In this document: positions 1 to 50,728 of the stretch, piece after piece | Position numbering within the stretch: the first letter of the stretch is position 1 | How the letters are laid out: the number at the start of each line of letters is the position of its first letter | Assembly: GCA_024743075.1 (NCBI GenBank) | Contig: JANSXG010000002.1 | Coordinates: 1 to 50,728 of the forward strand | Source of the DNA: a bacterium | GTDB taxonomy: Bacteria; Planctomycetota; Phycisphaerae; Phycisphaerales; UBA1924 | Direction: 5' to 3' | Length of the DNA: 50,728 nt | Translations under genes and position numbers: made by a program | Notes under the pieces: generated by a model | Databases searched by the model: none | Seen by the model: only the letters and a program-made list of their open reading frames with translations | What the model was told of the DNA's origin: nothing

Positions 1-727
1 CGACGAGTTTGCGGTTGATTCCGATCGCCTGGCACCACGCCCCGATCGACCGGAGCGTCTTGTCGGGGATCAGTTCTCCCGACAGATACATCAGCGACAG
101 ATCGGATCCGAGATCGAAGCGGATACGACGCAGGGTGTCCAGATCGAAGCACTGGAGCACGATCGGGTCGTTCCGGTCGGTGTACCCCATGGCGTGGAGG
201 GTCTCGATCGTGCGGAGGGCGAGGTCGAAGTGATGCTCGGCGTGGAAGGCGGGGTGCTTCAACTCGGGGACAACGCCGACGGTTCGTCCGGTCCTTGTGT
301 TCAGCCGATGGATGAGCGAGAGCATTTCGTCGAATGTTGCGATGCGGTAGCCGGCGTCCGTTGAATCGCGGCCGTGCTTCTCGAGCGTCTTGAGCTCTGC
401 AAGATCGAAGTCGATGGCGTACCACCTGCCGTCCTCGCGAGCTCGGTCGGGGAAGATGCTGGCGACGTTGGTTGTTAATTCGAGAGTGAGGTCATGGAGG
501 CAGACCAGGTGACCGTCACGGGTGGCGACGATGTCCGGCTCGATCATGTCGGCGCCCAGGGCGTACGCCATCGCGTAGGCGGCGAGCGAGTGCTCGGGGA
601 GGTAGCCGCTCGCGCCGCGGTGGGCGATTACGACGAAGTCGCGGCTTTGCTCGTCCGGTTGGCCACTCATGCCGAGGCAGAGCGCCAGAGACAGCAGGGC
701 GAGAACGGCGAGGGTCAGTTGGCGCAT
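1..727 (-). CDS. Glycerophosphodiester phosphodiesterase, secreted (3' end beyond window)
   Basis: Reverse-strand translation from the ATG at 727 gives about 242 residues before the window edge. It opens with a hydrophobic signal peptide (MRQLTLAVLALLSLALCLG), so the enzyme is probably exported. Family signatures of GlpQ/UgpQ-type phosphodiesterases are visible: HRGASG followed by PEHS, then EPDIVATRDG with the metal-binding E and D, then CLHD, and later VPELKHP. The family hydrolyses glycerophosphodiesters to glycerol-3-phosphate and an alcohol using a divalent metal. The C-terminal part of the TIM barrel is missing only because the window ends. It lies 91 bases downstream of the lamin-tail gene on the same strand. 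It is one of four phosphate-ester hydrolases in the first 10 kb, which suggests phosphate scavenging (inference). Confidence 0.9.
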   Translation of the reverse strand, partial: MRQLTLAVLALLSLALCLGMSGQPDEQSRDFVVIAHRGASGYLPEHSLAAYAMAYALGADMIEPDIVATRDGHLVCLHDLTLELTTNVASIFPDRAREDGRWYAIDFDLAELKTLEKHGRDSTDAGYRIATFDEMLSLIHRLNTRTGRTVGVVPELKHPAFHAEHHFDLALRTIETLHAMGYTDRNDPIVLQCFDLDTLRRIRFDLGSDLSLMYLSGELIPDKTLRSIGAWCQAIGINRKLV

Positions 728-818
728 GGTCGATTGCTCCGGATGAAAGACCGGCGAGGAGCGGTTGGCTCCACGCCGGCGCGATTGAGTGCTCAAGGAA
801 TTGTGAGCGGTCGTTCCG

Positions 819-3377
819 TTACTCGCAGGCGGTGCCGAAGTTGGCCAGGATCAGGTTGAGATCCGCCAGGTCGACATTGCCGTCGCCGGTCGCGTCGCCG
901 TCGCTCGTGACGGAACCGAAGTTCGCGAGCACGAGGTTGAGGTCAGCGAGGTCGACCGTATTGTCGCCGGTGACGTCAGCGCAGGGCGCGCACGGGTCGA
1001 TGGTCGGACAGTCGCTGAGGTCCGGAGTCTGGACGTTCTGCAACGTACCGGGCGATCCGAACATCGGGACGAGGCTGTTGAACACGAACGTCGGGTTCAC
1101 CTCGCGGCCGCCGGCCAGGCCCGTGAACGATGCGCCCCAGCGGGTACCGTCGTCGTTGCGGACCTGGGTGTAGTTGCTGGTCGGGGGGATGACGAAGATC
1201 GACCACGCCTCATCACCGAGTTCGCCGGTGCCGTCGAGCGGCCAGATCAGAAAATCGTCGTCGTAGTTGGCGATGTCCGACGGGACACCGTTTGCGTCGA
1301 CAAGACGCAGCACTTCGTTGGTCGGGCTGGGCCCGTTGGAGAGGGCGGCAAGACCGAACGGGCCGTCGCTCTCGTAGAAGCCCTGGACCGGGAAGACCTG
1401 GTAGCCGCAGCCCCAGGCGTCGTAGAACTCCTGCAAGGCTTCGTTTCGGCAATTGAAGTAGGCCGGGTTCGCACCGAAGATGACCGCGACTTCTCCGGCT
1501 TGGAGGACCGATCCTTCCGGGAGAGGAGCGGTAAATCCGTCCTCGTCGGCGAGACGCCACCCCGAGACATCGATCGCCGAATCGCTGCGGTTGTAGATCT
1601 CAACCCACTCGGCAAACCCGCGTCCGACGTTCGGATCGGTGGGGTCGCCGTTGGGGTCGTAGGCGTTGGTGGTGGCCATGATCTCGGTGATGATGACATC
1701 GCCGGTGGGTGATTCGGGCGAGCCGAAGAAGATGGTGCCGGGTGAGCCGAAGTCTTCGCCGGTACGCGTGACGACCGGCAGGCCGTCCACGAGATTGCTC
1801 TGGCGGCCCAGGTCGAGACCGGGGAACGTCAGGCGCCAGTTTGCGGCGTTGTTGTTCAGCACGCCGTCGAGACGATCGCCGCGCAGGTAGATCGAGCCGT
1901 GGCCCTCGGTGCCGGGCCAACCGAAGGTGGGGATGCCGTTGGAGTCGGTGCCGCTGTAGTTGACCACATCGATGATGACACCGTTGCCGTCGATCACCGC
2001 GAGGATCTCGTCGGTCGGGGTGCCGAAGTTGGCGCGAGCACCCCAGACGGGGAGCGGGACAGCGGTGAAGTCGTCACCCCAGACCGCCTGCCATTGCGCG
2101 AGCGCAGCGGCGTCGTCGAAGGTACCGGCGTCCGAGTCGAAGAACTCTTCGGCGTCGAAGAGCACGATGATCTCGCCGGGGGCGAGCGTCGTGCCGGCCG
2201 GGAACGGGGACGAGGGCGGGTCGCCTTCGAGGTCGGCGATGATCCATCCCGAGAGGTCGACGGTCTCGCTGGAGGTGTTGTAGAGCTCGATGTACTCGAG
2301 CTCGGGCGAGGTCCACGGGTTGTACATGATTTCGGTGATGATCACGTTGCCCGCGCTCTCGCACTCGTCAAGGACGCCATTGTTGTTTGCGTCGAGGGCG
2401 GGGTTGTCGGCGATCTCGCAGGAATCGATGATTCCGTTGTTGTTGCAGTCGAGGTCCGGGTTGGACACGATATCGCAATCGTCGGGCACGCCGTTGTTGT
2501 TGCAGTCCGGCTCGCACTCGTCGGGGATGTTGTTGGAGTTACAGTCCTCGGAGATGCCGAAGAAAATATCGAGGGCGTCGTCGTTGCCGTTATTGTTGCA
2601 GTCGGTGAACTCGAAGGACGACTCGACATAGCCGGGCGAGGCGATGTCGCCGCCGGAGATGATCGCGGTCACGTTGCCCATAGGGCTGGTGTATTCGACG
2701 ATCTGGCTTTCCTGGCCATCGAAGCCGCCTGCGCCGTTGATGCCGAGCACGGAAAGTCTCCAGGCGAGGCCGTTGTCGTTGTCGCTGGCGTTGAGGAACT
2801 GCGGCTTGAGGTAGATCGAGACGCCCGAGGTCGTCGCCGGCCACCCGTTGATGCCGTTCTGGTAGTTGGCCTCGTCGATGACGTTGCCGACGTTGTCGAG
2901 AAGTGTCAGCACTTCGTTGGTGGGCGATCCGGAGTTGGCGAGCGATGGCACAAGGCAATTGGCGAGCGCGAAGACGCGGTACGGTTCGCCGGCGGCGTTC
3001 AGTTCGCCGTAGCCGGCGTAGAAGTCGGCCGGGGTCAGCTCTGGGTCTTCGAGGTCGTCGTTCGGGAAGGGAAGGTCGTTGCCGTTGTCGTCCTGGGCGC
3101 AGTTGCGACCCGAACGCATGATGATGATCGCTTCGCCGGGCTGCATGATCGTGCCGTCGGGCAGGCCGACGGTAAGGAAGTTGCCGTCCTCGTCAGCGAG
3201 GTACCAGCCGGAGATGTCGACCGGGTTGTTGGTGGAGTTGTAGATTTCTGCGAATTCACCGGGGACATCGCCGCCGGCGGGGTTGGCGTGAATTTCGGTG
3301 ATGACGACCTGGCCTGACGCCTGGCCGGCGGCACCGACCAAGGCGAGCGCGGCGAGCGCGCACGATTTGCGGAACAT
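819..3377 (-). CDS. Secreted lamin-tail-domain protein with dockerin-like C-terminus
   Basis: 852 residues starting with a signal peptide (MFRKSCALAALALVGAAGQASG); a GAGGAGAG ribosome site precedes the ATG. Three lamin-tail-like domains are visible by their openings 'VVITEIHANP', 'VIITEIMYNP' and 'VIITEIMATT', each followed by an E-I/L-YN strand and 'SGWxxAD'; they begin near residues 24, 346 and 560. Between the first two, about residues 258-345, are DxNxNxxxDxC repeats (DCNNNGVPDDCD type) that look like calcium-binding loops. The end (about 800-852) is a paired dockerin-type EF-hand module, each half ending NLVLANFG or NLILANFG, bracketed by cysteines and closing in TACE. No catalytic domain is seen. 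Lamin-tail domains in bacterial exported proteins are usually interpreted as binding or structural modules. It lies 83 bases downstream of the pilin-like gene and may share its transcript. Confidence 0.85.
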   Translation of the reverse strand: MFRKSCALAALALVGAAGQASGQVVITEIHANPAGGDVPGEFAEIYNSTNNPVDISGWYLADEDGNFLTVGLPDGTIMQPGEAIIIMRSGRNCAQDDNGNDLPFPNDDLEDPELTPADFYAGYGELNAAGEPYRVFALANCLVPSLANSGSPTNEVLTLLDNVGNVIDEANYQNGINGWPATTSGVSIYLKPQFLNASDNDNGLAWRLSVLGINGAGGFDGQESQIVEYTSPMGNVTAIISGGDIASPGYVESSFEFTDCNNNGNDDALDIFFGISEDCNSNNIPDECEPDCNNNGVPDDCDIVSNPDLDCNNNGIIDSCEIADNPALDANNNGVLDECESAGNVIITEIMYNPWTSPELEYIELYNTSSETVDLSGWIIADLEGDPPSSPFPAGTTLAPGEIIVLFDAEEFFDSDAGTFDDAAALAQWQAVWGDDFTAVPLPVWGARANFGTPTDEILAVIDGNGVIIDVVNYSGTDSNGIPTFGWPGTEGHGSIYLRGDRLDGVLNNNAANWRLTFPGLDLGRQSNLVDGLPVVTRTGEDFGSPGTIFFGSPESPTGDVIITEIMATTNAYDPNGDPTDPNVGRGFAEWVEIYNRSDSAIDVSGWRLADEDGFTAPLPEGSVLQAGEVAVIFGANPAYFNCRNEALQEFYDAWGCGYQVFPVQGFYESDGPFGLAALSNGPSPTNEVLRLVDANGVPSDIANYDDDFLIWPLDGTGELGDEAWSIFVIPPTSNYTQVRNDDGTRWGASFTGLAGGREVNPTFVFNSLVPMFGSPGTLQNVQTPDLSDCPTIDPCAPCADVTGDNTVDLADLNLVLANFGSVTSDGDATGDGNVDLADLNLILANFGTACE

Positions 3378-3460
3378 GAGACTCTCCTCTCGGGATGAAC
3401 GGATCGCGGACAGCAGCGATCGCGGGGCGGAACGCTTGAAAACGTGGTGGACAAGCGGGC

Positions 3461-4432
3461 TCAGGAATCGTTCTCGAAGTACCAGCGCTGGTAGTTGTTG
3501 TAGAAGAGGCTCTCGGATGTCTTGCGGAGGGCCGGGTGAAGCTCTTCGAGATCGTCGTAGATGTCGCTGGCGCCGAGGTGGTTCGAGTACATGTAGGCCT
3601 CAACGAGGTCATGGCCGCGGCGGACGAAGTCGACGTGGCCGTCGATGAAGCCGATGTTGAGGCCGTCGGTGCCGTGGTTGTTGTGCGGGTCGGGCCAGTT
3701 GTTGCGCGATCCGGGGTACAGCGCCTTGATCTGCGACAGGTGATCCTGATCGGAGTCGAGGATGAGCAGCGTGCGGGAAGGGTGCTCGACGGTGTTGAGA
3801 CGCTTGAGAATGCTTCGGTTGGGCGGGTCCGGCTGTTCGCCGTTCTCGCCGATGTATGTCGGGTGCTTCGGGCCGAACCCGCGCTGCTGGAAGTGGTCGG
3901 TCGTGCCACGGCTGTAGTCGACCCATCCGGACGGGTAGATGTGCAGTTGGCTCTGGGCGCGGCTGGACATCCATGCCCACACCTCGAAGCTGTGACCGCC
4001 ACGCTGGACGTTGAAGCCCTGAGTATTGTCACCCGTGTCGAACGCGTTGTTCGCCGATCGGGTCAGGTGCAGGCGGACGCGCCGGCCATACTTGTTGCGG
4101 GCGTCGTCTTCTTCGAGCCAGTTGTCGGGATCGACGAAGTTCTGGGTGCTCGGGCAGATGGCCTGCTCGACGTTCTCGATGTACTCGCCGGGTTCGAGGT
4201 ACGCGAGGTTATCCTCGCTGCCGCCCATGGTGGGGATGAACGCGCCGGTGCTGCTGTCGTTCGCGTGGACACGGGACGCGAGGACGATCATGCGTATGTT
4301 GTTGGCGCACTGCATCCGCCGAGCGGTCTCGCGTGCCTGGCCCATAGCCGGGAGCAGTATGCCGATGAGCAGCGCGATGACTGCGACGACGACGAGGAGT
4401 TCGATCAGAGTGAACGCTTTGCGGGATTGCAT
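3461..4432 (-). CDS. Type II secretion/pilin-like protein with H-X9-DG motif
   Basis: 323 residues. The N-terminus has the prepilin cleavage and methylation signature [20 protein letters not shown], in which the glutamate of FTLIE is the conserved fifth residue after cleavage by prepilin peptidase. The C-terminal part has [10 protein letters not shown], the H-X9-DG-type ending of the large planctomycete pseudopilin family (DUF1559-like). Such proteins are inserted in the inner membrane by the N-terminal helix with the globular part outside the cytoplasm. Planctomycetes carry many copies of this family and their exact function is not established. It is transcribed divergently from the phosphoesterase at 4636 across about 200 bases, and the lamin-tail gene follows on the same strand. 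Confidence 0.88.
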
Positions 4433-4635
4433 CAGATGGCGCTCCAGGTTGTCCGGGGGTAGAGAGAAACCGCGCGACGCGGCGCCTGTATCAACGCAGC
4501 GGGAAGTTACGAACGGCGGCGCAGGCGCGTGCGCAGATCGGGTGAAGATTGAGTTATTCGTTCTTCGATGGAGCGTGCGATCTGTTTACCCGCTGTACGC
4601 TGTTCCGGAGAACCAGATGTTCTCCGGGAGAAAAA

Positions 4636-6810
4636 ATGTCACAGACAGCACTCCGTATCGCGATTTGCGTTTTCTTCACTTTGCAGATGGGAGCGTCGTG
4701 GACTGATGGAGCCCCTGCAGCGCCAACGGTCTCGGATGCCGTCGTGGGGCTGCTCGATGTGCAGCAGATCGATGCGGGGAACAACCGGGATTCGGTCCGG
4801 TTGTCCGTGCCGGCCGGCGCTCGGCTGTTCAGTTACCCGGATCAGAACCGTGGCGATTACCACGTCGGCTTCGGCACGGGTGACGATATTGCCGGCGGCG
4901 TCATGATCCCGGCAATACGCAACCGCGAGCGATTGAACGACGACGGCTGGAACGTCGGCGGCAACAATGGCGGCGACCGCTTCGCGATCGTGACGAGCCA
5001 TCGTCCGGATGCGGTGACACAGTTGACGGTCGGTGCCCATGGCGTGCCGAGCGGCATGGAGATGAATGTGGATATCTCGAGCGTCCTGTTCCCGTTCGAA
5101 GCCGGGTTCATCGCGGGTCATGCGCTAAATGACTCGAACAACGGTCCGATGACACGGTTGATTTCAAGCGAGGGGCTCGGCCTCGGTTCGACGTTTGTGG
5201 ACAGTCCGGCGAATCAGGGAAGGTATACCATTGATCTCACCGGCTTCGGCGCGACCGGGAGTAACGGTGTGCTCATCGCGGTCGGCGGGAAGAACGAGGC
5301 GAACTTCGCCCTGACCGAGAATCACGGCGACGGAACCTACACGATCGTGTGCCATGACAAGGCGACGAGCGGAGCCGCCGGAGAGAACGATCCGGTTGCG
5401 TTCGTGTATTTGCCGTTCGCAACCGATGGGCTCGTCGCCGGCCGGGTCGCTGAGAGAAGTGGTGCTGTCCCGGAGGTGCTCGCGGGGACCGAGGGCTTCG
5501 CTGTGAGCGCGCTCGGAATGGGGCGTGTGCTGCTCCGCATCAGCGGTGTGACCGACGGGGGCAGCGGCGCTCTGCTGCTCTCACCGGAAGGCGGAGGTGT
5601 TCAGAACTCGGACAACATTGTCGTGGCCGACTGGTCGAGCGATCTCGAAGGGTTCGTCGTCGAGACACGGGACATACCTGGTATGGACCCGGAGGGGCTC
5701 GGAGGCGAAGCCATGTTCGCCTTCGCGTACATCCCGGTCACGCCCGGGCCCGACATCGAGTGGCGACCCGGCTCAACCGTTTTCGCGGTGCTTCCTGATA
5801 CGCAGTATTACGCACAGGATTATCCGCCGGTGTTTCACAGCCAGACGCAGTGGATCGCGGATCAGTCAGATGCCCTCAACATCGGCCTGGTCCTGCACCT
5901 CGGCGACCTGACGAATCGGAACAACGAGTCGCAGTGGAGCGTCGCGCGGAGCGCGATTGATCGGATATTCCCGGAGATCCCGACGGTGCTCGCCCAAGGC
6001 AATCACGACTGCGGCCCGAACGGGAACGCCGCGGATCGGTCGACGCTGATGGGCCAGTACTTTCCCGAATCGTTCCTTGCTCAGCAGACGACCTTCGGCG
6101 AGACATTCGAGTCTGTCGCGAACAGCTACAGCCTGATCAATGCGGCCGGTCGGAAGTGGGTCATTCTGTCGCTGGAGTGGGGCCCTCGGACGCAGGCGAT
6201 CGAATGGGCGCACCAGGTGCTCTCGGACCACAGCGATCGTCTGGCGATCGTCATCACCCACGCGTACATGCATCGCGGGGATCAGCGGATCGATCGGCTG
6301 GTCGGCGAGTTCAGCGGATCCCCGTACTCCTACGGTACGGCTGATCTTCCCGGCGGCACTTCGGACGGCGGGGATCTCTGGCGCGATCTGATCAGCCAGC
6401 ACCCGAACACCGTGATGGTGCTGAGCGGGCATGTGACCGGCGAGAGCCGGGTTTCTGACGCAACGGCGTTCGGCAATGTCGCGCACCAGATGCTGACCGA
6501 CTACCAGGCGCGACCCGAGGGTGGCGAGGGGTTCCTGCGCCTGATCGAACTTGCGCCCGGCAGCAGCACGGTGCGCTTTCGGACTTATTCGCCGTGGCAG
6601 GAGCGGTATTTCACGGGGCCGGGCAGTCACTTTGAACTCGAACTCGTCACAGCCCCGGGCTATGATGGGCGCATCTTTGCCGGGGACTATTCGCTGGATG
6701 GGAGCGTCGGCCTTGAGGATCTGAACCTCGTGCTTGGCGGATTCGGCGAGCGCTACACGCTTGAGGACCTTCACCGCGTGCTTGCTGACTTCGGCCAATC
6801 GACCGAATGA
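4636..6810 (+). CDS. Secreted calcineurin-like phosphoesterase with degenerate dockerin tail
   Basis: The start chosen is the ATG at 4636 (724 residues), because GGGAG lies just upstream and the protein then opens with a signal peptide (MSQTALRIAICVFFTLQMG); a longer frame from 4549 has no such support. The first half, about residues 35-370, is a non-catalytic beta-rich region. Metallophosphoesterase motifs follow in order: AVLPDTQ (DxQ variant of DxH), HLGDLTNRN, QGNHDCG, ITHAYMHRG and LSGHV, together forming the two-metal centre. The natural substrate cannot be read from sequence. The C-terminus (GDYSLDGSVGLEDLNLVLGG, then a second half lacking its Asp-rich loop) is a decayed dockerin-like pair without the flanking cysteines seen in other such proteins here. 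It converges with the second phosphoesterase gene. Confidence 0.87.
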   Translation: MSQTALRIAICVFFTLQMGASWTDGAPAAPTVSDAVVGLLDVQQIDAGNNRDSVRLSVPAGARLFSYPDQNRGDYHVGFGTGDDIAGGVMIPAIRNRERLNDDGWNVGGNNGGDRFAIVTSHRPDAVTQLTVGAHGVPSGMEMNVDISSVLFPFEAGFIAGHALNDSNNGPMTRLISSEGLGLGSTFVDSPANQGRYTIDLTGFGATGSNGVLIAVGGKNEANFALTENHGDGTYTIVCHDKATSGAAGENDPVAFVYLPFATDGLVAGRVAERSGAVPEVLAGTEGFAVSALGMGRVLLRISGVTDGGSGALLLSPEGGGVQNSDNIVVADWSSDLEGFVVETRDIPGMDPEGLGGEAMFAFAYIPVTPGPDIEWRPGSTVFAVLPDTQYYAQDYPPVFHSQTQWIADQSDALNIGLVLHLGDLTNRNNESQWSVARSAIDRIFPEIPTVLAQGNHDCGPNGNAADRSTLMGQYFPESFLAQQTTFGETFESVANSYSLINAAGRKWVILSLEWGPRTQAIEWAHQVLSDHSDRLAIVITHAYMHRGDQRIDRLVGEFSGSPYSYGTADLPGGTSDGGDLWRDLISQHPNTVMVLSGHVTGESRVSDATAFGNVAHQMLTDYQARPEGGEGFLRLIELAPGSSTVRFRTYSPWQERYFTGPGSHFELELVTAPGYDGRIFAGDYSLDGSVGLEDLNLVLGGFGERYTLEDLHRVLADFGQSTE

Positions 6811-6838
6811 CTCGCGTTCGCCCGGCGCTTCACGAGAA

Positions 6839-6862
6839 CACCCCGACCGATCGGCCGGGGTG
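6839..6862. terminator. Hairpin between convergent phosphoesterase genes
   Basis: Near-perfect palindrome: CACCCCG and CGGGGTG arms around a CCGATCGG centre, with one A/C mismatch. It lies 28 bases after the stop at 6810 and 40 bases from the stop of the opposing gene. There is no clean T-run; CGTTCCCTCTCTC follows on the plus strand. It probably serves as a bidirectional transcription stop, but the evidence is structural only. Confidence 0.5.
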
Positions 6863-6902
6863 CGTTCCCTCTCTCAACGCTGCGGTGGGCAGCCGTTAGG
6901 CC

Positions 6903-8627
6903 TTAATCGTTCACCACACGGAAAGTGGCGGTCATCGTTCTGATCCGGCCATACACATCGGTGTGTTCGATCTCGATGCGGTGAGTCCCCGCGGGCAGGT
7001 CGGCGGGGAGTCGGGATTCCCAGATGTGGAAGGAATCCACGGGGTCCGGCAGATCACGCTGGCCGTCCGCGTACTCGGCAAGGTTCGCTTCGCGTTCGAA
7101 CAGTGCCTGATACGTTGGGTCCACCTGAGGCGCAAAGAGCATGGCCGTCCACGGGAGCGGGCGAGCGTTCGTGCCGCCCGGGACGACACGCCATCGCACG
7201 GTGTCCGCCTCCGTGCCGTTGAAGACGTTCACGACGACGGTGGTTTCGCCCTCGATCGGTCGAACTTCGGTGGTGCCGGGTTCGCCGATCGTGATTGATG
7301 CGAAGTGCTGCTCTGAGTGGCGTGCGGCGAAGTAGTCCGTCGTGTAGGTGTTCCCGTCGAAGTTCACGACGGTGTAGCCGTTCGGTGTGCCGCACCGCAT
7401 CTGCGTGTGTGGGATGAGCTGTTCGTCGAACAGGCCGCGGTACCAGGATCCCGAAGCGGTCCCCGCGTTGATGTGGTGATGAACGGTCCGGCCGACGACA
7501 CCTGTGGTGTGCTGGTTGGGGCCGGTCGGCCGGTAGCCGTCCTGTTCTCCGAAAAACCAGTGGCGCTGGAAATGCGTGTGCCCGGACATGCTCATGGTGT
7601 TCGGATGGCTCGACAGGATCTCCAAGAGCCGCTCACGCTCCGGGATCTGGTGGATGCTGCCCGCTTCGGCGGCCATCGGGATGTGGAACATGAGCACCAC
7701 CAGCTCGTCATCGGGCACGATCTGCAGGTAGTTTTCGAGGAACGTCAGTTGCTCCGGGCGCAGTCCGCCGCGATAGGTCGCAGAGCGGGGGCGCTTGCCG
7801 CCGGGCCAACCGTCGTGCGTGCCGTTTCGAAAGCCCTCGAAGCCTTCGTGGATGACATTGTCCAGCGCGACGAAATGCACCCGCCCGTATTGGAAGGCGA
7901 AGTTCGCCGGTCCGTAGACACGCTCGTAAGTCTCGTCGGCCCAGCGATCGGGATCGCTGGCGGTGTCATCCGACTGACCGGACATGAAGTTCATGTCATG
8001 ATTGCCGTAGATGTTGTACCAGGGCACGCCGAGGACTGATTGTGCCTCGTTGAGCGGCTGGAACAGATCCAAGCGGTCGCCAACGAGGTCGCCAAGGCTG
8101 ACGCCGAAGGCGACATCGTGCCGACCGACGATCGGGTCGATCACATCGGCGCGGAGAAAGTCCACTTCGCGTTCTGAGTACGGCTGTGGGTCACCGAACG
8201 CGAGGACGCTGAAGGAATCCGGCTCCGAATTCGGGGTCAGGGGAAAATCGATGGACGCGGGCAGCTCTCCGGTCGGTTCGACACCCTGCCAGATGAAGTT
8301 GTCGTCCGGTGAGCCGTCGGGCTTGTGGATGTAGCTGAAGCGGGGCAGGCCGAGCTCGGTGGTCGGTGTACGGTAGCCGCGAGGCTTGATCACGAAGTAG
8401 TGGTCGTCACCGGTGACGGGGAGTGCCCACGCACCGGATGCATCGGTCAGTGTGACTCGTACGCCGTCGGACACGGGGACGGCGCCGATTCCCCGTTCGT
8501 CGGCCTGACGCACCCCGTCGTTGTTGAGGTCGAGGAAGACAGTGCCGCGGGCGGTGGGGTCGGCGGCCCACGCGTTGATCGAGAGTGCAGCTCCGGTGCA
8601 GACGGAGATCAGGGAGGTCTCGCGCAT
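6903..8627 (-). CDS. Secreted metallophosphoesterase with N- and C-terminal beta domains
   Basis: 574 residues from the ATG at 8627, chosen because AGGAG lies 7 bases upstream and the signal peptide (MRETSLISVCTGAALSINAWA) follows directly. The upstream ATG at 8654 would add nine polar residues. Domains in order: a SdrD-B/MetallophosN-like beta domain (about 25-110, 'GTVFLDLNNDGVRQADE'); a calcineurin-like phosphoesterase core with FGDPQPY, SLGDLVGD, YGNHDMNF, FHIPM and MSGHTHFQRHW; then a C-terminal beta domain (about 400-574). This three-part layout is typical of MetallophosN/C phosphoesterases. The substrate is unknown. Unlike its convergent neighbour it has no dockerin tail and ends FRVVND. 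Confidence 0.88.
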   Translation of the reverse strand: MRETSLISVCTGAALSINAWAADPTARGTVFLDLNNDGVRQADERGIGAVPVSDGVRVTLTDASGAWALPVTGDDHYFVIKPRGYRTPTTELGLPRFSYIHKPDGSPDDNFIWQGVEPTGELPASIDFPLTPNSEPDSFSVLAFGDPQPYSEREVDFLRADVIDPIVGRHDVAFGVSLGDLVGDRLDLFQPLNEAQSVLGVPWYNIYGNHDMNFMSGQSDDTASDPDRWADETYERVYGPANFAFQYGRVHFVALDNVIHEGFEGFRNGTHDGWPGGKRPRSATYRGGLRPEQLTFLENYLQIVPDDELVVLMFHIPMAAEAGSIHQIPERERLLEILSSHPNTMSMSGHTHFQRHWFFGEQDGYRPTGPNQHTTGVVGRTVHHHINAGTASGSWYRGLFDEQLIPHTQMRCGTPNGYTVVNFDGNTYTTDYFAARHSEQHFASITIGEPGTTEVRPIEGETTVVVNVFNGTEADTVRWRVVPGGTNARPLPWTAMLFAPQVDPTYQALFEREANLAEYADGQRDLPDPVDSFHIWESRLPADLPAGTHRIEIEHTDVYGRIRTMTATFRVVND

Positions 8628-8822
8628 ATTGAATTCTCCTTTGTGAGTGGGCACAACGATCGCCCAATCCGTCGGTGGCGTGTGCGAGCGACCGGTGAAG
8701 AGTTCGTTAAATGGAGTGTTTGTACGCGTTCCGCCCGGACGGGATGAAGCGAATGGGCGATGCTCTAGAGACGCGGCGCTTGGTTGTAGCCGTCCGTCTG
8801 ACCGTTGAAGAGAGGTGTTCCT

Positions 8823-10190
8823 GTGCCACGCTCAAGCTTTATCCTGAACGTTTTCGCCGCGTGTCTTGTCGCCCTCGGATGCGGGCGTGCCAATGCCAGC
8901 GTCAGCGCCGACCGCTCCGCGCTGACAGGAAGCGTGATTTTCATCCACCCCGACGGAGCATCCGCCGCGACGTGGGCGGCGGCGCGTGCCCTCTATGTCG
9001 GGCCTGACAGCAATCTGAACTGGGACCTGCTTCCGGCCGTCGGCGTGTATCGCGGCCATATGAACGATTCGCTCACGGCCACGAGCAACGGCGGCGCGAC
9101 CACGCACGCCTTCGGCATAAAGGTGGCCTCGGATGCGTTCGGTCTCACCGCCGGCGGTGACCGGGGGGAGCGCATAGTCGACGAACAGGGGCGCTCTCTG
9201 AGCGTTGCGATGCAAGCCCTGCGAAGCGGGATCCCTGTCGGTCTGGTGCAGACCGGTGTTTCCACTGAACCGGGAACCGCCTGCTTCGTGTCGGAGGCGG
9301 ATTCGCGTCACGACCATTTCGACATCGCTGCGCAGTTGATCGACTCGGGCGCGACAGTCCTCTTCGGCGGCGGCGAGAAGCACTTCCTCCCGGTGGGTAC
9401 GAAGGGTGTTCACGGCGAGGGGCAACGTCCGGACGGACGAAACCTCATCGCCGAGGCGATCGATCGCGGCTACACCGTGGTCCGAACCCGAGATGAGCTG
9501 CTGAGCCTGCCGACCTCGGTCGACAAAGTGCTCGGTCTCTTTGCGTGGGACGCCACGTTCAACGACAAGCCCGAGGAGATTCTCAAGGAGAAGGGCCTGA
9601 CGAACTTCGATCCGGAAGCACCGACCGTCGCAGAGATGACCGATACCGCGATCCGGATCCTCTCCGCCGGTGGCGAACGCTTCCTTCTGGTGGTTGAAGA
9701 GGAAGCCACGGACAACATGGGAAACAACAACAACGCGTCCGGGACCCTTGAAGCCGCGCGCCGGGCGGATGAAGCCTTGGGAGTGGCATTGCGACATCTC
9801 GCCGACAACCCCCAGACCCTCCTTATCACGTGCGCGGACAGCGACGGCGGTGGTCTGAGAATGAATGGCATCGCGCTCGCACCCGGTGAGGACGCCCCTC
9901 GGTCGCTCCCGGCCTGGGATCCCAACGGTGCCCCCGTCGACGGTGCGAACGGCACGGGATCTGCCCCGTTCATCGCTGCCCCGGATCGAAACGGCCGCCG
10001 ATTGCCTTTCGCCGTGGTCTGGTCGAGCAAGACAGACGTTTCCGGCGGCGTCCTTGTTCGTGCGGACGGTCTGAACAGCCAGCGTGTACGCGGGACTGTG
10101 GACAACACGATGATCGCGGAATTGATTCGGTTGACGCTCTTTGGTTCTCCCGACGGCCCGGCGGAACCGCTACTCAGTGCTCGCAACTGA
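8823..10190 (+). CDS. Alkaline phosphatase family protein, secreted
   Basis: About 455 residues if started at the GTG at 8823, which follows AGAGG by eight bases and places a signal peptide (PRSSFILNVFAACLVALG) at the N-terminus; a TTG at 8805 is the alternative. The mature part begins with GSVIFIHPDGAS, the first metal-binding aspartate loop of the alkaline phosphatase fold. TATSNGGATTHAFG follows, at the place of the TDSAxxATA nucleophile segment, and then VVEEEATDNMGNNNNASG, matching the VEGGxxDxxGHxND metal segment with Asn where many members have His. Expected role: removal of phosphate from phosphomonoesters outside the cytoplasm. The altered nucleophile segment (no DSA) is a variant, so specificity is uncertain. 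It is divergent from the 8627 gene across about 195 bases. Confidence 0.85.
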   Translation: MPRSSFILNVFAACLVALGCGRANASVSADRSALTGSVIFIHPDGASAATWAAARALYVGPDSNLNWDLLPAVGVYRGHMNDSLTATSNGGATTHAFGIKVASDAFGLTAGGDRGERIVDEQGRSLSVAMQALRSGIPVGLVQTGVSTEPGTACFVSEADSRHDHFDIAAQLIDSGATVLFGGGEKHFLPVGTKGVHGEGQRPDGRNLIAEAIDRGYTVVRTRDELLSLPTSVDKVLGLFAWDATFNDKPEEILKEKGLTNFDPEAPTVAEMTDTAIRILSAGGERFLLVVEEEATDNMGNNNNASGTLEAARRADEALGVALRHLADNPQTLLITCADSDGGGLRMNGIALAPGEDAPRSLPAWDPNGAPVDGANGTGSAPFIAAPDRNGRRLPFAVVWSSKTDVSGGVLVRADGLNSQRVRGTVDNTMIAELIRLTLFGSPDGPAEPLLSARN

Positions 10191-10518
10191 TCCACCGCTT
10201 CCGATCTGCCCGCTTCGGGGTGGCACGGATCAAAACCGGCAAATGTGCGTAGGCTATTCGTGCCACCTCACGGATGCGGCGTTCCACCGCCGAAATTCGA
10301 CCGGCGGATGCGGTGATTGTCCGCATTGCGGCGCGTGATCTGATGAATCTGACAGCGCGACGGTGCGCAGAGTCTGGAATTCGACTGCGCATGGGGTAGC
10401 GTTTCAATCAGCGGACACGATGAGATGTTTACCGTTGTTCGTCGGCGCCCGGCCTGAGGAGGACCAACTCGTGGAGGTACGGGGCGCGGCGCCGAACATC
10501 TGATTGGAGGAGTCCACA
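10191..10518. other. Intergenic region, 328 bases, two small hairpins
   Basis: No convincing gene or RNA family was recognised. Two adjacent hairpins are visible: CCGCCG at 10287-10292 with CGGCGG at 10302-10307, then ATGCGG at 10308-10313 with CCGCAT at 10321-10326. There is no T-run, so a terminator for the alkaline phosphatase gene is only possible. The promoter of the 10519 gene should be in the right half; I see no clear sigma-70 hexamers. Confidence 0.35.
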
Positions 10519-12252
10519 ATGGACCGTACACCGACCCGCGGCCACGCCGCACTGTTGTCCTGCGCCTGCATTCTTTCCGCGATCAGCGGCACGGTGCTCG
10601 CAGCGCCCGACCAGACGACGCTCATACAGCCCGACAAGCCGATCGGCACGACCGATCTCGAAGACGGAGGCGATCTCGCCGAATCGCGTATCGCCCAGAT
10701 GTTTACGTACCAGGGTCGCCTGCGCCAGAACGGGCAACTCGCCAACGGCAACTACAACATCAACTTCGGGCTCTACGCCAACGCGATCGGTGGTGGCGCG
10801 CTCGCGAACTCGGGTGTGATCGTGGTTTCGGTCTCACAGGGAGTCTTCACGGTCGATCTGCCCTTTGGGACGAACCTGTTCGACGGTTCGAACCGATGGC
10901 TGCAACTGACCGTCAACGGATCGGTTCTGACGCCTCGTCAGAAGATCAACCCGACGCCGTTCTCTTTCACGAGCGATCAGATTGAATGGCCGATGTTCGG
11001 CTCGTACAACGGCCAGATGATGTCACTCGCGAATACCTCAGGGACCGGGACGGCTCCCGCGCTGTTCGTGCGGTCCGACTCGACGACGGGTGCCGCGAAC
11101 GCGTTCCTCGCCGAGATTTCGAACACCGCGCCGGGCTGCTTCTCGGCCGCTGTGCGTGGCGTGAACAACGGCGAAAGTGGTTGCGGCATCGGTGTTTGGG
11201 GATCGCATGAGGGCAACGGCTACGGGATCTACGGGAGCACCGTCGACGGCTACGCCGTGGTTGGTCAGAACACCGAAGAGAACGGGTATCTGTTCTACGG
11301 CTTCCAGCCGAGCGCGTTCGTCGTTCTTGGCAACGACTTTTACGGTGGAATCTACGCGAGCATCAGCGGTGCGAACCGTGACGGAGGTCGCATCATCAAC
11401 GGAACCACCGGAACCGATGTCACCTTCGCCAATCGCGATTCGCAGGGCGTTTTCGCGGTGAGCAGCACCGGTTCGTCATATGACTCGAACGCCGTGCGAG
11501 GTGTCCAGAGCACTCCCGGGAACAACGACACTCCCGCGATCTATGGAATCAACAACGACAGCGACTTCTGGGGCATCGGCGTCCGTGGTGACGGTAAGTA
11601 CCAGGGCGTCTACGGTGTCGCGGACGGAGACGAGAGCGCGAGCTACTACGGGGTCCGCGGGTTCGCTGACTCGGGCACGGGTGGAACCGGGTATGGGATC
11701 TACGGCTCGACCAGCGGATCCGGTACACGCTGGGCCGGGTACTTCGCAGGCAACGCCAACGTGACCGGAACGCTCTCGAAAGGCGCGGGCTCGTTCAAGA
11801 TTGACCATCCGCTTGATCCCTACAACATGTACCTCTACCACTCGTTCGTCGAGTCACCCGAGATGATGAACATCTACAACGGTCAGGCCCGCATCGATGC
11901 GAACGGCACCGCCACGGTTCAAATGCCCGACTATTTCCAGGCCCTGAACCGCGACTTCCGCTACCAACTCACGCCGATCGGTGCTCCGATGCCGAATCTC
12001 TACATCGCGCACGAGATGACCGAGCAGGGCGTCTTCGTGATCGCCGGCGGGGTGCCGGGAGCCAAGGTGTCCTGGCAGATCACGGGCGTCCGCGAGGACG
12101 CGTTCGCAAACGCAAACCGCATACCCGTTGAGGAGTGGAAATCTGGCGATGCCGTCGGCAAGCTTCTCCACCCCGAATCGTTCGGCCGCGGTCCTTCCGA
12201 GGGCATCGACGCGTCACGGGAAGCCTCCGAAGCCCGCAAGCTCGGCAACTGA
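10519..12252 (+). CDS. Exported beta-helix-like surface protein with conserved C-terminal domain
   Basis: 577 residues from the ATG at 10519, six bases after GGAGGAG; a signal peptide ends near SAISGTVLAAP. Residues about 55-150 (FTYQGRLRQNGQLANGNYN onward) form a beta-sandwich-like segment common in exported proteins of this phylum. The middle (about 170-430) has many GxYG-type turns (GYGIYGS, GVYGVADGD, YYGVRGFADSG), as in long beta-helical or trimeric fibre proteins. The C-terminal 150 residues (FKIDHPLDPYN, LYHSFVESPEMMN, RYQLTPIGAP, KVSWQITGVR) are a recurrent domain I have seen attached to such fibres in several phyla; its function is unknown. An attachment or surface-fibre role is inference. 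The small dockerin gene 25 bases downstream is probably co-transcribed. Confidence 0.75.
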   Translation: MDRTPTRGHAALLSCACILSAISGTVLAAPDQTTLIQPDKPIGTTDLEDGGDLAESRIAQMFTYQGRLRQNGQLANGNYNINFGLYANAIGGGALANSGVIVVSVSQGVFTVDLPFGTNLFDGSNRWLQLTVNGSVLTPRQKINPTPFSFTSDQIEWPMFGSYNGQMMSLANTSGTGTAPALFVRSDSTTGAANAFLAEISNTAPGCFSAAVRGVNNGESGCGIGVWGSHEGNGYGIYGSTVDGYAVVGQNTEENGYLFYGFQPSAFVVLGNDFYGGIYASISGANRDGGRIINGTTGTDVTFANRDSQGVFAVSSTGSSYDSNAVRGVQSTPGNNDTPAIYGINNDSDFWGIGVRGDGKYQGVYGVADGDESASYYGVRGFADSGTGGTGYGIYGSTSGSGTRWAGYFAGNANVTGTLSKGAGSFKIDHPLDPYNMYLYHSFVESPEMMNIYNGQARIDANGTATVQMPDYFQALNRDFRYQLTPIGAPMPNLYIAHEMTEQGVFVIAGGVPGAKVSWQITGVREDAFANANRIPVEEWKSGDAVGKLLHPESFGRGPSEGIDASREASEARKLGN

Positions 12253-12277
12253 CCCGAACGCGAAAGGAGATGCAGTC

Positions 12278-12679
12278 ATGCGTGACACACCAAATCCATA
12301 TCGGAGACTTCAGGCGGCTCTCGCGATGGCCTGCTTGGGTGGGATCGCGGTCGCCGGCGGGCCGTTCGAGATCAACGAATGGACCGTCGACGGCGGGGGA
12401 GGGCTATCGACCGGGGGCGCGTTCCAGGTGTACGGAACGGTCGGTCAACCCGATGCCAGCCCGCCGATGACCGGAGGCGGCTATGAAGTTGTCGGAGGGT
12501 TCTGGGGCGCTGTGAGTTGCCCCGCTGACCTGAACGGCAACGGCACGATCGACCTCGGCGACCTGAACATCGTCCTCGGCGCGTTCGGCGGCGGCGGGTC
12601 GGGCGACATCAACGGCGACGGCGTAACAAACCTCGCCGACCTGAACCTGATCCTCAGCAGTTTCGGCAGCCCGTGCTGA
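12278..12679 (+). CDS. Small secreted protein with dockerin-like repeats
   Basis: 133 residues from the ATG at 12278, preceded by AAAGGAG; a longer frame starting inside the previous gene is not supported. A signal-like hydrophobic stretch ends near GGIAVAGGP. The next 50 residues carry the glycine-rich pattern WTVDGGGGLSTGG, GTVGQPD and VVGGFW, a short module common in front of planctomycete C-terminal repeats. The remainder is a complete paired EF-hand module: CPADLNGNGTIDLGDLN and GDINGDGVTNLADLN, ending SFGSPC. The two cysteines that bracket the module could form a disulphide (inference). There is no catalytic domain, so an attachment or adaptor role for its fibre-like neighbour is possible but untested. 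Confidence 0.8.
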   Translation: MRDTPNPYRRLQAALAMACLGGIAVAGGPFEINEWTVDGGGGLSTGGAFQVYGTVGQPDASPPMTGGGYEVVGGFWGAVSCPADLNGNGTIDLGDLNIVLGAFGGGGSGDINGDGVTNLADLNLILSSFGSPC

Positions 12680-12689
12680 CTCTGAAACG

Positions 12690-12722
12690 ACAGCATGCTC
12701 TGGGAGACCGGAGCGGTGCTGT
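12690..12722 (+). terminator. Probable terminator after the fibre/dockerin gene pair
   Basis: Two-part hairpin 10 bases after the stop at 12679: outer arms ACAGCA/TGCTGT, inner arms GCTCTGG/CCGGAGC, loop GAGA, followed by TTGGT. The U-run is weak, but the stem is long and well placed for the end of the 10519-12679 transcript. Confidence 0.6.
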
Positions 12723-12844
12723 TTGGTAAACGACGAGCGGAACCAGCGAACGAAGCGCTGTGCCCCGCCGGCGCGAACTCCGCCGAGAGCACCGCGCACG
12801 GCTTCACGACAATCGTGAACGGCTTCGCCACGCCGGAGCGTTGC

Positions 12845-13345
12845 TCACAGGTCCAGTTTCGTCCCCGCGACCTTCGCGGCCGGATGCAGGATCAGCATCG
12901 CAACGAGATTGAGCAGCATCAGCACCAACGCCGCCGACAGTACCACGACTCCCCCCGCCTCGTCGGCCTGTGTGATCCCGCGATTTATCACCATCTGCTT
13001 GAACGACGAGAACGACAACCACACCAGCGCGCCGTATACGGCGTTCCCGAGAAACAGCAGGGCCCCCGCGATCTCAACAACCATCTTGAACGCATAGTCC
13101 GCCGCAGATAACGCGCCGCTGTAGACCACGCCCGCGACGATCAGGCACCCGACCGCGATGCCGGCACGAGGCCAGAACGACGGATCACCCGGGAACGGCA
13201 GCTTCGAAACAATGATCAGAAACGCAACAACCGCAACGGCCAGCCCAAGCTCATGCGCTCCCGTCGACCCCGGTTTCACGACCGATTTCAGAGACGCCAC
13301 CTCGGCTTCGAGCTTTCGAATCCGTTCAGTCTGATCAGCGCTCAT
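12845..13345 (-). CDS. Small integral membrane protein with N-terminal coiled-coil
   Basis: 166 residues from the ATG at 13345, chosen because GGAGGAG precedes it. Residues 5-20 (ERIRKLEAEVASLKSVV) are a short heptad-like coiled-coil. About four hydrophobic spans follow: LGLAVAVVAFLIIVS, AGIAVGCLIVAGVVYSG, EIAGALLFLGNAVYGALVW and GVVVLSAALVLMLLNLVAML. I do not recognise a family. It is chromosomal and lies just outside the left end of the integrative element; before integration it would have been the next gene downstream of ssrA on the same strand. Membrane localisation is clear, function unknown. Confidence 0.72.
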   Translation of the reverse strand: MSADQTERIRKLEAEVASLKSVVKPGSTGAHELGLAVAVVAFLIIVSKLPFPGDPSFWPRAGIAVGCLIVAGVVYSGALSAADYAFKMVVEIAGALLFLGNAVYGALVWLSFSSFKQMVINRGITQADEAGGVVVLSAALVLMLLNLVAMLILHPAAKVAGTKLDL

Positions 13346-13494
13346 ACTCTCCTCCTCGTCCTCACAGAGCACCCCTCGCGGTTTGCGAGCGGCGCGTAGA
13401 CCAGACCAGTCTACCCCAGACCCAAAGCGCCGCGTACCACCGCCAGACGCGAACGCAAGCCGCAGAACTCGAACCGCAAGCTATGAAAAGAAAC

Positions 13495-13520
13495 AGCCCG
13501 CTGCCACAGAGCAACGGGCT
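13495..13520 (-). terminator. Original ssrA terminator, stranded beyond the left element end
   Basis: On the minus strand the stem is AGCCCGTTGC with GCAGCGGGCT (one G-U pair), loop TCTGTG, followed by GTTTCTTTT: a standard intrinsic terminator. It lies 7 bases beyond the 24-bp tmRNA-end repeat at 13528-13551. Without the inserted element it would sit directly after the tmRNA 3' end, so it is most simply the ancestral ssrA terminator. Confidence 0.8.
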
Positions 13521-13936
13521 TGATCAATAGTGGAGCCGGGGGGAATCGAACAACCCCATTTTCCGCGATTTCGGATGCGTCAGGCGGGGTAGACGCACAC
13601 CAGAACGCACACGAGCAACTCGCAGAGATTGTTCGCGTGTGGGCAAGCCTCCCCGAGGCCTTCCGCGCGGCTGTGCATGGCCTGGTGCGCAGCGAGGCAG
13701 AGAGTGCGTCTCGCCAGCAGACACACGGTTCGTTCGCCCATGAGTCGAGCGATACCCCTGACGGGCGGAGCCATGCCCGACCGGGCGTACCATGCGAGCA
13801 CGGCAGGGGTGTTGATCGACGGGGCTCGGGAGCAGAAGGGCCGTCGGAGCGCTCGGCGGCGGGGTGCGGCTCGCCCGCACCCGCCGCGACGCGACAAGGC
13901 CCGACTCCCGGTGACGGTCGTGAGGTGTCCCCATGA
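13520..13936 (+). CDS. Orphan tail of the integrase reading frame (in frame across att core)
   Basis: 138 codons with no ribosome site at the first ATG. The frame passes through the att core as SGAGGNRT in the same phase as the integrase at the other end. In an excised circle the integrase would read through the core into the 127 codons after it, for a product of about 556 residues instead of 444. The tail has AHQNAHEQLAEIVRVW followed by LPEAFRAAVHGLVRS; a W-x-x-LPE-x-x-R-x-x-(6)-VR pattern is, as far as I recall, recurrent at the ends of planctomycete integrase-associated frames (not checked). Its stop codon overlaps the rep start as ATGA, the arrangement used throughout this element, which supports coding. 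The last 70 residues are low-complexity. In the integrated state it has no obvious start. Confidence 0.5.
   Translation: MINSGAGGNRTTPFSAISDASGGVDAHQNAHEQLAEIVRVWASLPEAFRAAVHGLVRSEAESASRQQTHGSFAHESSDTPDGRSHARPGVPCEHGRGVDRRGSGAEGPSERSAAGCGSPAPAATRQGPTPGDGREVSP
13528..13551. repeat. attL core (24-bp copy of tmRNA 3' end)
   Basis: Identical over 24 bases to 21763-21786; the two diverge immediately on both sides (A before against G, A after against C). Read on the minus strand it is the 3' half of the T-arm plus the acceptor strand of tmRNA, ending CTCCACTA. It is too short to be an RNA gene on its own. Confidence 0.93.
13594..13615. repeat. Left subterminal repeat (candidate integrase arm sites)
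   Basis: 22 bases matching 21595-21616 at 21 of 22 positions in direct orientation. It contains two CGCACA hexamers at 13594 and 13606, 12 bases apart. It begins 42 bases inside attL. Paired short repeats near both ends at helical spacing are typical of arm-type integrase or excisionase sites; that role is inferred. Confidence 0.6.
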
Positions 13937-14955
13937 GCACCTCGAAGATCTATCCCCGCTCTGTAACACCGGGGATAGAAAACCACTCAGACTCATCAGA
14001 CAGCCTCGCTGCCGGTGATGTACCAGGCGTTTACTGCACCATCGATTGGCTTCGAGGCACTTGCTCGGAAGATCATCTGGATCGCTTGATCGAGTTCTGC
14101 GAGAGCCGATTCGGGAGCCGATACCGGAGATCCACCGGCGCGAAGCACTTCGATCAAGGCTTTGACTGGTCGGGTGGCGTACAACTCAGCTACGGCCATT
14201 CAGCCGCGATCGCGATGCTCGATGTGCGCGGTGAGTGGCTGGCGTCGGTCGGCTTCGGTAGCCGCATTGCCGCCCTCCGATCGATGACTGCCTTCGGTCT
14301 CAAGATGACCAGGATCGACCTGGCGTTAGACTTCATCCATCAAGATCGCGAGCTCTACCACAAAGCGCTCGCGTCCTGTCAAAGGGATGAACACTGTCGA
14401 CTGAGGTCCTTCGAGCCGAACCCACGTTACGGACCAGGTCTCCAACCAACCAAGCTCGTCCTTCGCCTTGGTAGCCGTGAATCCTCCGCATGCGCGAAGA
14501 TCTACGACAAAGGGCTCGAACAAAAAGCCATGCCGCCAGGGGCATGGGAACGCATCGAGTGCGAGTTCAAGGAAGCCAAAGTCGCCGAAGTCGCGCAGCT
14601 TCTGATTGAGTCAGACGAACCGGAACAGCTCATCCCGGACATCGTGTTTGACACGTTCGATTTCAGGGAGCACAACGGGCGATCTGAGTTGAAGCGGCGT
14701 CCTCGGGTGGAGTGGTGGGCGGACATCGTTCAAGACCGCGGGATCCGCGTGCGGTCAGCGGTGCGGGCGAAGAGCTTCCAGAGGTGGAGAGACGCATTCG
14801 TCACTTCCTATGGACGGACTTTGCTTCGGCTTTCTGAGTCTGTCGATGTCAGCGTGCCCCGCCTGGTGGGGTTCCTACTCGCGGGATCACGTCCAGCGGA
14901 TCGACCAATTCCATTCGAGGGAGAGCTACGCGCTGAACTCGCGAGGTCCGAATAA
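13933..14955 (+). CDS. Replication initiation factor-like protein (Rep_trans family)
   Basis: 340 residues; the ATG overlaps the preceding stop (ATGA). Features fitting the Rep_trans rolling-circle initiator family are an early 'YCTIDWLRGT', a central 'KMTRIDLALDFIHQ' with the paired acidic residues of the metal site, 'LRLGSRESSACAKIYDKGLEQ' carrying the tyrosine region (KIYDKG), and 'WERIECEFK'. Family members nick a double-strand origin through a tyrosine and start rolling-circle replication of plasmids and integrative elements. The C-terminal third (about 240-340) does not resemble anything I recognise. Its presence suggests that the excised circle can replicate. Family assignment rests on motif spacing read by eye. 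Confidence 0.72.
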   Translation: MSTSKIYPRSVTPGIENHSDSSDSLAAGDVPGVYCTIDWLRGTCSEDHLDRLIEFCESRFGSRYRRSTGAKHFDQGFDWSGGVQLSYGHSAAIAMLDVRGEWLASVGFGSRIAALRSMTAFGLKMTRIDLALDFIHQDRELYHKALASCQRDEHCRLRSFEPNPRYGPGLQPTKLVLRLGSRESSACAKIYDKGLEQKAMPPGAWERIECEFKEAKVAEVAQLLIESDEPEQLIPDIVFDTFDFREHNGRSELKRRPRVEWWADIVQDRGIRVRSAVRAKSFQRWRDAFVTSYGRTLLRLSESVDVSVPRLVGFLLAGSRPADRPIPFEGELRAELARSE

Positions 14956-14991
14956 TTGCCCGGCTTGAGCCGAATGGCGCAAGGCGGGCAA
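14956..14991 (+). terminator. Strong hairpin directly after rep, before the qat operon
   Basis: Starts at the base after the rep stop codon. Nested arms: TTGCCCG/CGGGCAA, CTTG/CAAG and GCC/GGC around a GAAT loop, with single mismatches between the blocks. CTCCATTAGC follows, with no T-run. It probably ends or attenuates rep transcription and isolates qatABCD; an operator for a dimeric regulator is the alternative. Confidence 0.55.
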
Positions 14992-15114
14992 CTCCATTAG
15001 CTATTGTGCCAGGTGTGCGCCCTAGGCACGCGACTGTGGAAAGGGCCCATAATTTGATAGGATGGCACGCGTACTTCCCGGATTTCCGGGTGGACTCCGA
15101 GGAGAGCTCGACAG

Positions 15115-16959
15115 ATGTGGGTAGACGACGTTACTGACATCGATTTCGTCAATTTCACTAGCGTAGCTGACACCGTTGCCGAGGTGATACAGCGAGCCGA
15201 GGGACAACCGGTCTCGATTGGCGTTTCTGGGGCTTGGGGTGTCGGCAAGTCTTCGATGATCAGCCTGATCAAACATTCGATTGCCAAAAAGGATCTCAAT
15301 TCAAAATTTATCTTCGTGGATTTCAATGCATGGCTTTACCAAGGTTTTGATGATGTCCGCGCCGCTCTGCTCGAAATCATTGCCGAGAAGCTTAAGGATG
15401 TAGCGGAAGAACGACAGACTGGAATTGATAAGGCTAAGGAATTACTCGCCAGAGTTGACTGGCTGCGAGTAGTAAGGGCAACTGCAAGCAATGCCATCGC
15501 TTTGTCAATGGGCATGCCTCCGATGGGAATGCTTGGAGAGGCCTTTCGGCGCGGGAAAGCCATGGTCTCCAATGGGGTCACGGAAGATGATATTGATGCT
15601 GCTGGCGAGATGGCCGGTGAGATCAGTAGCTATCTAAGGCCGAAGCATGAAGAATCGCCTCCCCAAGCCATCCATGCTGTCAGATCGTGCTTTGAACAAA
15701 CGCTAGAGGAGCTTGGGGTCACATTAGTGGTACTAATTGACGACCTTGACAGGTGTCTGCCGGAAACCACCATATCGACACTCGAAGCAATTAGGCTCTT
15801 TCTGTTTCTCGATCATACTGCGTTCGTGATTGCAGCTGACAATGATATGATCAAAAATGCAGTCAGAAAGCACTTTGACGGTGTAAGTGATCAGCATGTA
15901 ACTAGCTACTTTGACAAGTTGATTCAGGTGCCCATAGGTGTACCGCCACTTGGTACGCAGGAGGTAAGAGCTTACTTAATGCTCTTGTACGTTGAATCAA
16001 GTGATATGGAGGATGAGGATAAGTCAAAAATACGCGCAGATGTAGTAAGCCAGCTTTCAAAAAGTTGGCAGGGACACCGCGTTGATCGAGCGTTCATGCA
16101 GACATTGGGACATCAGTATCCTGCATATCTGGTAGCCCGATTCGACGCTGCCGATCGGTTAGCACCCTTGATGACGACTGCTGAAGGCATTAAAGGCAAT
16201 CCTCGACTGATCAAGAGATTTCTGAACGCTCTGTCAATCCGTCTTTCGCTTGCGCATTCGCAAGGTGTGACTGTTGAGGAGACTGCTCTCACCAAGTTGC
16301 TTCTTTTCGAACGGTGCGGAGACCGCAAGGCGTACGCCGAGTTGGCAGAAGCGATTGCGAGTAGTGATGATGGAAAGCCGCTGTTCCTCTCAGGGTGGGA
16401 AAAGAGTGCGAGCGCGGGTGAAGAGATGGATCTCCCCCCGCACTGGGACTCTCCTTTTGCGCGAGCGTGGCTCGCATTGGCTCCGGAGTTGTCGGCCCTT
16501 GATCTTCGAGGTGCCTTGTATGTCAGTCGTGAGCACACACCTCTGATTACTCCAGAGGACCGTCTCTCGTCTGCGGGCATAGAAATCCTCACAGCTCTGC
16601 TCGACCACCCTGAAATGGCTGGCGGGCTGGCTCAAGATTTAGCTGGGCTGCAGCATGCAGAGCGAAGTGTGATTTTCGATCGTGTGCTCGAGCGTGCGCG
16701 TCTGATACAAGAATGGGGTATACCAGACGAGCTTGAGGCTTGCCTTGTCCTGTCGCGATCTGACGCATCTCTTGGCGATCGCCTGGCGGCATTTTTAGGC
16801 GAGCGACCAGCTGTTCAGTTGACACCGGCAATTGTGCAAAAGATATCAATGGAGCCATGGTCCAAGACGGTCTTCAAGCAATGGCAATCAGCGGATCCCT
16901 CTGAAGAAGTCAGCAGGGCCATCACGAGGGTATTGAAGGATGGGAACATCACAGTCTAG
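15115..16959 (+). CDS. qatA: QatA, KAP-family P-loop ATPase of the Qat anti-phage system
   Basis: 614 residues. Walker A is GAWGVGKSS at residues 39-47; after it FVDFNAWLYQ is the KAP-type 'F-NAW' strand. Residues about 105-150 (VRATASNAIALSMGMPP) are the hydrophobic insertion typical of KAP NTPases, and Walker B is LVVLIDD at 204-210, continuing LDRCLPE. The ATG at 15115 follows GAGGAGAG. KAP ATPases occur in several phage-defence systems. Here the following QatB-like, QueC-like and TatD-like genes identify Qat (QueC-like protein associated with ATPase and TatD DNase), reported to protect against phages by a mechanism not fully known. A candidate -10 (CATAAT) lies at 15048-15053. The gene has lower GC and uses TTA, ATA and AGA codons more than the flanking chromosome. 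Confidence 0.9.
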   Translation: MWVDDVTDIDFVNFTSVADTVAEVIQRAEGQPVSIGVSGAWGVGKSSMISLIKHSIAKKDLNSKFIFVDFNAWLYQGFDDVRAALLEIIAEKLKDVAEERQTGIDKAKELLARVDWLRVVRATASNAIALSMGMPPMGMLGEAFRRGKAMVSNGVTEDDIDAAGEMAGEISSYLRPKHEESPPQAIHAVRSCFEQTLEELGVTLVVLIDDLDRCLPETTISTLEAIRLFLFLDHTAFVIAADNDMIKNAVRKHFDGVSDQHVTSYFDKLIQVPIGVPPLGTQEVRAYLMLLYVESSDMEDEDKSKIRADVVSQLSKSWQGHRVDRAFMQTLGHQYPAYLVARFDAADRLAPLMTTAEGIKGNPRLIKRFLNALSIRLSLAHSQGVTVEETALTKLLLFERCGDRKAYAELAEAIASSDDGKPLFLSGWEKSASAGEEMDLPPHWDSPFARAWLALAPELSALDLRGALYVSREHTPLITPEDRLSSAGIEILTALLDHPEMAGGLAQDLAGLQHAERSVIFDRVLERARLIQEWGIPDELEACLVLSRSDASLGDRLAAFLGERPAVQLTPAIVQKISMEPWSKTVFKQWQSADPSEEVSRAITRVLKDGNITV

Positions 16960-17770
16960 TACCGGATCTCCATCTGGCGTACCGATGGTGCCTCCTTGGG
17001 TTGACGGGAGTGACGGAGAGATTCCTCCGCAGGCGGAGTCGCCCTCGGAAGATATCGATGATTCTGATGAAGCTATCGATAAGCCTCATCAACCAGAACA
17101 GTTAGCTCCAAAGGCACGGTTCTACTCAACGCGGATTGCTTTGGGGAAGTTCGCCGAGACTGGTGATCGCGCTCCAATGCAACGAGGGGTCGGTCGCTAC
17201 ATTGGGGCTGGCTTGGGGGGGACCCAAACTGCCGTCAGAAGATTTGGAGGTACGGCGACGGGTGCGTCTGCGCTGTACTCGGCCCTTGGTGGAACGTCGT
17301 CCGATCGGGACACTAAACTTGATAGAAATGTATTGGCAGGGCGAACGGCAAATCAGATCATCGCCGCTGTAGTAGAAGCAACCCGCCCCGTGGACGGTTC
17401 TTTGGATTCAGAAGCTAGTCGACAATCGATCAATGATGCGTTGTCTGATCTTTTGAAGCGGTACCCTGATACAGACTTGTTAAAGCTAACAGAAGAACAA
17501 CGTGTCTTTGTAGTGGAGAGATATGTTGCCTATGATGTGTACTTGAGATTTATGCTCGATGTCGGGCAGCATATTCAAGATAAATCACCAACCCGATCCA
17601 TAGCACTGTCTCGTCAGCGTCAGATACGTGAGTATATTCGCGAGGCAGTTGCAGCTTCATTTCGCACCATGCGGAATGCTGGTAGAACGCTGACGGGTGG
17701 CAACGTATCGTCTTTGGTGAGATCGGCGCTGGAAAGTGCCTTCGATGTTTTCGTAGGATTTTCAGAATGA
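16940..17770 (+). CDS. qatB: QatB, Qat system component of unknown biochemical role
   Basis: 276 residues, starting 20 bases inside qatA in another frame, so the two are probably translationally coupled. The N-terminus 'GTSQSSTGSPSGVPMVPPWV' is the low-complexity Ser/Gly/Pro opening typical of QatB proteins, followed by an acidic linker (about 30-50). The rest is probably helical, with a conserved block near 'RYIGAGLGGTQTAVRRFGGT' and a C-terminal helical part (about 170-276). No enzymatic motif is visible. The assignment rests on the N-terminal pattern, size and position between the KAP ATPase and QueC-like genes. Confidence 0.85.
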   Translation: MGTSQSSTGSPSGVPMVPPWVDGSDGEIPPQAESPSEDIDDSDEAIDKPHQPEQLAPKARFYSTRIALGKFAETGDRAPMQRGVGRYIGAGLGGTQTAVRRFGGTATGASALYSALGGTSSDRDTKLDRNVLAGRTANQIIAAVVEATRPVDGSLDSEASRQSINDALSDLLKRYPDTDLLKLTEEQRVFVVERYVAYDVYLRFMLDVGQHIQDKSPTRSIALSRQRQIREYIREAVAASFRTMRNAGRTLTGGNVSSLVRSALESAFDVFVGFSE

Positions 17771-19044
17771 AGCTCATCTGTCGACCTCACGGCACATCCT
17801 TGCCGACGCCAAGCCGTTGTGATCTTCCCGTTTTGATGTACGGCCGTTGCGAGTCAGGTCGCGCAATCTCTTGTGGCGCAGCGGTCGCGGAGCAGATAAG
17901 GCGGAAAGGTTATGTTCTGCCCCAGCGAGCATGGGACCTTTTGTCGTTGGCTCTCGCTGTGACGGCTGCTGACACAGCAATTGGCAGAGGACTAAGCCCG
18001 GATGGGTGGACTAGACAGTTAGATTTGGATATTGGAGTGCACGATCCAGACTTTTGGAATTCCCAAAAAGAATTGATTGGATCGATTCTCCAGTTTCTAA
18101 CTACTGATATCTGGAAAGTGCAATTCGTCCAAGCGTCATATGAGCCGAAACCTCCAAAGCATGTCGCTTTATGCGAAGAGAAGTCAGTCATGTTGCTGTC
18201 GGGGGGGCTGGACAGCTTGGTTGGCGCGCTGGATTTGGTTGCAGCAGGAATAAAGCCTGTCGCGGTTAGTCAGACAGTAAAGGGCGATGGTGAAAAGCAG
18301 TTGGTATTCGCAAGCAGCATAGGCGGGGGGTTGACACATCTGCAGCTGAATCACAATGTCAAGGCTCCGAAGGGCGCCGAAAGGTCACAGCGTGCGAGGT
18401 CATTTATTTTTCTGACTTATGGCGTGCTTGCTGCAACTGCGCTGCCAAATTATCAAGATAGTCCTCAACTTCCCATGTACGTGTGCGAGAATGGGTTAAT
18501 CGCAATCAATCCTCCGTTAACTGATACGCGAATAGGCAGCCTAAGTACTCGCACGACTCATCCTACATACCTGTCGAAGTTTCAGAAGCTTCTTGATAAC
18601 GCTAAGTTATTTGTTTCGATCCGCAACCCATATGAATTTAAGACTAAAGGTGAGATGCTCAGTGAGTGTGGGGATCAGGATTATTTGATCAATGCTGCGC
18701 ATGTCTCTACTAGTTGTGGTCGCTTTGCTCGGCATGGTATGAAACACTGTGGCCGTTGCGTTCCTTGTTTGATTCGCCGAGCAGCTTTCCAGCGATGGGA
18801 AGTGGCCGATAGGACACAGTATCTATTTGCTGATCTTTCAAAATCGGACAAGGATCACGCGCAGTTCGATGACGTCCGAGCTTTGTCAATGGCTGTGTCT
18901 CGTGCAAAAAATGAGGGCGTGGATGCTGTACTAGGAGCAAGCTTGCTGTCAGATGCAATCGATGATCCTGAGCCCTATCGTGGAGTGGTCGAGAGGGGTC
19001 TAGCTGAAGTGCGTCATTTGTTGGAAGGGTACCGGGTGCGATGA
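17767..19044 (+). CDS. qatC: QatC, QueC-like PP-loop protein of the Qat system
   Basis: 425 residues; the start overlaps the qatB stop as ATGA. The PP-loop ATP-binding motif is LLSGGLDS (about 143-150), as in QueC, the 7-cyano-7-deazaguanine synthase. A QueC-like zinc cluster is present: Cys at 317, 328, 331 and 334 (STSCGR, then KHCGRCVPC). The first 130 residues precede the PP-loop and are absent from housekeeping QueC, which is about 230 residues long. QueC converts carboxy-deazaguanine to the nitrile with ATP. The QatC substrate is not established here, though both ATP-binding and zinc motifs appear intact. No queD, queE or queF lies nearby, which argues against a queuosine-pathway role. 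The region is AT-rich compared with the host. Confidence 0.9.
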   Translation: MKLICRPHGTSLPTPSRCDLPVLMYGRCESGRAISCGAAVAEQIRRKGYVLPQRAWDLLSLALAVTAADTAIGRGLSPDGWTRQLDLDIGVHDPDFWNSQKELIGSILQFLTTDIWKVQFVQASYEPKPPKHVALCEEKSVMLLSGGLDSLVGALDLVAAGIKPVAVSQTVKGDGEKQLVFASSIGGGLTHLQLNHNVKAPKGAERSQRARSFIFLTYGVLAATALPNYQDSPQLPMYVCENGLIAINPPLTDTRIGSLSTRTTHPTYLSKFQKLLDNAKLFVSIRNPYEFKTKGEMLSECGDQDYLINAAHVSTSCGRFARHGMKHCGRCVPCLIRRAAFQRWEVADRTQYLFADLSKSDKDHAQFDDVRALSMAVSRAKNEGVDAVLGASLLSDAIDDPEPYRGVVERGLAEVRHLLEGYRVR

Positions 19045-19772
19045 TCGATCTGCATTGTCACATTGATCTTTATCCTGATCCGCAAATGGTCATTCGTAAA
19101 TGTTTGTCGAAATCAATTTTTGTCCTTTCGGTGACTACTACGCCTCAAGCTTGGCCTATTTCGTCAAATATTGTATCTATGCATTCAAAGATGCCAGCGG
19201 CACTCGGACTTCACCCCCAGCTCGCAGGGTCGCGACGGTCTGAAGTCGATTTATTTGACAGTCTCATTGGCGAGACATCGTGGTTAGGGGAAATTGGGCT
19301 GGATGGGGCAGCGGAGTTTTCCCATACTTGGCAAGATCAGCTATTTGTGTTTGAGCACATTCTCAAAAGTGCCTCGTATGATGGTGGGAAAATTATGTCA
19401 ATTCATAGCCGACGGGCTGCCAGGGATGTCCTCGGCGTGCTGAGGCGATTCCCCGATGCGGGCGTGCCTGTTTTGCACTGGTTTTCCGGTACGCTAGCAG
19501 AGCTTCAAGAAGCGATTGACATGGGTTGCTGGTTCAGTGTTGGCTCACCAATGATGCACTCAAAGAGTGGGCGAGCTTTGATTGCTCGCATTCCCAAAAC
19601 TCGCTTGCTGACTGAGTCCGATGGGCCGTTTGTCCAGCATTCGGGTGGGCCTGCCTATCCGTGGCAGGTGATAGAAACCAGTGCGGAGCTCTCCAGGGTT
19701 TGGGGCGTAGATCCAAAGGTCGTTTCCGCACAACTCGAGGACAATCTCGCGTGTTTGCTGTCAAGTATCTGA
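19041..19772 (+). CDS. qatD: QatD, TatD-like metal-dependent nuclease of the Qat system
   Basis: 243 residues; ATGA overlap with qatC. All expected TatD metal ligands are visible: HCH at residues 5-7, Glu84 in GEIGLD, His122 in IHSRR, His146 in LHWFSG and Asp194 in TESDGP. The protein should therefore be an active metal-dependent hydrolase, probably a DNase. TatD enzymes act as 3'-5' exonucleases or endonucleases. In Qat, this nuclease is thought to be the effector or a processing enzyme (inference). Length is close to housekeeping TatD (about 260). It closes the qat operon; 145 bases with a candidate promoter separate it from the regulator gene. Confidence 0.9.
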   Translation: MIDLHCHIDLYPDPQMVIRKCLSKSIFVLSVTTTPQAWPISSNIVSMHSKMPAALGLHPQLAGSRRSEVDLFDSLIGETSWLGEIGLDGAAEFSHTWQDQLFVFEHILKSASYDGGKIMSIHSRRAARDVLGVLRRFPDAGVPVLHWFSGTLAELQEAIDMGCWFSVGSPMMHSKSGRALIARIPKTRLLTESDGPFVQHSGGPAYPWQVIETSAELSRVWGVDPKVVSAQLEDNLACLLSSI

Positions 19773-19866
19773 CCGTGACACTCGTTATCTGATCTTCTTG
19801 ACATCGCACGTGTCCCCTGGTTGCGCATTTTTCGGTGGGCATGAAACAGACTCCGTGCGCCATGAC

Positions 19867-19894
19867 TTGACACCGGTAGAGAGGCCGGTAAGGA
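19867..19894 (+). promoter_or_regulatory. Candidate sigma-70 promoter for regulator-xis-int operon
   Basis: TTGACA at 19867-19872, 16 bases, then TAAGGA at 19889-19894, about 24 bases before the regulator start codon. The -35 is perfect and the -10 weak. A second TTGACA at 19798 lacks a partner. CCGG repeats between the hexamers could serve the ribbon-helix-helix protein as an operator (speculative). Confidence 0.4.
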
Positions 19895-19917
19895 TCCTGG
19901 TACACAAGGAGGCACGC

Positions 19918-20295
19918 ATGGCCAAGAAACACCAACCAAAGCCCCGCGACGAGGGCAAGGCCCGCTTCGAGCTCCGCTTCGATGAAGACTTGTACGCTGA
20001 AATCAAGCGAATCGCGGACGAGACCGAGATCAGCGTCAATCAGCTGATGCAGGGCATCGCTCGGTGGGCAGTCAAATATGCCCACCCCCGTGAAGAGGTC
20101 ACGGATTTCAATCCTTTCGAGGGTGTAGACACCGCGACCCAGCCGGGCTGCGTCTGGTTTGGACACCAGTGTGATGTATGCGATGACGGCGACGAACCAT
20201 TCCCGATCAATGCTGAAGTCTTCTTCCACCTTGACTTTACCGAGCGACGAGTCGTCCGCGAACCTGAACCACAGCCCAGAGGAGGTCGATCATGA
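19918..20295 (+). CDS. Ribbon-helix-helix DNA-binding protein with Cys-containing tail
   Basis: 125 residues from the ATG at 19918, five bases after AAGGAGG; an in-frame extension to 19798 is unlikely. Residues about 14-45 (ARFELRFDEDLYAEIKRIADETEISVNQLM) have the beta-strand/helix/helix pattern of Arc/CopG-type repressors. The second half is unusual: CVWFGHQCDVCDDGDEPF contains three Cys in a Cx6Cx2C arrangement that might bind metal. Such regulators commonly autorepress and control excision. The gene is coupled by ATGA to the excisionase gene, so it is likely the master regulator of excision (inference). GC content is back to host level here, unlike qat. Confidence 0.72.
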   Translation: MAKKHQPKPRDEGKARFELRFDEDLYAEIKRIADETEISVNQLMQGIARWAVKYAHPREEVTDFNPFEGVDTATQPGCVWFGHQCDVCDDGDEPFPINAEVFFHLDFTERRVVREPEPQPRGGRS

Positions 20296-20501
20296 GCCAA
20301 CTAAAGAAGCCAAGAGAACTCTCACGTCTTCTCACTCTTGATGAGGTCGCCAATCGGCTCGCGGTTAGTCGACGGACCATCGATCGATTGATCGCTGAGG
20401 GCGAACTCCCAAGATCCGTGAAGATCGGGGCATCGTCACGAATGCCCGAGGAAGACCTGCGGCTATACATCGAACGCCAGTTACGGAAGCGGGGGGGCTG
20501 A
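20292..20501 (+). CDS. Excisionase-type helix-turn-helix protein
   Basis: 69 residues, overlapping the upstream gene (ATGA) and the integrase start (TGATG, one shared base). The core LTLDEVANRLAVSRRTIDRL, followed by IAEGELPRSVKIG and PEEDLRLYIERQL, is the winged helix-turn-helix pattern of the excise/AlpA/MerR-like family. Position directly before int and small size support excisionase: a DNA-bending factor that directs recombination towards excision. The arm-like repeats at 13594 and 21595 are candidate sites for it or for the integrase. Confidence 0.82.
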   Translation: MSQLKKPRELSRLLTLDEVANRLAVSRRTIDRLIAEGELPRSVKIGASSRMPEEDLRLYIERQLRKRGG

Positions 20502-21835
20502 TGCCTTATCAAGTCTTCCAGCCGACACGCATGAAGAACGGAAAGCGTGTTCGATCGCCGCTTTACTCGATGAAGTATCGCTTTGAACCTCACGAGCGCT
20601 ACAAGCGAATCCCGCTCAAGACAACCGACAAGCGGGTTGCCGAGAAGAAGGCGGCAGAGATTTACCGGGAGATGGAACGCGAGCGCGAGGGCATACTCGC
20701 ACCGCGTGTCCAGCGTGATGCTGCAGGGATGCCGATCGCGGATCTGCTTCGCGAATTCGTGGACGAACTCGAGCTTCGAGGACGGTCAAGAGACTATCGG
20801 CGGAAAGTCGAACAGCGATGCCAGGCAGTCGTCGACGCCACAGGCTGGCGGTTGCTCCGTGAAGTCGACTCTGATGAGTTCCGATCATGGCGGCGGGGGA
20901 AATCCCGAACGGTCTCGCCGAGAACGCTCAACCACTACACCGATTCACTGCGGAACTTCTTCGGCTGGCTGGTCGAGACTGAGCGACTCACGCACAATCC
21001 TCTGGCCTCGATCACACCCGTAGAGTCACGAGGTCGAGAGAAGAACAAGCGGCGGGCCTTGACCGATGCGGAGTCTCGCGAACTCGTCGCGACCTCCGGC
21101 GAGCGGTCGCTGATCTACATGGTGGCACTGCGGACCGGACTGCGGCGGAATGAGATCCGCACGCTCCGCTGGTCAGATGTCCTGCTCGATGGCGAGCAGC
21201 CCCGCATAGTTGTCAGAGCGTCAAACGCGAAGTCGAAGCGTGAAGAGGCCGTGCCCCTGTCCGATGAACTCGCCAGCGAACTCAAGCGGATCAAGCCTGG
21301 ACCAGATGCGTCCGGCAAGGTCTTTCGCCGTGGGATGCCTTCACACCACACCTTCCGCCGAGACTTGGTGGCTGCTGGGATCGCTCATACGGACCGCGAG
21401 GGCCGCCGGGTCGACTTCCATGCCCTGCGGCACACCTTCGGCACGAGCCTCGCCAAGGCGGGCGTGCCGCTCCAGGTCGCCATGCGGCTGATGAGGCACA
21501 CCGATCCGAAGCTGACGGCGCGGGTCTATGTCGATGCGGGCCAGCTACCGACCCACGAGGCGATCGGTTCCCTGCCTTCGCTGGGTGCAAAAAGCGCACA
21601 CCAGAGCGCACACGAGGGCGCACATATTCGGGTCGCGGACGGTGTCGGGGAGTCGTCGGCTGTCGCGAAGATGAAACCCGAGAGCAACGAAAATATCCCG
21701 TCAATTAAGCAAAAAGGCGTGCCGAAGCACGCCCAGTCGCCCGCTGTCGCGAGTCGTCGAAGTAGTGGAGCCGGGGGGAATCGAACCCCCGTGTCGGAAC
21801 AGTCCGCGTGCCGCTTCTACGCGTGTAGTCGCTGA
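20501..21835 (+). CDS. int: Tyrosine recombinase (integrase) running through attR into tmRNA
   Basis: 444 residues. The N-terminal part has an AP2-like region (about 10-60) and a SAM-like core-binding domain (about 78-170). The catalytic domain carries Arg215 (TGLRRNEI), a Lys in AKSKREEAVPL (about 246), His307 and Arg310 (FHALRH), His333 (MRHTDP) and Tyr343 (ARVYVD): the full active set. After residue 360 the sequence is low-complexity (AHQSAHEGAH and onward). Residues 421-429 (SSGAGGNRT) are encoded by the att core, and the last 15 residues and stop come from DNA antisense to tmRNA. The natural C-terminus is therefore accidental in the integrated state; in a circle the frame continues into the 13552-13936 tail. 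Expected reaction: site-specific recombination between the element and the ssrA 3' end. Confidence 0.93.
   Translation: MPYQVFQPTRMKNGKRVRSPLYSMKYRFEPHERYKRIPLKTTDKRVAEKKAAEIYREMEREREGILAPRVQRDAAGMPIADLLREFVDELELRGRSRDYRRKVEQRCQAVVDATGWRLLREVDSDEFRSWRRGKSRTVSPRTLNHYTDSLRNFFGWLVETERLTHNPLASITPVESRGREKNKRRALTDAESRELVATSGERSLIYMVALRTGLRRNEIRTLRWSDVLLDGEQPRIVVRASNAKSKREEAVPLSDELASELKRIKPGPDASGKVFRRGMPSHHTFRRDLVAAGIAHTDREGRRVDFHALRHTFGTSLAKAGVPLQVAMRLMRHTDPKLTARVYVDAGQLPTHEAIGSLPSLGAKSAHQSAHEGAHIRVADGVGESSAVAKMKPESNENIPSIKQKGVPKHAQSPAVASRRSSGAGGNRTPVSEQSACRFYACSR
21595..21624. repeat. Right subterminal repeats: three CGCACA at 12-base steps
   Basis: CGCACA at 21595, 21607 and 21619. The first 22 bases match 13594-13615 with one mismatch. 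The block lies within the 3' part of int, 138 bases before the attR core, and encodes AHQSAHEGAH. Likely arm-type binding sites; alternatively a coding repeat only, but the match in the non-homologous left end argues for a DNA role. Confidence 0.6.
21716..21733 (-). terminator. Element-encoded intrinsic terminator for tmRNA
   Basis: On the minus strand: GGCGTGC, TTCG loop, GCACGCC, then TTTTT. This is a textbook intrinsic terminator with a UUCG tetraloop, 33 bases past the tmRNA 3' end. It lies inside the int coding region (residues about 405-412). It replaces the original terminator, now displaced to 13495-13520. Confidence 0.85.
21763..21786. repeat. attR core (3' end of intact tmRNA gene)
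   Basis: 24 bases identical to attL at 13528-13551. It spans the 3' side of the tmRNA T-arm and acceptor stem and is read through in frame by int. The exact crossover point within the 24 bases cannot be told from sequence. Confidence 0.93.
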
Positions 21836-22110
21836 TTTCATCTCGCTCGCTGAGCCGAGCAGGACACCCTGCTCAGCGCGCCAGCCTCAGAAAGTTCTCG
21901 CCGATCGGCGCTGAGACGCCGCCTTTCGGCCAGCCCGATGTCATTGAGCGTCACCCTATCGGGCGTCGGACGACGCTCAGGCCACTTTATTAGGCGGCCA
22001 TAGCAAACTGCGGTTCGGCAGTTATAAGTGTGAACGCTTGATAACGCGGTTGCATTCGCCGCGACGCGCCACGACACACATTCCCTGTCCGGTCGATGCC
22101 GGTCGGCCCC
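21766..22110 (-). ncRNA. ssrA: Transfer-messenger RNA (tmRNA)
   Basis: The 5' end GGGGCCG pairs with CGGCTCC at the 3' end (seven pairs, one G-U). The 3' part has a T-arm with GTTCGATTCC. The tag frame on the minus strand runs 22019-21987: GCC GAA CCG CAG TTT GCT ATG GCC GCC then two TAA stops, encoding AEPQFAMAA, with TAACT just before the resume codon, comparable to UAGUC in E. coli. This fits the common A-x-x-x-(F/Y)-A-x-A-A tag consensus. The terminal CCA is not encoded (CTA follows the discriminator). tmRNA with SmpB rescues stalled ribosomes and tags products for proteolysis. The mature sequence appears intact despite the integrated element; only the downstream terminator differs. Confidence 0.9.
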
Positions 22111-22130
22111 AATTGTCAAAGAGATAGCAG

Positions 22131-22157
22131 AGTATAGCCGCCCGGCTCGGGTCTCAA
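22131..22157 (-). promoter_or_regulatory. Candidate ssrA promoter
   Basis: Minus strand: TTGAGA (22157-22152), 15 bases, TATACT (22136-22131). Transcription would begin near 22124, giving a leader of about 14 bases before the mature 5' end for RNase P to remove. Spacing is slightly short. It overlaps the stop codon of the FlgI-like gene. Confidence 0.5.
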
Positions 22158-24070
22158 CGGCTTGGCGGTGGATCGTCTTCAGATCGCTCCTTGGGCGCGG
22201 GACGCGGCAGCGGGACGACGTAGGGGTTGTTCGAGAGGTCCCGCTCGGTGGTTTCTTCCGACTCACCGGCCGCTTCCGCGCGCGGTTCGAACGGAGCGGC
22301 GTCGTCCGGGGCAAGACCCGGTCGTTCGTCGGTGAAGCGGCTCGCCAGCCGTCGAATATTTTCGATGTTCTCGCGGTCGTCTTCGGGGAAGAAGGTCGCC
22401 GGAATCGCACCGTCGCTCGCCATGAGATACAGCACGGTGACAATCTCGCTGTATCGCATGTTCAGGCCGTCCTCGAGAAGATCGGGGGTGGGCTCGAAAG
22501 CCATGCGGCGGATCATCGATGCGAGGTCACGATCGGCCTTGACGAGTCGGGGTGCAACACGAGAATTCGGCCGGTAGAAAATCTCCGCTTCCGGCTGGTC
22601 CGGGTCGGCCTTCATGAGCAGTCGGCCGTCCCACGCGTCGACGAAGACTTCGGGCAGTATTTCCATGTTCATCCCGAAGAGCACGATTCGTGGGACGTTG
22701 CTCTGTGTGACGTAGATCGTCGGCTGCGTCGACGGGACGATATCGAGCACGAACTTGTCACCCATCGGGCGTGTGATGATGCGGGCGTCGTCCAGGCGCT
22801 TGAGTGCCTCTAAGGCCGTGACCCGCAGAGCGAGGTCTGGGTTGTTGAGGTGGGTGCGCAGGTACTCTCGGATGCCTGGGTCGCGGTTTACGGGCAAGCG
22901 CGTCAGCCAGCGCATCGCGTCGTCGCGGAGACCAATGGGTCCGTTCTCGATCAATTCCTCGATGTGGGGGCGGACCGTCAGATCACCGGCCCACGCACCC
23001 GCTTCGATCGCGGCGAGGCGTGGGATCGACTCGGGGTGCGTGTACAGCGGTCGAAGATAGGAGATCGCCGGTTCGCCGAGGGCTCGCAGGCACCAGCTGA
23101 GTTGCGTGGCGAGTTCCGGCTGTTCCACCAGCGCGTCGGCGTATCGCCGGGCCCACTCTTCCGGGAAGGCCTGGTCGATCCGGGTGAATCGCAGGAGGTT
23201 GATGAAGACCTCCGGCTCGTCGCGATACTGAATGGGCACATTGACGTAGATCAACTCGTCGCTTCGCCCGATCGCCACATCGCCACGCACACCCGTTTGG
23301 AACTTGTTGTTGATCGCGCGGGTGATCTCGCGTGCTCGGGCGTGCGACGGATTGTCGAGCAGGAGGCGGATGGGCTCGGCTTCTTTGATTCTCCCGCCGG
23401 CCAGCACGCGGCCGCGACTGCGCTGAATGGTGTCGGACTCCGCTTCGCTCCCACGCTCGGCAAACGCGAAGGGATTGATGAAGACGGGGCCTCCGGCGTC
23501 CGCCACCGCGCGGGTGTCCGGCGCGGAGGGCGAAACCACGCCGCGGCGGAGGTCGGTCGTGTAGAGGCGTCCGCCCTCGAGGCTGGTGACGCCGCTCCCG
23601 TTCAGAGCTGATACCTCCACATCAAACGTCGCGTGCATCGGGAGGCCGGCGGGGATGTACGCTTGGACCAGCACCACTGCTGTATCCGGGCTGTCGATCA
23701 ACTGAGAAGGCGAGATCCGTGCGAGGGGCCCCGCTTCGGGCGCGCCGGTCCCAACGCCGTACTTGCGCATCTCGTCTTCGAGCACGGACCGGACGCCGAT
23801 CGGCACGGTTCCCGACCCGGTGCCGTCCAGTCCGACGACGAGCCCGTAGCCCGAAACGATGGTGCCCTCTGTGCCCCGAATGGTGACCTCTGAGCCGACG
23901 GTCCCACGGAGGATGGACTGGGTGTCGCGCACGACAACCGGCACCTGCACGGTACTGGCCGGGCGCTGCGGCGTCTTGCTGCAGGCGACCGCGAGCGCGG
24001 CGGACGCGAGAAGCAGGGCGGCCACAGCGCGAACCGGCCACTGCTTAACTGAACTTGAGCGGGTCAACAA
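22154..24070 (-). CDS. FlgI-like (flagellar P-ring) lipoprotein with extended C-terminus
   Basis: 638 residues beginning at TTG 24070, seven bases after AAGGGAG. The signal segment AVAALLLASAALAVACSKTP suggests a lipoprotein, with Cys about 30, although the lipobox is imperfect. Residues about 45-290 resemble FlgI: IVSGYGLVVGLDGTGSG, VVLVQAYIPAG, FDVEVSALNGSGVTSLEGGRLYTTDL and later YVNVPIQYRDEP. FlgI is about 370 residues and polymerises as the periplasmic P-ring around the flagellar rod. Residues about 300-420 look like helical HEAT-type repeats (EWARRYADALVEQPELA, RVTALEALKRLDDARI). The remaining 200 residues have no recognised domain, and the end is Pro/Glu-rich. No other flagellar gene is in the window, so a flagellar function is uncertain; a P-ring-like envelope ring in another machine is possible. 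Confidence 0.72.
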   Translation of the reverse strand: MLTRSSSVKQWPVRAVAALLLASAALAVACSKTPQRPASTVQVPVVVRDTQSILRGTVGSEVTIRGTEGTIVSGYGLVVGLDGTGSGTVPIGVRSVLEDEMRKYGVGTGAPEAGPLARISPSQLIDSPDTAVVLVQAYIPAGLPMHATFDVEVSALNGSGVTSLEGGRLYTTDLRRGVVSPSAPDTRAVADAGGPVFINPFAFAERGSEAESDTIQRSRGRVLAGGRIKEAEPIRLLLDNPSHARAREITRAINNKFQTGVRGDVAIGRSDELIYVNVPIQYRDEPEVFINLLRFTRIDQAFPEEWARRYADALVEQPELATQLSWCLRALGEPAISYLRPLYTHPESIPRLAAIEAGAWAGDLTVRPHIEELIENGPIGLRDDAMRWLTRLPVNRDPGIREYLRTHLNNPDLALRVTALEALKRLDDARIITRPMGDKFVLDIVPSTQPTIYVTQSNVPRIVLFGMNMEILPEVFVDAWDGRLLMKADPDQPEAEIFYRPNSRVAPRLVKADRDLASMIRRMAFEPTPDLLEDGLNMRYSEIVTVLYLMASDGAIPATFFPEDDRENIENIRRLASRFTDERPGLAPDDAAPFEPRAEAAGESEETTERDLSNNPYVVPLPRPAPKERSEDDPPPSR

Positions 24071-24160
24071 ACGGCTGCTCCCTTGAACGCCGCGTCGCGA
24101 CGCGGCTGGTGGTTCCGAGATTTGGACGCGCGGGGACGTTTCAGGTTCCGATCGGGCTCA

Positions 24161-24850
24161 TCAGGCGGTACTGCCCGCTCCGGCGAGCTCCAATGTCCTC
24201 TCGATCATCTGGCCGATGCCCTCGTGCACTTCATGAATCGGGGCGTCGCCGAACATGTAGGCCGGGGCGGTCACGAGCCGGTTCGCAATGTCCACGCAGG
24301 CGTCGGTGACCGGCTGATCCGAATGGGTTGACCCCATTGTTTCGATGGCTTTCGCGGTGTCGGCATCGGACCCGATCGTGACCGTGCAACCCGATCCGCC
24401 GGCCTTCGTGCCGAAGACTCTGGCAGCGATGGCGGGGGCGATACAGCACATGCCGATCGGCTTTTCGGCCTCGTGAAACGCTTTCAGCACCCGCTCGACC
24501 TCCGCGTGAACCGTGCACTCCGGCCCGTCGAACGCGAAGGTGCAGAGGTTCTTCGCGGCGCCGAAGCCGCCGGGGAACACGACGGTGTCGAAATCGTCGG
24601 TTTTGAGTTCGGCGAGCGGCTTGATGTTGCCGCGTGCGATGCGAGCGGCTTCGACCAGCACGTTGCGGGACTCCCCTTCGGCCGGCTGGCCCTTGAGGTG
24701 ATTCACGACATGGGCCTGATCGATATCCGGAGCGAAGCACTGGACCGCCGCTCCGTGATGAGAGAGGTGGAGCAGGACGGAAACGGCCTCGTGAATCTCC
24801 GATCCGTCGAAGACGCCACAACCCGAGAGAACAACCGCGACACGCGTCAT
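24161..24850 (-). CDS. elbB: Isoprenoid biosynthesis glyoxalase ElbB (DJ-1/PfpI superfamily)
   Basis: 229 residues, close to the usual 217-220. ElbB signatures: VAVVLSGCGVFDGSEIHEA at the start, VFPGGFGAAKNLCTFAF, KPIGMCCIAPA with the nucleophile-position Cys of the DJ-1 fold, and APAYMFGDAPIHEVHEGIGQM at the end. E. coli ElbB has glyoxalase III-like activity in vitro and was linked to isoprenoid synthesis; the physiological role is not firm. Cytosolic. It is monocistronic in appearance, divergent from obgE across 116 bases. Confidence 0.92.
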   Translation of the reverse strand: MTRVAVVLSGCGVFDGSEIHEAVSVLLHLSHHGAAVQCFAPDIDQAHVVNHLKGQPAEGESRNVLVEAARIARGNIKPLAELKTDDFDTVVFPGGFGAAKNLCTFAFDGPECTVHAEVERVLKAFHEAEKPIGMCCIAPAIAARVFGTKAGGSGCTVTIGSDADTAKAIETMGSTHSDQPVTDACVDIANRLVTAPAYMFGDAPIHEVHEGIGQMIERTLELAGAGSTA

Positions 24851-24966
24851 GCCCGAACCTTTCCGATCAACGTGAAATCCTGAGCAGTAAAGGGTATCTG
24901 GTCGATTCCGCGGCGTCCAAGCGTCGCGGCCACTTCGGCGGGCGAGCGGCGGCTACACTGCCCGCA

Positions 24967-25992
24967 ATGTTCGCTGACCATGCCACAATCGAGGTGCGAG
25001 CCGGGGACGGGGGGAACGGTGTTGTTTCCTTCCGGCGCGAGAAGTACATCTCCAAGGGGGGGCCCGACGGCGGGGACGGCGGACGCGGCGGTTCGGTCAT
25101 CGCGGTGGGCGACCCCAATACCCAGACTCTTCTCGACTTTCGCCACCAGCATGTGTGGGCCGCCAAGCCCGGCGGGTCAGGACACGGCAAAAACCAGACC
25201 GGGGCCGACGGCGAAGATATCCAGATCAACCTGCCTCCGGGAACGCTGATCTACGAGGAGAACGAGGACGGCGAGCGGACGCTGCTGGTGGACCTGGCCG
25301 AGGGGCAGCGGGCGGTTTTGGCTCGCGGCGGCAACGGCGGCTTCGGCAACGACCACTTCAAGTCGTCGACGCATCAGGCCCCTTACGAGTGCACGCCGGG
25401 TGAATCTGGGGAGCGCAAGACACTTCACCTCGAACTCAAACTCATCGCCGATGTGGGACTCGTCGGCAAGCCCAACGCCGGAAAGTCAACCCTGCTGTCG
25501 TCCGTGACGCGGGCAACGCCGAAGATCGGCGATTACCCATTCACGACGCTTCGTCCTCAACTCGGGATCGCGTCGCTCGACATCGAGCGCCGGCTGGTTT
25601 TGGCGGATATCCCGGGACTCATCGAGGGCGCGGCCCAGGGTGCTGGCCTCGGTCACGAGTTTCTGAAGCACATCGAGCGGACGCGCGTGCTCGTACACCT
25701 CATCGACATCGAGCCTGCAGACGGGTCAGACCCTGCGGCAAACTTCCAGATGATCCGGCGTGAGCTCTTCGAGTACAGCCCGGCGCTCGCGGAGAAGCCG
25801 GAGATCATCGCGATAAACAAGCTCGACCTGCTCGGCGGACAGGAGTCCGCCCAGACCGCTGTCGAACTGCTCCGGGCGACCCTGCAACTCGGGGCAGACG
25901 AACGCGTGTACCCCATCTCCGCGGCGACCGGTGAAGGAACCGCCGAACTGCTCGAGGCCTGCTGGGAAGCGCTCCAAGGCGGTCCCAACTGA
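24967..25992 (+). CDS. obgE: Obg/CgtA ribosome-assembly GTPase
   Basis: 341 residues. Residues 1-158 are the glycine-rich Obg fold (AGDGGNGVVSFRREKY, GGPDGGDGGRGG). The G domain has G1 GKPNAGKS (167-174), switch I DYPFTTLRP, G3 ADIPGLIEGA (213-222) and G4 NKLD, with ISAATGEG as G5. The C-terminal OCT domain of some Obg proteins is absent, as in E. coli-type lengths. The protein acts in late assembly of the 50S ribosomal subunit and in the stringent response. It converges with the dockerin gene 21 bases downstream. Confidence 0.97.
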   Translation: MFADHATIEVRAGDGGNGVVSFRREKYISKGGPDGGDGGRGGSVIAVGDPNTQTLLDFRHQHVWAAKPGGSGHGKNQTGADGEDIQINLPPGTLIYEENEDGERTLLVDLAEGQRAVLARGGNGGFGNDHFKSSTHQAPYECTPGESGERKTLHLELKLIADVGLVGKPNAGKSTLLSSVTRATPKIGDYPFTTLRPQLGIASLDIERRLVLADIPGLIEGAAQGAGLGHEFLKHIERTRVLVHLIDIEPADGSDPAANFQMIRRELFEYSPALAEKPEIIAINKLDLLGGQESAQTAVELLRATLQLGADERVYPISAATGEGTAELLEACWEALQGGPN

Positions 25993-26012
25993 CCGGGTGG
26001 ATCAGGTCGGAC

Positions 26013-26855
26013 TTACTCGCACTTGGTGTCGAACACTGCGAGCAGGCGATTCAGATCGAGGAGGTTCACCTCACCGTCGCCGTCGACATCGCCGTCTGTT
26101 TCGGGGGGCACGCTCTCGCCAAAGTGCGCGAGCAGGAGGTTGAGATCCTGAAGATTGATGAAGCCGTCGTTATTGAAGTCCGCGGGGCAGATCGATTCGA
26201 CGGGTAAATCGTGGGCGATCTGCAGCGAGAAGTTATCGATGCCGGTTTTGATGTTCGTGTTGACGAGGCCGTCAACGAGCGATAACGCCTGGCCGAAACC
26301 GAAGCGGATCGGCTCGCCGTTCGCAGAGAAATCGGGATTTGAGTTGGGGTTGCGCGGCTCGTCGGTGTTGAAGAAGATCTCGAAAAACTGCTCCTCCGCC
26401 GCATCGTGCAGCGCGAAGTGCTCGACGGGGTTGGTGGAGGCCCACTCGAAATCGTATTCGTAGTACCTTCCACCCTGCTCGAGGTAGAACCGCGCCTGCT
26501 GGATGGTCTCCACATACGGATCGAGTTGCAGCGCGGACATCCCGAGGGAAACCGTGTTGATCGGACCGTCGTTCGCGGGATCCCACGTGGCTTCGTCGAG
26601 GAATGCGATCCCGAAGATGGTGGACGGAACCTGAGTAAACCACCGGTACTCCAGGCAGCCCCCGGTCTGCGGGTGGGTGCCGTTGAGAATGACCACCAAT
26701 CCGCCTTCGGTGCCGTTGAGCGGCTTCGTGTGGGCCTCGCGAGTCCATTCGGAAAGGTCGAACGTCGAGCGAGCGAAGTTGGTCTGCTCGATGCCGAGCG
26801 CAGCGGCTCCGGCACAAAGGATGGTGGCGGCAATCAGCCGCTTGCTTGTCTGCAC
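26013..26855 (-). CDS. Secreted protein with dockerin-like C-terminus, unknown function
   Basis: 280 residues from a GTG at 26855, nine bases after GAGGAGG. Signal peptide QTSKRLIAATILCAGAAALG. The middle (about 25-215) is probably beta-rich, with no recognised domain; it has two Trp-rich strands (STFDLSEWTRE, WFTQVPSTIFG) and may be a carbohydrate-binding-like sandwich (weak inference). The end is a paired EF-hand module, CPADFNNDGFINLQDLN and GDVDGDGEVNLLDLNRLLAVF, closing in DTKCE. Cysteines bracket the module as in the proteins at 819, 12278 and 29895. It lies 118 bases downstream of the TlyA-like gene and probably has its own promoter. Confidence 0.78.
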   Translation of the reverse strand: MQTSKRLIAATILCAGAAALGIEQTNFARSTFDLSEWTREAHTKPLNGTEGGLVVILNGTHPQTGGCLEYRWFTQVPSTIFGIAFLDEATWDPANDGPINTVSLGMSALQLDPYVETIQQARFYLEQGGRYYEYDFEWASTNPVEHFALHDAAEEQFFEIFFNTDEPRNPNSNPDFSANGEPIRFGFGQALSLVDGLVNTNIKTGIDNFSLQIAHDLPVESICPADFNNDGFINLQDLNLLLAHFGESVPPETDGDVDGDGEVNLLDLNRLLAVFDTKCE

Positions 26856-26973
26856 GGGGATTTTCCTCCTCGGGCCGGATGAGCCGGACGATGTGTGATT
26901 CCGCGGTGTTTCCGCGTTCTCGCTATCAGGCGGGAACGCTGATCAGATCGGGACATCACTCAAGAAGGAATTT

Positions 26974-27657
26974 TCAGGAGGGCTCGACCCGGTAAACCGG
27001 CCGGAGCAAGGCGAGGTATTCGAGGTTTCCAGAACCGGTAGCATCAGAGGGCTTCCTGCGACGCTTGGGCTTGCGCTTCCTACCTAGTGTTGGGGATGCG
27101 GTCCATGCGAGGGCCTCGAACCCCAGGCGTGGAAGCTCATCGAGCGTCCGTCGGAGCAGCTCTTTCCCTGCCGATTCGTCCAGCACGCCGTTCTCCACAC
27201 ACTCGGCGAACTCTTCTCGGAACGGCCCGCCGGTCGCTTCGTAGTGCGGCTTCACCAGCGTGATGATGCGCCCCCCCGGCCGGAGCCACTGGGTTGCGGC
27301 GGGCAGGCACCTTTCCTGCACGGTCCAACTCATATCGATCGTGACCAGATCGACGCCGCAGCGCGCGGTGACCTCTGCGGGAGGAGCGAAATGCAAAGCG
27401 TTGGACCGTTCGTGCACGCTGACCCTGTCGTCGGTTCGCAGGCGGTAGTCGAGTACGCCGTAGCCGGTGTCGACCGCGAATACCCTTTCGGCCCCGTGCT
27501 CAAGGAGGCAGTGGGTGAACCCGCCGGTGGAGCAGCCGAGATCAGCGCACCAGAGGCCCGTGGGATCCAGAGCGAATTCGCGCAGCGCGTGATGCAGTTT
27601 CAGGCCGCCTCGGCTGACATACCGAACCTGTTCGTCTCTCGCGTCGTCGTCCCTCAT
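26974..27657 (-). CDS. TlyA-family (FtsJ-like) RNA methyltransferase lacking S4 domain
   Basis: 227 residues, start overlapping the lpxI stop (ATGA). It begins at YVSRGGLKLHHALREF, the point where TlyA proteins pass from the S4 RNA-binding domain into the FtsJ-like methyltransferase, so the usual 60-residue S4 domain is absent. The SAM-binding motif is CADLGCSTGGFTHCLL; AVDTGYGVLDYRLR and VDLVTIDMSW follow, then LVKPHYEA. The C-terminal tail is basic (GRKRKPKRRRKPSD) and could replace S4 in RNA contact (inference). TlyA enzymes 2'-O-methylate cytidines in 16S and 23S rRNA. The target here is unknown. Last gene of the four-gene overlapping operon from 29724. Confidence 0.83.
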   Translation of the reverse strand: MRDDDARDEQVRYVSRGGLKLHHALREFALDPTGLWCADLGCSTGGFTHCLLEHGAERVFAVDTGYGVLDYRLRTDDRVSVHERSNALHFAPPAEVTARCGVDLVTIDMSWTVQERCLPAATQWLRPGGRIITLVKPHYEATGGPFREEFAECVENGVLDESAGKELLRRTLDELPRLGFEALAWTASPTLGRKRKPKRRRKPSDATGSGNLEYLALLRPVYRVEPS

Positions 27658-28568
27658 TCGTTGGCGGTGACGCGCGGTTCCTGAGTGCTCGGGCCCTGGG
27701 GGATCCCGATGATGGACACGCCGAGGCGGTCGGCGAGTTCGAGCGTCTGGGGCTTCTCGATGATGATCACATCGCCCACGGCCAGCGCGATGCAGCGCCC
27801 GCCATGGTCGTGCAGGTTCTGAATCGTGGTCGGACCGATCGTCGGGACATCTGATCGTCGGTCGTGCCCGGCGCGGGCACCTTTCAGGAGCGTCCAGCCC
27901 GGACTGCGGCAGAGTTCACCGCATCGCTTGATCATCCGGTCGGTGCCTTCGACCGCTTCGACCGCGATGACATCTCCTTCGCGTACCGCGATCGCCTGAC
28001 CGATATCGAGTCGGAGCATCTCCTGGAGCAGGGGCCAGCCGAGCGCGATGTCGCTTTTCTGGCGCGAACTCGGCTTGCTGCGAGTCATCACTCCGGTAGT
28101 CGCGAGGTGGTCGGTGATGTGCGCGGTCGAATCGATGAGATTGACTCCGTCCTTCGCCAGTTCATCCGCGATCGCCGCGAGGATCAGGTGGCTCCGCCGG
28201 TCGCGACGCAGTTTCTGCCACATCCACAGGGCGCGGAGATCAGGAGTGTTCCTGATGATGGTACCCCAACTGTGCATCATCTTCGCCTTGTCGACCCGCC
28301 CGACCATGACGGCATACTCGACGCCCATCGCCTTCAGGCGCTTTCCCCAACTGTTGAAACGCAGCGCGCCGACTTCGGTGAACTGGTCGCAGAGGTCCTT
28401 GAGCTCGGAATCAAACTGGCCGACCAGGCCAAGGCAGCGGACCGGATGGCCCATGCTTCGCATCCCGCGCGCCACGAGGACGGGCAACTGGCCACCGCCG
28501 GCGATGAGGCCCATCGGGGTGGGAGGCTCGGGAGGGTCCGGGAGGATCACCGGGGGCGCGGACTTCAT
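27654..28568 (-). CDS. lpxI: UDP-2,3-diacylglucosamine pyrophosphatase LpxI (DUF1009)
   Basis: 304 residues. The start MGLIAGGGQLPVLVARGMRS after a proline-rich 18-residue leader, plus GQAIAVREGDVIAVEAVEGTDRMI and KGARAGHDRRSDVPTIG, are the LpxI signatures. LpxI hydrolyses UDP-2,3-diacylglucosamine to lipid X and UMP in lipid A synthesis, in the lineages that lack LpxH. Cytosolic. Both neighbours overlap it by four bases (ATGA at each end). With kdsD and the LptC-like gene at 43779-47813 it indicates an LPS-bearing outer membrane. Confidence 0.92.
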   Translation of the reverse strand: MKSAPPVILPDPPEPPTPMGLIAGGGQLPVLVARGMRSMGHPVRCLGLVGQFDSELKDLCDQFTEVGALRFNSWGKRLKAMGVEYAVMVGRVDKAKMMHSWGTIIRNTPDLRALWMWQKLRRDRRSHLILAAIADELAKDGVNLIDSTAHITDHLATTGVMTRSKPSSRQKSDIALGWPLLQEMLRLDIGQAIAVREGDVIAVEAVEGTDRMIKRCGELCRSPGWTLLKGARAGHDRRSDVPTIGPTTIQNLHDHGGRCIALAVGDVIIIEKPQTLELADRLGVSIIGIPQGPSTQEPRVTANE

Positions 28569-29254
28569 TCCGAACGCTCCGGAGCGTCCGGGTCGACGAT
28601 TCCGGGCAGCAGATCACGGTCGTCGATCGAGTGTGCTCCCGAATCCGCCATCCGTTCCAAGGCGTCGAGCGCGGAGCGTGGATCGGCGTGAACCGCGAAC
28701 AGCGTTCGAACGGCCGGCTTCATAAAGCGGTTGTGGACCATGTGGTCGAACATCGCCAGCAGCGGCGACCAGTAGCCGGCGCCCGGCTGCCCGGCGTCGT
28801 CGAGCGGGACGCCCGGCGCATCGATCGGATCACGCGGGTTCACCAGCGCCAGCGGTTTCTCGTGCTCGCCGAGCAGGCGCCCGACCAGCACCTCGAAGAA
28901 CTCCTCGAGCGTGCCGACGCCGCCGGGCAGGATCAGGAAGGCGTCACCCCGGTCCTCGAGCAAGCGCTTGCGCTCCCTCATCGTTGCGACCACGATGTTC
29001 TCATGGTTTTCTTCGTCGAGCAGTTCCGCGTCGCGCAGCCGCTCGGTGATGATGCCGACGACCCGTCCGCCGGCGTCGCGACAGGAGCGCGCGACTTCCC
29101 CCATGAGCCCCTGCGAGCCTCCGCCGTAGACGAGTTCGCGCCCCGACTCTCCGAGCAGCGTGCCAACCTCGCGCGCCACCGCCACGAACGACGGGTCCAC
29201 TCTCGGGCTCGATGAGCAGTAGACCGTGACCGACCTCGGAACAAGTCGTGTCAC
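28565..29254 (-). CDS. LOG-family protein (TIGR00730-type nucleotide phosphoribohydrolase)
   Basis: 229 residues with a GTG start overlapping the stop of the deaminase gene. Motifs: VYCSSSPRV at the N-terminus, VYGGGSQGLMGEVA, then MRERKRLLED and LPGGVGTLEEFFEVL, the PGGxGTxxE phosphoribohydrolase motif. Family members cleave cytokinin or purine nucleoside 5'-monophosphates to base and ribose 5-phosphate. Cytosolic. Placing it next to a cytosine deaminase suggests nucleotide salvage or clearance of abnormal nucleotides (inference). Confidence 0.9.
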   Translation of the reverse strand: MTRLVPRSVTVYCSSSPRVDPSFVAVAREVGTLLGESGRELVYGGGSQGLMGEVARSCRDAGGRVVGIITERLRDAELLDEENHENIVVATMRERKRLLEDRGDAFLILPGGVGTLEEFFEVLVGRLLGEHEKPLALVNPRDPIDAPGVPLDDAGQPGAGYWSPLLAMFDHMVHNRFMKPAVRTLFAVHADPRSALDALERMADSGAHSIDDRDLLPGIVDPDAPERSE

Positions 29255-29724
29255 GCCTTCGCGTCCTCCGGAACGCCGATGTCCTCGTTCCAGAGGCCGG
29301 GGCGTTCCTCGATGAACCGGCTCATCAGTTCGATGCAGCGGTCGTCGTTTGCCAGAATCAACTCGATTCCCTCCCGATGGAGCAGGTCTTCGCCACCCAA
29401 GAACGTCCGGTTTTCACCGATCACGATCCGAGGAATCCTGTGCAGCAGGCTGGCTCCGGTGCACATAATGCACGGGCTCAGCGTCGTGGCCAGGGTGAGA
29501 CGTTGCCAGTCGCGCCGACGCCCCGCGTTGCGAAGGCAGACCACTTCGGCGTGGGCTGTGGAATCGCCGGTCTGCACTCGCAGGTTGTGTCCGAGGGCCA
29601 GAACCGTGCCGTTTTCGTCCCCGAGGGCTGCTCCGATCGGTATTCCTCCTTCAGACAGGGATTTCTCCGCTTGAGCGATCGCGGCGTCGAGAAGCTGCCG
29701 ATGGACTGCAGGAAGTGCCGTCAT
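29251..29724 (-). CDS. Cytosine deaminase (fungal FCY1-type CDA fold)
   Basis: 157 residues from the ATG at 29724, ten bases after GAGGA; a GTG at 29757 would add 11 residues. Zinc motifs of the cytidine deaminase superfamily are present: HAEVVCLRNAGR (HAE) and TTLSPCIMCTGA (PCxxC). The length and the string GGIPIGAAL, GHNLRVQ, IVIGENRTFLGG and FIEERPGLWNEDIG follow yeast cytosine deaminase closely, more so than TadA or guanine deaminase. Expected reaction: cytosine to uracil plus ammonia in the cytosol. First gene of the operon; all four genes overlap by four bases, so expression is coupled. Confidence 0.9.
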   Translation of the reverse strand: MTALPAVHRQLLDAAIAQAEKSLSEGGIPIGAALGDENGTVLALGHNLRVQTGDSTAHAEVVCLRNAGRRRDWQRLTLATTLSPCIMCTGASLLHRIPRIVIGENRTFLGGEDLLHREGIELILANDDRCIELMSRFIEERPGLWNEDIGVPEDAKA

Positions 29725-29894
29725 GACGGGATGTTCCTCCGGATCGGCCGGGATCACAAGTCGCGGGGAACGGGCGGCACGTCCGAGTTCGGTGACGACT
29801 TTCGGGCAACGCCCGCTGTTGCGTGGACATCCGGCTGCGGCCGATTAGGCTTTCGGAGGCCTCAAACGCAACGCTCTGAAAGGACGAAGGTTAC

Positions 29895-32117
29895 ATGGCA
29901 CGCCCTCTCACGCGAACCGGATCCGCGACCGGCGGGATTCTCGCTTTCATCCTTGGCGGCAGCCTTGCGGTCGGGGCCCTCGCCTCGTTTCGCCCTGCCC
30001 CGCAGGCGACGGACGACGCTCCCGCCTCAACTGCGCTCGAACTGTCTGCAGACGCGGTCCGGAACCTCAGCGTGGGCGGGCAGACGCAGATGAACAATGT
30101 GGTCCTTCCGGAGGGGCCGCAGGTCAATCTCCGGCTGGAGCGGTTCGAGGTGCTCGCACCCAACGCGGAGGTTGTCGTTGCGGGAATCGACGGCGAGCGC
30201 CCGCTCGACGTCTCGGGACTCGCACTGCTCCGGGGCCACGTCGTCGGCGATCCGGAATCGCGCGTGTTCGTGTCTTTATCAGACCACGGCGTGCAGGGCT
30301 TCATCTCAACGGCGGGATCGGTGTACTCGCTTTCGAGCGGCCTCGCGGTCGACGGATTCGGGCGACCCGAGGATCTGCGGATCACCAAAGTTGAGGGTCC
30401 GATGGCCGGGCTGAACATGCCGCCGGTCACATGCGGTGTCGTCCCCGGTGACCCCGAACTGCATCCCAACGGTTTCGAACGACCGATCGAAGCGGACCAG
30501 GTCGAGGAGTACGGTCGCGGCGAGCCGCCGTGCCGCGTTGCCCGACTGGCCATCGACACGGACTGGGAGTACTCGGAGCTGCTGTTCGGCGGCGATACCG
30601 ATGCCGCGGCCGCTTACGCGCTGACGCTGGTCGCCGGAGTCGGTGAGATCTACCAGAGCAATGTCAATGTTCAATTCACGGTCAGTTACCTTCGCGTCTG
30701 GGAGACGAATGCCGACGCGTACAATCAGGGCGACGACCTCCTCCAGGAGTTCCGCAACCACTGGAACGCGACGCAGGGCGGTGTGGAGCGCGATCTGGCG
30801 CACCTGCTGTCTGGTCGAAGTGACCTGCCGTACGGCGGCGTGGCCTACCTCAGCGTCGTTTGCAGCCCAAACTTCGGGTATGGCCTGTCGGGGTACCTCA
30901 ACGGCAGCTTCCCCTACCCGCTGATCAACAACAATGGCGGGAACTGGGATCTGGTTGTGCTGGCCCACGAGCTCGGACACAACTTCGGGACCGGGCATAC
31001 CCACGACTCGTACAACCCGCCGATCGACAACTGCGGCAACGGCGACTGCACCGGTGCGGGCGACGGCACGATCATGAGTTACTGCCACACATGCCCCGGC
31101 GGGATCAGCAACATCACGCTGAACTTCCACCCCTTGGTTCGGAATCAGATTCTGTCGTATCTCAACTCCGCCTGCGATCTGACCGCGAACGGGACAACGG
31201 CCGTGAACGATCAGGCCGCGACCCTGCCCGACGAACCGATCCTGATCGATGTGCTGCTTAACGACCAGGCCGCGAGCTGTGACGCCGTCGATCTGGTCGG
31301 CGCGGACGCGGTCAGCGCCGAGGGCGGTGAGGTCGAAGTTGTCGTCAACCTCGGTGGGAACGGACGGGACATGATCCGCTACACGCCGCCGACCGGCTAC
31401 GCCGGTGCCGACTCCTTCTCGTACACGATCAATGGTGGTGCGGTCGCGACCGTGGATGTGGATGTCCTCAGTCTCCGCCAGCCCGACGAGCCCGGTGCGA
31501 CCACCCCCGGCGTCGGAGTCGAGTATTACGCGCTCGCCAACCCGTCGGTCCTCCCGGACTTCTCGACGCTCGATTCGTACGCCTCGGACGACTTCCCGTC
31601 GATCAACTTCCCGTCCACGAACGGGAACTTCGCCACGAGCAGTCGCAACGATGATGTCGGTGCCGTGTTCACAGGTTTCGTCGAGGTGCCCGCCGGCGGC
31701 ATGTACACGTTCTTCACGGAGTCCGACGACGGCTCGCGACTGTACATCGGTGACGAGATGATCGTGGACAACGATGGTCTCCATGCGATGCAGGAGCGTT
31801 CCGGCGAGATCGCTCTCGCACCCGGCAAGCACTCCATCCGGGTCGAGTTCTTCGAGCGCGGGGGCGGGGCCGGCATTATCGTCCGCTTCCAGGGGCCGAA
31901 TATCTCCAAGCGTGTCATCGAGCAGTCTCGCTGGTCGCAGGCGGTCGACTGCCCCGCAGATGTGACAGGGGACGGCTCGGTGGACCTCGCCGACCTGAAC
32001 CTCGTTCTGGCCAACTTCGGACAGTCGACCGACGCTGGTGACGCGAACGGCGACGGCGTGGTGGACCTTACCGACCTCAACGCGATTCTCGGAGTCTTCG
32101 GCTCGAGCTGCGAGTAA
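29895..32117 (+). CDS. Secreted zincin metalloprotease with PA14 and dockerin-like domains
   Basis: 740 residues. Signal peptide about 1-32 (TGGILAFILGGSLAVGALA), propeptide-like region to about 200, then a reprolysin-type catalytic domain: HELGHNFGTGHTHD, with HExxHxxGxxH starting at residue 358, and a Met-turn TIMSYCHTC. A beta domain of cadherin/Ig type follows (about 435-530: TTAVNDQAATLPDEPILIDV, YTPPTGYAGADSFSYTI), then a PA14-like domain (about 540-680: GVGVEYYALANP, FFTESDDGSRLYIGDE), and a paired EF-hand end from CPADVTGDGSVDLADLN to GSSCE. It should cleave proteins outside the cell; PA14 commonly binds carbohydrate. AAGGACGAAGG precedes the start. It shares its C-terminal module with three other proteins here. 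Confidence 0.9.
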   Translation: MARPLTRTGSATGGILAFILGGSLAVGALASFRPAPQATDDAPASTALELSADAVRNLSVGGQTQMNNVVLPEGPQVNLRLERFEVLAPNAEVVVAGIDGERPLDVSGLALLRGHVVGDPESRVFVSLSDHGVQGFISTAGSVYSLSSGLAVDGFGRPEDLRITKVEGPMAGLNMPPVTCGVVPGDPELHPNGFERPIEADQVEEYGRGEPPCRVARLAIDTDWEYSELLFGGDTDAAAAYALTLVAGVGEIYQSNVNVQFTVSYLRVWETNADAYNQGDDLLQEFRNHWNATQGGVERDLAHLLSGRSDLPYGGVAYLSVVCSPNFGYGLSGYLNGSFPYPLINNNGGNWDLVVLAHELGHNFGTGHTHDSYNPPIDNCGNGDCTGAGDGTIMSYCHTCPGGISNITLNFHPLVRNQILSYLNSACDLTANGTTAVNDQAATLPDEPILIDVLLNDQAASCDAVDLVGADAVSAEGGEVEVVVNLGGNGRDMIRYTPPTGYAGADSFSYTINGGAVATVDVDVLSLRQPDEPGATTPGVGVEYYALANPSVLPDFSTLDSYASDDFPSINFPSTNGNFATSSRNDDVGAVFTGFVEVPAGGMYTFFTESDDGSRLYIGDEMIVDNDGLHAMQERSGEIALAPGKHSIRVEFFERGGGAGIIVRFQGPNISKRVIEQSRWSQAVDCPADVTGDGSVDLADLNLVLANFGQSTDAGDANGDGVVDLTDLNAILGVFGSSCE

Positions 32118-32145
32118 AGGGGCTCGGTTGGTCTAGAATGCCCCC

Positions 32146-33471
32146 GTGACAAGCGCGGGCAATCATCCGAACGTACCCGCCCTGATGTCCTCAGGGCGGG
32201 TCATGCTCCTGACCGATCTGGTGCGTCGCATCAGCGGGATGCACGATCCCGCGCAAGTCCAGCGCGAGTTCGCGAAGACCATGGCCGAGTTTTCGCCGTG
32301 GCAGGGCTACATCAGCCTTTCGCGTCGCGGGCTCAGGCCGGGCGACTACAAGATCACCGGAACGGTCCTGTCGCCGGCCGATCGCGAGCGGGGCCGTCGG
32401 AACCCATGGAAACACTGGGACGAGTTGCCGACGCATTCCGGCGGCTGGGCGGGCGACATCATCGCCGGGGACTTGCCGCATCTGGAGAACAATCTGCAAC
32501 TCACGGGGGACCCGGTCTTCGGCGACAGTCTCGCGGAGTTCCGGTCGGCCATGGTGATACCGCTGTTCGACGACGGCGAGGCGCTGAACTGGTCGATCGG
32601 CCTCCATCGCGAGCCAAACGCGTTTTCGCCGGATCTTGTCGAAGAGTTCATCCTGCGGGGGAACCTCATCGGTCGCGTGACGCGAAACCTTGTGATCCAG
32701 AAGGAACTCGACGAACTCAATGCGCAGTTTTCCGAGCAGCTGCAGGAAATCGCGGCGATCCAGAGATCTCTGCTCCCGGAAGTGACACCGAAGGTGTCGG
32801 GCCTTGAGATCGCGACGAGCTATCTCACCAGCAAACACGCCGGCGGCGACTATTTCGATTTTTTCGAAATGGAGGAGAATAAGTTCGGCGTGATCATCGC
32901 AGACGTCGCGGGGCACGGGGCTGGCGCGGCCACGGTGGTGGCAATCCTCCAGGCGTTGCTCCATTCCGCCTACGCAGGCGACCACGATCCTGCCGCGACC
33001 TTGGAGCGCGTCAGCAAGGAACTGGTACGCAAGAAGATCGAGAACAACTTCGTCACCGCCTTCTTTGGCGTCTTTGACGCGCAGCGAAACGGCCTCGAAT
33101 ACTCCAACGCCGGTCACAACCGGCCGCTCGTGCGGCGCAAAGACGGCAATGTCGAGGAGGTGCTCGGCGCGGCTTCGATCCCGCTGGGCATCACGACCGA
33201 CATCGGCTACGAGACCGATCGGCTGCAACTCGGAGACGGCGACACTCTCGTGCTTTACACCGATGGCATCGTCGAAGCGTTCGGCCCTCGCGACGCTGAC
33301 GGTCAGCGAGAGATGTTCGGCAAGCACCGGCTCATCGAGACGCTGAAGGACTGCACCGGCGAGCCGGATTGTGTGATCGGTTCGATCCACCAGCGCCTGT
33401 TCGAGCACACCGGCGAACGCACCCGTGATGACGACCAGACCATCGTCGTGATCCGCGTGAACGGGAAATGA
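32146..33471 (+). CDS. GAF-like sensor with PP2C/SpoIIE serine phosphatase domain
   Basis: 441 residues from a GTG at 32146; ATG at 32185 is an alternative. The N-terminal 190 residues look like a GAF-type sensory domain (RISGMHDPAQVQREF, SAMVIPLFDDGEALNW, GLHREPNAFS). A coiled-coil linker (about 185-215) leads to the RsbU/SpoIIE phosphatase: RSLLPEVTP, HAGGDYFDFF, IIADVAGHGAGAA, YSNAGHNRPLV, LYTDGIVEAF and DDDQTIVVIR, with the Asp metal ligands intact. Such proteins dephosphorylate anti-sigma-factor antagonists in partner-switching pathways. Partner genes are not present. No transmembrane segment. One base separates it from the cysteine-cluster gene. Confidence 0.92.
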   Translation: MTSAGNHPNVPALMSSGRVMLLTDLVRRISGMHDPAQVQREFAKTMAEFSPWQGYISLSRRGLRPGDYKITGTVLSPADRERGRRNPWKHWDELPTHSGGWAGDIIAGDLPHLENNLQLTGDPVFGDSLAEFRSAMVIPLFDDGEALNWSIGLHREPNAFSPDLVEEFILRGNLIGRVTRNLVIQKELDELNAQFSEQLQEIAAIQRSLLPEVTPKVSGLEIATSYLTSKHAGGDYFDFFEMEENKFGVIIADVAGHGAGAATVVAILQALLHSAYAGDHDPAATLERVSKELVRKKIENNFVTAFFGVFDAQRNGLEYSNAGHNRPLVRRKDGNVEEVLGAASIPLGITTDIGYETDRLQLGDGDTLVLYTDGIVEAFGPRDADGQREMFGKHRLIETLKDCTGEPDCVIGSIHQRLFEHTGERTRDDDQTIVVIRVNGK

Positions 33472-33472
33472 A

Positions 33473-33991
33473 GTGAATCAGGGATCCGATGGAAGTGAGA
33501 GCCGGGAGTGGTTCGACGACGAGCCGGTGCGCTTCGAGTGCACGCTCTGCGGCCAGTGCTGCACCGGCCCGAGCGGGTTCGTGCTGTTTTCTCGGCAGGA
33601 GGGCGAGGCGATCGCCCGTCGCCTCAGGATCTCCTATGCGGTGTTCTACGAGCGATACACGCACGACACGCCGGCGGGGCGCTCGCTGCGTGAGACCCGG
33701 CACATCAATCCTGACGGCACCGCAGACCACGATTGCGTCTTTCTGGATCGGGAATCCGAACCCGGTTCGCTGATCTGCTCGCTCTACGAGGACCGGCCGA
33801 CGCAATGCCGCACATTCCCGTTCTGGCCAGAGCATATGGGGTCGCGCAGGTCGTGGAACCTGCTCGGCAAGACGTGCGAAGGCGTCGGTCGTGGCGGATT
33901 CGTGCCCGCAAGCGAAATCCGAATTCAGCGCGCCAAGCAGGATCGCAGCCGAGCGGAACCGGGCGGGCTTGACCCGGACGACGGAGTGTGA
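33473..33991 (+). CDS. YkgJ-family cysteine-cluster protein
   Basis: 172 residues, GTG start directly after the phosphatase gene; no strong ribosome site, so the start is uncertain. The family cluster is FECTLCGQCCTGPSG (CxxCxxCC), followed by CVFLD, LICSLYEDRPTQCRTFPFWP and KTCEG, giving eight Cys in the order expected for a zinc- or iron-binding YkgJ/Fe-S cluster protein. Function of the family is not known. It converges with accC, six bases apart. Confidence 0.86.
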   Translation: MNQGSDGSESREWFDDEPVRFECTLCGQCCTGPSGFVLFSRQEGEAIARRLRISYAVFYERYTHDTPAGRSLRETRHINPDGTADHDCVFLDRESEPGSLICSLYEDRPTQCRTFPFWPEHMGSRRSWNLLGKTCEGVGRGGFVPASEIRIQRAKQDRSRAEPGGLDPDDGV

Positions 33992-33997
33992 AGAAGA

Positions 33998-35341
33998 CTA
34001 CTTCTTAAGAAGACGCTCCAGGAAATGGATGTCCATCCCGCCCTTCTTGAAGCTCGAGTTATCCATGAGCTGCATGTGCAGGCCGATTGTCGTGTGGATC
34101 GGCTCGATCCGCATTTCAGACAGCGCACGCTTGGTGCGCCTGATGCACGCCTCACGCGTCGGTGCGTGCACGATCAGCTTGGCGATCATGGAGTCGTAGG
34201 TCGGGGGCACGCGGTAACCGGGTACGACGTGGGTGTCCATGCGGACGCCGAGTCCGCCCGGGGCGGCGAACTGCTCAATCGTGCCCGGAGACGGAGCGAA
34301 GTTCCGATCCGGGTTTTCGGCGTTGATCCGGCACTCGATGGCGTGTCCGTTGATCGAGATGTCTTTCTGCTTGAACGGCAGGGGCTCGCCGCCGGCGACG
34401 CGGATGCCGGTCGCGACGATGTCGACGCCGGTGATCATCTCCGTGACCGGGTGTTCGACCTGCACGCGGGTGTTCACCTCGAGCAGGTAGAAGTTCTGCT
34501 TCTCATCCATCAGGAACTCGACGGTCGCGGCGCCCGAGTAAGCGGCGTTCTTGATCAGTCGGGCCGCGGACTTGCAGACATCATCACGCTTCTTCGGGTC
34601 GATTCCCGGCCCCGGTGCTTCTTCGATGAGTTTCTGATGCCGGCGCTGGGTGGAGCAGTCGCGTTCGTAGAGGTGAACGGCGTTGCCGTGGCTGTCGCCG
34701 ATGACCTGGACTTCGACGTGGCGTGCGTGCTCAAGAAACTTCTCGACGTATACCGCGCCGTTGCCGAAGGCCGCGGATGCTTCCTGTGTGGCCTGCTTGA
34801 TCGCCGGCGCGAGTTCGGCCTCGGTTCGCACGACACGCATCCCTCGTCCACCGCCGCCCGCCGCGGCCTTCACGATGAGCGGGAAGCCGATCTTCTTCCC
34901 GACCTCGATGGCTTCTTCGGGGTCCTCGATCGCGCCGTCCGATCCGGGGAAGACGGGGACCTTGGCCTTGCGCGCCATCTGCTTGCAACTGATCTTGTCG
35001 CCGAGCAGGGCCATAGCTTCGTGGGACGGCCCGATGAAGACGAAATTCGAGTCCTTGCACACTTCGGCGAAGTGGGCGTTCTCGGCGAGGAAGCCGTAGC
35101 CGGGATGGATCGAGTCACAGCCGGTGATTTCTGCCGCGGCGATGATCCGGGGGATCGAGAGATAACTCTGGCTCGCCGGCCCGGGACCGATGCACACGGC
35201 CTTGTCGGCCAGCTTCAGGTAGGGGGCCTCGGCGTCCGCCTCGGAGAACACGCAGACGCACTCGATGCCGAGATCGCGACATGCGCGGATGATCCGGAGA
35301 GCGATCTCTCCACGGTTGGCAATCAGAACTCGCTTGAGCAT
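33998..35341 (-). CDS. accC: Acetyl-CoA carboxylase, biotin carboxylase subunit
   Basis: 447 residues, the standard length. Start KRVLIANRGEIALRIIRACR, then HPGYGFLAENAHFAEVC, the ATP-grasp glycine loop AAAGGGGRGMRVVR, LYERDCSTQRRHQKLIEEAP, and FLEVNTRVQVEHPVTEM-type residues (LLEVNTRVQVEHPVTE). All support biotin carboxylase, which carboxylates biotin on AccB with ATP and bicarbonate at the first step of fatty acid synthesis. It follows accB with a 28-base gap and forms a pepP-accB-accC operon. Confidence 0.97.
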   Translation of the reverse strand: MLKRVLIANRGEIALRIIRACRDLGIECVCVFSEADAEAPYLKLADKAVCIGPGPASQSYLSIPRIIAAAEITGCDSIHPGYGFLAENAHFAEVCKDSNFVFIGPSHEAMALLGDKISCKQMARKAKVPVFPGSDGAIEDPEEAIEVGKKIGFPLIVKAAAGGGGRGMRVVRTEAELAPAIKQATQEASAAFGNGAVYVEKFLEHARHVEVQVIGDSHGNAVHLYERDCSTQRRHQKLIEEAPGPGIDPKKRDDVCKSAARLIKNAAYSGAATVEFLMDEKQNFYLLEVNTRVQVEHPVTEMITGVDIVATGIRVAGGEPLPFKQKDISINGHAIECRINAENPDRNFAPSPGTIEQFAAPGGLGVRMDTHVVPGYRVPPTYDSMIAKLIVHAPTREACIRRTKRALSEMRIEPIHTTIGLHMQLMDNSSFKKGGMDIHFLERLLKK

Positions 35342-35369
35342 GGGGCCGCCGTGCGCTTCGTGGGGGGGA

Positions 35370-35852
35370 TCAGGACGGGCGAACGAGGAAGAGCGGCTGG
35401 CCGTATTCGACTGGCTCAGCGTTCTTCACGAGGATCTTGGCGATCTTGCCCGAGCACTCGGCCTTGATCTCGCTGAACACCTTCATCGCTTCAACGATAC
35501 AGACGGTCGTCTCCTGACTGACGTTGTCGCCCACTGAGATGTACGCCGGGCTTTCCGGGTCCGGCGACGAATAGAACGTGCCGACCATTGGCGAGATGAT
35601 CGGGACAAGACCCGCGTCCTCATCGTCCGGACCGGAAGCGGCCTGCTGCGCGGGTGCCGCCGATTGGGCCGGCGGCGCCGGCGCCTGTTGAGGAGCTGCG
35701 GCGGGGGCCGAAGCCGGCATCATCGCCGTCCCGGCGCTGGCGTAGGGGCGACGCAGCGAGACGGATTCCTGCTCGTCCTTCAAGTCGAGTTCCGAAAGGT
35801 CGTTCTCGACCATCAGTTTGACGAGTTCTTTGAGCTTACGAATATCGATCAT
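35370..35852 (-). CDS. accB: Biotin carboxyl carrier protein of acetyl-CoA carboxylase
   Basis: 160 residues from the ATG at 35852, which overlaps the pepP stop (ATGA). A much longer frame through pepP is not real. N-terminal helical part MIDIRKLKELVKLMVENDLS, an Ala/Pro/Gln-rich flexible linker (about 45-75), then the biotinyl domain with ISPMVGTFY, VGDNV and VEAMKV, where Lys124 is the biotinylated residue. It carries CO2 from AccC to the carboxyltransferase. Confidence 0.96.
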   Translation of the reverse strand: MIDIRKLKELVKLMVENDLSELDLKDEQESVSLRRPYASAGTAMMPASAPAAAPQQAPAPPAQSAAPAQQAASGPDDEDAGLVPIISPMVGTFYSSPDPESPAYISVGDNVSQETTVCIVEAMKVFSEIKAECSGKIAKILVKNAEPVEYGQPLFLVRPS

Positions 35853-36958
35853 AGGGTCGCCCACTCCATGTCGGTCGGGAGGCTGCAGAGGTCTTTCCCG
35901 CCGCGCGGGGTCACGAGGATATCGTTTTCGATGCGGACTCCGCCAATCCCGGGCAGGTAGATGCCCGGCTCGATCGTGATCACCATGCCCGGCTGCAGTT
36001 CGGTTTCCGAGGTCTTGGCCACACGCGGGCCCTCGTGGACATCCAGTCCGATGCCGTGCCCCAGGCTGTGCCCGAACGCCTCGCCGTAGCCCGCGGCGGT
36101 GATGATGTCGCGCGCGACTGCGTCCAGTTCCCTGCCGGTCATGCCGGGGCGAACGGCGTCGATAGCAGTCAGGAACGCCTCGTGGGTGATCTCGTAGATC
36201 TCGCGCATCTGCCGCGACCACTTGCCCAGCGAGAAAGTGCGGGTCATATCGCTGCGATACCCGCCGACCGTTGCGCCCCAGTCGATGAGCAGCGGCTTGC
36301 CCTTGGCGAGCTTTGTCTTGCCCGGTACAGCGTGTGGCAGCGAACCGTTCGCCTGGGCGGCCACGATCGGTCCGAAGGCGGGCTTCTCCGAGCCGCGGCA
36401 CTTCATCTCGAACTCGAGTTGCGCGCACACTTCGAGTTCGGTCTGCCCCGGCGCAACGGTCTCCAGCGTCGCGACGAGCGCGTCCTGCTGCACCTTGATC
36501 GCCTTACGGATCGCTTTGACCTCGTCCTCGGTCTTGTAAAGCCTGAGTTCGCCGACCAGGTCGGAGGTCGAGCGGAGCCGTTTCGCGCCCCCGCGACCGA
36601 GTTCCTTGACGAGCGCGTCGCGTTGCGCGAGGGTTACGTACTCACCCTGCAGACCAACCGTCTCGAGCCCCAGCCTGTCGAGATGCTCGGCCGTCGCGCG
36701 AGCGATCGAACCGGACCGCATGACGACCTTGACCCGGTCGAGGCGTTCGAGTTCTTCTGCGAAGCGAAAATCGCTGACGACCGCCAACTGGCGTGACGCG
36801 ACGATCGCGTAACTGTCCTCGCCCCGGAAACCCGTGAGGTAATGGATGTCCGCCGGGTTCGTGATCAGCAGCGCATCGAGTTCGCGCTGGCGCAGGATCG
36901 CTCGGAGTTTTTTCAGCCGCGCCGAAAATGGAGATGCTGATTGTTCTCGTTTGGCCAT
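35849..36958 (-). CDS. pepP: Xaa-Pro aminopeptidase (M24 family)
   Basis: 369 residues. N-terminal creatinase-like domain (ALLITNPADIHYLTGFRG) and C-terminal pita-bread fold with the five metal ligands: DWGATVGGYRSDMTRTF (two Asp), HSLGHGIGLDVHE (His), TIEPGIY (Glu) and VRIENDILVT (Glu). It removes an N-terminal residue preceding proline. The order pepP before accB and accC is common in bacteria, where efp often lies between; efp is absent here. First gene of the operon. Confidence 0.93.
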   Translation of the reverse strand: MAKREQSASPFSARLKKLRAILRQRELDALLITNPADIHYLTGFRGEDSYAIVASRQLAVVSDFRFAEELERLDRVKVVMRSGSIARATAEHLDRLGLETVGLQGEYVTLAQRDALVKELGRGGAKRLRSTSDLVGELRLYKTEDEVKAIRKAIKVQQDALVATLETVAPGQTELEVCAQLEFEMKCRGSEKPAFGPIVAAQANGSLPHAVPGKTKLAKGKPLLIDWGATVGGYRSDMTRTFSLGKWSRQMREIYEITHEAFLTAIDAVRPGMTGRELDAVARDIITAAGYGEAFGHSLGHGIGLDVHEGPRVAKTSETELQPGMVITIEPGIYLPGIGGVRIENDILVTPRGGKDLCSLPTDMEWATL

Positions 36959-37018
36959 AGGACGGGCAGTATATCGGGACAGTCTCGAACCCGCCGACAG
37001 ACCGGTCGCGCACGCGAT

Positions 37019-37819
37019 TCAGAGGATCACGCCGCCGTCGCCCTTCTGGTCTCGCAGTGAGACCGGCGGAGCCAGCACCTCGCTCACGGCGTAAAGGGCC
37101 GCAAGGCTCGGCTTGGATGGGTCTCTGGTCCGCGCACCCCGGAGCAGGCTGTGCACCTCGCGCCCGAGAGCGGGACTCTCGCGTCGCTCACGAGAATGGA
37201 CCGACCGCTCCGCGGGCTTCCGCGCGGCTCCGTCGGACTTGAGTTGCTGAAGCTGCTGAGCGATCGAGGCTTGATCCAGCGCCGCCGGCGCCGATTCGCG
37301 CATGGCTTGCTGGATGTTGATGGTGTCCGACACCACCGGAGTCTGAGTGGGGGTTCGATCCACGATCGGCGGCGATTGCTGTGAACTGCTTCGCTGGGCA
37401 GTCCTTGATTCACGACGCTTCGCCGGTCCGGGCACGGCACGGCCCGGCGCCGGTGCCCCGGACGATCTCTGCCCCGCTGCGGGACCGCGCCGGTTCGCCG
37501 GGATCGGTACGGGTGCGGTCTGGGTGCCGCCGGTCTGCTTCTGCGCCTGACGTGCCCTCAACTCACGGAGCTGCTGCTGACGCCGTTCGGCGAGGCGCTG
37601 CAACTCGCTCGCGCGATCTTCGGCCTTCGACTGGAGCTTCGGGAGGTCTTCGTCGCCCGCGCTACGCCCGGTCCGCAATTCCTCATCGCGGCGCCGTTGG
37701 AGCTCCAGACGCATGCGCTTCTGCTCGGCCTTCTCTCGCAGTTGCTGGACGATCCAACTCAGCGCCGGGCCACCGAAGGCCAGCAGGATGATCAGCAGGT
37801 TGATCCAGTTGTTGCCCAT
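37019..37819 (-). CDS. Membrane-anchored, Gln/Arg-rich low-complexity protein
   Basis: 266 residues; GGGAGACC lies before the ATG. The N-terminus has one hydrophobic span (INLLIILLAFGGPALSWIV), followed by a long charged helix, probably coiled-coil (about 25-95, REKAEQKRMRLELQRRRDEE and onward), then Pro/Ser/Arg-rich disordered sequence. A C-terminal segment (SLLRGARTRDPSKPSLAALYAVSEVLAPPVSL) is more ordered. No known family. The topology suggests an inner-membrane protein with a large cytoplasmic or periplasmic tail. Confidence 0.7.
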   Translation of the reverse strand: MGNNWINLLIILLAFGGPALSWIVQQLREKAEQKRMRLELQRRRDEELRTGRSAGDEDLPKLQSKAEDRASELQRLAERRQQQLRELRARQAQKQTGGTQTAPVPIPANRRGPAAGQRSSGAPAPGRAVPGPAKRRESRTAQRSSSQQSPPIVDRTPTQTPVVSDTINIQQAMRESAPAALDQASIAQQLQQLKSDGAARKPAERSVHSRERRESPALGREVHSLLRGARTRDPSKPSLAALYAVSEVLAPPVSLRDQKGDGGVIL

Positions 37820-37870
37820 GCGGTCTCCCTTTGCGGCAATGAGGGTGCCACCGGTTTCAGCAATTGGAGT

Positions 37871-38668
37871 CTAGCACGCTCCGAGTGATCCGGAAGCAGC
37901 CTCTCCGTACAGCGGGCGAGGGTGCGCCGCTGCCGAATCCCCGAATCGGCACCCGAACAATTCCTCCAGCACATCCTGCTTGAGGACCTCACTCGGAGGC
38001 CCTTGCGCTTGCACCGTGCCGCCCCGGCCCAGACAAACCACCCGATCCGCGACCGCTCCCGCGAAACCGACATCGTGCACGACCAGAACGCTCCGAATGC
38101 CTCGACCGGACGCCTTGCGGATCTGATCCGCGATCACGATCGCGTGGCGGGGATCGAGCGCAGCCACCGGCTCGTCGGCCAGCAAGTAGCGGGTCCGATC
38201 GGTTGCGGGACCGTCGAACTGGGCAAGAACCCTTGCGAACGCCGCGAGCTGTCGCTGCCCGATACTGAGATGCTCGAATCGGTCGTTGAAGCGATCGACG
38301 AGTCCGACGCTCGCGAGGGCCCTCCGAACCGCATCGCGATCGGGGGCCTGCACCGCACGCCCCAGCCCGACGACCTCCGCGACGGTCAGGGGTGCGGCGA
38401 CTCGCGGCGTTTGTGACACATACGCCATTCGACGAACCCGATCAGCGACGGGTATCTCGTTGAGCGCCCACCCGTCCAGTTCGATCTTGCCGGCCTGGCC
38501 GCGACTGTCTGCAACGCCCGCGAGCAGGCGCAGCAGCGTCGACTTGCCGGCTCCGTTTGGCCCGATGATCGCGGTCACCGGCGCATCGAACGCAATGCAG
38601 ACATCGCGCAGCGCCGCGCGTTTGCCGGTGGAGTACGTGTAGCCGAGTTGATCGCAACGGAGTGTCAC
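37871..38668 (-). CDS. ABC transporter ATP-binding protein (FecE/BtuD type)
   Basis: 265 residues from a GTG three bases after the permease stop. Walker A GPNGAGKST (near 36-44), Q-loop VSQTPR, signature LSIGQRQLAAFARVLA, Walker B YLLADEPVAALDP and H-loop LVVHDVGFA. The signature is LSIGQ instead of LSGGQ. Together with the permease and binding protein it makes a type II importer for vitamin B12, iron-siderophore or heme; the substrate is not decidable. Gene order in transcription: binding protein, permease, ATPase. Confidence 0.92.
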   Translation of the reverse strand: MTLRCDQLGYTYSTGKRAALRDVCIAFDAPVTAIIGPNGAGKSTLLRLLAGVADSRGQAGKIELDGWALNEIPVADRVRRMAYVSQTPRVAAPLTVAEVVGLGRAVQAPDRDAVRRALASVGLVDRFNDRFEHLSIGQRQLAAFARVLAQFDGPATDRTRYLLADEPVAALDPRHAIVIADQIRKASGRGIRSVLVVHDVGFAGAVADRVVCLGRGGTVQAQGPPSEVLKQDVLEELFGCRFGDSAAAHPRPLYGEAASGSLGAC

Positions 38669-38671
38669 GAT

Positions 38672-39679
38672 TCAGATCCCCTCCGTCGGACCGGCGAGTC
38701 TCCGGCGCATCCCGCTGAGAAGCATGCCGATGAAGACCGGCGCGCCGATGAGCGCCGTCAGGATCCCGACCGGGATCCGCCCCGTGGCGATGACCGCATC
38801 CGACGACGCCGTCCAGATGGAAATGCACACCGAGGCCAGATCCGAAGCGATCACGAACCCGGCTCCGACCAGCGCCGACGCGAGCACCAACCGGCGATGC
38901 GTTGCTCCGACCAGCAGCCGTGCGATGTGCGGGCTCACCAATCCCACGAAGCCGATCGGCCCCGCCAGCAGAACCGTTCCGGCCGTCAGGACGCCGGCGA
39001 TCCCGAAGCACACCGCGCGAAGCCGGTCGGGGTTCACGCCGACCGATCGTGCCTCGTCATCGGGCAGGGTCGCGGCGTCCAGTTGTCGACCGAGCGCCAT
39101 TGCGACCAAGACGCCCAGAAGGGTCAGAAAGCCCATTCCGCCGAGCACCGGCCACGGCGTCTGTTCGCTCACTGTCCCAAGCATCCAACGACTGAAGCGG
39201 GCCAGACCGCGGTCGGGGAGGAACTGCTGCAACAGCATGGTCAGCGCCCCGAAGCATACGCTGATCATTACGCCGATCAGCAGGAGCGCGACCGGATCGA
39301 GGAGGCCGCGACGACGAGCGAGCGAGTAGACCAGCCCGAGCGCCGTAAAGGCGCCGACCATCGCCCCGACTGACTCAAGCCCCGTACCCGAGCCTCCGGC
39401 GACGATCACCGTGACCACGCCCAGTGATGCCCCGGAGGTCAGCCCGAGCACCCAGGGCGACGCGAGCGGGTTGCGAAGCGTCGCTTGAAGCAGCGTGCCG
39501 CTCGCGGCCAAAGCGGCGCCGATCACCGCGGCCGAGCACGCGGACAGCAGCCGGAGTTCTCGGATGACGCTGTCCGCCGGAACGCCGAACCCAAGCGGTC
39601 CGACCAGTACGCGCACAGCGAACAAAAGCGTCGCCCCGACACCCAGACACGCGATCACGATGGCGCTCCGACGATTCAT
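38672..39679 (-). CDS. ABC transporter permease (FecCD/BtuC family)
   Basis: 335 residues from the ATG at 39679; a longer frame from 39769 would overlap the binding-protein gene by 60 bases and has a polar leader. About ten hydrophobic spans are present, with family motifs ATLRNPLASPWVLGLTSGAS, GPIGFVGLVSPHIARLLVG and GRIPVGILTALIGAPVF. Inner-membrane transport channel of the B12/siderophore-type importer. Length matches BtuC (326-335). Confidence 0.93.
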   Translation of the reverse strand: MNRRSAIVIACLGVGATLLFAVRVLVGPLGFGVPADSVIRELRLLSACSAAVIGAALAASGTLLQATLRNPLASPWVLGLTSGASLGVVTVIVAGGSGTGLESVGAMVGAFTALGLVYSLARRRGLLDPVALLLIGVMISVCFGALTMLLQQFLPDRGLARFSRWMLGTVSEQTPWPVLGGMGFLTLLGVLVAMALGRQLDAATLPDDEARSVGVNPDRLRAVCFGIAGVLTAGTVLLAGPIGFVGLVSPHIARLLVGATHRRLVLASALVGAGFVIASDLASVCISIWTASSDAVIATGRIPVGILTALIGAPVFIGMLLSGMRRRLAGPTEGI

Positions 39680-39707
39680 CCGACGCTCAGGGTAGCCGAC
39701 GCCGCCG

Positions 39708-40580
39708 TCAGGAGTCCGGTGCCGGTCCCAGCCGCTGTGCTTCGGCCCGGATACGCTCGATGAAATCAAGCATCGCCGTCGAAGGGAGCATGCACTTCGG
39801 ATCGGTCACCACGATCACGCGCCCGCCGGCCACCGCCTCCATACCGATGGCCGATGCGGCGCCGAGCAGTTCCCCCACGGGTGCGTCCGGATTCTCACCG
39901 GGCGCGAGCACCACGATCGTGTCAGGAGCCAGAGCCGCGAACGACTCCGCGTCGAGGGTCAGGTACGCAGGACCGGAAACGGGAACCGGTTCGCCGCCGA
40001 GCGCACGGACGATCTCCCAGTGAAACGCCCCGGGTCCGATGACCGCCAGCGGCGCAGCCGAAGCCACGATCGCCGTCTTTCCGAGCGCGAGGTCGGGTTT
40101 CAGGGACTGTCTGAGTTGCTCGGCAAGTTTCGACCCTGCTTCGCCGGAGCCGCCCGCCAGAGAGTCGAGCACTTCGATCGAGGCGATCGAGTCGTCCAGC
40201 GTGAGCAGGGGGAGCTCATGAATCGTCCAACCCCGCTCGCCCGTGATGCTGTGCAGGCGCTTCGGTAAGCCGGCTTGCGTCTGCTGCGCGATGATGTGCG
40301 TCGGGCGGACGAGAAGCAGCGTCTCGTAATCGATACCCGACAGGTCGCCGACGGCTGGCACATCCTGATCCGTGAACCGGTCGAACTGCTGACGCCCGAC
40401 GATAAGTTCCGCGTGTCCGAGTCGGTGAAGCGTGTCCGCGAGCGCGGGTGAAAGCACGGCGAGCCGGACCTCGCCTTCCGACGTCGGCTCCGCTCGCTCC
40501 GCGCACCCGACGGAACACGCCAGACCCGTGAGCAGCACGCAAAACTTGCACAGTTCCAGCAGATTGTGAGCGAATCGCAT
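39708..40580 (-). CDS. Periplasmic metal-chelate/B12-type substrate-binding lipoprotein
   Basis: 290 residues from the ATG at 40580, which places the secretion signal at the N-terminus (NLLELCKFCVLLTGLACSVG); Cys near 23 or 28 may be lipid-modified. Features of the TroA/BtuF fold are VRLAVLSPALADTLHRLG, ELIVGRQQFD, DYETLLLVRPTHIIA, then a long helix and ESFAALAPDTIVVLAP in the second lobe. It delivers substrate to the permease encoded 28 bases downstream. No riboswitch (cobalamin type) was recognised in the short divergent upstream region, so the substrate is open. Confidence 0.87.
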   Translation of the reverse strand: MRFAHNLLELCKFCVLLTGLACSVGCAERAEPTSEGEVRLAVLSPALADTLHRLGHAELIVGRQQFDRFTDQDVPAVGDLSGIDYETLLLVRPTHIIAQQTQAGLPKRLHSITGERGWTIHELPLLTLDDSIASIEVLDSLAGGSGEAGSKLAEQLRQSLKPDLALGKTAIVASAAPLAVIGPGAFHWEIVRALGGEPVPVSGPAYLTLDAESFAALAPDTIVVLAPGENPDAPVGELLGAASAIGMEAVAGGRVIVVTDPKCMLPSTAMLDFIERIRAEAQRLGPAPDS

Positions 40581-40645
40581 ATCCGACGATGGTAGTCTCA
40601 CAGGGCGTGAAGGATCACGCGGGCTACGACAGGAGGTTCCAGGCA

Positions 40646-41551
40646 ATGAGTGTGTTCGCGAGATTATTCAGAAAGTCGGGCCGACCAAAGGGTTCGCGGC
40701 ACGCGCCACAGATCTCCGGCGTCGAGGTCGAGCCGAAACCGGTCAGGACGAACCAGAACAGCGATCTGGACGATCAGGCCGCCCGCCTCCGCGCCGCGGT
40801 TGCTTCGACGAAACCCGGTCAGGTCTCCGTGACCGCGTCCGCTCAGGAAGGCGCGTTCGGCCTCGATGACTCGGGCACCTGGGAGAGCGATTCGACGGCT
40901 GCCTCGGCGGTTGACGGCGATAGTCCTGGTCTCGCGCCGGACGCCGACGAGATTTCCGCCCCAAACCCCGCGCCGCTGGCGAACAAGGCCAAGGCCCCGC
41001 GCAACAAGCAGGAACTGATCGAAGAACTTCACCGGAACTACCGGGAAGTCCTCGGCCTCGTGCGAAAGCTCGACAATCACCTCGACGACGCCCGGGAGCG
41101 TTCAGAGACCATTGCCGAGGTGTCAAAGCGGTACGAGGAACTCGCACCAGCGATCCAACACCTGCCGCGCGAGATCCGTAACGCCGCCGAAACGATCAAC
41201 GCCGACCTTCGAAAAGCGGTGGGGGATGAGGGCAGCGCGACCCGTGAGTTGCTCGACCGCATCGAATCCGCGATCGTTCATGTCGGAACGGACATCGAGC
41301 GGTCCACCGACCAGCAGGGTCAACTGGTCCAAACCATGGCCGAGTTCCGAGAGAGCTTGCTGGACCTGTCCCGCTCATCGACCGCGGCATGCGAGGCCGT
41401 TCGCGACTTCGAACAGCGGGCGGTCGAGCGCGACAACGCCATGCTCGGCCAGATCCGCCAAACCCGCTTCTGGCTCATCGGCCTGACGGTCGGGGTCGGG
41501 GTCATCGGCGTCGCCGGTTTGATACTCGGCGTACTCGCGCTCAACAGCTGA
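40646..41551 (+). CDS. Coiled-coil protein with C-terminal membrane anchor
   Basis: 301 residues from the ATG at 40646, eight bases after AGGAGG. The first 125 residues are low-complexity and charged. Residues about 130-270 are almost entirely helical with heptads (KQELIEELHRNYREVLGLVR, DHLDD-like segments, RELLDRIESAIVHVGTDIER). A single transmembrane helix (FWLIGLTVGVGVIGVAGLIL) ends the protein, so it is probably tail-anchored with the coiled-coil in the cytoplasm. No family recognised. Its 3' end overlaps the opposing BshC-like gene by 11 bases. Confidence 0.75.
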   Translation: MSVFARLFRKSGRPKGSRHAPQISGVEVEPKPVRTNQNSDLDDQAARLRAAVASTKPGQVSVTASAQEGAFGLDDSGTWESDSTAASAVDGDSPGLAPDADEISAPNPAPLANKAKAPRNKQELIEELHRNYREVLGLVRKLDNHLDDARERSETIAEVSKRYEELAPAIQHLPREIRNAAETINADLRKAVGDEGSATRELLDRIESAIVHVGTDIERSTDQQGQLVQTMAEFRESLLDLSRSSTAACEAVRDFEQRAVERDNAMLGQIRQTRFWLIGLTVGVGVIGVAGLILGVLALNS

Positions 41552-42923
41552 TCCCGCCGACCCCCGCGACGATCCGCGATGCCAGATCGTCGAGCGCAGC
41601 AGGGGGGTACAGAAACGCTGGCCAGTCTCGACGCGATTCGAGTTCTCGCAGCTCCGTCCCGCGCTCGGCTTGGCGTGCGCGGCCCTCAAGTTCGTCGAGA
41701 TCTCTGGCGTGCATGTCCCGCCACGATGCGAGCCAGCGGTGCATCTCGAAGTATTGATCCCGCCGCTCGTCGCTCGCGTAGGGCAACGCGGCGATCCGCT
41801 CGCAGTATCGATGCTTCGTTGCGGCCGCGTCCGTATCTCCCGAAAGTCCCGGGTTGTGTGCAGCGGCATGCGCGAGCCAAACGGCTGCATCACGCTGTGC
41901 TTCCGTGACCGAACGATCCGCCTCGACCGGGATCGGACGATAGACATCCGCGGTGATCGACACCGCAGGCGCAAGGCTCTCGCCCAGCCACTCTTCTATC
42001 CAGACGTCGGTGATCCGGTCGTACGTCGCGCCGCCCGTGCCGTGCACGAACAGATCGCAGAATTCCATGCGCAGGATCGCCGTCATCCCGAGCGCCCGGG
42101 GGGCGAGTCGGGTGCGATCGAAGAGCTGCTGCTCGACCATCTCGTGGTAAAGCGGACGACGCCCCATCTGCGCGTCGATCAGCCAGAACGGGATCTCCCA
42201 ACGGTGATCGCGGTTCTGTGCGAACAGCATCGAAACGCCGGCATCGGGAAACGCCCGCACCGCTCGGTTGTACGCGCGAACGCTGCCCTCCGGATCATCG
42301 ATGCAGCGTTCGAAGAACCGCCCGAACGCCTCCGTACGCGCGAGATCGGTCACCGTGAACTCGTCGACCCGGTGCCATTTGTGCAGCAACTCCCGGTTCG
42401 CTCGAGCGCTCTGGACGGCGAGTGACTCCGCGCCATCGGATCTGCCGAGCGCTTCGAGTGCCCGGCCCAGCGCGTTTCGATCCGAATCGATCACGCCGGA
42501 GTCTTGTGTCGGCGCGTGCAGCGATCCCGGATTCGCGGCGGGGCGAAGGCGTGCGACCGAGCCGGGTGATGGCCCGCCCAGGGTGATCTCGCTCCGTGAG
42601 ACGCGACCGCCTCGGTCTCTCACCGCGTGCAGCGTCAGAGGGTCCGCCGGGTCGTGGTCGACGACGACCGCCGCCGACGCTCCGTCGATCGCCGATGCCA
42701 CCGCGTCAGCCGCGATGTATTTGGACAGGATGCCGGGATGCCAGAATCCGGACTGATGCCCGGTCATGACGATCGGTCGATCCGTGGGGAGCCCGAGTTG
42801 TGCCCGGGCTCTACGCCGATCGTCCGGCACGCTCTCGAATCGGTCCCGCGCCAATCGCCCCCACGCGTCGAGCGCCGGCTCGGCGCGGACCGAGACCGGA
42901 CGCGCCAGACTCACCGGCAGCAA
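41541..42923 (-). CDS. BshC-like protein (possible cysteine-adding enzyme), uncertain
   Basis: 460 residues. VMTGHQSGFWHPGILSKYIA is similar to the nucleotide-binding start of BshC (VVTGQQxGLFGGPLYTxxK), and DHDPAD stands at the position of BshC's D-x-D/N-H-D loop. EFCDLFVHGTGGATYDRITD is a further conserved block I associate with planctomycete proteins of this group. BshC joins cysteine to glucosaminyl-malate in bacillithiol synthesis. bshA and bshB are not in the window and BshC is usually about 540 residues, so assignment to bacillithiol is not secure. Its start overlaps the glycosyltransferase end by 13 bases, so the two are coupled. Confidence 0.55.
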   Translation of the reverse strand: MLPVSLARPVSVRAEPALDAWGRLARDRFESVPDDRRRARAQLGLPTDRPIVMTGHQSGFWHPGILSKYIAADAVASAIDGASAAVVVDHDPADPLTLHAVRDRGGRVSRSEITLGGPSPGSVARLRPAANPGSLHAPTQDSGVIDSDRNALGRALEALGRSDGAESLAVQSARANRELLHKWHRVDEFTVTDLARTEAFGRFFERCIDDPEGSVRAYNRAVRAFPDAGVSMLFAQNRDHRWEIPFWLIDAQMGRRPLYHEMVEQQLFDRTRLAPRALGMTAILRMEFCDLFVHGTGGATYDRITDVWIEEWLGESLAPAVSITADVYRPIPVEADRSVTEAQRDAAVWLAHAAAHNPGLSGDTDAAATKHRYCERIAALPYASDERRDQYFEMHRWLASWRDMHARDLDELEGRARQAERGTELRELESRRDWPAFLYPPAALDDLASRIVAGVGGISC

Positions 42924-43672
42924 ACCCCGGCGATCAGATCCTGCAGCGCGTTCGAGGGCAGCGATGACTCGTGCCGGCGCAATTCGCGGTGCAACACGGT
43001 TCGGTAGTGCTCGTAGCGCACCGAGTCATCGTTCAGCGGTCCGCCGAAAGTTCGGTCGGGGTCGTTATAGATCAGCTTGACGGGGATCTCGCAGACGCGA
43101 TGACCCTTCGCGATCGACTGCACCCAGAACTGCATCGGGAACGCGTAGCCGTCTTCGTCGAAGACCATGTCGCGGACAGCGTCGACCCGGTACGCCTTGA
43201 AGCCGCAGAACGCGTCGGTGATCTGCAGCCCGCTCGGGCCGAGTCGATCGTTCAGTTCCGCGGTGATCTTCCTGTTGATGGCCGCACGGTTCGGCGGCGG
43301 GGCGTCGTCGGCAGCCACCGGCTCCAGGTAGCGGGATCCGCTGATGATGTCGCAGTCGTCCTTCTCGATCCGATCGAGAAACGTCGGGATGGCCTCTGGC
43401 TCGTGCTGTTCGTCGCAGTCCATAGTGACGACCCAGTCGTAGCCGTCCACCGCCGCCCAGCGAAACGCGTCCTGAAGCGAGCGACCGTAGCCACGGTTCG
43501 TGCTGTGCCGGATGACCTCCACGGGGAACGACGGAAGCATGCAGGGCGTGCTGTCGGTCGAACCATCGTCGATCACAAGCACATCGGAGTTCTGCTCCAG
43601 CACCCGTCCCATGACGCGGTTGATGTACTTCTCTTCGTTGTAGACGGGGATCGCGACAAGGACTTTGCGCAT
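42911..43672 (-). CDS. Family 2 glycosyltransferase (dolichyl/polyprenyl-phosphate type)
   Basis: 253 residues. GT-A motifs: VAIPVYNEEKYINRVM, VIDDGSTDSTP, STNRGYGRSLQDAF and TMDCDEQHEPEAIP (the metal-binding D-x-D region), with SGSRYLEP later. The similarity is to DPM1-like enzymes that transfer a sugar from a nucleotide donor to a polyprenyl phosphate. No C-terminal membrane spans, so it would act at the cytosolic face. It is coupled to the BshC-like gene downstream. Confidence 0.88.
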   Translation of the reverse strand: MRKVLVAIPVYNEEKYINRVMGRVLEQNSDVLVIDDGSTDSTPCMLPSFPVEVIRHSTNRGYGRSLQDAFRWAAVDGYDWVVTMDCDEQHEPEAIPTFLDRIEKDDCDIISGSRYLEPVAADDAPPPNRAAINRKITAELNDRLGPSGLQITDAFCGFKAYRVDAVRDMVFDEDGYAFPMQFWVQSIAKGHRVCEIPVKLIYNDPDRTFGGPLNDDSVRYEHYRTVLHRELRRHESSLPSNALQDLIAGVCCR

Positions 43673-43778
43673 ACTGAGGTGCCTCTCGATGGGTTCAGCA
43701 CCGGCGTTCTCGCCGGGCGGGCGTGCCGCAAGTCTAGGCCGGTCCTGCGCGTTCGGACCAGATCGCCGTCGCCCGCGA

Positions 43779-46736
43779 TTATCGGCCGGGTGCGTTGAGC
43801 GGCGTGGTGATCTGGCCAGCCTGCTCGATCCGCCAGCGACCGGTCACCAGGTCCAGAATCACGCGTTCGGCGGGAATATGCCGGCCGGTCTCGGCGTCGA
43901 AGAAGGTGACGCGATTGCCATCGAGCGCTGAGGCGATGATCCGCTCGGTGAGGCGGCTGTAGGTCAGCCGATCGGCGACGACCTGACTCTCGCCGTGCGT
44001 GGCGAGCACCGCGCCTTCGGCGTCGACGCCGTCGAGCACGTACTGCTGCTCTGCGGATTCGGCGTCGCCCTCAACGAGCGTCGCCGTCAGCCGCTCGGTC
44101 TCGACGACCGTGAGGACATCGGTCCCAAGGTGACGGTGACGCATCTTGACATCGCGGCTCATCAGTACTCGTCCCTCGTCCTGCAGCGCATCGAGCGAGC
44201 CGCTCCAGTCGAACACCGTCGTACCCCGTCCATCGGTCGGTAGTTCATCCCCGTCCGAGTCTGACGGACGCCGATCCTCGAACACGAGCCGCCCTGCACT
44301 CGGCACCAGAACGCGCCCGGTATCCCGCTGGACGATGATTTCGTCGCCGGTCAGCCGCGCCGCCGTTTCGAGCGACCGGTCCACGGCGCGCGGCCCGGCG
44401 GAATACTGACGCCCCTCCGCGATCGCTCGCCCCTCGACACCCGCCTCGAGCCGGATCGCGAGCACCACGTCGTTGGCCTGAGCGCTCTCGCTGATCGAGC
44501 GGCGCGACTGTTCGTCCATCAGGTCCGAAACGAGCGTCAACGCGAGACGCTCGCCCTCGATCGAGTACTCCGATCCGTTCATCGCTGTTGCGCTCGCCGT
44601 CACCCCGCCGACGAACTCGGCGCTGCCCACGCGGTCGTCGAACCGCATCGAGCGTTGCCAGCGGACGGAACCCGTGTCGTAGCCGCCGAATTCCGCGTTC
44701 TCGGCGGCGTAACTCAGGACGCCTCCACCGAACACCGTGAGCACCCTGGGCCCACGGTCGAAACGGATCGACTCACCGGTGATGCTGAAGCCCTCGGTAA
44801 AGTCTCCGGTGGCACTGGCGCCCTCCCCGGACGCATCGGCGTACAGCCCAGCGGTCGCGGGATAGCCGACCAACGTCAGCGTGCCGGTCTCCTCGGATGC
44901 GTGCATTGTGTGCGCCGCAAGGTCGATGCCTTCGCGGGTCAGCAGAGTGACATCGCCCGAAGCGTCGATGCTCTGTACACGCGTACGCCGGTCTTCGCCA
45001 GCCAGCAGCACGGCATCGATCGTCTCGCCCGCCAGACGGTCACCGTTCACGGTAGCCACGGCGTTGCCGCTGGCCGATGCACGGGTCGGCACGATCCGGT
45101 CACGCGCTGAGTCGCGATCCCGGACCGACGCGAAAAGCACATCGAGCTGACCCGCCCTGATGTCCGCTTCAACATCCCCGTCTCGGATCACCGCCGAAGC
45201 GCGATCGCGGACGCTCACGCGGTTCAGCGCATTCTTCGCCTCGCCGCGAGATACGCGGCTGCTGAAGTCGGCTCGAAGGAAGTCCCCCTTCACCGTCGCG
45301 CTGCCCGTCTGCGCTTCTATCTCGCCGGTTGCGGTCAGCCAGCGAACCAGCGGACGCGACGCCAAGCGAGACGCCTGAGACGACGTGTCCAGAACAACAT
45401 CCGCCCGCTGCGTCCACTCGATCGCGGTCCGTTCGTCTTCACCGGTAAGCCCCGCGAGAATCTCGACGCGCCCCGCACCGGGGAACGCCGCGATGCCCGC
45501 GTCCAGATCCACATCGACCGCGCCGGTGCGGACCGTGGCTTCGCCTGGGAAATCCAGTTCGACCCCAAGCGCCCCGCCGACACCGCGCACCGCGAGCCGA
45601 CGCGAGGTGAAACCCCAGGTCAGCGAGCCGCATCGCATCTCGGCACCGGATTCGTCGTCCCGGAGCAACACGGCGGGGCTGCTGGTTGCGCGGAACCGCG
45701 TCGCGAGATCGTCGGCGGCGAGCTGCGACGGCTCTTGGGCCAGCGGGACGATCTCGATTGAACCGGCATTCTCGAATCGGATCGGTCCGGTCTCATTATC
45801 CGCAGTCTCTTGCATCGGAGTCGCCGAGCTGTCGGGATCCGAAGCCGACGGCTTCGCATCGGACGCGATCCCGATGTCGAGCCGCGCGATCGCGCCGGGC
45901 GCGAGAGTCCGGTCGCGCAGTCGAACCCAGACCTCGGCCTCATCCGAAGCGATGGCCCGGGCATCCTGGGCGATGCGCACCGACTCCGAGAACGCGATGC
46001 GATACAGGTCGATCAGTGTGGGCTCGTCGCTCGTCTCGCGTCGGCCCCCTCGCGTGACGCGGTCCGTGTCGCTCTTTGGTTCGTCGCTGCCTCCAAGACG
46101 ATCGGGCCAGACCGTCGTGCCACGGTGCTCCTCGACCCGCAGATACTGAAGCCGGCGCTGCACCTCGCTGATCCGGGCCGTCAGCCCGCGACCTTCGAAT
46201 TCGATACCCGGCGCTTCAATCCGGACCACCTCAGGAGCGTTCAATTCGCCGAGCACGCTCTGGAAGAACAGCTCCTGCGTCGACAGCGTGCCCAGGACCT
46301 GCCCCGGCGCATCGGTCGAACCAGCTTCGCTCACGCGCACAACCACATCTCCGCTCAGGCTGCCCGACTCCGGCTCCCTGTCGCGCGATGGCCAGAGCAG
46401 GCGTCCCGCGATCGCGCGAACCTCGACAACCGAGTCGCCTGTGTAGAAAGTGGCGACCGGCGCGGTCAGCTCGTAGCGACCCTGCCCCACCGGGTCGAGC
46501 GTTTCCCACTCGAGCTCGTAGCGCAACTTCCCGGATTCCGGGTCGAAACTCTGGAAAACAGAACTGTTGACCGAGCCGAGGACACCTTCCGTCGGCCCCG
46601 GCTGGATGGCGGGGCCGTCGATTTCGGGTGTCGGTGCGGACTGGCCCGGTCCGCGCGTCAGCCCGTAAATGACCAAGCCCACAACGACCGCGAAGACCGC
46701 CGCCGCCAGCAGTTTTCCCCCGTTGCCTGCGCTCAT
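43779..46736 (-). CDS. Very large LptC/LptA-like LPS export protein
   Basis: 985 residues. A single N-terminal anchor (KLLAAAVFAVVVGLVIYGLT) precedes an LptC-like part (about 30-200): SVNSSVFQSFDPESGKLRYE, ELTAPVATFYTGDSVVEVRA, LSGDVVVRVSEAG. The rest consists of repeated beta-strand units with LptA/OstA pattern (AVATVNGDRLAGETIDAVLL, DVTLLTREGIDLAAHTMHAS, RVLMSRDVKMRHRHLGTDVL). LptC is normally about 190 residues and LptA 170; here both appear to be in one continuous beta-jellyroll bridge. Such a protein could span the periplasm to deliver LPS to the outer membrane (inference). kdsD lies 21 bases upstream in the same operon, as is usual for lpt genes. Confidence 0.72.
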   Translation of the reverse strand: MSAGNGGKLLAAAVFAVVVGLVIYGLTRGPGQSAPTPEIDGPAIQPGPTEGVLGSVNSSVFQSFDPESGKLRYELEWETLDPVGQGRYELTAPVATFYTGDSVVEVRAIAGRLLWPSRDREPESGSLSGDVVVRVSEAGSTDAPGQVLGTLSTQELFFQSVLGELNAPEVVRIEAPGIEFEGRGLTARISEVQRRLQYLRVEEHRGTTVWPDRLGGSDEPKSDTDRVTRGGRRETSDEPTLIDLYRIAFSESVRIAQDARAIASDEAEVWVRLRDRTLAPGAIARLDIGIASDAKPSASDPDSSATPMQETADNETGPIRFENAGSIEIVPLAQEPSQLAADDLATRFRATSSPAVLLRDDESGAEMRCGSLTWGFTSRRLAVRGVGGALGVELDFPGEATVRTGAVDVDLDAGIAAFPGAGRVEILAGLTGEDERTAIEWTQRADVVLDTSSQASRLASRPLVRWLTATGEIEAQTGSATVKGDFLRADFSSRVSRGEAKNALNRVSVRDRASAVIRDGDVEADIRAGQLDVLFASVRDRDSARDRIVPTRASASGNAVATVNGDRLAGETIDAVLLAGEDRRTRVQSIDASGDVTLLTREGIDLAAHTMHASEETGTLTLVGYPATAGLYADASGEGASATGDFTEGFSITGESIRFDRGPRVLTVFGGGVLSYAAENAEFGGYDTGSVRWQRSMRFDDRVGSAEFVGGVTASATAMNGSEYSIEGERLALTLVSDLMDEQSRRSISESAQANDVVLAIRLEAGVEGRAIAEGRQYSAGPRAVDRSLETAARLTGDEIIVQRDTGRVLVPSAGRLVFEDRRPSDSDGDELPTDGRGTTVFDWSGSLDALQDEGRVLMSRDVKMRHRHLGTDVLTVVETERLTATLVEGDAESAEQQYVLDGVDAEGAVLATHGESQVVADRLTYSRLTERIIASALDGNRVTFFDAETGRHIPAERVILDLVTGRWRIEQAGQITTPLNAPGR

Positions 46737-46757
46737 GACTGCCCCATCCGACGCATC

Positions 46758-47813
46758 TCAGTTCTGCACCACACGAAGCGCGATCAGGTCCTGAACATCC
46801 AGCAGTCCGACGGGGCCGCCGGCCTCGTCGACCACCGGGATCTCGTCCTGCCGGAACTCACGCACCATCCGCACTGCATCGCGAACCAGCGCGTCCGAAC
46901 GCAGCGTTCGCGGCGAACGCGTCATCACCTCGCCCATGGGCTTGGCCAGTTCGTCCGGCGTCCGCATCACAAGGCGACGCAAATCGCCATCAGTGAAGAT
47001 CCCCGAGACAGCCCCGTCCGCATCGGTCACCAGCAGCGCGCCGGGGCGGCGCCCCCCCGAGTCCGCCTCTCGAAGCGCGTCTGCTACCGTCGTCGTCTCG
47101 AGCACTACCGGCAGGTTCTCTCCCACGCGGAATCGGAGCACATCAAACACCGGCCGGAGCAGGCCGCCCAGCGAGCCGCCCGGGTGGCGCCGGGCGAAGT
47201 CATCCGCGGTGAACGCGCGTCGACGGGCGATCGTCAGCGCAAGCGCGTCGCCGAGCGCCAGCGTCGCCGTGGTCGAGCAGGTTGGGGCCAGCGCGAGATC
47301 GCTCGCCTCGGTGATCTTGCCGAGGTGCAGGGCAACGCTCGCCAGCCGCGCGAGCGTCCCGCCACCGTTGCCGCTTGTGCCGCCGGTGATCGAGATGATC
47401 GGGACGCCGTCCTGCTTTAACACGGAAGCCAGCGTCACCAGTTCCTCGGTCTCGCCGGAGAAACTCAACGCGAGCACGACATCGGCGGGCGAGATCCGCC
47501 CCAGATCGCCATGCATCGCCTCGGTCGGGTGAATGTCGTGCGACGGCACGCCCAGACTCGCCAGTGTCGCCGAGATCTTCCGGCCGATAAGTCCGGATTT
47601 TCCCACACCGGCCACGAGAATTGAGCCGCCGCCCTCAACACACTTGAGCATCAGGCCGATCGCCCGGTCGAGCTCGTCGGCCGAGATATGGTCCGACACC
47701 GAGCCAACCGCCTCGGATTCGGCCTTGAGCACGCCACGGAGAAACGCCAGATCCCCCGATCCGGCTTCGCTCGACGAGCCGGGTTGCGAAGATGTCGTAG
47801 AAGTCCCGCTCAT
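46758..47813 (-). CDS. kdsD: Arabinose-5-phosphate isomerase (KpsF/GutQ, SIS plus two CBS)
   Basis: 351 residues from the ATG at 47813; an ORF extension to 47891 is not supported. The SIS domain (about 55-200) has VAGVGKSGLIGRKISATLAS, HPTEAMHGDLGRI and ALSFSGETEELV, then APTCSTTATLALGDALA. FARRHPGGSLG ends the isomerase part, followed by two CBS domains (about 225-351). It converts ribulose 5-phosphate to arabinose 5-phosphate, the precursor of KDO in LPS. Cytosolic. Leading gene of an operon with the LptC-like gene; divergent from scpA. Confidence 0.94.
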   Translation of the reverse strand: MSGTSTTSSQPGSSSEAGSGDLAFLRGVLKAESEAVGSVSDHISADELDRAIGLMLKCVEGGGSILVAGVGKSGLIGRKISATLASLGVPSHDIHPTEAMHGDLGRISPADVVLALSFSGETEELVTLASVLKQDGVPIISITGGTSGNGGGTLARLASVALHLGKITEASDLALAPTCSTTATLALGDALALTIARRRAFTADDFARRHPGGSLGGLLRPVFDVLRFRVGENLPVVLETTTVADALREADSGGRRPGALLVTDADGAVSGIFTDGDLRRLVMRTPDELAKPMGEVMTRSPRTLRSDALVRDAVRMVREFRQDEIPVVDEAGGPVGLLDVQDLIALRVVQN

Positions 47814-47905
47814 AGCACACAGGGTACACTCATCGAAGCGGTCTCGACCGCCCCGGAGGTCAGACGAGATCCGGATCGACCCCTGTGCCATCGGAGGGCC
47901 ACCCC

Positions 47906-48748
47906 GTGCAACCCTACACCGTTCGTCTGGACGCCTTCGAGGGTCCGCTCGACCTGCTCCTGCACCTGATCCGGCGTGCCGAGCTCGATATCACCGAGAT
48001 CTCGCTCAGCAACGTCACCGACCAGTACCTCCACCACATCGAGCACCTCGCCAAGGTGGACGTCGAGGCCGCCGGAGAGTTCCTCGTCGTCGCGGCGACC
48101 CTCATCGAGATCAAATCACGCCTCGTCAACCCCGAGAGCGAGAAGGCGGAGGCCTCCCGCTCGAGTCGCTCGGACGAGGACGAGATCAACCCCGCCGCGG
48201 AACTGCTCAAGCAGCTCCTCGAGTATCGCTCATTCCGGGAAGCGGGGGATGCCCTCGAATCACGACGCGAGCACTGGGACCAGCGATACCCCTCGGGACG
48301 CGCCGCGGCGGACAAGCAGGCGCTGAAGCAGGCCGTCGCCCGGCCCGAGGGCGAGGACCTCGAAATGGAGGAGCTCGATCTCTACCAACTCGTCGCGGCC
48401 TTCCAGAAGATCATCGAGACCGTCCAGTTCGATCGCCTCGGCGAGCACCAGATCCTCGACGACGACACCCCCATCGAACTCCACGCCGCCGATCTCGTCG
48501 ATCGCCTGAGAAGAGAGACAGCCGTCGACGACGCGACCGGCGAACGCTCCACATACTCCCTTCGCGCCCTCTTTGAGGGACGCAAGAAGGGCGAGGTCAT
48601 CGGGCTATTCCTCGCGACGCTCGAACTCGTCAAGCAGGGTGCCGTCGCCGCCTTTCAGGACCGCATCCACGGCGAGATCGTGCTGAAGCTCAACGATGAC
48701 CAGATCGGCGACGAAGTCGTCTCCGAACTCAGCGTCGACTACCGCTAG
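47906..48748 (+). CDS. scpA: Segregation and condensation protein A
   Basis: 280 residues from a GTG at 47906, eight bases after GGAGGG; a GTG at 47885 has no ribosome site. VRLDAFEGPLDLLLHLIRRAELDI is the N-terminal ScpA signature that binds the Smc head-proximal neck; EFLVVAATLIEIKSRLV follows, and the C-terminal winged helix (RALFEGRKKGEVIGLFLATLELVKQG) should contact Smc. ScpA is the kleisin of the Smc-ScpAB condensin. scpB is not seen in the window. The stop overlaps the opposing coiled-coil gene by four bases. Confidence 0.95.
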   Translation: MQPYTVRLDAFEGPLDLLLHLIRRAELDITEISLSNVTDQYLHHIEHLAKVDVEAAGEFLVVAATLIEIKSRLVNPESEKAEASRSSRSDEDEINPAAELLKQLLEYRSFREAGDALESRREHWDQRYPSGRAAADKQALKQAVARPEGEDLEMEELDLYQLVAAFQKIIETVQFDRLGEHQILDDDTPIELHAADLVDRLRRETAVDDATGERSTYSLRALFEGRKKGEVIGLFLATLELVKQGAVAAFQDRIHGEIVLKLNDDQIGDEVVSELSVDYR

Positions 48749-50277
48749 GCGGTCGCTTCGTCACCGCCGACTGAGTCAGCGGACGGTTCCGAATCCACAC
48801 GCTGACGGACCACGATTTCCGGTAAGCCGCCCGCTGTTCGAGCCGCCTGAACCGGAGCTTCCGCCCGGTCCGCGATCGCCTGCATCGCAGTTGCCATCTT
48901 CGCCAGATCGCGCCCGAGCTCCGCTTCGAAACGCTCCACCACCGCAGCGATCGCTGGCGGCAGTTCCGCGGTCTCGGCCGATTCAAGAATCACCGTGCGC
49001 CACGGCGCTAGCGTTTCGGTCAGTTGCCGAGCCGTGGTCAGCACCGCCTCGAGGTCACCATGCACGGTCCCGGCGTGCTCGAGCAGGTCGGCGGCGCCGT
49101 CCGCGACGCTGCACAGGTCACGCGTGACCCGTTCGGCCTTCTGCAGGGATTCTGACAGCGGGGCGACCAACTCCTCGATCTCTGCCTGCCGGCTCTTCAG
49201 TTCCAAGCTCGACGCTTCCGCACGGTCGAGCACCGCACCGACCGAGCCGTCCAGTTTGCGCTTCTGGGCGTGAAGCTGGTCGAACAGCGCGATCGACCCG
49301 TCGAGCGACTCGCTCAGCTCGCTGATCGTCGACTGGGCCTGGTCGCGAAGCGAGCCGAGGCGGCGCACTGACCATTCCGCGTCCTCGCGGGTCTTCGTCG
49401 CCTGTCGAACGAGATCGCCCAGACTGCCCACCGACGGCTGATTCGGGTCCGCGTTCGGGTCCGCCGGGTTCCAACCGACCAGCTTCGAGGCGATCTCGCA
49501 AGCAGTCCGCAGTTGTTCCAGGGTGTTGTCCAACGACTCGCCTGTTTCGCCCGCGAACGCTTCTCGTTGCTCTCGCAGTTCGGCAAGCGTTTTCTCCGCA
49601 TGTTCCCGCTCGTCTGATAGTGACCGCCCGACGTCGGCGGTCAGTTCTCTCGCGCGTTCCTTGAGCATGGACTCGATCTCATCGGCTTGAGCGGACAGAC
49701 CAGTCTGCACGAACACCCGGTGCGATTCGATCTGCTCGCGCACCGCGGTCTCTTCCGCGGCCCACGCCTGTTCCAGTGACGTTGTCCGGGCCTCAAAGCC
49801 TTCCTGCAGTTTCCGCAGCCTGCGCTCGTAATCGGCTTCCGCTCGGGACAGCCGCTCTTCCAGCTTCGCTTCGAACACACGCACCTTCGCGTCGATGGCG
49901 TTCTCGACACTCGACTCGGCTGAACGCAACGCATCGAGCCGCTCGTCTAGCCTCGAGAGCGTGACTTCCACTTCCGACGATTTCGCGGTTAACGCCTTGA
50001 GCAGCTTGGTGGTCAGCCCCAGATGCTGCCGGTACCTGTCTTGAGACCCGGACAGGTTCTTCGCGGTTTCCGATGCCGTATCACCGGCCGCCACGAGTTC
50101 CGCCTGTGCGCTCCGTACCTGGTCGATCATCGATCGCAGTTCCGACGAGAACTCGCGAAACGCCTGCTCGTCGACGACGCGCGGGCTGACGAAAACCCGG
50201 TCGGACGCCGATGAGCGACCCGAGCCACCCGTCGTCGGCTTGGTCAGTGCGGAAGGGCGGCTTTCAGCGGTCGGCAT
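48745..50277 (-). CDS. Long cytoplasmic coiled-coil protein
   Basis: 510 residues from the ATG at 50277, six bases after GAGGAG; an ATG at 50283 touches that site and is less likely. Almost the whole length from residue 40 is predicted coiled-coil by eye: QDRYRQHLGLTTKLLKALTA, VEVTLSRLDERLDALRSAES, EKTLAELREQREAFAGETGE and so on, with occasional breaks. No signal peptide, membrane span or catalytic motif. It lies between the condensin gene scpA and a pseudouridine synthase gene, but converges with scpA. No family recognised; a structural role is only a guess. Confidence 0.72.
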   Translation of the reverse strand: MPTAESRPSALTKPTTGGSGRSSASDRVFVSPRVVDEQAFREFSSELRSMIDQVRSAQAELVAAGDTASETAKNLSGSQDRYRQHLGLTTKLLKALTAKSSEVEVTLSRLDERLDALRSAESSVENAIDAKVRVFEAKLEERLSRAEADYERRLRKLQEGFEARTTSLEQAWAAEETAVREQIESHRVFVQTGLSAQADEIESMLKERARELTADVGRSLSDEREHAEKTLAELREQREAFAGETGESLDNTLEQLRTACEIASKLVGWNPADPNADPNQPSVGSLGDLVRQATKTREDAEWSVRRLGSLRDQAQSTISELSESLDGSIALFDQLHAQKRKLDGSVGAVLDRAEASSLELKSRQAEIEELVAPLSESLQKAERVTRDLCSVADGAADLLEHAGTVHGDLEAVLTTARQLTETLAPWRTVILESAETAELPPAIAAVVERFEAELGRDLAKMATAMQAIADRAEAPVQAARTAGGLPEIVVRQRVDSEPSADSVGGDEATA

Positions 50278-50412
50278 CGGCATCTCCTCAATCGATGGGG
50301 GACCCGTCGCGTGGGGTAGGTCCGTCTTCGGATATCGGCCAACACCTCGCCCGAGCATGCGAAGACGCGTCTCCCGGTGGCCTCACGCCGCTCCGAGTAC
50401 AATCCTTCAGTC

Positions 50413-50728
50413 ATGCCCCGTAAGAACACAAGCGATGCGCAGGAAGTGCGCGGCCCGGATTCCGAGACCGCCGTACGCCTGCACAAGTTCCTCGCGCACG
50501 CCGGGGTCGGCTCGCGCCGCGCTTGCGAGGACCTGATCGCCGAAGGCCAGGTCCGCGTCAACGGTCGCGTCGTGGACACCCTCCCCGCATGGGTCGAGCC
50601 CTCCGACGATTCCGTCACCGTCCGAGGCCAGCCGATCGCCAAGACCGAGCGCCACATCTACGTGATGCTCTACAAGCCGCGCAACACCGTCTCGACCGTC
50701 TCGGATCCCGATGGCCGACGCACCGTCA
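50413..50728 (+). CDS. RsuA/RluB-family pseudouridine synthase, 5' part
   Basis: 105 codons from the ATG at 50413 to the window end. Residues about 20-80 are an S4 RNA-binding domain (VRLHKFLAHAGVGSRRACED, EGQVRVNGRVV); HIYVMLYKPRNTVSTVSDP is the start of the catalytic domain of the RsuA/RluB/RluE/RluF group. The catalytic aspartate lies beyond the window. It probably modifies 16S or 23S rRNA; scpA nearby supports RluB (a common scpA-scpB-rluB neighbourhood), but scpB is missing here. Confidence 0.88.
   Translation, partial: MPRKNTSDAQEVRGPDSETAVRLHKFLAHAGVGSRRACEDLIAEGQVRVNGRVVDTLPAWVEPSDDSVTVRGQPIAKTERHIYVMLYKPRNTVSTVSDPDGRRTV

Follow-up and report, generated by a model that had tools for sequence, protein, structure and literature searches.

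Recombination at an attP site inside a coding frame swaps the C terminus of a regulator in the integration-dependent immunity of mycobacteriophages, where the affected gene encodes the repressor and the end that is lost is a degradation tag, unlike in the elements described here. Att sites inside integrase genes have been reported for very few elements (PMC4701971), and Mx8 and SSV are treated as exceptions in Islander (PMC4383910). Self-disrupting recombinases are described as exclusively archaeal in a review of the archaeal systems (PMC8371274). The Mx8 integrase has attP inside int, and integration replaces its 112-residue C terminus by 13 residues (PMC4701971; PMC6070905); the integrated form is reported to be less active (PMC4701971) and changed in specificity (PMC6070905).

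The window (the whole stretch of DNA that was analyzed, 50,728 nucleotides) contains an 8,235-bp element between two 24-bp cores, spanning 13528-21786 (~8.2 kb). The att core, TAGTGGAGCCGGGGGGAATCGAAC, is identical at 24 of 24 positions in its two copies, which carry no strand assignment; the left core (13528-13551) is a copy of the tmRNA 3' end displaced by the element, and the right core (21763-21786) falls within int and also makes up the 3' end of the tmRNA gene. This gene (ssrA, 21765-22110, minus strand, located with ARAGORN) is intact and is the integration target, giving the layout of an integrative element at tmRNA with the intact gene at one end, the displaced 3' fragment at the other and an integrase between them. 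All the genes between the cores are carried on the plus strand, beginning with the orphan C-terminal integrase tail (13552-13936) and rep, a Rep_trans replication initiation factor (13933-14955; PF02486, E = 1.7e-15). The TGA of the tail overlaps the ATG of rep as ATGA at 13933, and the same overlap, also with a Rep_trans gene, is present in L056, an element at tmRNA with an integrase 44% identical to that of the window; the order of tail then rep recurs in L056, L064, and L079. Downstream is a complete QatABCD anti-phage system (15115-19772) with the same four adjacent genes in the same order as the known Qat system (PADLOC), composed of the KAP-family ATPase QatA (15115-16959, E = 2.1e-144), QatB (16940-17770, E = 1.5e-37), the QueC-like QatC (17767-19044, E = 2.6e-104, also above the cut-off of NCBIfam NF041925), and the TatD-like nuclease QatD (19041-19772, E = 1.9e-85). 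The Qat genes are cargo only and stand outside the switch proposed below. An MmeI-like restriction-modification protein directly follows the tail in an element at tRNA-Ser (L092:11285-14401), a case suggesting that defense cargo may be common in such elements. The remaining genes encode a ribbon-helix-helix (Arc/HicB-like) regulator of uncertain start (19798-20295; PHROG Arc-like repressor, E = 3.1e-7), an AlpA/HTH_17-type protein that is a probable excisionase (20292-20501; HTH_17, E = 3.3e-12; Phage_AlpA, E = 4e-5; PHROG excisionase, E = 1.9e-11), and the tyrosine integrase int in its integrated form of 444 amino acids (20501-21835; PF00589, E = 2.6e-21; PHROG integrase, E = 3.9e-48). The left flanking gene, used as a probe for an empty site, is rare and gave one distant match only.

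The original prediction was that the int frame crosses the right core and that the left core is open in the same phase for 127 codons, and both are seen in the sequence. Joining the two ends (up to 21786 and from 13552) gives one frame of 556 amino acids that contains LPEAFRAAVHGLVRS and stops at 13934-13936, and the integrated form stops at 444 amino acids with its last ~15 residues read from tmRNA antisense DNA; the peptides given in the prediction are correct and its coordinates are right to within one base. Integration swaps 127 residues for ~15 in the window int. The catalytic domain (residues 202-345) is whole and upstream of the core in the integrated form, with the tyrosine recombinase residues Arg-215, Lys-244, Arg-310, His-333, and Tyr-343 among the invariant columns, and the solved structures related to the integrase are XerC-like enzymes and HP1 Int. 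The open frame alone goes only weakly beyond chance, because 21% of the positions in the GC-rich window are open for 127 codons; 5% of the shuffles of the tail region stay open. The window tail does not have the codon-position GC pattern shown by int, and its ~79 residues beyond the conserved motif are of low complexity without the typical coding GC pattern. It is on the homology evidence from relatives, described next, that the frame is confirmed as real.

Integrase relatives were taken from genomes and genome contigs with their upstream DNA. A first scan of genome contigs with a single protein gave no match, and no close relative was found in the phage and plasmid collections. In most relatives the int ORF terminates within a tRNA or tmRNA gene, read on its antisense strand, and both att copies were found in 36 elements. 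A stop or frameshift at attP had been named as an outcome that would count against the prediction, but rejoining the ends gives an attP frame that is open and in phase for 35 of the 36. The first set accounts for 23 of 24 elements in phase, open, and with a common motif. In the second set, of 12 further elements, the tail played no part in the choice of the att copy, and all 12 are in phase and motif-bearing; given a tail at that place, the chance of the correct phase is one-third. The second set includes elements from Verrucomicrobiota (L173, L179, L181, L191, L195, L198, L199, and L223, the last with an interrupted int region and not recovered when extracted a second time). The exception is L059, in which an indel in the core leaves the tail in phase for one of two repeat blocks so that the frame depends on the crossover point; L073 is in phase as well. 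The hosts of elements with this arrangement belong to Planctomycetota and Verrucomicrobiota, and the targets are tmRNA and the tRNAs for SeC, His, Glu, Leu, Asn, Ser, Ala, Thr, Val, Lys, Met, Gly, Arg, and Cys. The window's own genome contains a second such element (L146, on G000 contig C203), which is 7.5 kb long and located at tRNA-Met, with a core of 47 bp, a fused integrase of 638 amino acids and the tail PADLRQVVERWADLPEPIRAAVVTLVQAAGA. In three further ORFs (L241, L247, and L016) a tail-like end is joined directly and no tRNA-like att core lies inside; they are possible unsplit variants and show that the wider family does not always require loss of the tail. Minimal elements of 2.2-2.4 kb (L060, L066, and L070) have room for little beyond int and the tail. 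The core of L082 matches a tRNA-like 3' end in sense and not antisense, with a weak in-phase tail (E = 0.002).

The tails share a consensus of about D..L..VV.AWP.LP..hR.aI.aMV.A, which in the window is the segment AHEQLAEIVRVWASLPEAFRAAVHGLVRSEAE (13607-13702, plus strand) found by profile matches. The profile was trained on 14 tails with the window tail excluded, and the window tail is the best match outside the training set (E = 9.3e-6 among 20,558 six-frame segments), the profile otherwise matching only the left ends of elements. The motif is conserved in relatives at the protein level, where a lack of conservation of the tail had been the second outcome taken to speak against the prediction. 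Over 48 tails the identities at the three codon positions are 0.54/0.66/0.41 and the BLOSUM score reaches 2.21 per site in the tail frame compared with 0.59 and 0.25 in the other frames; the codon-position identities show that selection acts on the tail protein. Some 117 tail matches occur in 50 of 57 genomes, mostly as short separate ORFs of 70-160 codons, and the profile detects the tail in none of the 89 unique int ORFs of the first genome set. Eleven tail motifs in one single-contig genome (G576 contig C1) suggest that it holds many resident or decayed elements. Long tail-containing ORFs in L124-L128 were considered as integrases and rejected, being same-frame read-through of neighboring DNA. 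The motif has no family match in Pfam or PHROG, and the extreme C termini of the tails vary (ASGK, DATR, RGHP, REVSP, and NGNT). In 21 of 28 cases the interval from core to motif contains an in-frame ATG, GTG, or TTG, with no conserved position and no excess of start codons over the expectation for the 976 codons scanned. Distances between int sequences do not correlate with distances between tails (Mantel r = 0.09, p = 0.16), a comparison over 31 residues that has little power.

The core is flanked by direct repeats in comparable positions across the elements; these exceed 95% of shuffles in 16 of 16 cases, and their placement and form resemble those of arm-type integrase sites. The tail-side arm of the window element consists of two 12-bp units, GACGCACACCAG and AACGCACACGAG, located at 13593-13616 (plus strand), which follow the codon phase and encode DAHQNAHE. 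The int-side arm has three units of 12 bp, AGCGCACACCAG, AGCGCACACGAG, and GGCGCACATATT, the third recognized by eye, at 21591-21626 (plus strand), also in codon phase and encoding SAHQSAHEGAHI. The tail-side arm has CGCACACCAGARCGCACACGAG in common with the int side, with an alignment score of 19.5 compared with a shuffle maximum of 14, and the peptides read SAHQ-SAHE-GAHI on the int side and DAHQ-NAHE on the tail side.

The gene of the unrecombined attP, predicted from the joined ends, is seen as natural uninterrupted copies in two relatives (L164 and L244) and not in the window element itself. L164 is a viral contig (IMG/VR record 3300036717_000070), without a terminal repeat and possibly a fragment, in which int is not at a prophage end because it is flanked by helicase/primase and terminase genes. 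Its Int of 528 amino acids is continuous through the catalytic domain, a repeat, a tRNA 3'-end-like core with the peptide HVGLEPTENMRE, a second repeat, and the tail; the 22-bp repeat GGGCGCACCAAAAGCGTCACCA occurs at 9063 and again at 9287, on either side of the core. In L244 the parts follow the same arrangement around a tRNA-Gln-like core. Further scans of viral contigs gave no second uninterrupted phage gene beside L164. The AlphaFold model of L164 Int has confident AB, core-binding, and catalytic domains, a disordered stretch at residues 382-494, and two short helices at residues 497-520 with a pLDDT of ~80. The disordered stretch coincides with the attP-coding part, and thus in the model the att DNA is tolerated as coding for a flexible tether that joins the enzyme to a small predicted hairpin.

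The att pairs and the codon-position comparison show that integration must cut the predicted hairpin off and that this hairpin is under selection as protein. The arrangement itself, with attP inside int and a tail that is real and lost on integration, is very probable. The whole attP, composed of arm repeats, a tRNA-like core, and further arm repeats, is placed inside the int coding sequence between the catalytic domain and the conserved C-terminal helical hairpin. The circular form reads through attP and encodes the full 556-residue enzyme, and integration breaks int at the core such that the chromosomal copy keeps the catalytic domain and exchanges the hairpin for ~15 tmRNA-antisense residues, while the opposite end of the element retains the orphan tail. 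The tail is inferred to act in the circle because it is joined to the enzyme only there, and it may matter only in that state. Its most likely role would be to promote attP × attB integration via protein contacts made on the flexible tether, although the balance of probability for an integration-promoting role is about even. Loss of the tail would leave a resident integrase that is weaker or biased toward excision and acts with the AlpA-like factor, so that the loss is probably a switch between the free and inserted states. Cotranscription of int and rep would likewise be possible only in the circle and could couple replication to excision. On the broadest and tentative reading, to which somewhat less than even confidence is given, attP within int across Planctomycetota and Verrucomicrobiota would be a conserved directionality switch, in which the circle alone specifies both the int-rep operon and an integration-competent enzyme with the hairpin tail, integration disarms the integrase and disconnects replication, and the DNA junction serves as the memory.

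The main rival to the switch treats the tail as an ordinary C-terminal helper in any state, with attP located in int for compactness and for linkage, by which enzyme and site travel as a unit, and the loss tolerated, and it has an appreciable probability short of even. The three ORFs with an attached tail-like end and no internal core would be expected of such a helper, as would the intact catalytic domain of the integrated form, and an att site within the integrase gene has been viewed as a compact exchangeable module (PMC8371274). The split is, however, near-universal among the recovered elements, a conserved tail that matters in the circle should have a consequence when it is removed, and the two forms of Mx8 are reported to differ in activity (PMC4701971). 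A chance origin, in which the frame past the left core is open merely through GC-rich DNA, has next to no probability. The 21% of window positions open for 127 codons and a tail without the codon-position GC pattern of int would suit it, but the in-phase motif in 35 of 36 elements, the signature of a translated frame, and the natural contiguous genes do not, and for the motif chance is refuted by homology; the low-complexity end of the window tail is possibly open by chance.

Two further proposals keep the tail as a functional protein and assign it a different task. As a tag for instability or protease recognition it would make the circular form unstable and integration would yield a stable integrase, a logic analogous to that of mycobacteriophages with attP inside the repressor gene; the conservation resides, however, in an internal amphipathic hairpin and the extreme C termini are variable, unlike an ssrA-type tag, which makes this proposal unlikely. 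It is similarly improbable that the left end of the integrated element expresses the orphan tail as a trans-acting factor, for example an inhibitor or a partner of the truncated integrase. The orphan frames do stay open, and most have an in-frame start before the motif (21/28), but the start position is not conserved, the starts are not in excess, selection in the circle accounts for the open frames, and the int(N) and int(C) fragments of SSV-type elements are considered inactive pseudogenes (PMC8371274).

The switch reading can be compared with the described systems, although no description of a planctomycete case was found in the open-access literature searched. The SSV-type "suicidal" integrases of archaea (SSV1, pTN3, and pT26-2) also have attP in the integrase gene and are split at a tRNA gene (PMC8371274), but there the split parts the N-terminal from the catalytic portion and inactivates the enzyme, whereas in the window the catalytic domain stays whole ahead of the core and only the C-terminal hairpin is lost. 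These bacterial elements, with Mx8, qualify the statement that such recombinases are confined to archaea (PMC8371274). Streptococcal ICEs that integrate at rumA swap the 3' end of their integrase gene and so change its C terminus, as here (PMC4701971), with the differences that the enzyme is a serine recombinase, the target is a protein gene, the reading frame is changed, and no conserved tail is described. Orphan tails and tRNA fragments together provide a marker for locating element ends, and many planctomycete integrase records represent the truncated form, which explains frames that end in tRNA-antisense peptides. The closest likeness is to Mx8 (intP/intR, int/intX), which like the window element has a tyrosine integrase with attP inside int and a long C terminus exchanged for a short one, and a stretch resembling tRNA antisense, STGLEPVLLG, stands in the middle of the Mx8 Int frame (L093). 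Homology to Mx8 Int was considered and rejected, with nothing similar detectable beyond the enzyme class (blastp E = 0.03, off-register; no match to the tail profile). By analogy, Mx8 offers a partial precedent for a functional difference between the two forms, which according to the original prediction might serve integration and excision, respectively. Unlike Mx8, the elements described here constitute a conserved lineage with a common tail motif and many tRNA targets and include non-phage elements; the design recurs in dozens of bacterial elements whose common tail motif is lost on integration, which makes them a simple system in which control of direction by the junction itself can be tested. 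As judged from these comparisons, the window element would work like Mx8 without detectable homology to it, as a member of a conserved and widespread lineage.

Follow-up and report, generated by a model that had tools for sequence, protein, structure and literature searches.

The window (the whole 50,728-nucleotide stretch of DNA that was analysed) contains an 8.2-kb element integrated at the 3' end of ssrA (Table 1). An integrase gene, an intact target gene and a displaced target fragment forming a 24-nt direct repeat (at 13528 and 21763) give it the make-up of a tDNA-targeted genomic island. The int product has a tyrosine integrase domain (PF00589, 2.6e-21) with the R, H, R, H, Y residues of tyrosine recombinases; R215, H307, R310, H333 and Y343 were invariant across five relatives. 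The cargo is a QatABCD anti-phage defence operon, for which PADLOC matched QatA (2e-144), QatC (3e-104) and QatD (2e-85). A synteny search for the empty site of the window's own flank gave no informative match; plasmid records yielded no close relative; and no relative of the window integrase above 50% identity was found among 400 genomes of the order, 84,980 species genomes and viral contigs.

Table 1. Features of the integrated element and its junctions, in window coordinates.
Feature	Position	Strand	Remarks
Displaced native ssrA terminator	13495..13520	minus	AGCCCGTTGC-TCTGTG-GCAGCGGGCT, tail GTTTCTTTTC
att core, left copy	13528..13551		displaced ssrA 3' fragment; perfect 24-nt repeat
Alternative 3' part of int	13528..13936	plus	joined to int in the circular form only; contains LAEIVRVWASLPEAFRAAVHGLVRS
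Putative arm-type repeat CGCACACCAGAACGCACACGAG	13594..13615	plus	other side of core; +39..+61 after core
Replication initiator, Rep_trans PF02486	13933..14955	plus	ATG overlaps the circular-form int stop (ATGA)
QatABCD defence operon (cargo)	15115..19772	plus	PADLOC matches
Small helix-turn-helix-like ORF	20292..20501	plus	upstream of int, TGATG overlap; possible excisionase, assigned by eye
Tyrosine integrase, integrated form	20501..21835	plus	444 aa; final ~22 aa are ssrA antisense
Putative arm-type repeat CGCACACCAGAGCGCACACGAG	21595..21616	plus	inside int; -171..-149 from core
Predicted intrinsic terminator hairpin for ssrA	21716..21733	minus	int codons 406-411; U tract 21711-21715
att core, right copy	21763..21786		junction of int and the ssrA 3' end
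ssrA (tmRNA)	21763..22110	minus	sole copy found in genome; 3' end from element

The hairpin downstream of ssrA and its recurrence

Read directly from the minus strand, the hairpin is GGCGTGC-TTCG-GCACGCC followed by TTTTT, the same stem, UUCG loop and T5 run that a sequence-only reading of this DNA had described. Its RNA fold gave -15.2 kcal/mol (z -4.3), 0 of 200 shuffles were equally stable, and 4 of 1012 zones of the window held a hairpin scoring as high as the ssrA one. Because the tmRNA ends at 21763 on the minus strand, the stem starts ~32 nt past its 3' end, and it lies in frame within the int ORF; the placement had thus been given correctly, with small errors in the distance (33 bases) and in the codon range (about 405-412). 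The GC-rich stem, the short loop and the U tract adjoining it in the direction of ssrA transcription are the sequence features of an intrinsic terminator. On the plus strand, which is the int strand, the hairpin has no U tract and it is therefore directional. The old terminator, proposed to lie beyond the left end of the element, was found just outside the left att copy (fold -21.4 kcal/mol), as expected for the native ssrA terminator of an empty site. From this arrangement ssrA transcripts would be expected to end at the window hairpin, and termination there might spare ssrA (tmRNA) or int; a U tract on one strand only could allow read-through of an int-rep operon in the circular form.

We examined if a hairpin is present at the same place in other integrating elements. 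The starting sets were about 110 ssrA genes of the window's family and 80 related integrase loci from the 84,980 species genomes, and the test set comprised 100 distinct genes for tRNA or tmRNA, each faced by an integrase gene on the antisense strand that reached to or near the 3' end of the RNA gene. A terminator was called strong when it scored at least 17 and started within 100 nt of the RNA gene end, and one scoring rule was applied throughout. Within the int tail, 13 of the 100 loci had a strong terminator on the RNA strand, as compared with 1.0 expected from dinucleotide shuffles; there were 0 in 100 loci on the opposite strand of the same zone (13 vs 0, p 1.6e-4), and 0 in 100 on either strand of the catalytic-domain zone. 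The terminators were positioned in one of two ranges, +5 to +11 and +32 to +72, and accounting for all 13 on an integrase tree of 99 rows takes no fewer than 10 changes (quick search, with long branches present). By the same rule, 14 of 60 int-free ssrA genes had a strong terminator. Across the population of related loci the case for terminators above chance is strong, and elements of this kind repeatedly carry a predicted target-gene terminator within int. This is a minority pattern and not a general rule: 87 of the 100 loci (87%) had no recognisable terminator, and the nearest relatives of the window integrase, L045, L036 and L054 (also in ssrA, at no more than 50% identity), were without one. 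The earlier proposal of a replacement terminator for ssrA therefore stands for the window, where the hairpin is element-borne and suitably placed and oriented, with the native terminator displaced; it does not stand as a statement about such elements generally.

The ssrA gene is a very busy integration site, with an antisense integrase downstream in about 40 of roughly 100 family ssrA genes. L122 has two extra ssrA 3' fragments, at 7.2 and 18.4 kb, which point to elements arranged in tandem at a single ssrA. A second clade of ssrA integrases has a conserved inverted repeat, CCGGGACTTGCGG-N7-CCGCAAGTCCCGG, in the first 60 nt after the tmRNA end and with no U tract (L089, L025, L026, L031, L069, L082, L084, L099, L108 and others).

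Origin of the element terminators

Elements in G332, G295 and G017 have a 13-pair terminator, GACGGGTTCTGTC-N7-GACAGGACCCGTC, directly after ssrA and within the int tail, where in G332 its sequence codes for TGPVATGQNPS. This stem is also present downstream of ssrA in G388 and G325, neither of which showed an antisense integrase there, and downstream of the displaced ssrA fragment in G058 and G147. Each of the 7 sequences forms the full set of 13 pairs, two pairs via double compensatory changes; slid controls gave no such pairing. G295, G332, G388, G325, G058 and G147 are of one genus. G017 is of another genus; its own displaced native terminator differs from the element terminator, and its int is interrupted by a frame break. 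The likeliest account of these homologies is that an element carried a terminator of the first genus's type (as in G388 and G325) into the genus of G017. Homology between an element terminator and the native ssrA terminator of a host can thus occur, which makes capture from the ssrA flank of an earlier host likely. For the window itself, GGGCGTGNNNCGGCACGCCNTTTT had a single further exact match across 163 family genomes, in the ssrA terminator of G011 (at +30, as against +31 in the window); as a clue to the origin of the window hairpin this match has no more than suggestive value, the pattern having been constructed once the match had been noticed.

Elements with both ends available allowed the native and element terminators to be compared. 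A strong element terminator was present in the window, L120 and L123, in each case together with a strong native terminator; L189 has the native terminator without one from the element, as do, with less certainty, G058 and G147; and in the remaining elements neither was strong. Counted by displaced flank, a strong native terminator was accompanied by a strong element terminator in 3 of 4 elements (3 of 6 if G058 and G147 are included), and 0 of the elements whose flank lacks a strong native terminator had a strong one of their own (Fisher p about 0.009, for a small sample, ignoring phylogeny, and with attL not proven part of the same island in two cases).

Host capture may not be involved at all, the terminator having arisen within the element or moved from the element into the host; this is a doubtful but real alternative, as the direction of transfer in the genus of G388 and G325 is unrooted and most elements' hairpins match no known host flank. 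Against it, the sequence shared by G388 and the displaced flank in G058 extends past the terminator, as would be expected if it were host DNA. We regard it as unlikely that the hairpin is a by-product of GC-rich int-tail codons lying beside an AAAAA run, with ssrA ended by processing or by Rho as in most related elements. The 87 loci with no such hairpin agree with a by-product, as does the finding that synonymous recodings of the int tail gave a hairpin scoring as high, in the 100 nt after ssrA, in 66 of 4000 trials (1.6%); but codon-order shuffles did so in 4 of 4000 only, and a by-product does not account for the strand-specific enrichment over the shuffle expectation, for the compensatory changes in one clade, or for the position of the G011 match, which is also downstream of ssrA. 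Taken singly, the case that the window hairpin exceeds chance is moderate to strong. It is very improbable that the inverted repeat serves attP in protein binding or recombination (as an accessory or excisionase site) and is not a terminator. The repeat does lie within attP between the arm repeat at 21595-21616 and the core, and in the second clade of ssrA integrases a perfect inverted repeat with no U tract stands close after ssrA; but the one-strand U tract and UUCG loop of the window hairpin fit termination, as do the differing sequences and spacings in other elements, and the arm sites are direct repeats located elsewhere.

We therefore favour, at a probability of about 0.7, the explanation that attP brings a new ssrA end together with a one-way terminator that was captured earlier, the native terminator being displaced. 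When the 8.2-kb element enters the ssrA 3' end, attP would provide the replacement 3' end and, about 32 nt further, the one-directional intrinsic terminator, situated in the attP spacer that separates the core from the P'-arm repeat, with the whole of attP inside int; the native terminator would be pushed to the far end. In the integrated state ssrA transcripts would be stopped before running antisense into int. In the circular form, with no U tract on its strand, int would read through attP, acquire a conserved C-terminal segment and continue into rep. Such terminators were probably gained when attP captured ssrA-flank DNA of an earlier host, and may have been retained chiefly in hosts that rely on intrinsic termination at ssrA.

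attP within the int reading frame

The two att copies in the window are 8235 nt (3 x 2745) apart, with the left copy in frame with int, and int of the circular form therefore stays in frame through the core, passing into the left end to its stop at 13936. Both ends and readable sequence were available for 24 elements, and in all 24 the int frame was open for at least 64 codons beyond the core; of the other frames, 37 of 48 were closed within 60 codons. A pattern search for a motif like LxxVVxAWPxLPxxLRAAVLAIV matched 20 of 25 int-frame tails and 0 tails in other frames, and a like motif was seen by eye in L120, L121 and L122. Integration swaps this conserved C-terminal motif for a short tRNA antisense, e.g. 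GAGGNRTPVSEQSACRFYACSR; in the species-genome set, 61 of 67 loci had an int frame that was open as far as the tRNA. A viral contig (L281), with no tRNA at this place, has the whole int ORF contiguous, with a tRNA 3' fragment inside it, identical 22-nt repeats on each side, and then the C-terminal motif. Rep_trans or REP_ORF2-G2P genes come directly after int in several other elements. Three tiny elements of 2.2 to 2.4 kb (L218, L206, L124) have little besides int.

A direct repeat flanked the core in 22 of 24 elements, about 120-175 nt before it and 25-90 nt after, usually as two similar units whose sequence was particular to each element. Mere coding duplication was ruled out as their source: 7 of the 22 pairs are mutually out of frame, and the constraint therefore acts on the DNA. 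The repeats fit putative arm-type integrase sites. As judged from these frames and repeats, a complete attP (arm repeats plus core) lies within int, integration changes the predicted C-terminus of the integrase, and the arrangement is spread through Planctomycetota and Verrucomicrobiota; this architecture is a more important result than the terminator. We lean towards a view of this integrase clade of the Planctomycetota and Verrucomicrobiota in which the entire attP is held in int, the C-terminal swap and the cut between int and rep act as a switch between circular and integrated states, and host terminators have been captured. The long and short integrase forms may then differ in activity, and rep could be driven by the int promoter in the circle only. 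Two viral contigs with other integrases (L285, L286) have an int ORF that contains a tRNA-like fragment with repeats on either side but has a different C-terminus, and the arrangement may be broader than this clade.

To our knowledge, attP inside int in bacteria has been known mainly from phage Mx8. According to the summaries in PMC6070905 and PMC4383910, the intP gene of this Myxococcus phage (Tojo 1996; Magrini 1999) has attP within it and its integrase remains active after integration, and the former summary adds that integration gives int a new 3' end and a changed specificity. The likeness of our elements to Mx8 is one of arrangement: attP is inside int, int receives a new 3' end on integration and the integrase would not be inactivated, the ORF being open across attP in the circular form and the catalytic part whole when integrated. 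Unlike Mx8, these elements target many tRNAs plus tmRNA, across two phyla; their arm repeats are inside the ORF; most tails have the conserved C-terminal motif; rep directly follows in several; and some carry the target-gene terminator. The SSV-type suicidal integrases of archaea (PMC8371274, a review in which such integrases are called exclusively archaeal) also have attP inside int, a gene that is separated on integration, and an element ending in a tRNA gene. In the present elements, by contrast, the separated part comes after the catalytic tyrosine and the integrated copy has all catalytic residues. An SSV-type suicidal integrase was ruled out for the window, as Y343 is about 78 codons before the core; the present integrases are not suicidal in that sense because their catalytic residues stay together. 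As in ordinary tDNA islands, described with Islander (PMC4383910, which explicitly permits Mx8 and SSV integrases to cross attP), the target 3' end is restored and a displaced fragment marks the far end; unlike these, the element here also replaces the terminator and keeps attP in a reading frame. A literature search of incomplete coverage found neither replacement terminators in islands nor this PVC integrase clade.

Integrating elements restore the 3' end of the gene that they enter; some, it now appears, also replace the transcription terminator of their target, using sequence whose opposite strand encodes protein, and capture of host flank in attP is a suggested route for this replacement. 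The tail swap at attP explains an oddity of annotation, namely integrases whose final residues, for example GGNRTPV or WSRGESNPRP, are tRNA antisense. The attP-inside-int arrangement appears to be common in PVC bacteria, and many natural long/short integrase pairs are thereby available for the study of how the direction of integration is controlled.

Follow-up and report, generated by a model that had tools for sequence, protein, structure and literature searches.

An FlgI-like lipoprotein with an inserted HEAT-repeat arm is retained across Phycisphaerae, including genomes without FlgH

What does a homolog of the flagellar P-ring protein FlgI do at a locus where no flagellar gene was seen around it? 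Canonical FlgI forms a 26-fold ring in the peptidoglycan. In the 50,728-nt stretch of DNA analyzed here (hereafter the window; contig JANSXG010000002.1 of assembly GCA_024743075.1, Phycisphaerae), one gene encodes a FlgI-like lipoprotein that we refer to, together with its family members, as the orphan (Table 1). Its neighbors are DJ-1/PfpI, Obg, a tmRNA and an integrase, in agreement with a preliminary description of the window made from its sequence, which had seen no flagellar genes around it. A tblastn search of the window with 12 flagellar proteins yielded no match, but it missed the FlgI-like gene as well; it is therefore insensitive, and we give it no weight. We found no description of the orphan in the open-licence literature that we searched (FlgI/P-ring paralogues, Planctomycetes, SMC/FtsK/FtsZ and condensin).

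Gene product and export signal

The protein matched the FlgI profile PF02119 over residues 62-299, scoring 76.1 bits where 25.3 are required and covering profile positions 6-226 of 343, which bears out the P-ring-like region proposed earlier, and stayed below the cut-offs of the NCBIfam FlgI models NF003676 (62.5 of 300 bits) and NF009430 (32.8 of 557 bits). It is 1.6-1.75 times as long as FlgI (395 aa for the canonical protein of the same genome and 365 aa in E. coli), hence clearly longer, as first described, with the wording “nearly twice” being slightly generous. The lipid anchoring that had been raised as a possibility is backed by a signal peptide ending in a lipobox cysteine, identified by its alignment column: Cys30 is conserved in 21/21 relatives (alignment A1) and in 44/45 rows of a second alignment (A4). 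In one orphan from outside the class (L151) no evident lipobox cysteine was found ahead of the FlgI region, and the anchor may not be universal in the family.

Table 1. Positions of the orphan gene, of its predicted domains and of adjacent features in the window.
Feature	Position	Strand	Remarks
Orphan FlgI-like lipoprotein gene	22154..24070	-	638 aa, TTG start
Signal peptide and lipobox, residues 1-30 (Cys30)	23981..24070	-	Cys column conserved in alignments
FlgI IRU and OR (upper inner-ring and outer-ring) domains, residues 56-299	23174..23905	-	Corresponds to Salmonella FlgI precursor 20-245
HEAT-repeat insertion, residues 301-429	22784..23170	-	Family profile and model
FlgI IRL (lower inner-ring) domain, residues 447-563	22382..22732	-	Corresponds to Salmonella FlgI precursor 248-365; by structure
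Low-confidence C-terminal tail, residues 570-638	22157..22363	-	pLDDT mostly 39-68
tmRNA gene	21765..22110	-	Directly downstream of the orphan, at the place of smc in most relatives
Tyrosine integrase	20501..21835	+	Abuts the tmRNA gene

Domain architecture and structural models

We used the window protein and 44 relatives as input to AlphaFold2 and obtained a model with a mean pLDDT of 85.7 and a pTM of 0.78. Structure prediction had been proposed as a check of the FlgI region, and the N-terminal part of the model (residues 56-299) superposed on Salmonella FlgI precursor residues 20-245 with Z scores of 14.7-15.1 and an rmsd of 8.9-9.7, a high value that we read as domain movement. FlgI chain numbering was taken as that of the precursor, as its last residue is 365 and E. 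coli FlgI is 365 residues long. Submitted to Foldseek, the full model was aligned with 7bgl and 7nvg across 517-519 columns.

The C-terminal domain was analyzed alone (residues 432-568, pLDDT 93). In a structural realignment with 997 chains, limited to the best 1000 of Foldseek, the top three were all FlgI, aligned at residues 248-365 with Z scores of 5.7, 5.3 and 5.2, a modest level, and the next chain reached 3.6; FlgI was absent among the best 50 matches listed by Foldseek itself for this domain. We thus recognized the lower inner-ring domain by structure (Z 5.2-5.7), the sequence evidence being weak: comparison of a C-half profile with FlgI using hhalign gave a probability of 4-7% and an E-value of 0.005-0.01, a score that none of 60 column shuffles equaled. 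What the preliminary description called a 200-residue unknown domain hence resolves into residues that match FlgI by structure (447-563) and a tail modeled at low confidence (about 570-638).

Between the two FlgI-like parts lies an arm of about 130-147 residues. Taken alone, the window protein scored 22.4 bits with Pfam for HEAT repeats, below the cut-off of 27.7. The family profile matched 6veh with an E-value of 3.9e-11, several alphaRep chains scoring better, and model residues 301-451 showed the HEAT fold, superposing on 6veh with a Z score of 10.9 and an rmsd of 2.9 over 128 aligned residues. The HEAT-like repeats of the preliminary description, which we place at residues 300-430, are therefore below the cut-off in the single protein and clear by family profile and model. 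The HEAT proteins that it matched (PF13646; 6veh and alphaRep) carry the fold as a stand-alone unit, whereas in the orphan it is inserted inside another fold. On the published map of mature FlgI (OR, 1-11 and 160-230; IRU, 12-159; IRL, 231-346; available text of PMC8298488), the insertion point corresponds to residues 226-229, at the OR/IRL border. This position, together with the presence of all three domains, indicates a complete FlgI fold that is split at a domain border. As modeled, the orphan is such a fold, interrupted by the HEAT arm where OR meets IRL and followed by a disordered or low-confidence tail. It shares with FlgI (PF02119; Salmonella structures 7bgl, 7cbl and 7nvg) three domains in identical order and the core motifs GYGLVVGL and SLxGGxL, and differs from it by the lipobox, the HEAT insertion and a polar FlgH pocket.

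FlgH-binding and rod-facing surfaces

To compare contact surfaces, 65 orphans and 12 FlgI proteins of the class were aligned with E. coli FlgI (NC_000913), taking the FlgH-pocket residues of Salmonella FlgI from the accessible part of PMC8298488. Orphans do not have the hydrophobic FlgH-binding pocket, and their pockets are mostly polar: position 46 is Glu in 52/65, position 103 is Tyr or Trp in 55/65 and position 104 is Thr in 53/65, with the position of Leu22 remaining hydrophobic in all 65. The rod-facing pair Lys63 and Lys95 of FlgI is not conserved in orphans either. At position 63, 9 of the 12 class FlgI proteins have K, and K or R occurs in only 13 of the 65 orphans; position 95 does not discriminate, with R in 2/65 orphans and K in 2/12 class FlgI proteins. 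As the residues that replace the pocket are themselves conserved, the alignment suggests that they form the surface for a different partner. In the orphan, a new domain at a ring-domain border is thus accompanied by a rewritten flagellar contact surface.

Occurrence in genomes with and without flagella

The genome of the window encodes a second, canonical FlgI on another contig (C216), in a flagellar operon in which, besides FlgH, the neighbors read from the ORFs are presumably FlgL, FlgK, FlgA- and FlgG-like proteins, FliW and CsrA; FlgH and FHIPEP of this genome sit on contigs other than that of the orphan. The separate canonical flgI and flagellar operon that the preliminary description had proposed to look for are therefore both present. 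The opposite case, in which the orphan would be the sole FlgI and have flagellar genes nearby in relatives, does not apply, given this second flgI and the neighbor in relatives, which is smc.

We surveyed 150 evenly drawn Phycisphaerae genomes and detected the orphan in 147, FlgH in 105 and FHIPEP (FlhA-type export) in 113, with both FlgH and FHIPEP absent in 36. All 45 FlgH-less genomes carry the orphan, and each has exactly one PF02119 match. Three genomes that keep the orphan without FlgH and FHIPEP (G018, G063 and G069) are each assembled as one contig, with a completeness of 98-99%. FHIPEP was retained in nine FlgH-less genomes, where it perhaps belongs to a type III secretion system or the assembly has a gap. 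The orphan was missed in three genomes, namely the only one without an smc match (G016), one with smc cut by the contig start (G098) and one that is 74% complete (G058), defects that suggest gaps in the assembly.

In a tree of 37 rows, which omits 5 orphans from outside the class, orphans and canonical FlgI proteins were separated by a single branch with support 100/99. Long branches led to the canonical FlgI of the window's own genome and to two orphans from outside the class. The branch of the canonical FlgI at L003:7764-8951 (minus strand) was very long, at 2.63 changes per column. The tree sets the orphans apart from canonical FlgI as a single family, and we regard the orphan as a paralogue of FlgI that no longer belongs to the flagellum. 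Unlike FlgI, it lies outside the flagellar operon and is retained without flagella, flgI being located elsewhere in the window's genome. By its fold, the orphan belongs to the FlgI superfamily, and its context, the NCBIfam cut-offs and its contact surface place it outside flagellar FlgI. A flagellum-specific ring protein hence persists among the core genes of flagellum-less bacteria, and databases may label orphans “flagellar P-ring protein”, with the result that flagella would be over-called.

Genomic neighborhoods

Neighborhoods were compared for the best 80 of 144 loci plus the window, a set that is tilted to near relatives, and smc was identified by Pfam on one representative, other neighbors likewise being named from one representative each. 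In 73 of these 81 loci, the chromosome-organizing gene smc occupied the downstream flank on the strand of the orphan, the next commonest neighbor being found in 23; among the eight loci without smc, two contigs (L085 and L094) stop within 0.5 kb. The gap between the orphan stop and the smc start, available for 70 loci, was 49-246 nt in 69 and 2258 nt in one (median 140), and gaps of 49-246 nt make separate promoters possible. Other neighbors were a class II ribonucleotide reductase (20 of 81 loci), dCTP deaminase (18) and FtsK (14). No flagellar, secretin or pilus gene was found among the recurrent neighbors identified.

Across the class survey, 137 of the 150 genomes could be scored for both genes: these were adjacent in 76, within 1.6-4.3 kb in 4 and elsewhere in 57. 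The adjacent pairs were distributed over FlgH-positive (56) and FlgH-negative (20) genomes. The pair was never found in families f7, f8, f18 and f21 (43 genomes, single contigs included), among which no neighbor recurred across families, and NrdR was present in 3 of 26 loci without the pair. In a selection of 20 loci chosen mostly for long contigs, the pair was present in 14, including 6 of 7 from outside the class. The genome of the window has smc on a contig other than that of the orphan.

Proposed role and alternative readings

The near-universality of the orphan, which extends to flagellum-less genomes, and its frequent adjacency to smc indicate that it probably fills an unrecognised core role in the cell envelope. 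Our main reading, to which we give a probability of about 0.55, is that the orphan is a collar or scaffold derived from the P-ring, anchored by lipid and embedded in the wall, whose core role is non-flagellar. The protein, exported with its lipobox signal, would be lipid-anchored, probably to the outer membrane; its P-ring domains would join laterally to form a ring or arc within the wall, with neither FlgH nor a rod involved; the HEAT arm would offer a docking surface for a partner; and the resulting collar would serve a core envelope process. The orphan's P-ring half could in principle build a wall collar similar to that of the LP ring of FlgH and FlgI, although 45 of the 150 genomes offer it no FlgH to pair with.

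A ring in another envelope machine, the other suggestion of the preliminary description, is compatible with the retention of all three P-ring domains. Among other readings, the orphan might serve as the collar of a machine built on a secretin, either type II secretion or a type IV pilus, and surround the secretin in the wall as the P-ring surrounds the rod. A partner would always be available, since secretins were detected in 150/150 class genomes, and the FlgI outer-ring domain is described in the available text of PMC8298488 as resembling secretin N3 domains and probably touching the peptidoglycan. The same universality prevents co-occurrence from discriminating, however, and the recurrent neighbors include no identified secretin or pilus gene, so we regard a secretin collar as rather unlikely. 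Somewhat further down we place an envelope tether or chaperone that would act as a monomer or small oligomer, with the FlgI domains kept solely as wall-binding modules and clients bound by the HEAT arm. For such a protein, HEAT repeats, a lipid anchor and a domain that putatively binds peptidoglycan would suffice, and the loss of the FlgH pocket and of the rod-facing Lys63 fits it, but the orphan retains the IRL domain, the site of P-ring subunit contacts in the accessible part of PMC8298488, and we hold this reading to be unlikely. That the orphan is an accessory component of the flagellar motor, the “lineage-specific motor part” of the preliminary description, is highly improbable despite the FlgI homology and the presence of FlgH in 105/150 genomes, as the orphan is kept by 45/45 FlgH-less genomes, including the three nearly complete single contigs without FHIPEP, has no flagellar gene among its identified recurrent neighbors and has lost the FlgH pocket.

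Returning to the wall-embedded collar, we tentatively propose, as the most likely single choice, that its process is coupled to the cycle of the chromosome or of division, on account of the neighbors smc, FtsK and those of nucleotide metabolism. Put in its fullest form, a lipid-anchored, P-ring-derived ring with a HEAT docking arm would link the envelope with cytokinesis or the segregation of chromosomes in the FtsZ-less Planctomycetota, a proposal that as a whole we consider a long shot. If true, such a coupling would account for the near-universality in Phycisphaerae, the independence from flagella and the long-standing pairing with smc.

FtsZ, division and the wider phylum

Matches to the FtsZ profile PF00091 were found in 6/150 class genomes, all of them weak, and in 4/199 genomes of the phylum, a near-absence that agrees with the accessible part of PMC6952346. 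Weak tubulin/FtsZ-like matches occur in families f19 and f23 (G035, G042, G049, G087, G110 and G116), with E-values of 7e-9 to 1e-12. How FtsZ-less planctomycetes divide is presented as an open question in the available text of PMC6952346 and PMC5147048, and if the orphan acts in division or segregation, it would provide a named, testable gene for this process. FtsK is apparently essential in Planctopirus limnophila (PMC6952346, same text) and critical for the FtsZ-less divisome of chlamydiae (PMC11975371, as far as its accessible text goes). The full-length orphan was absent from most sampled Planctomycetota lineages outside the class; the phylum tally of 185/199 mixes in canonical FlgI and HEAT proteins and is not an orphan count. 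As FtsZ is also missing from lineages that have no full-length orphan, we rejected the orphan as a general FtsZ substitute.

Crateriform structures are envelope pits found in the same phylum as the orphan, and we know of no account of their protein composition in planctomycetes. They are reported not to have been observed in Phycisphaerae (available text of PMC7783415), the class in which the orphan is almost universal, and this weakens the orphan as a candidate component of these structures.

Other features of the window and of class genomes

The tmRNA gene encodes the tag AEPQFAMAA and overlaps, at its 3' end, with the end of the integrase ORF. This tyrosine integrase is the edge of an integrated element and lies outside the orphan system. 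A complete QatABCD anti-phage system was located at 15115-19772 on the plus strand (PADLOC; QatA, 2.1e-144; QatB, 1.5e-37; QatC, 2.6e-104; QatD, 1.9e-85), adjoined by a replication-initiation-like ORF and the tyrosine integrase, and this region is apparently an integrated defence island at the tmRNA. In many class genomes (G044:C18, G136:C22, G011:C132 and others), secretin domains were found within very long open frames of up to 6169 aa, which are possible giant secretins.
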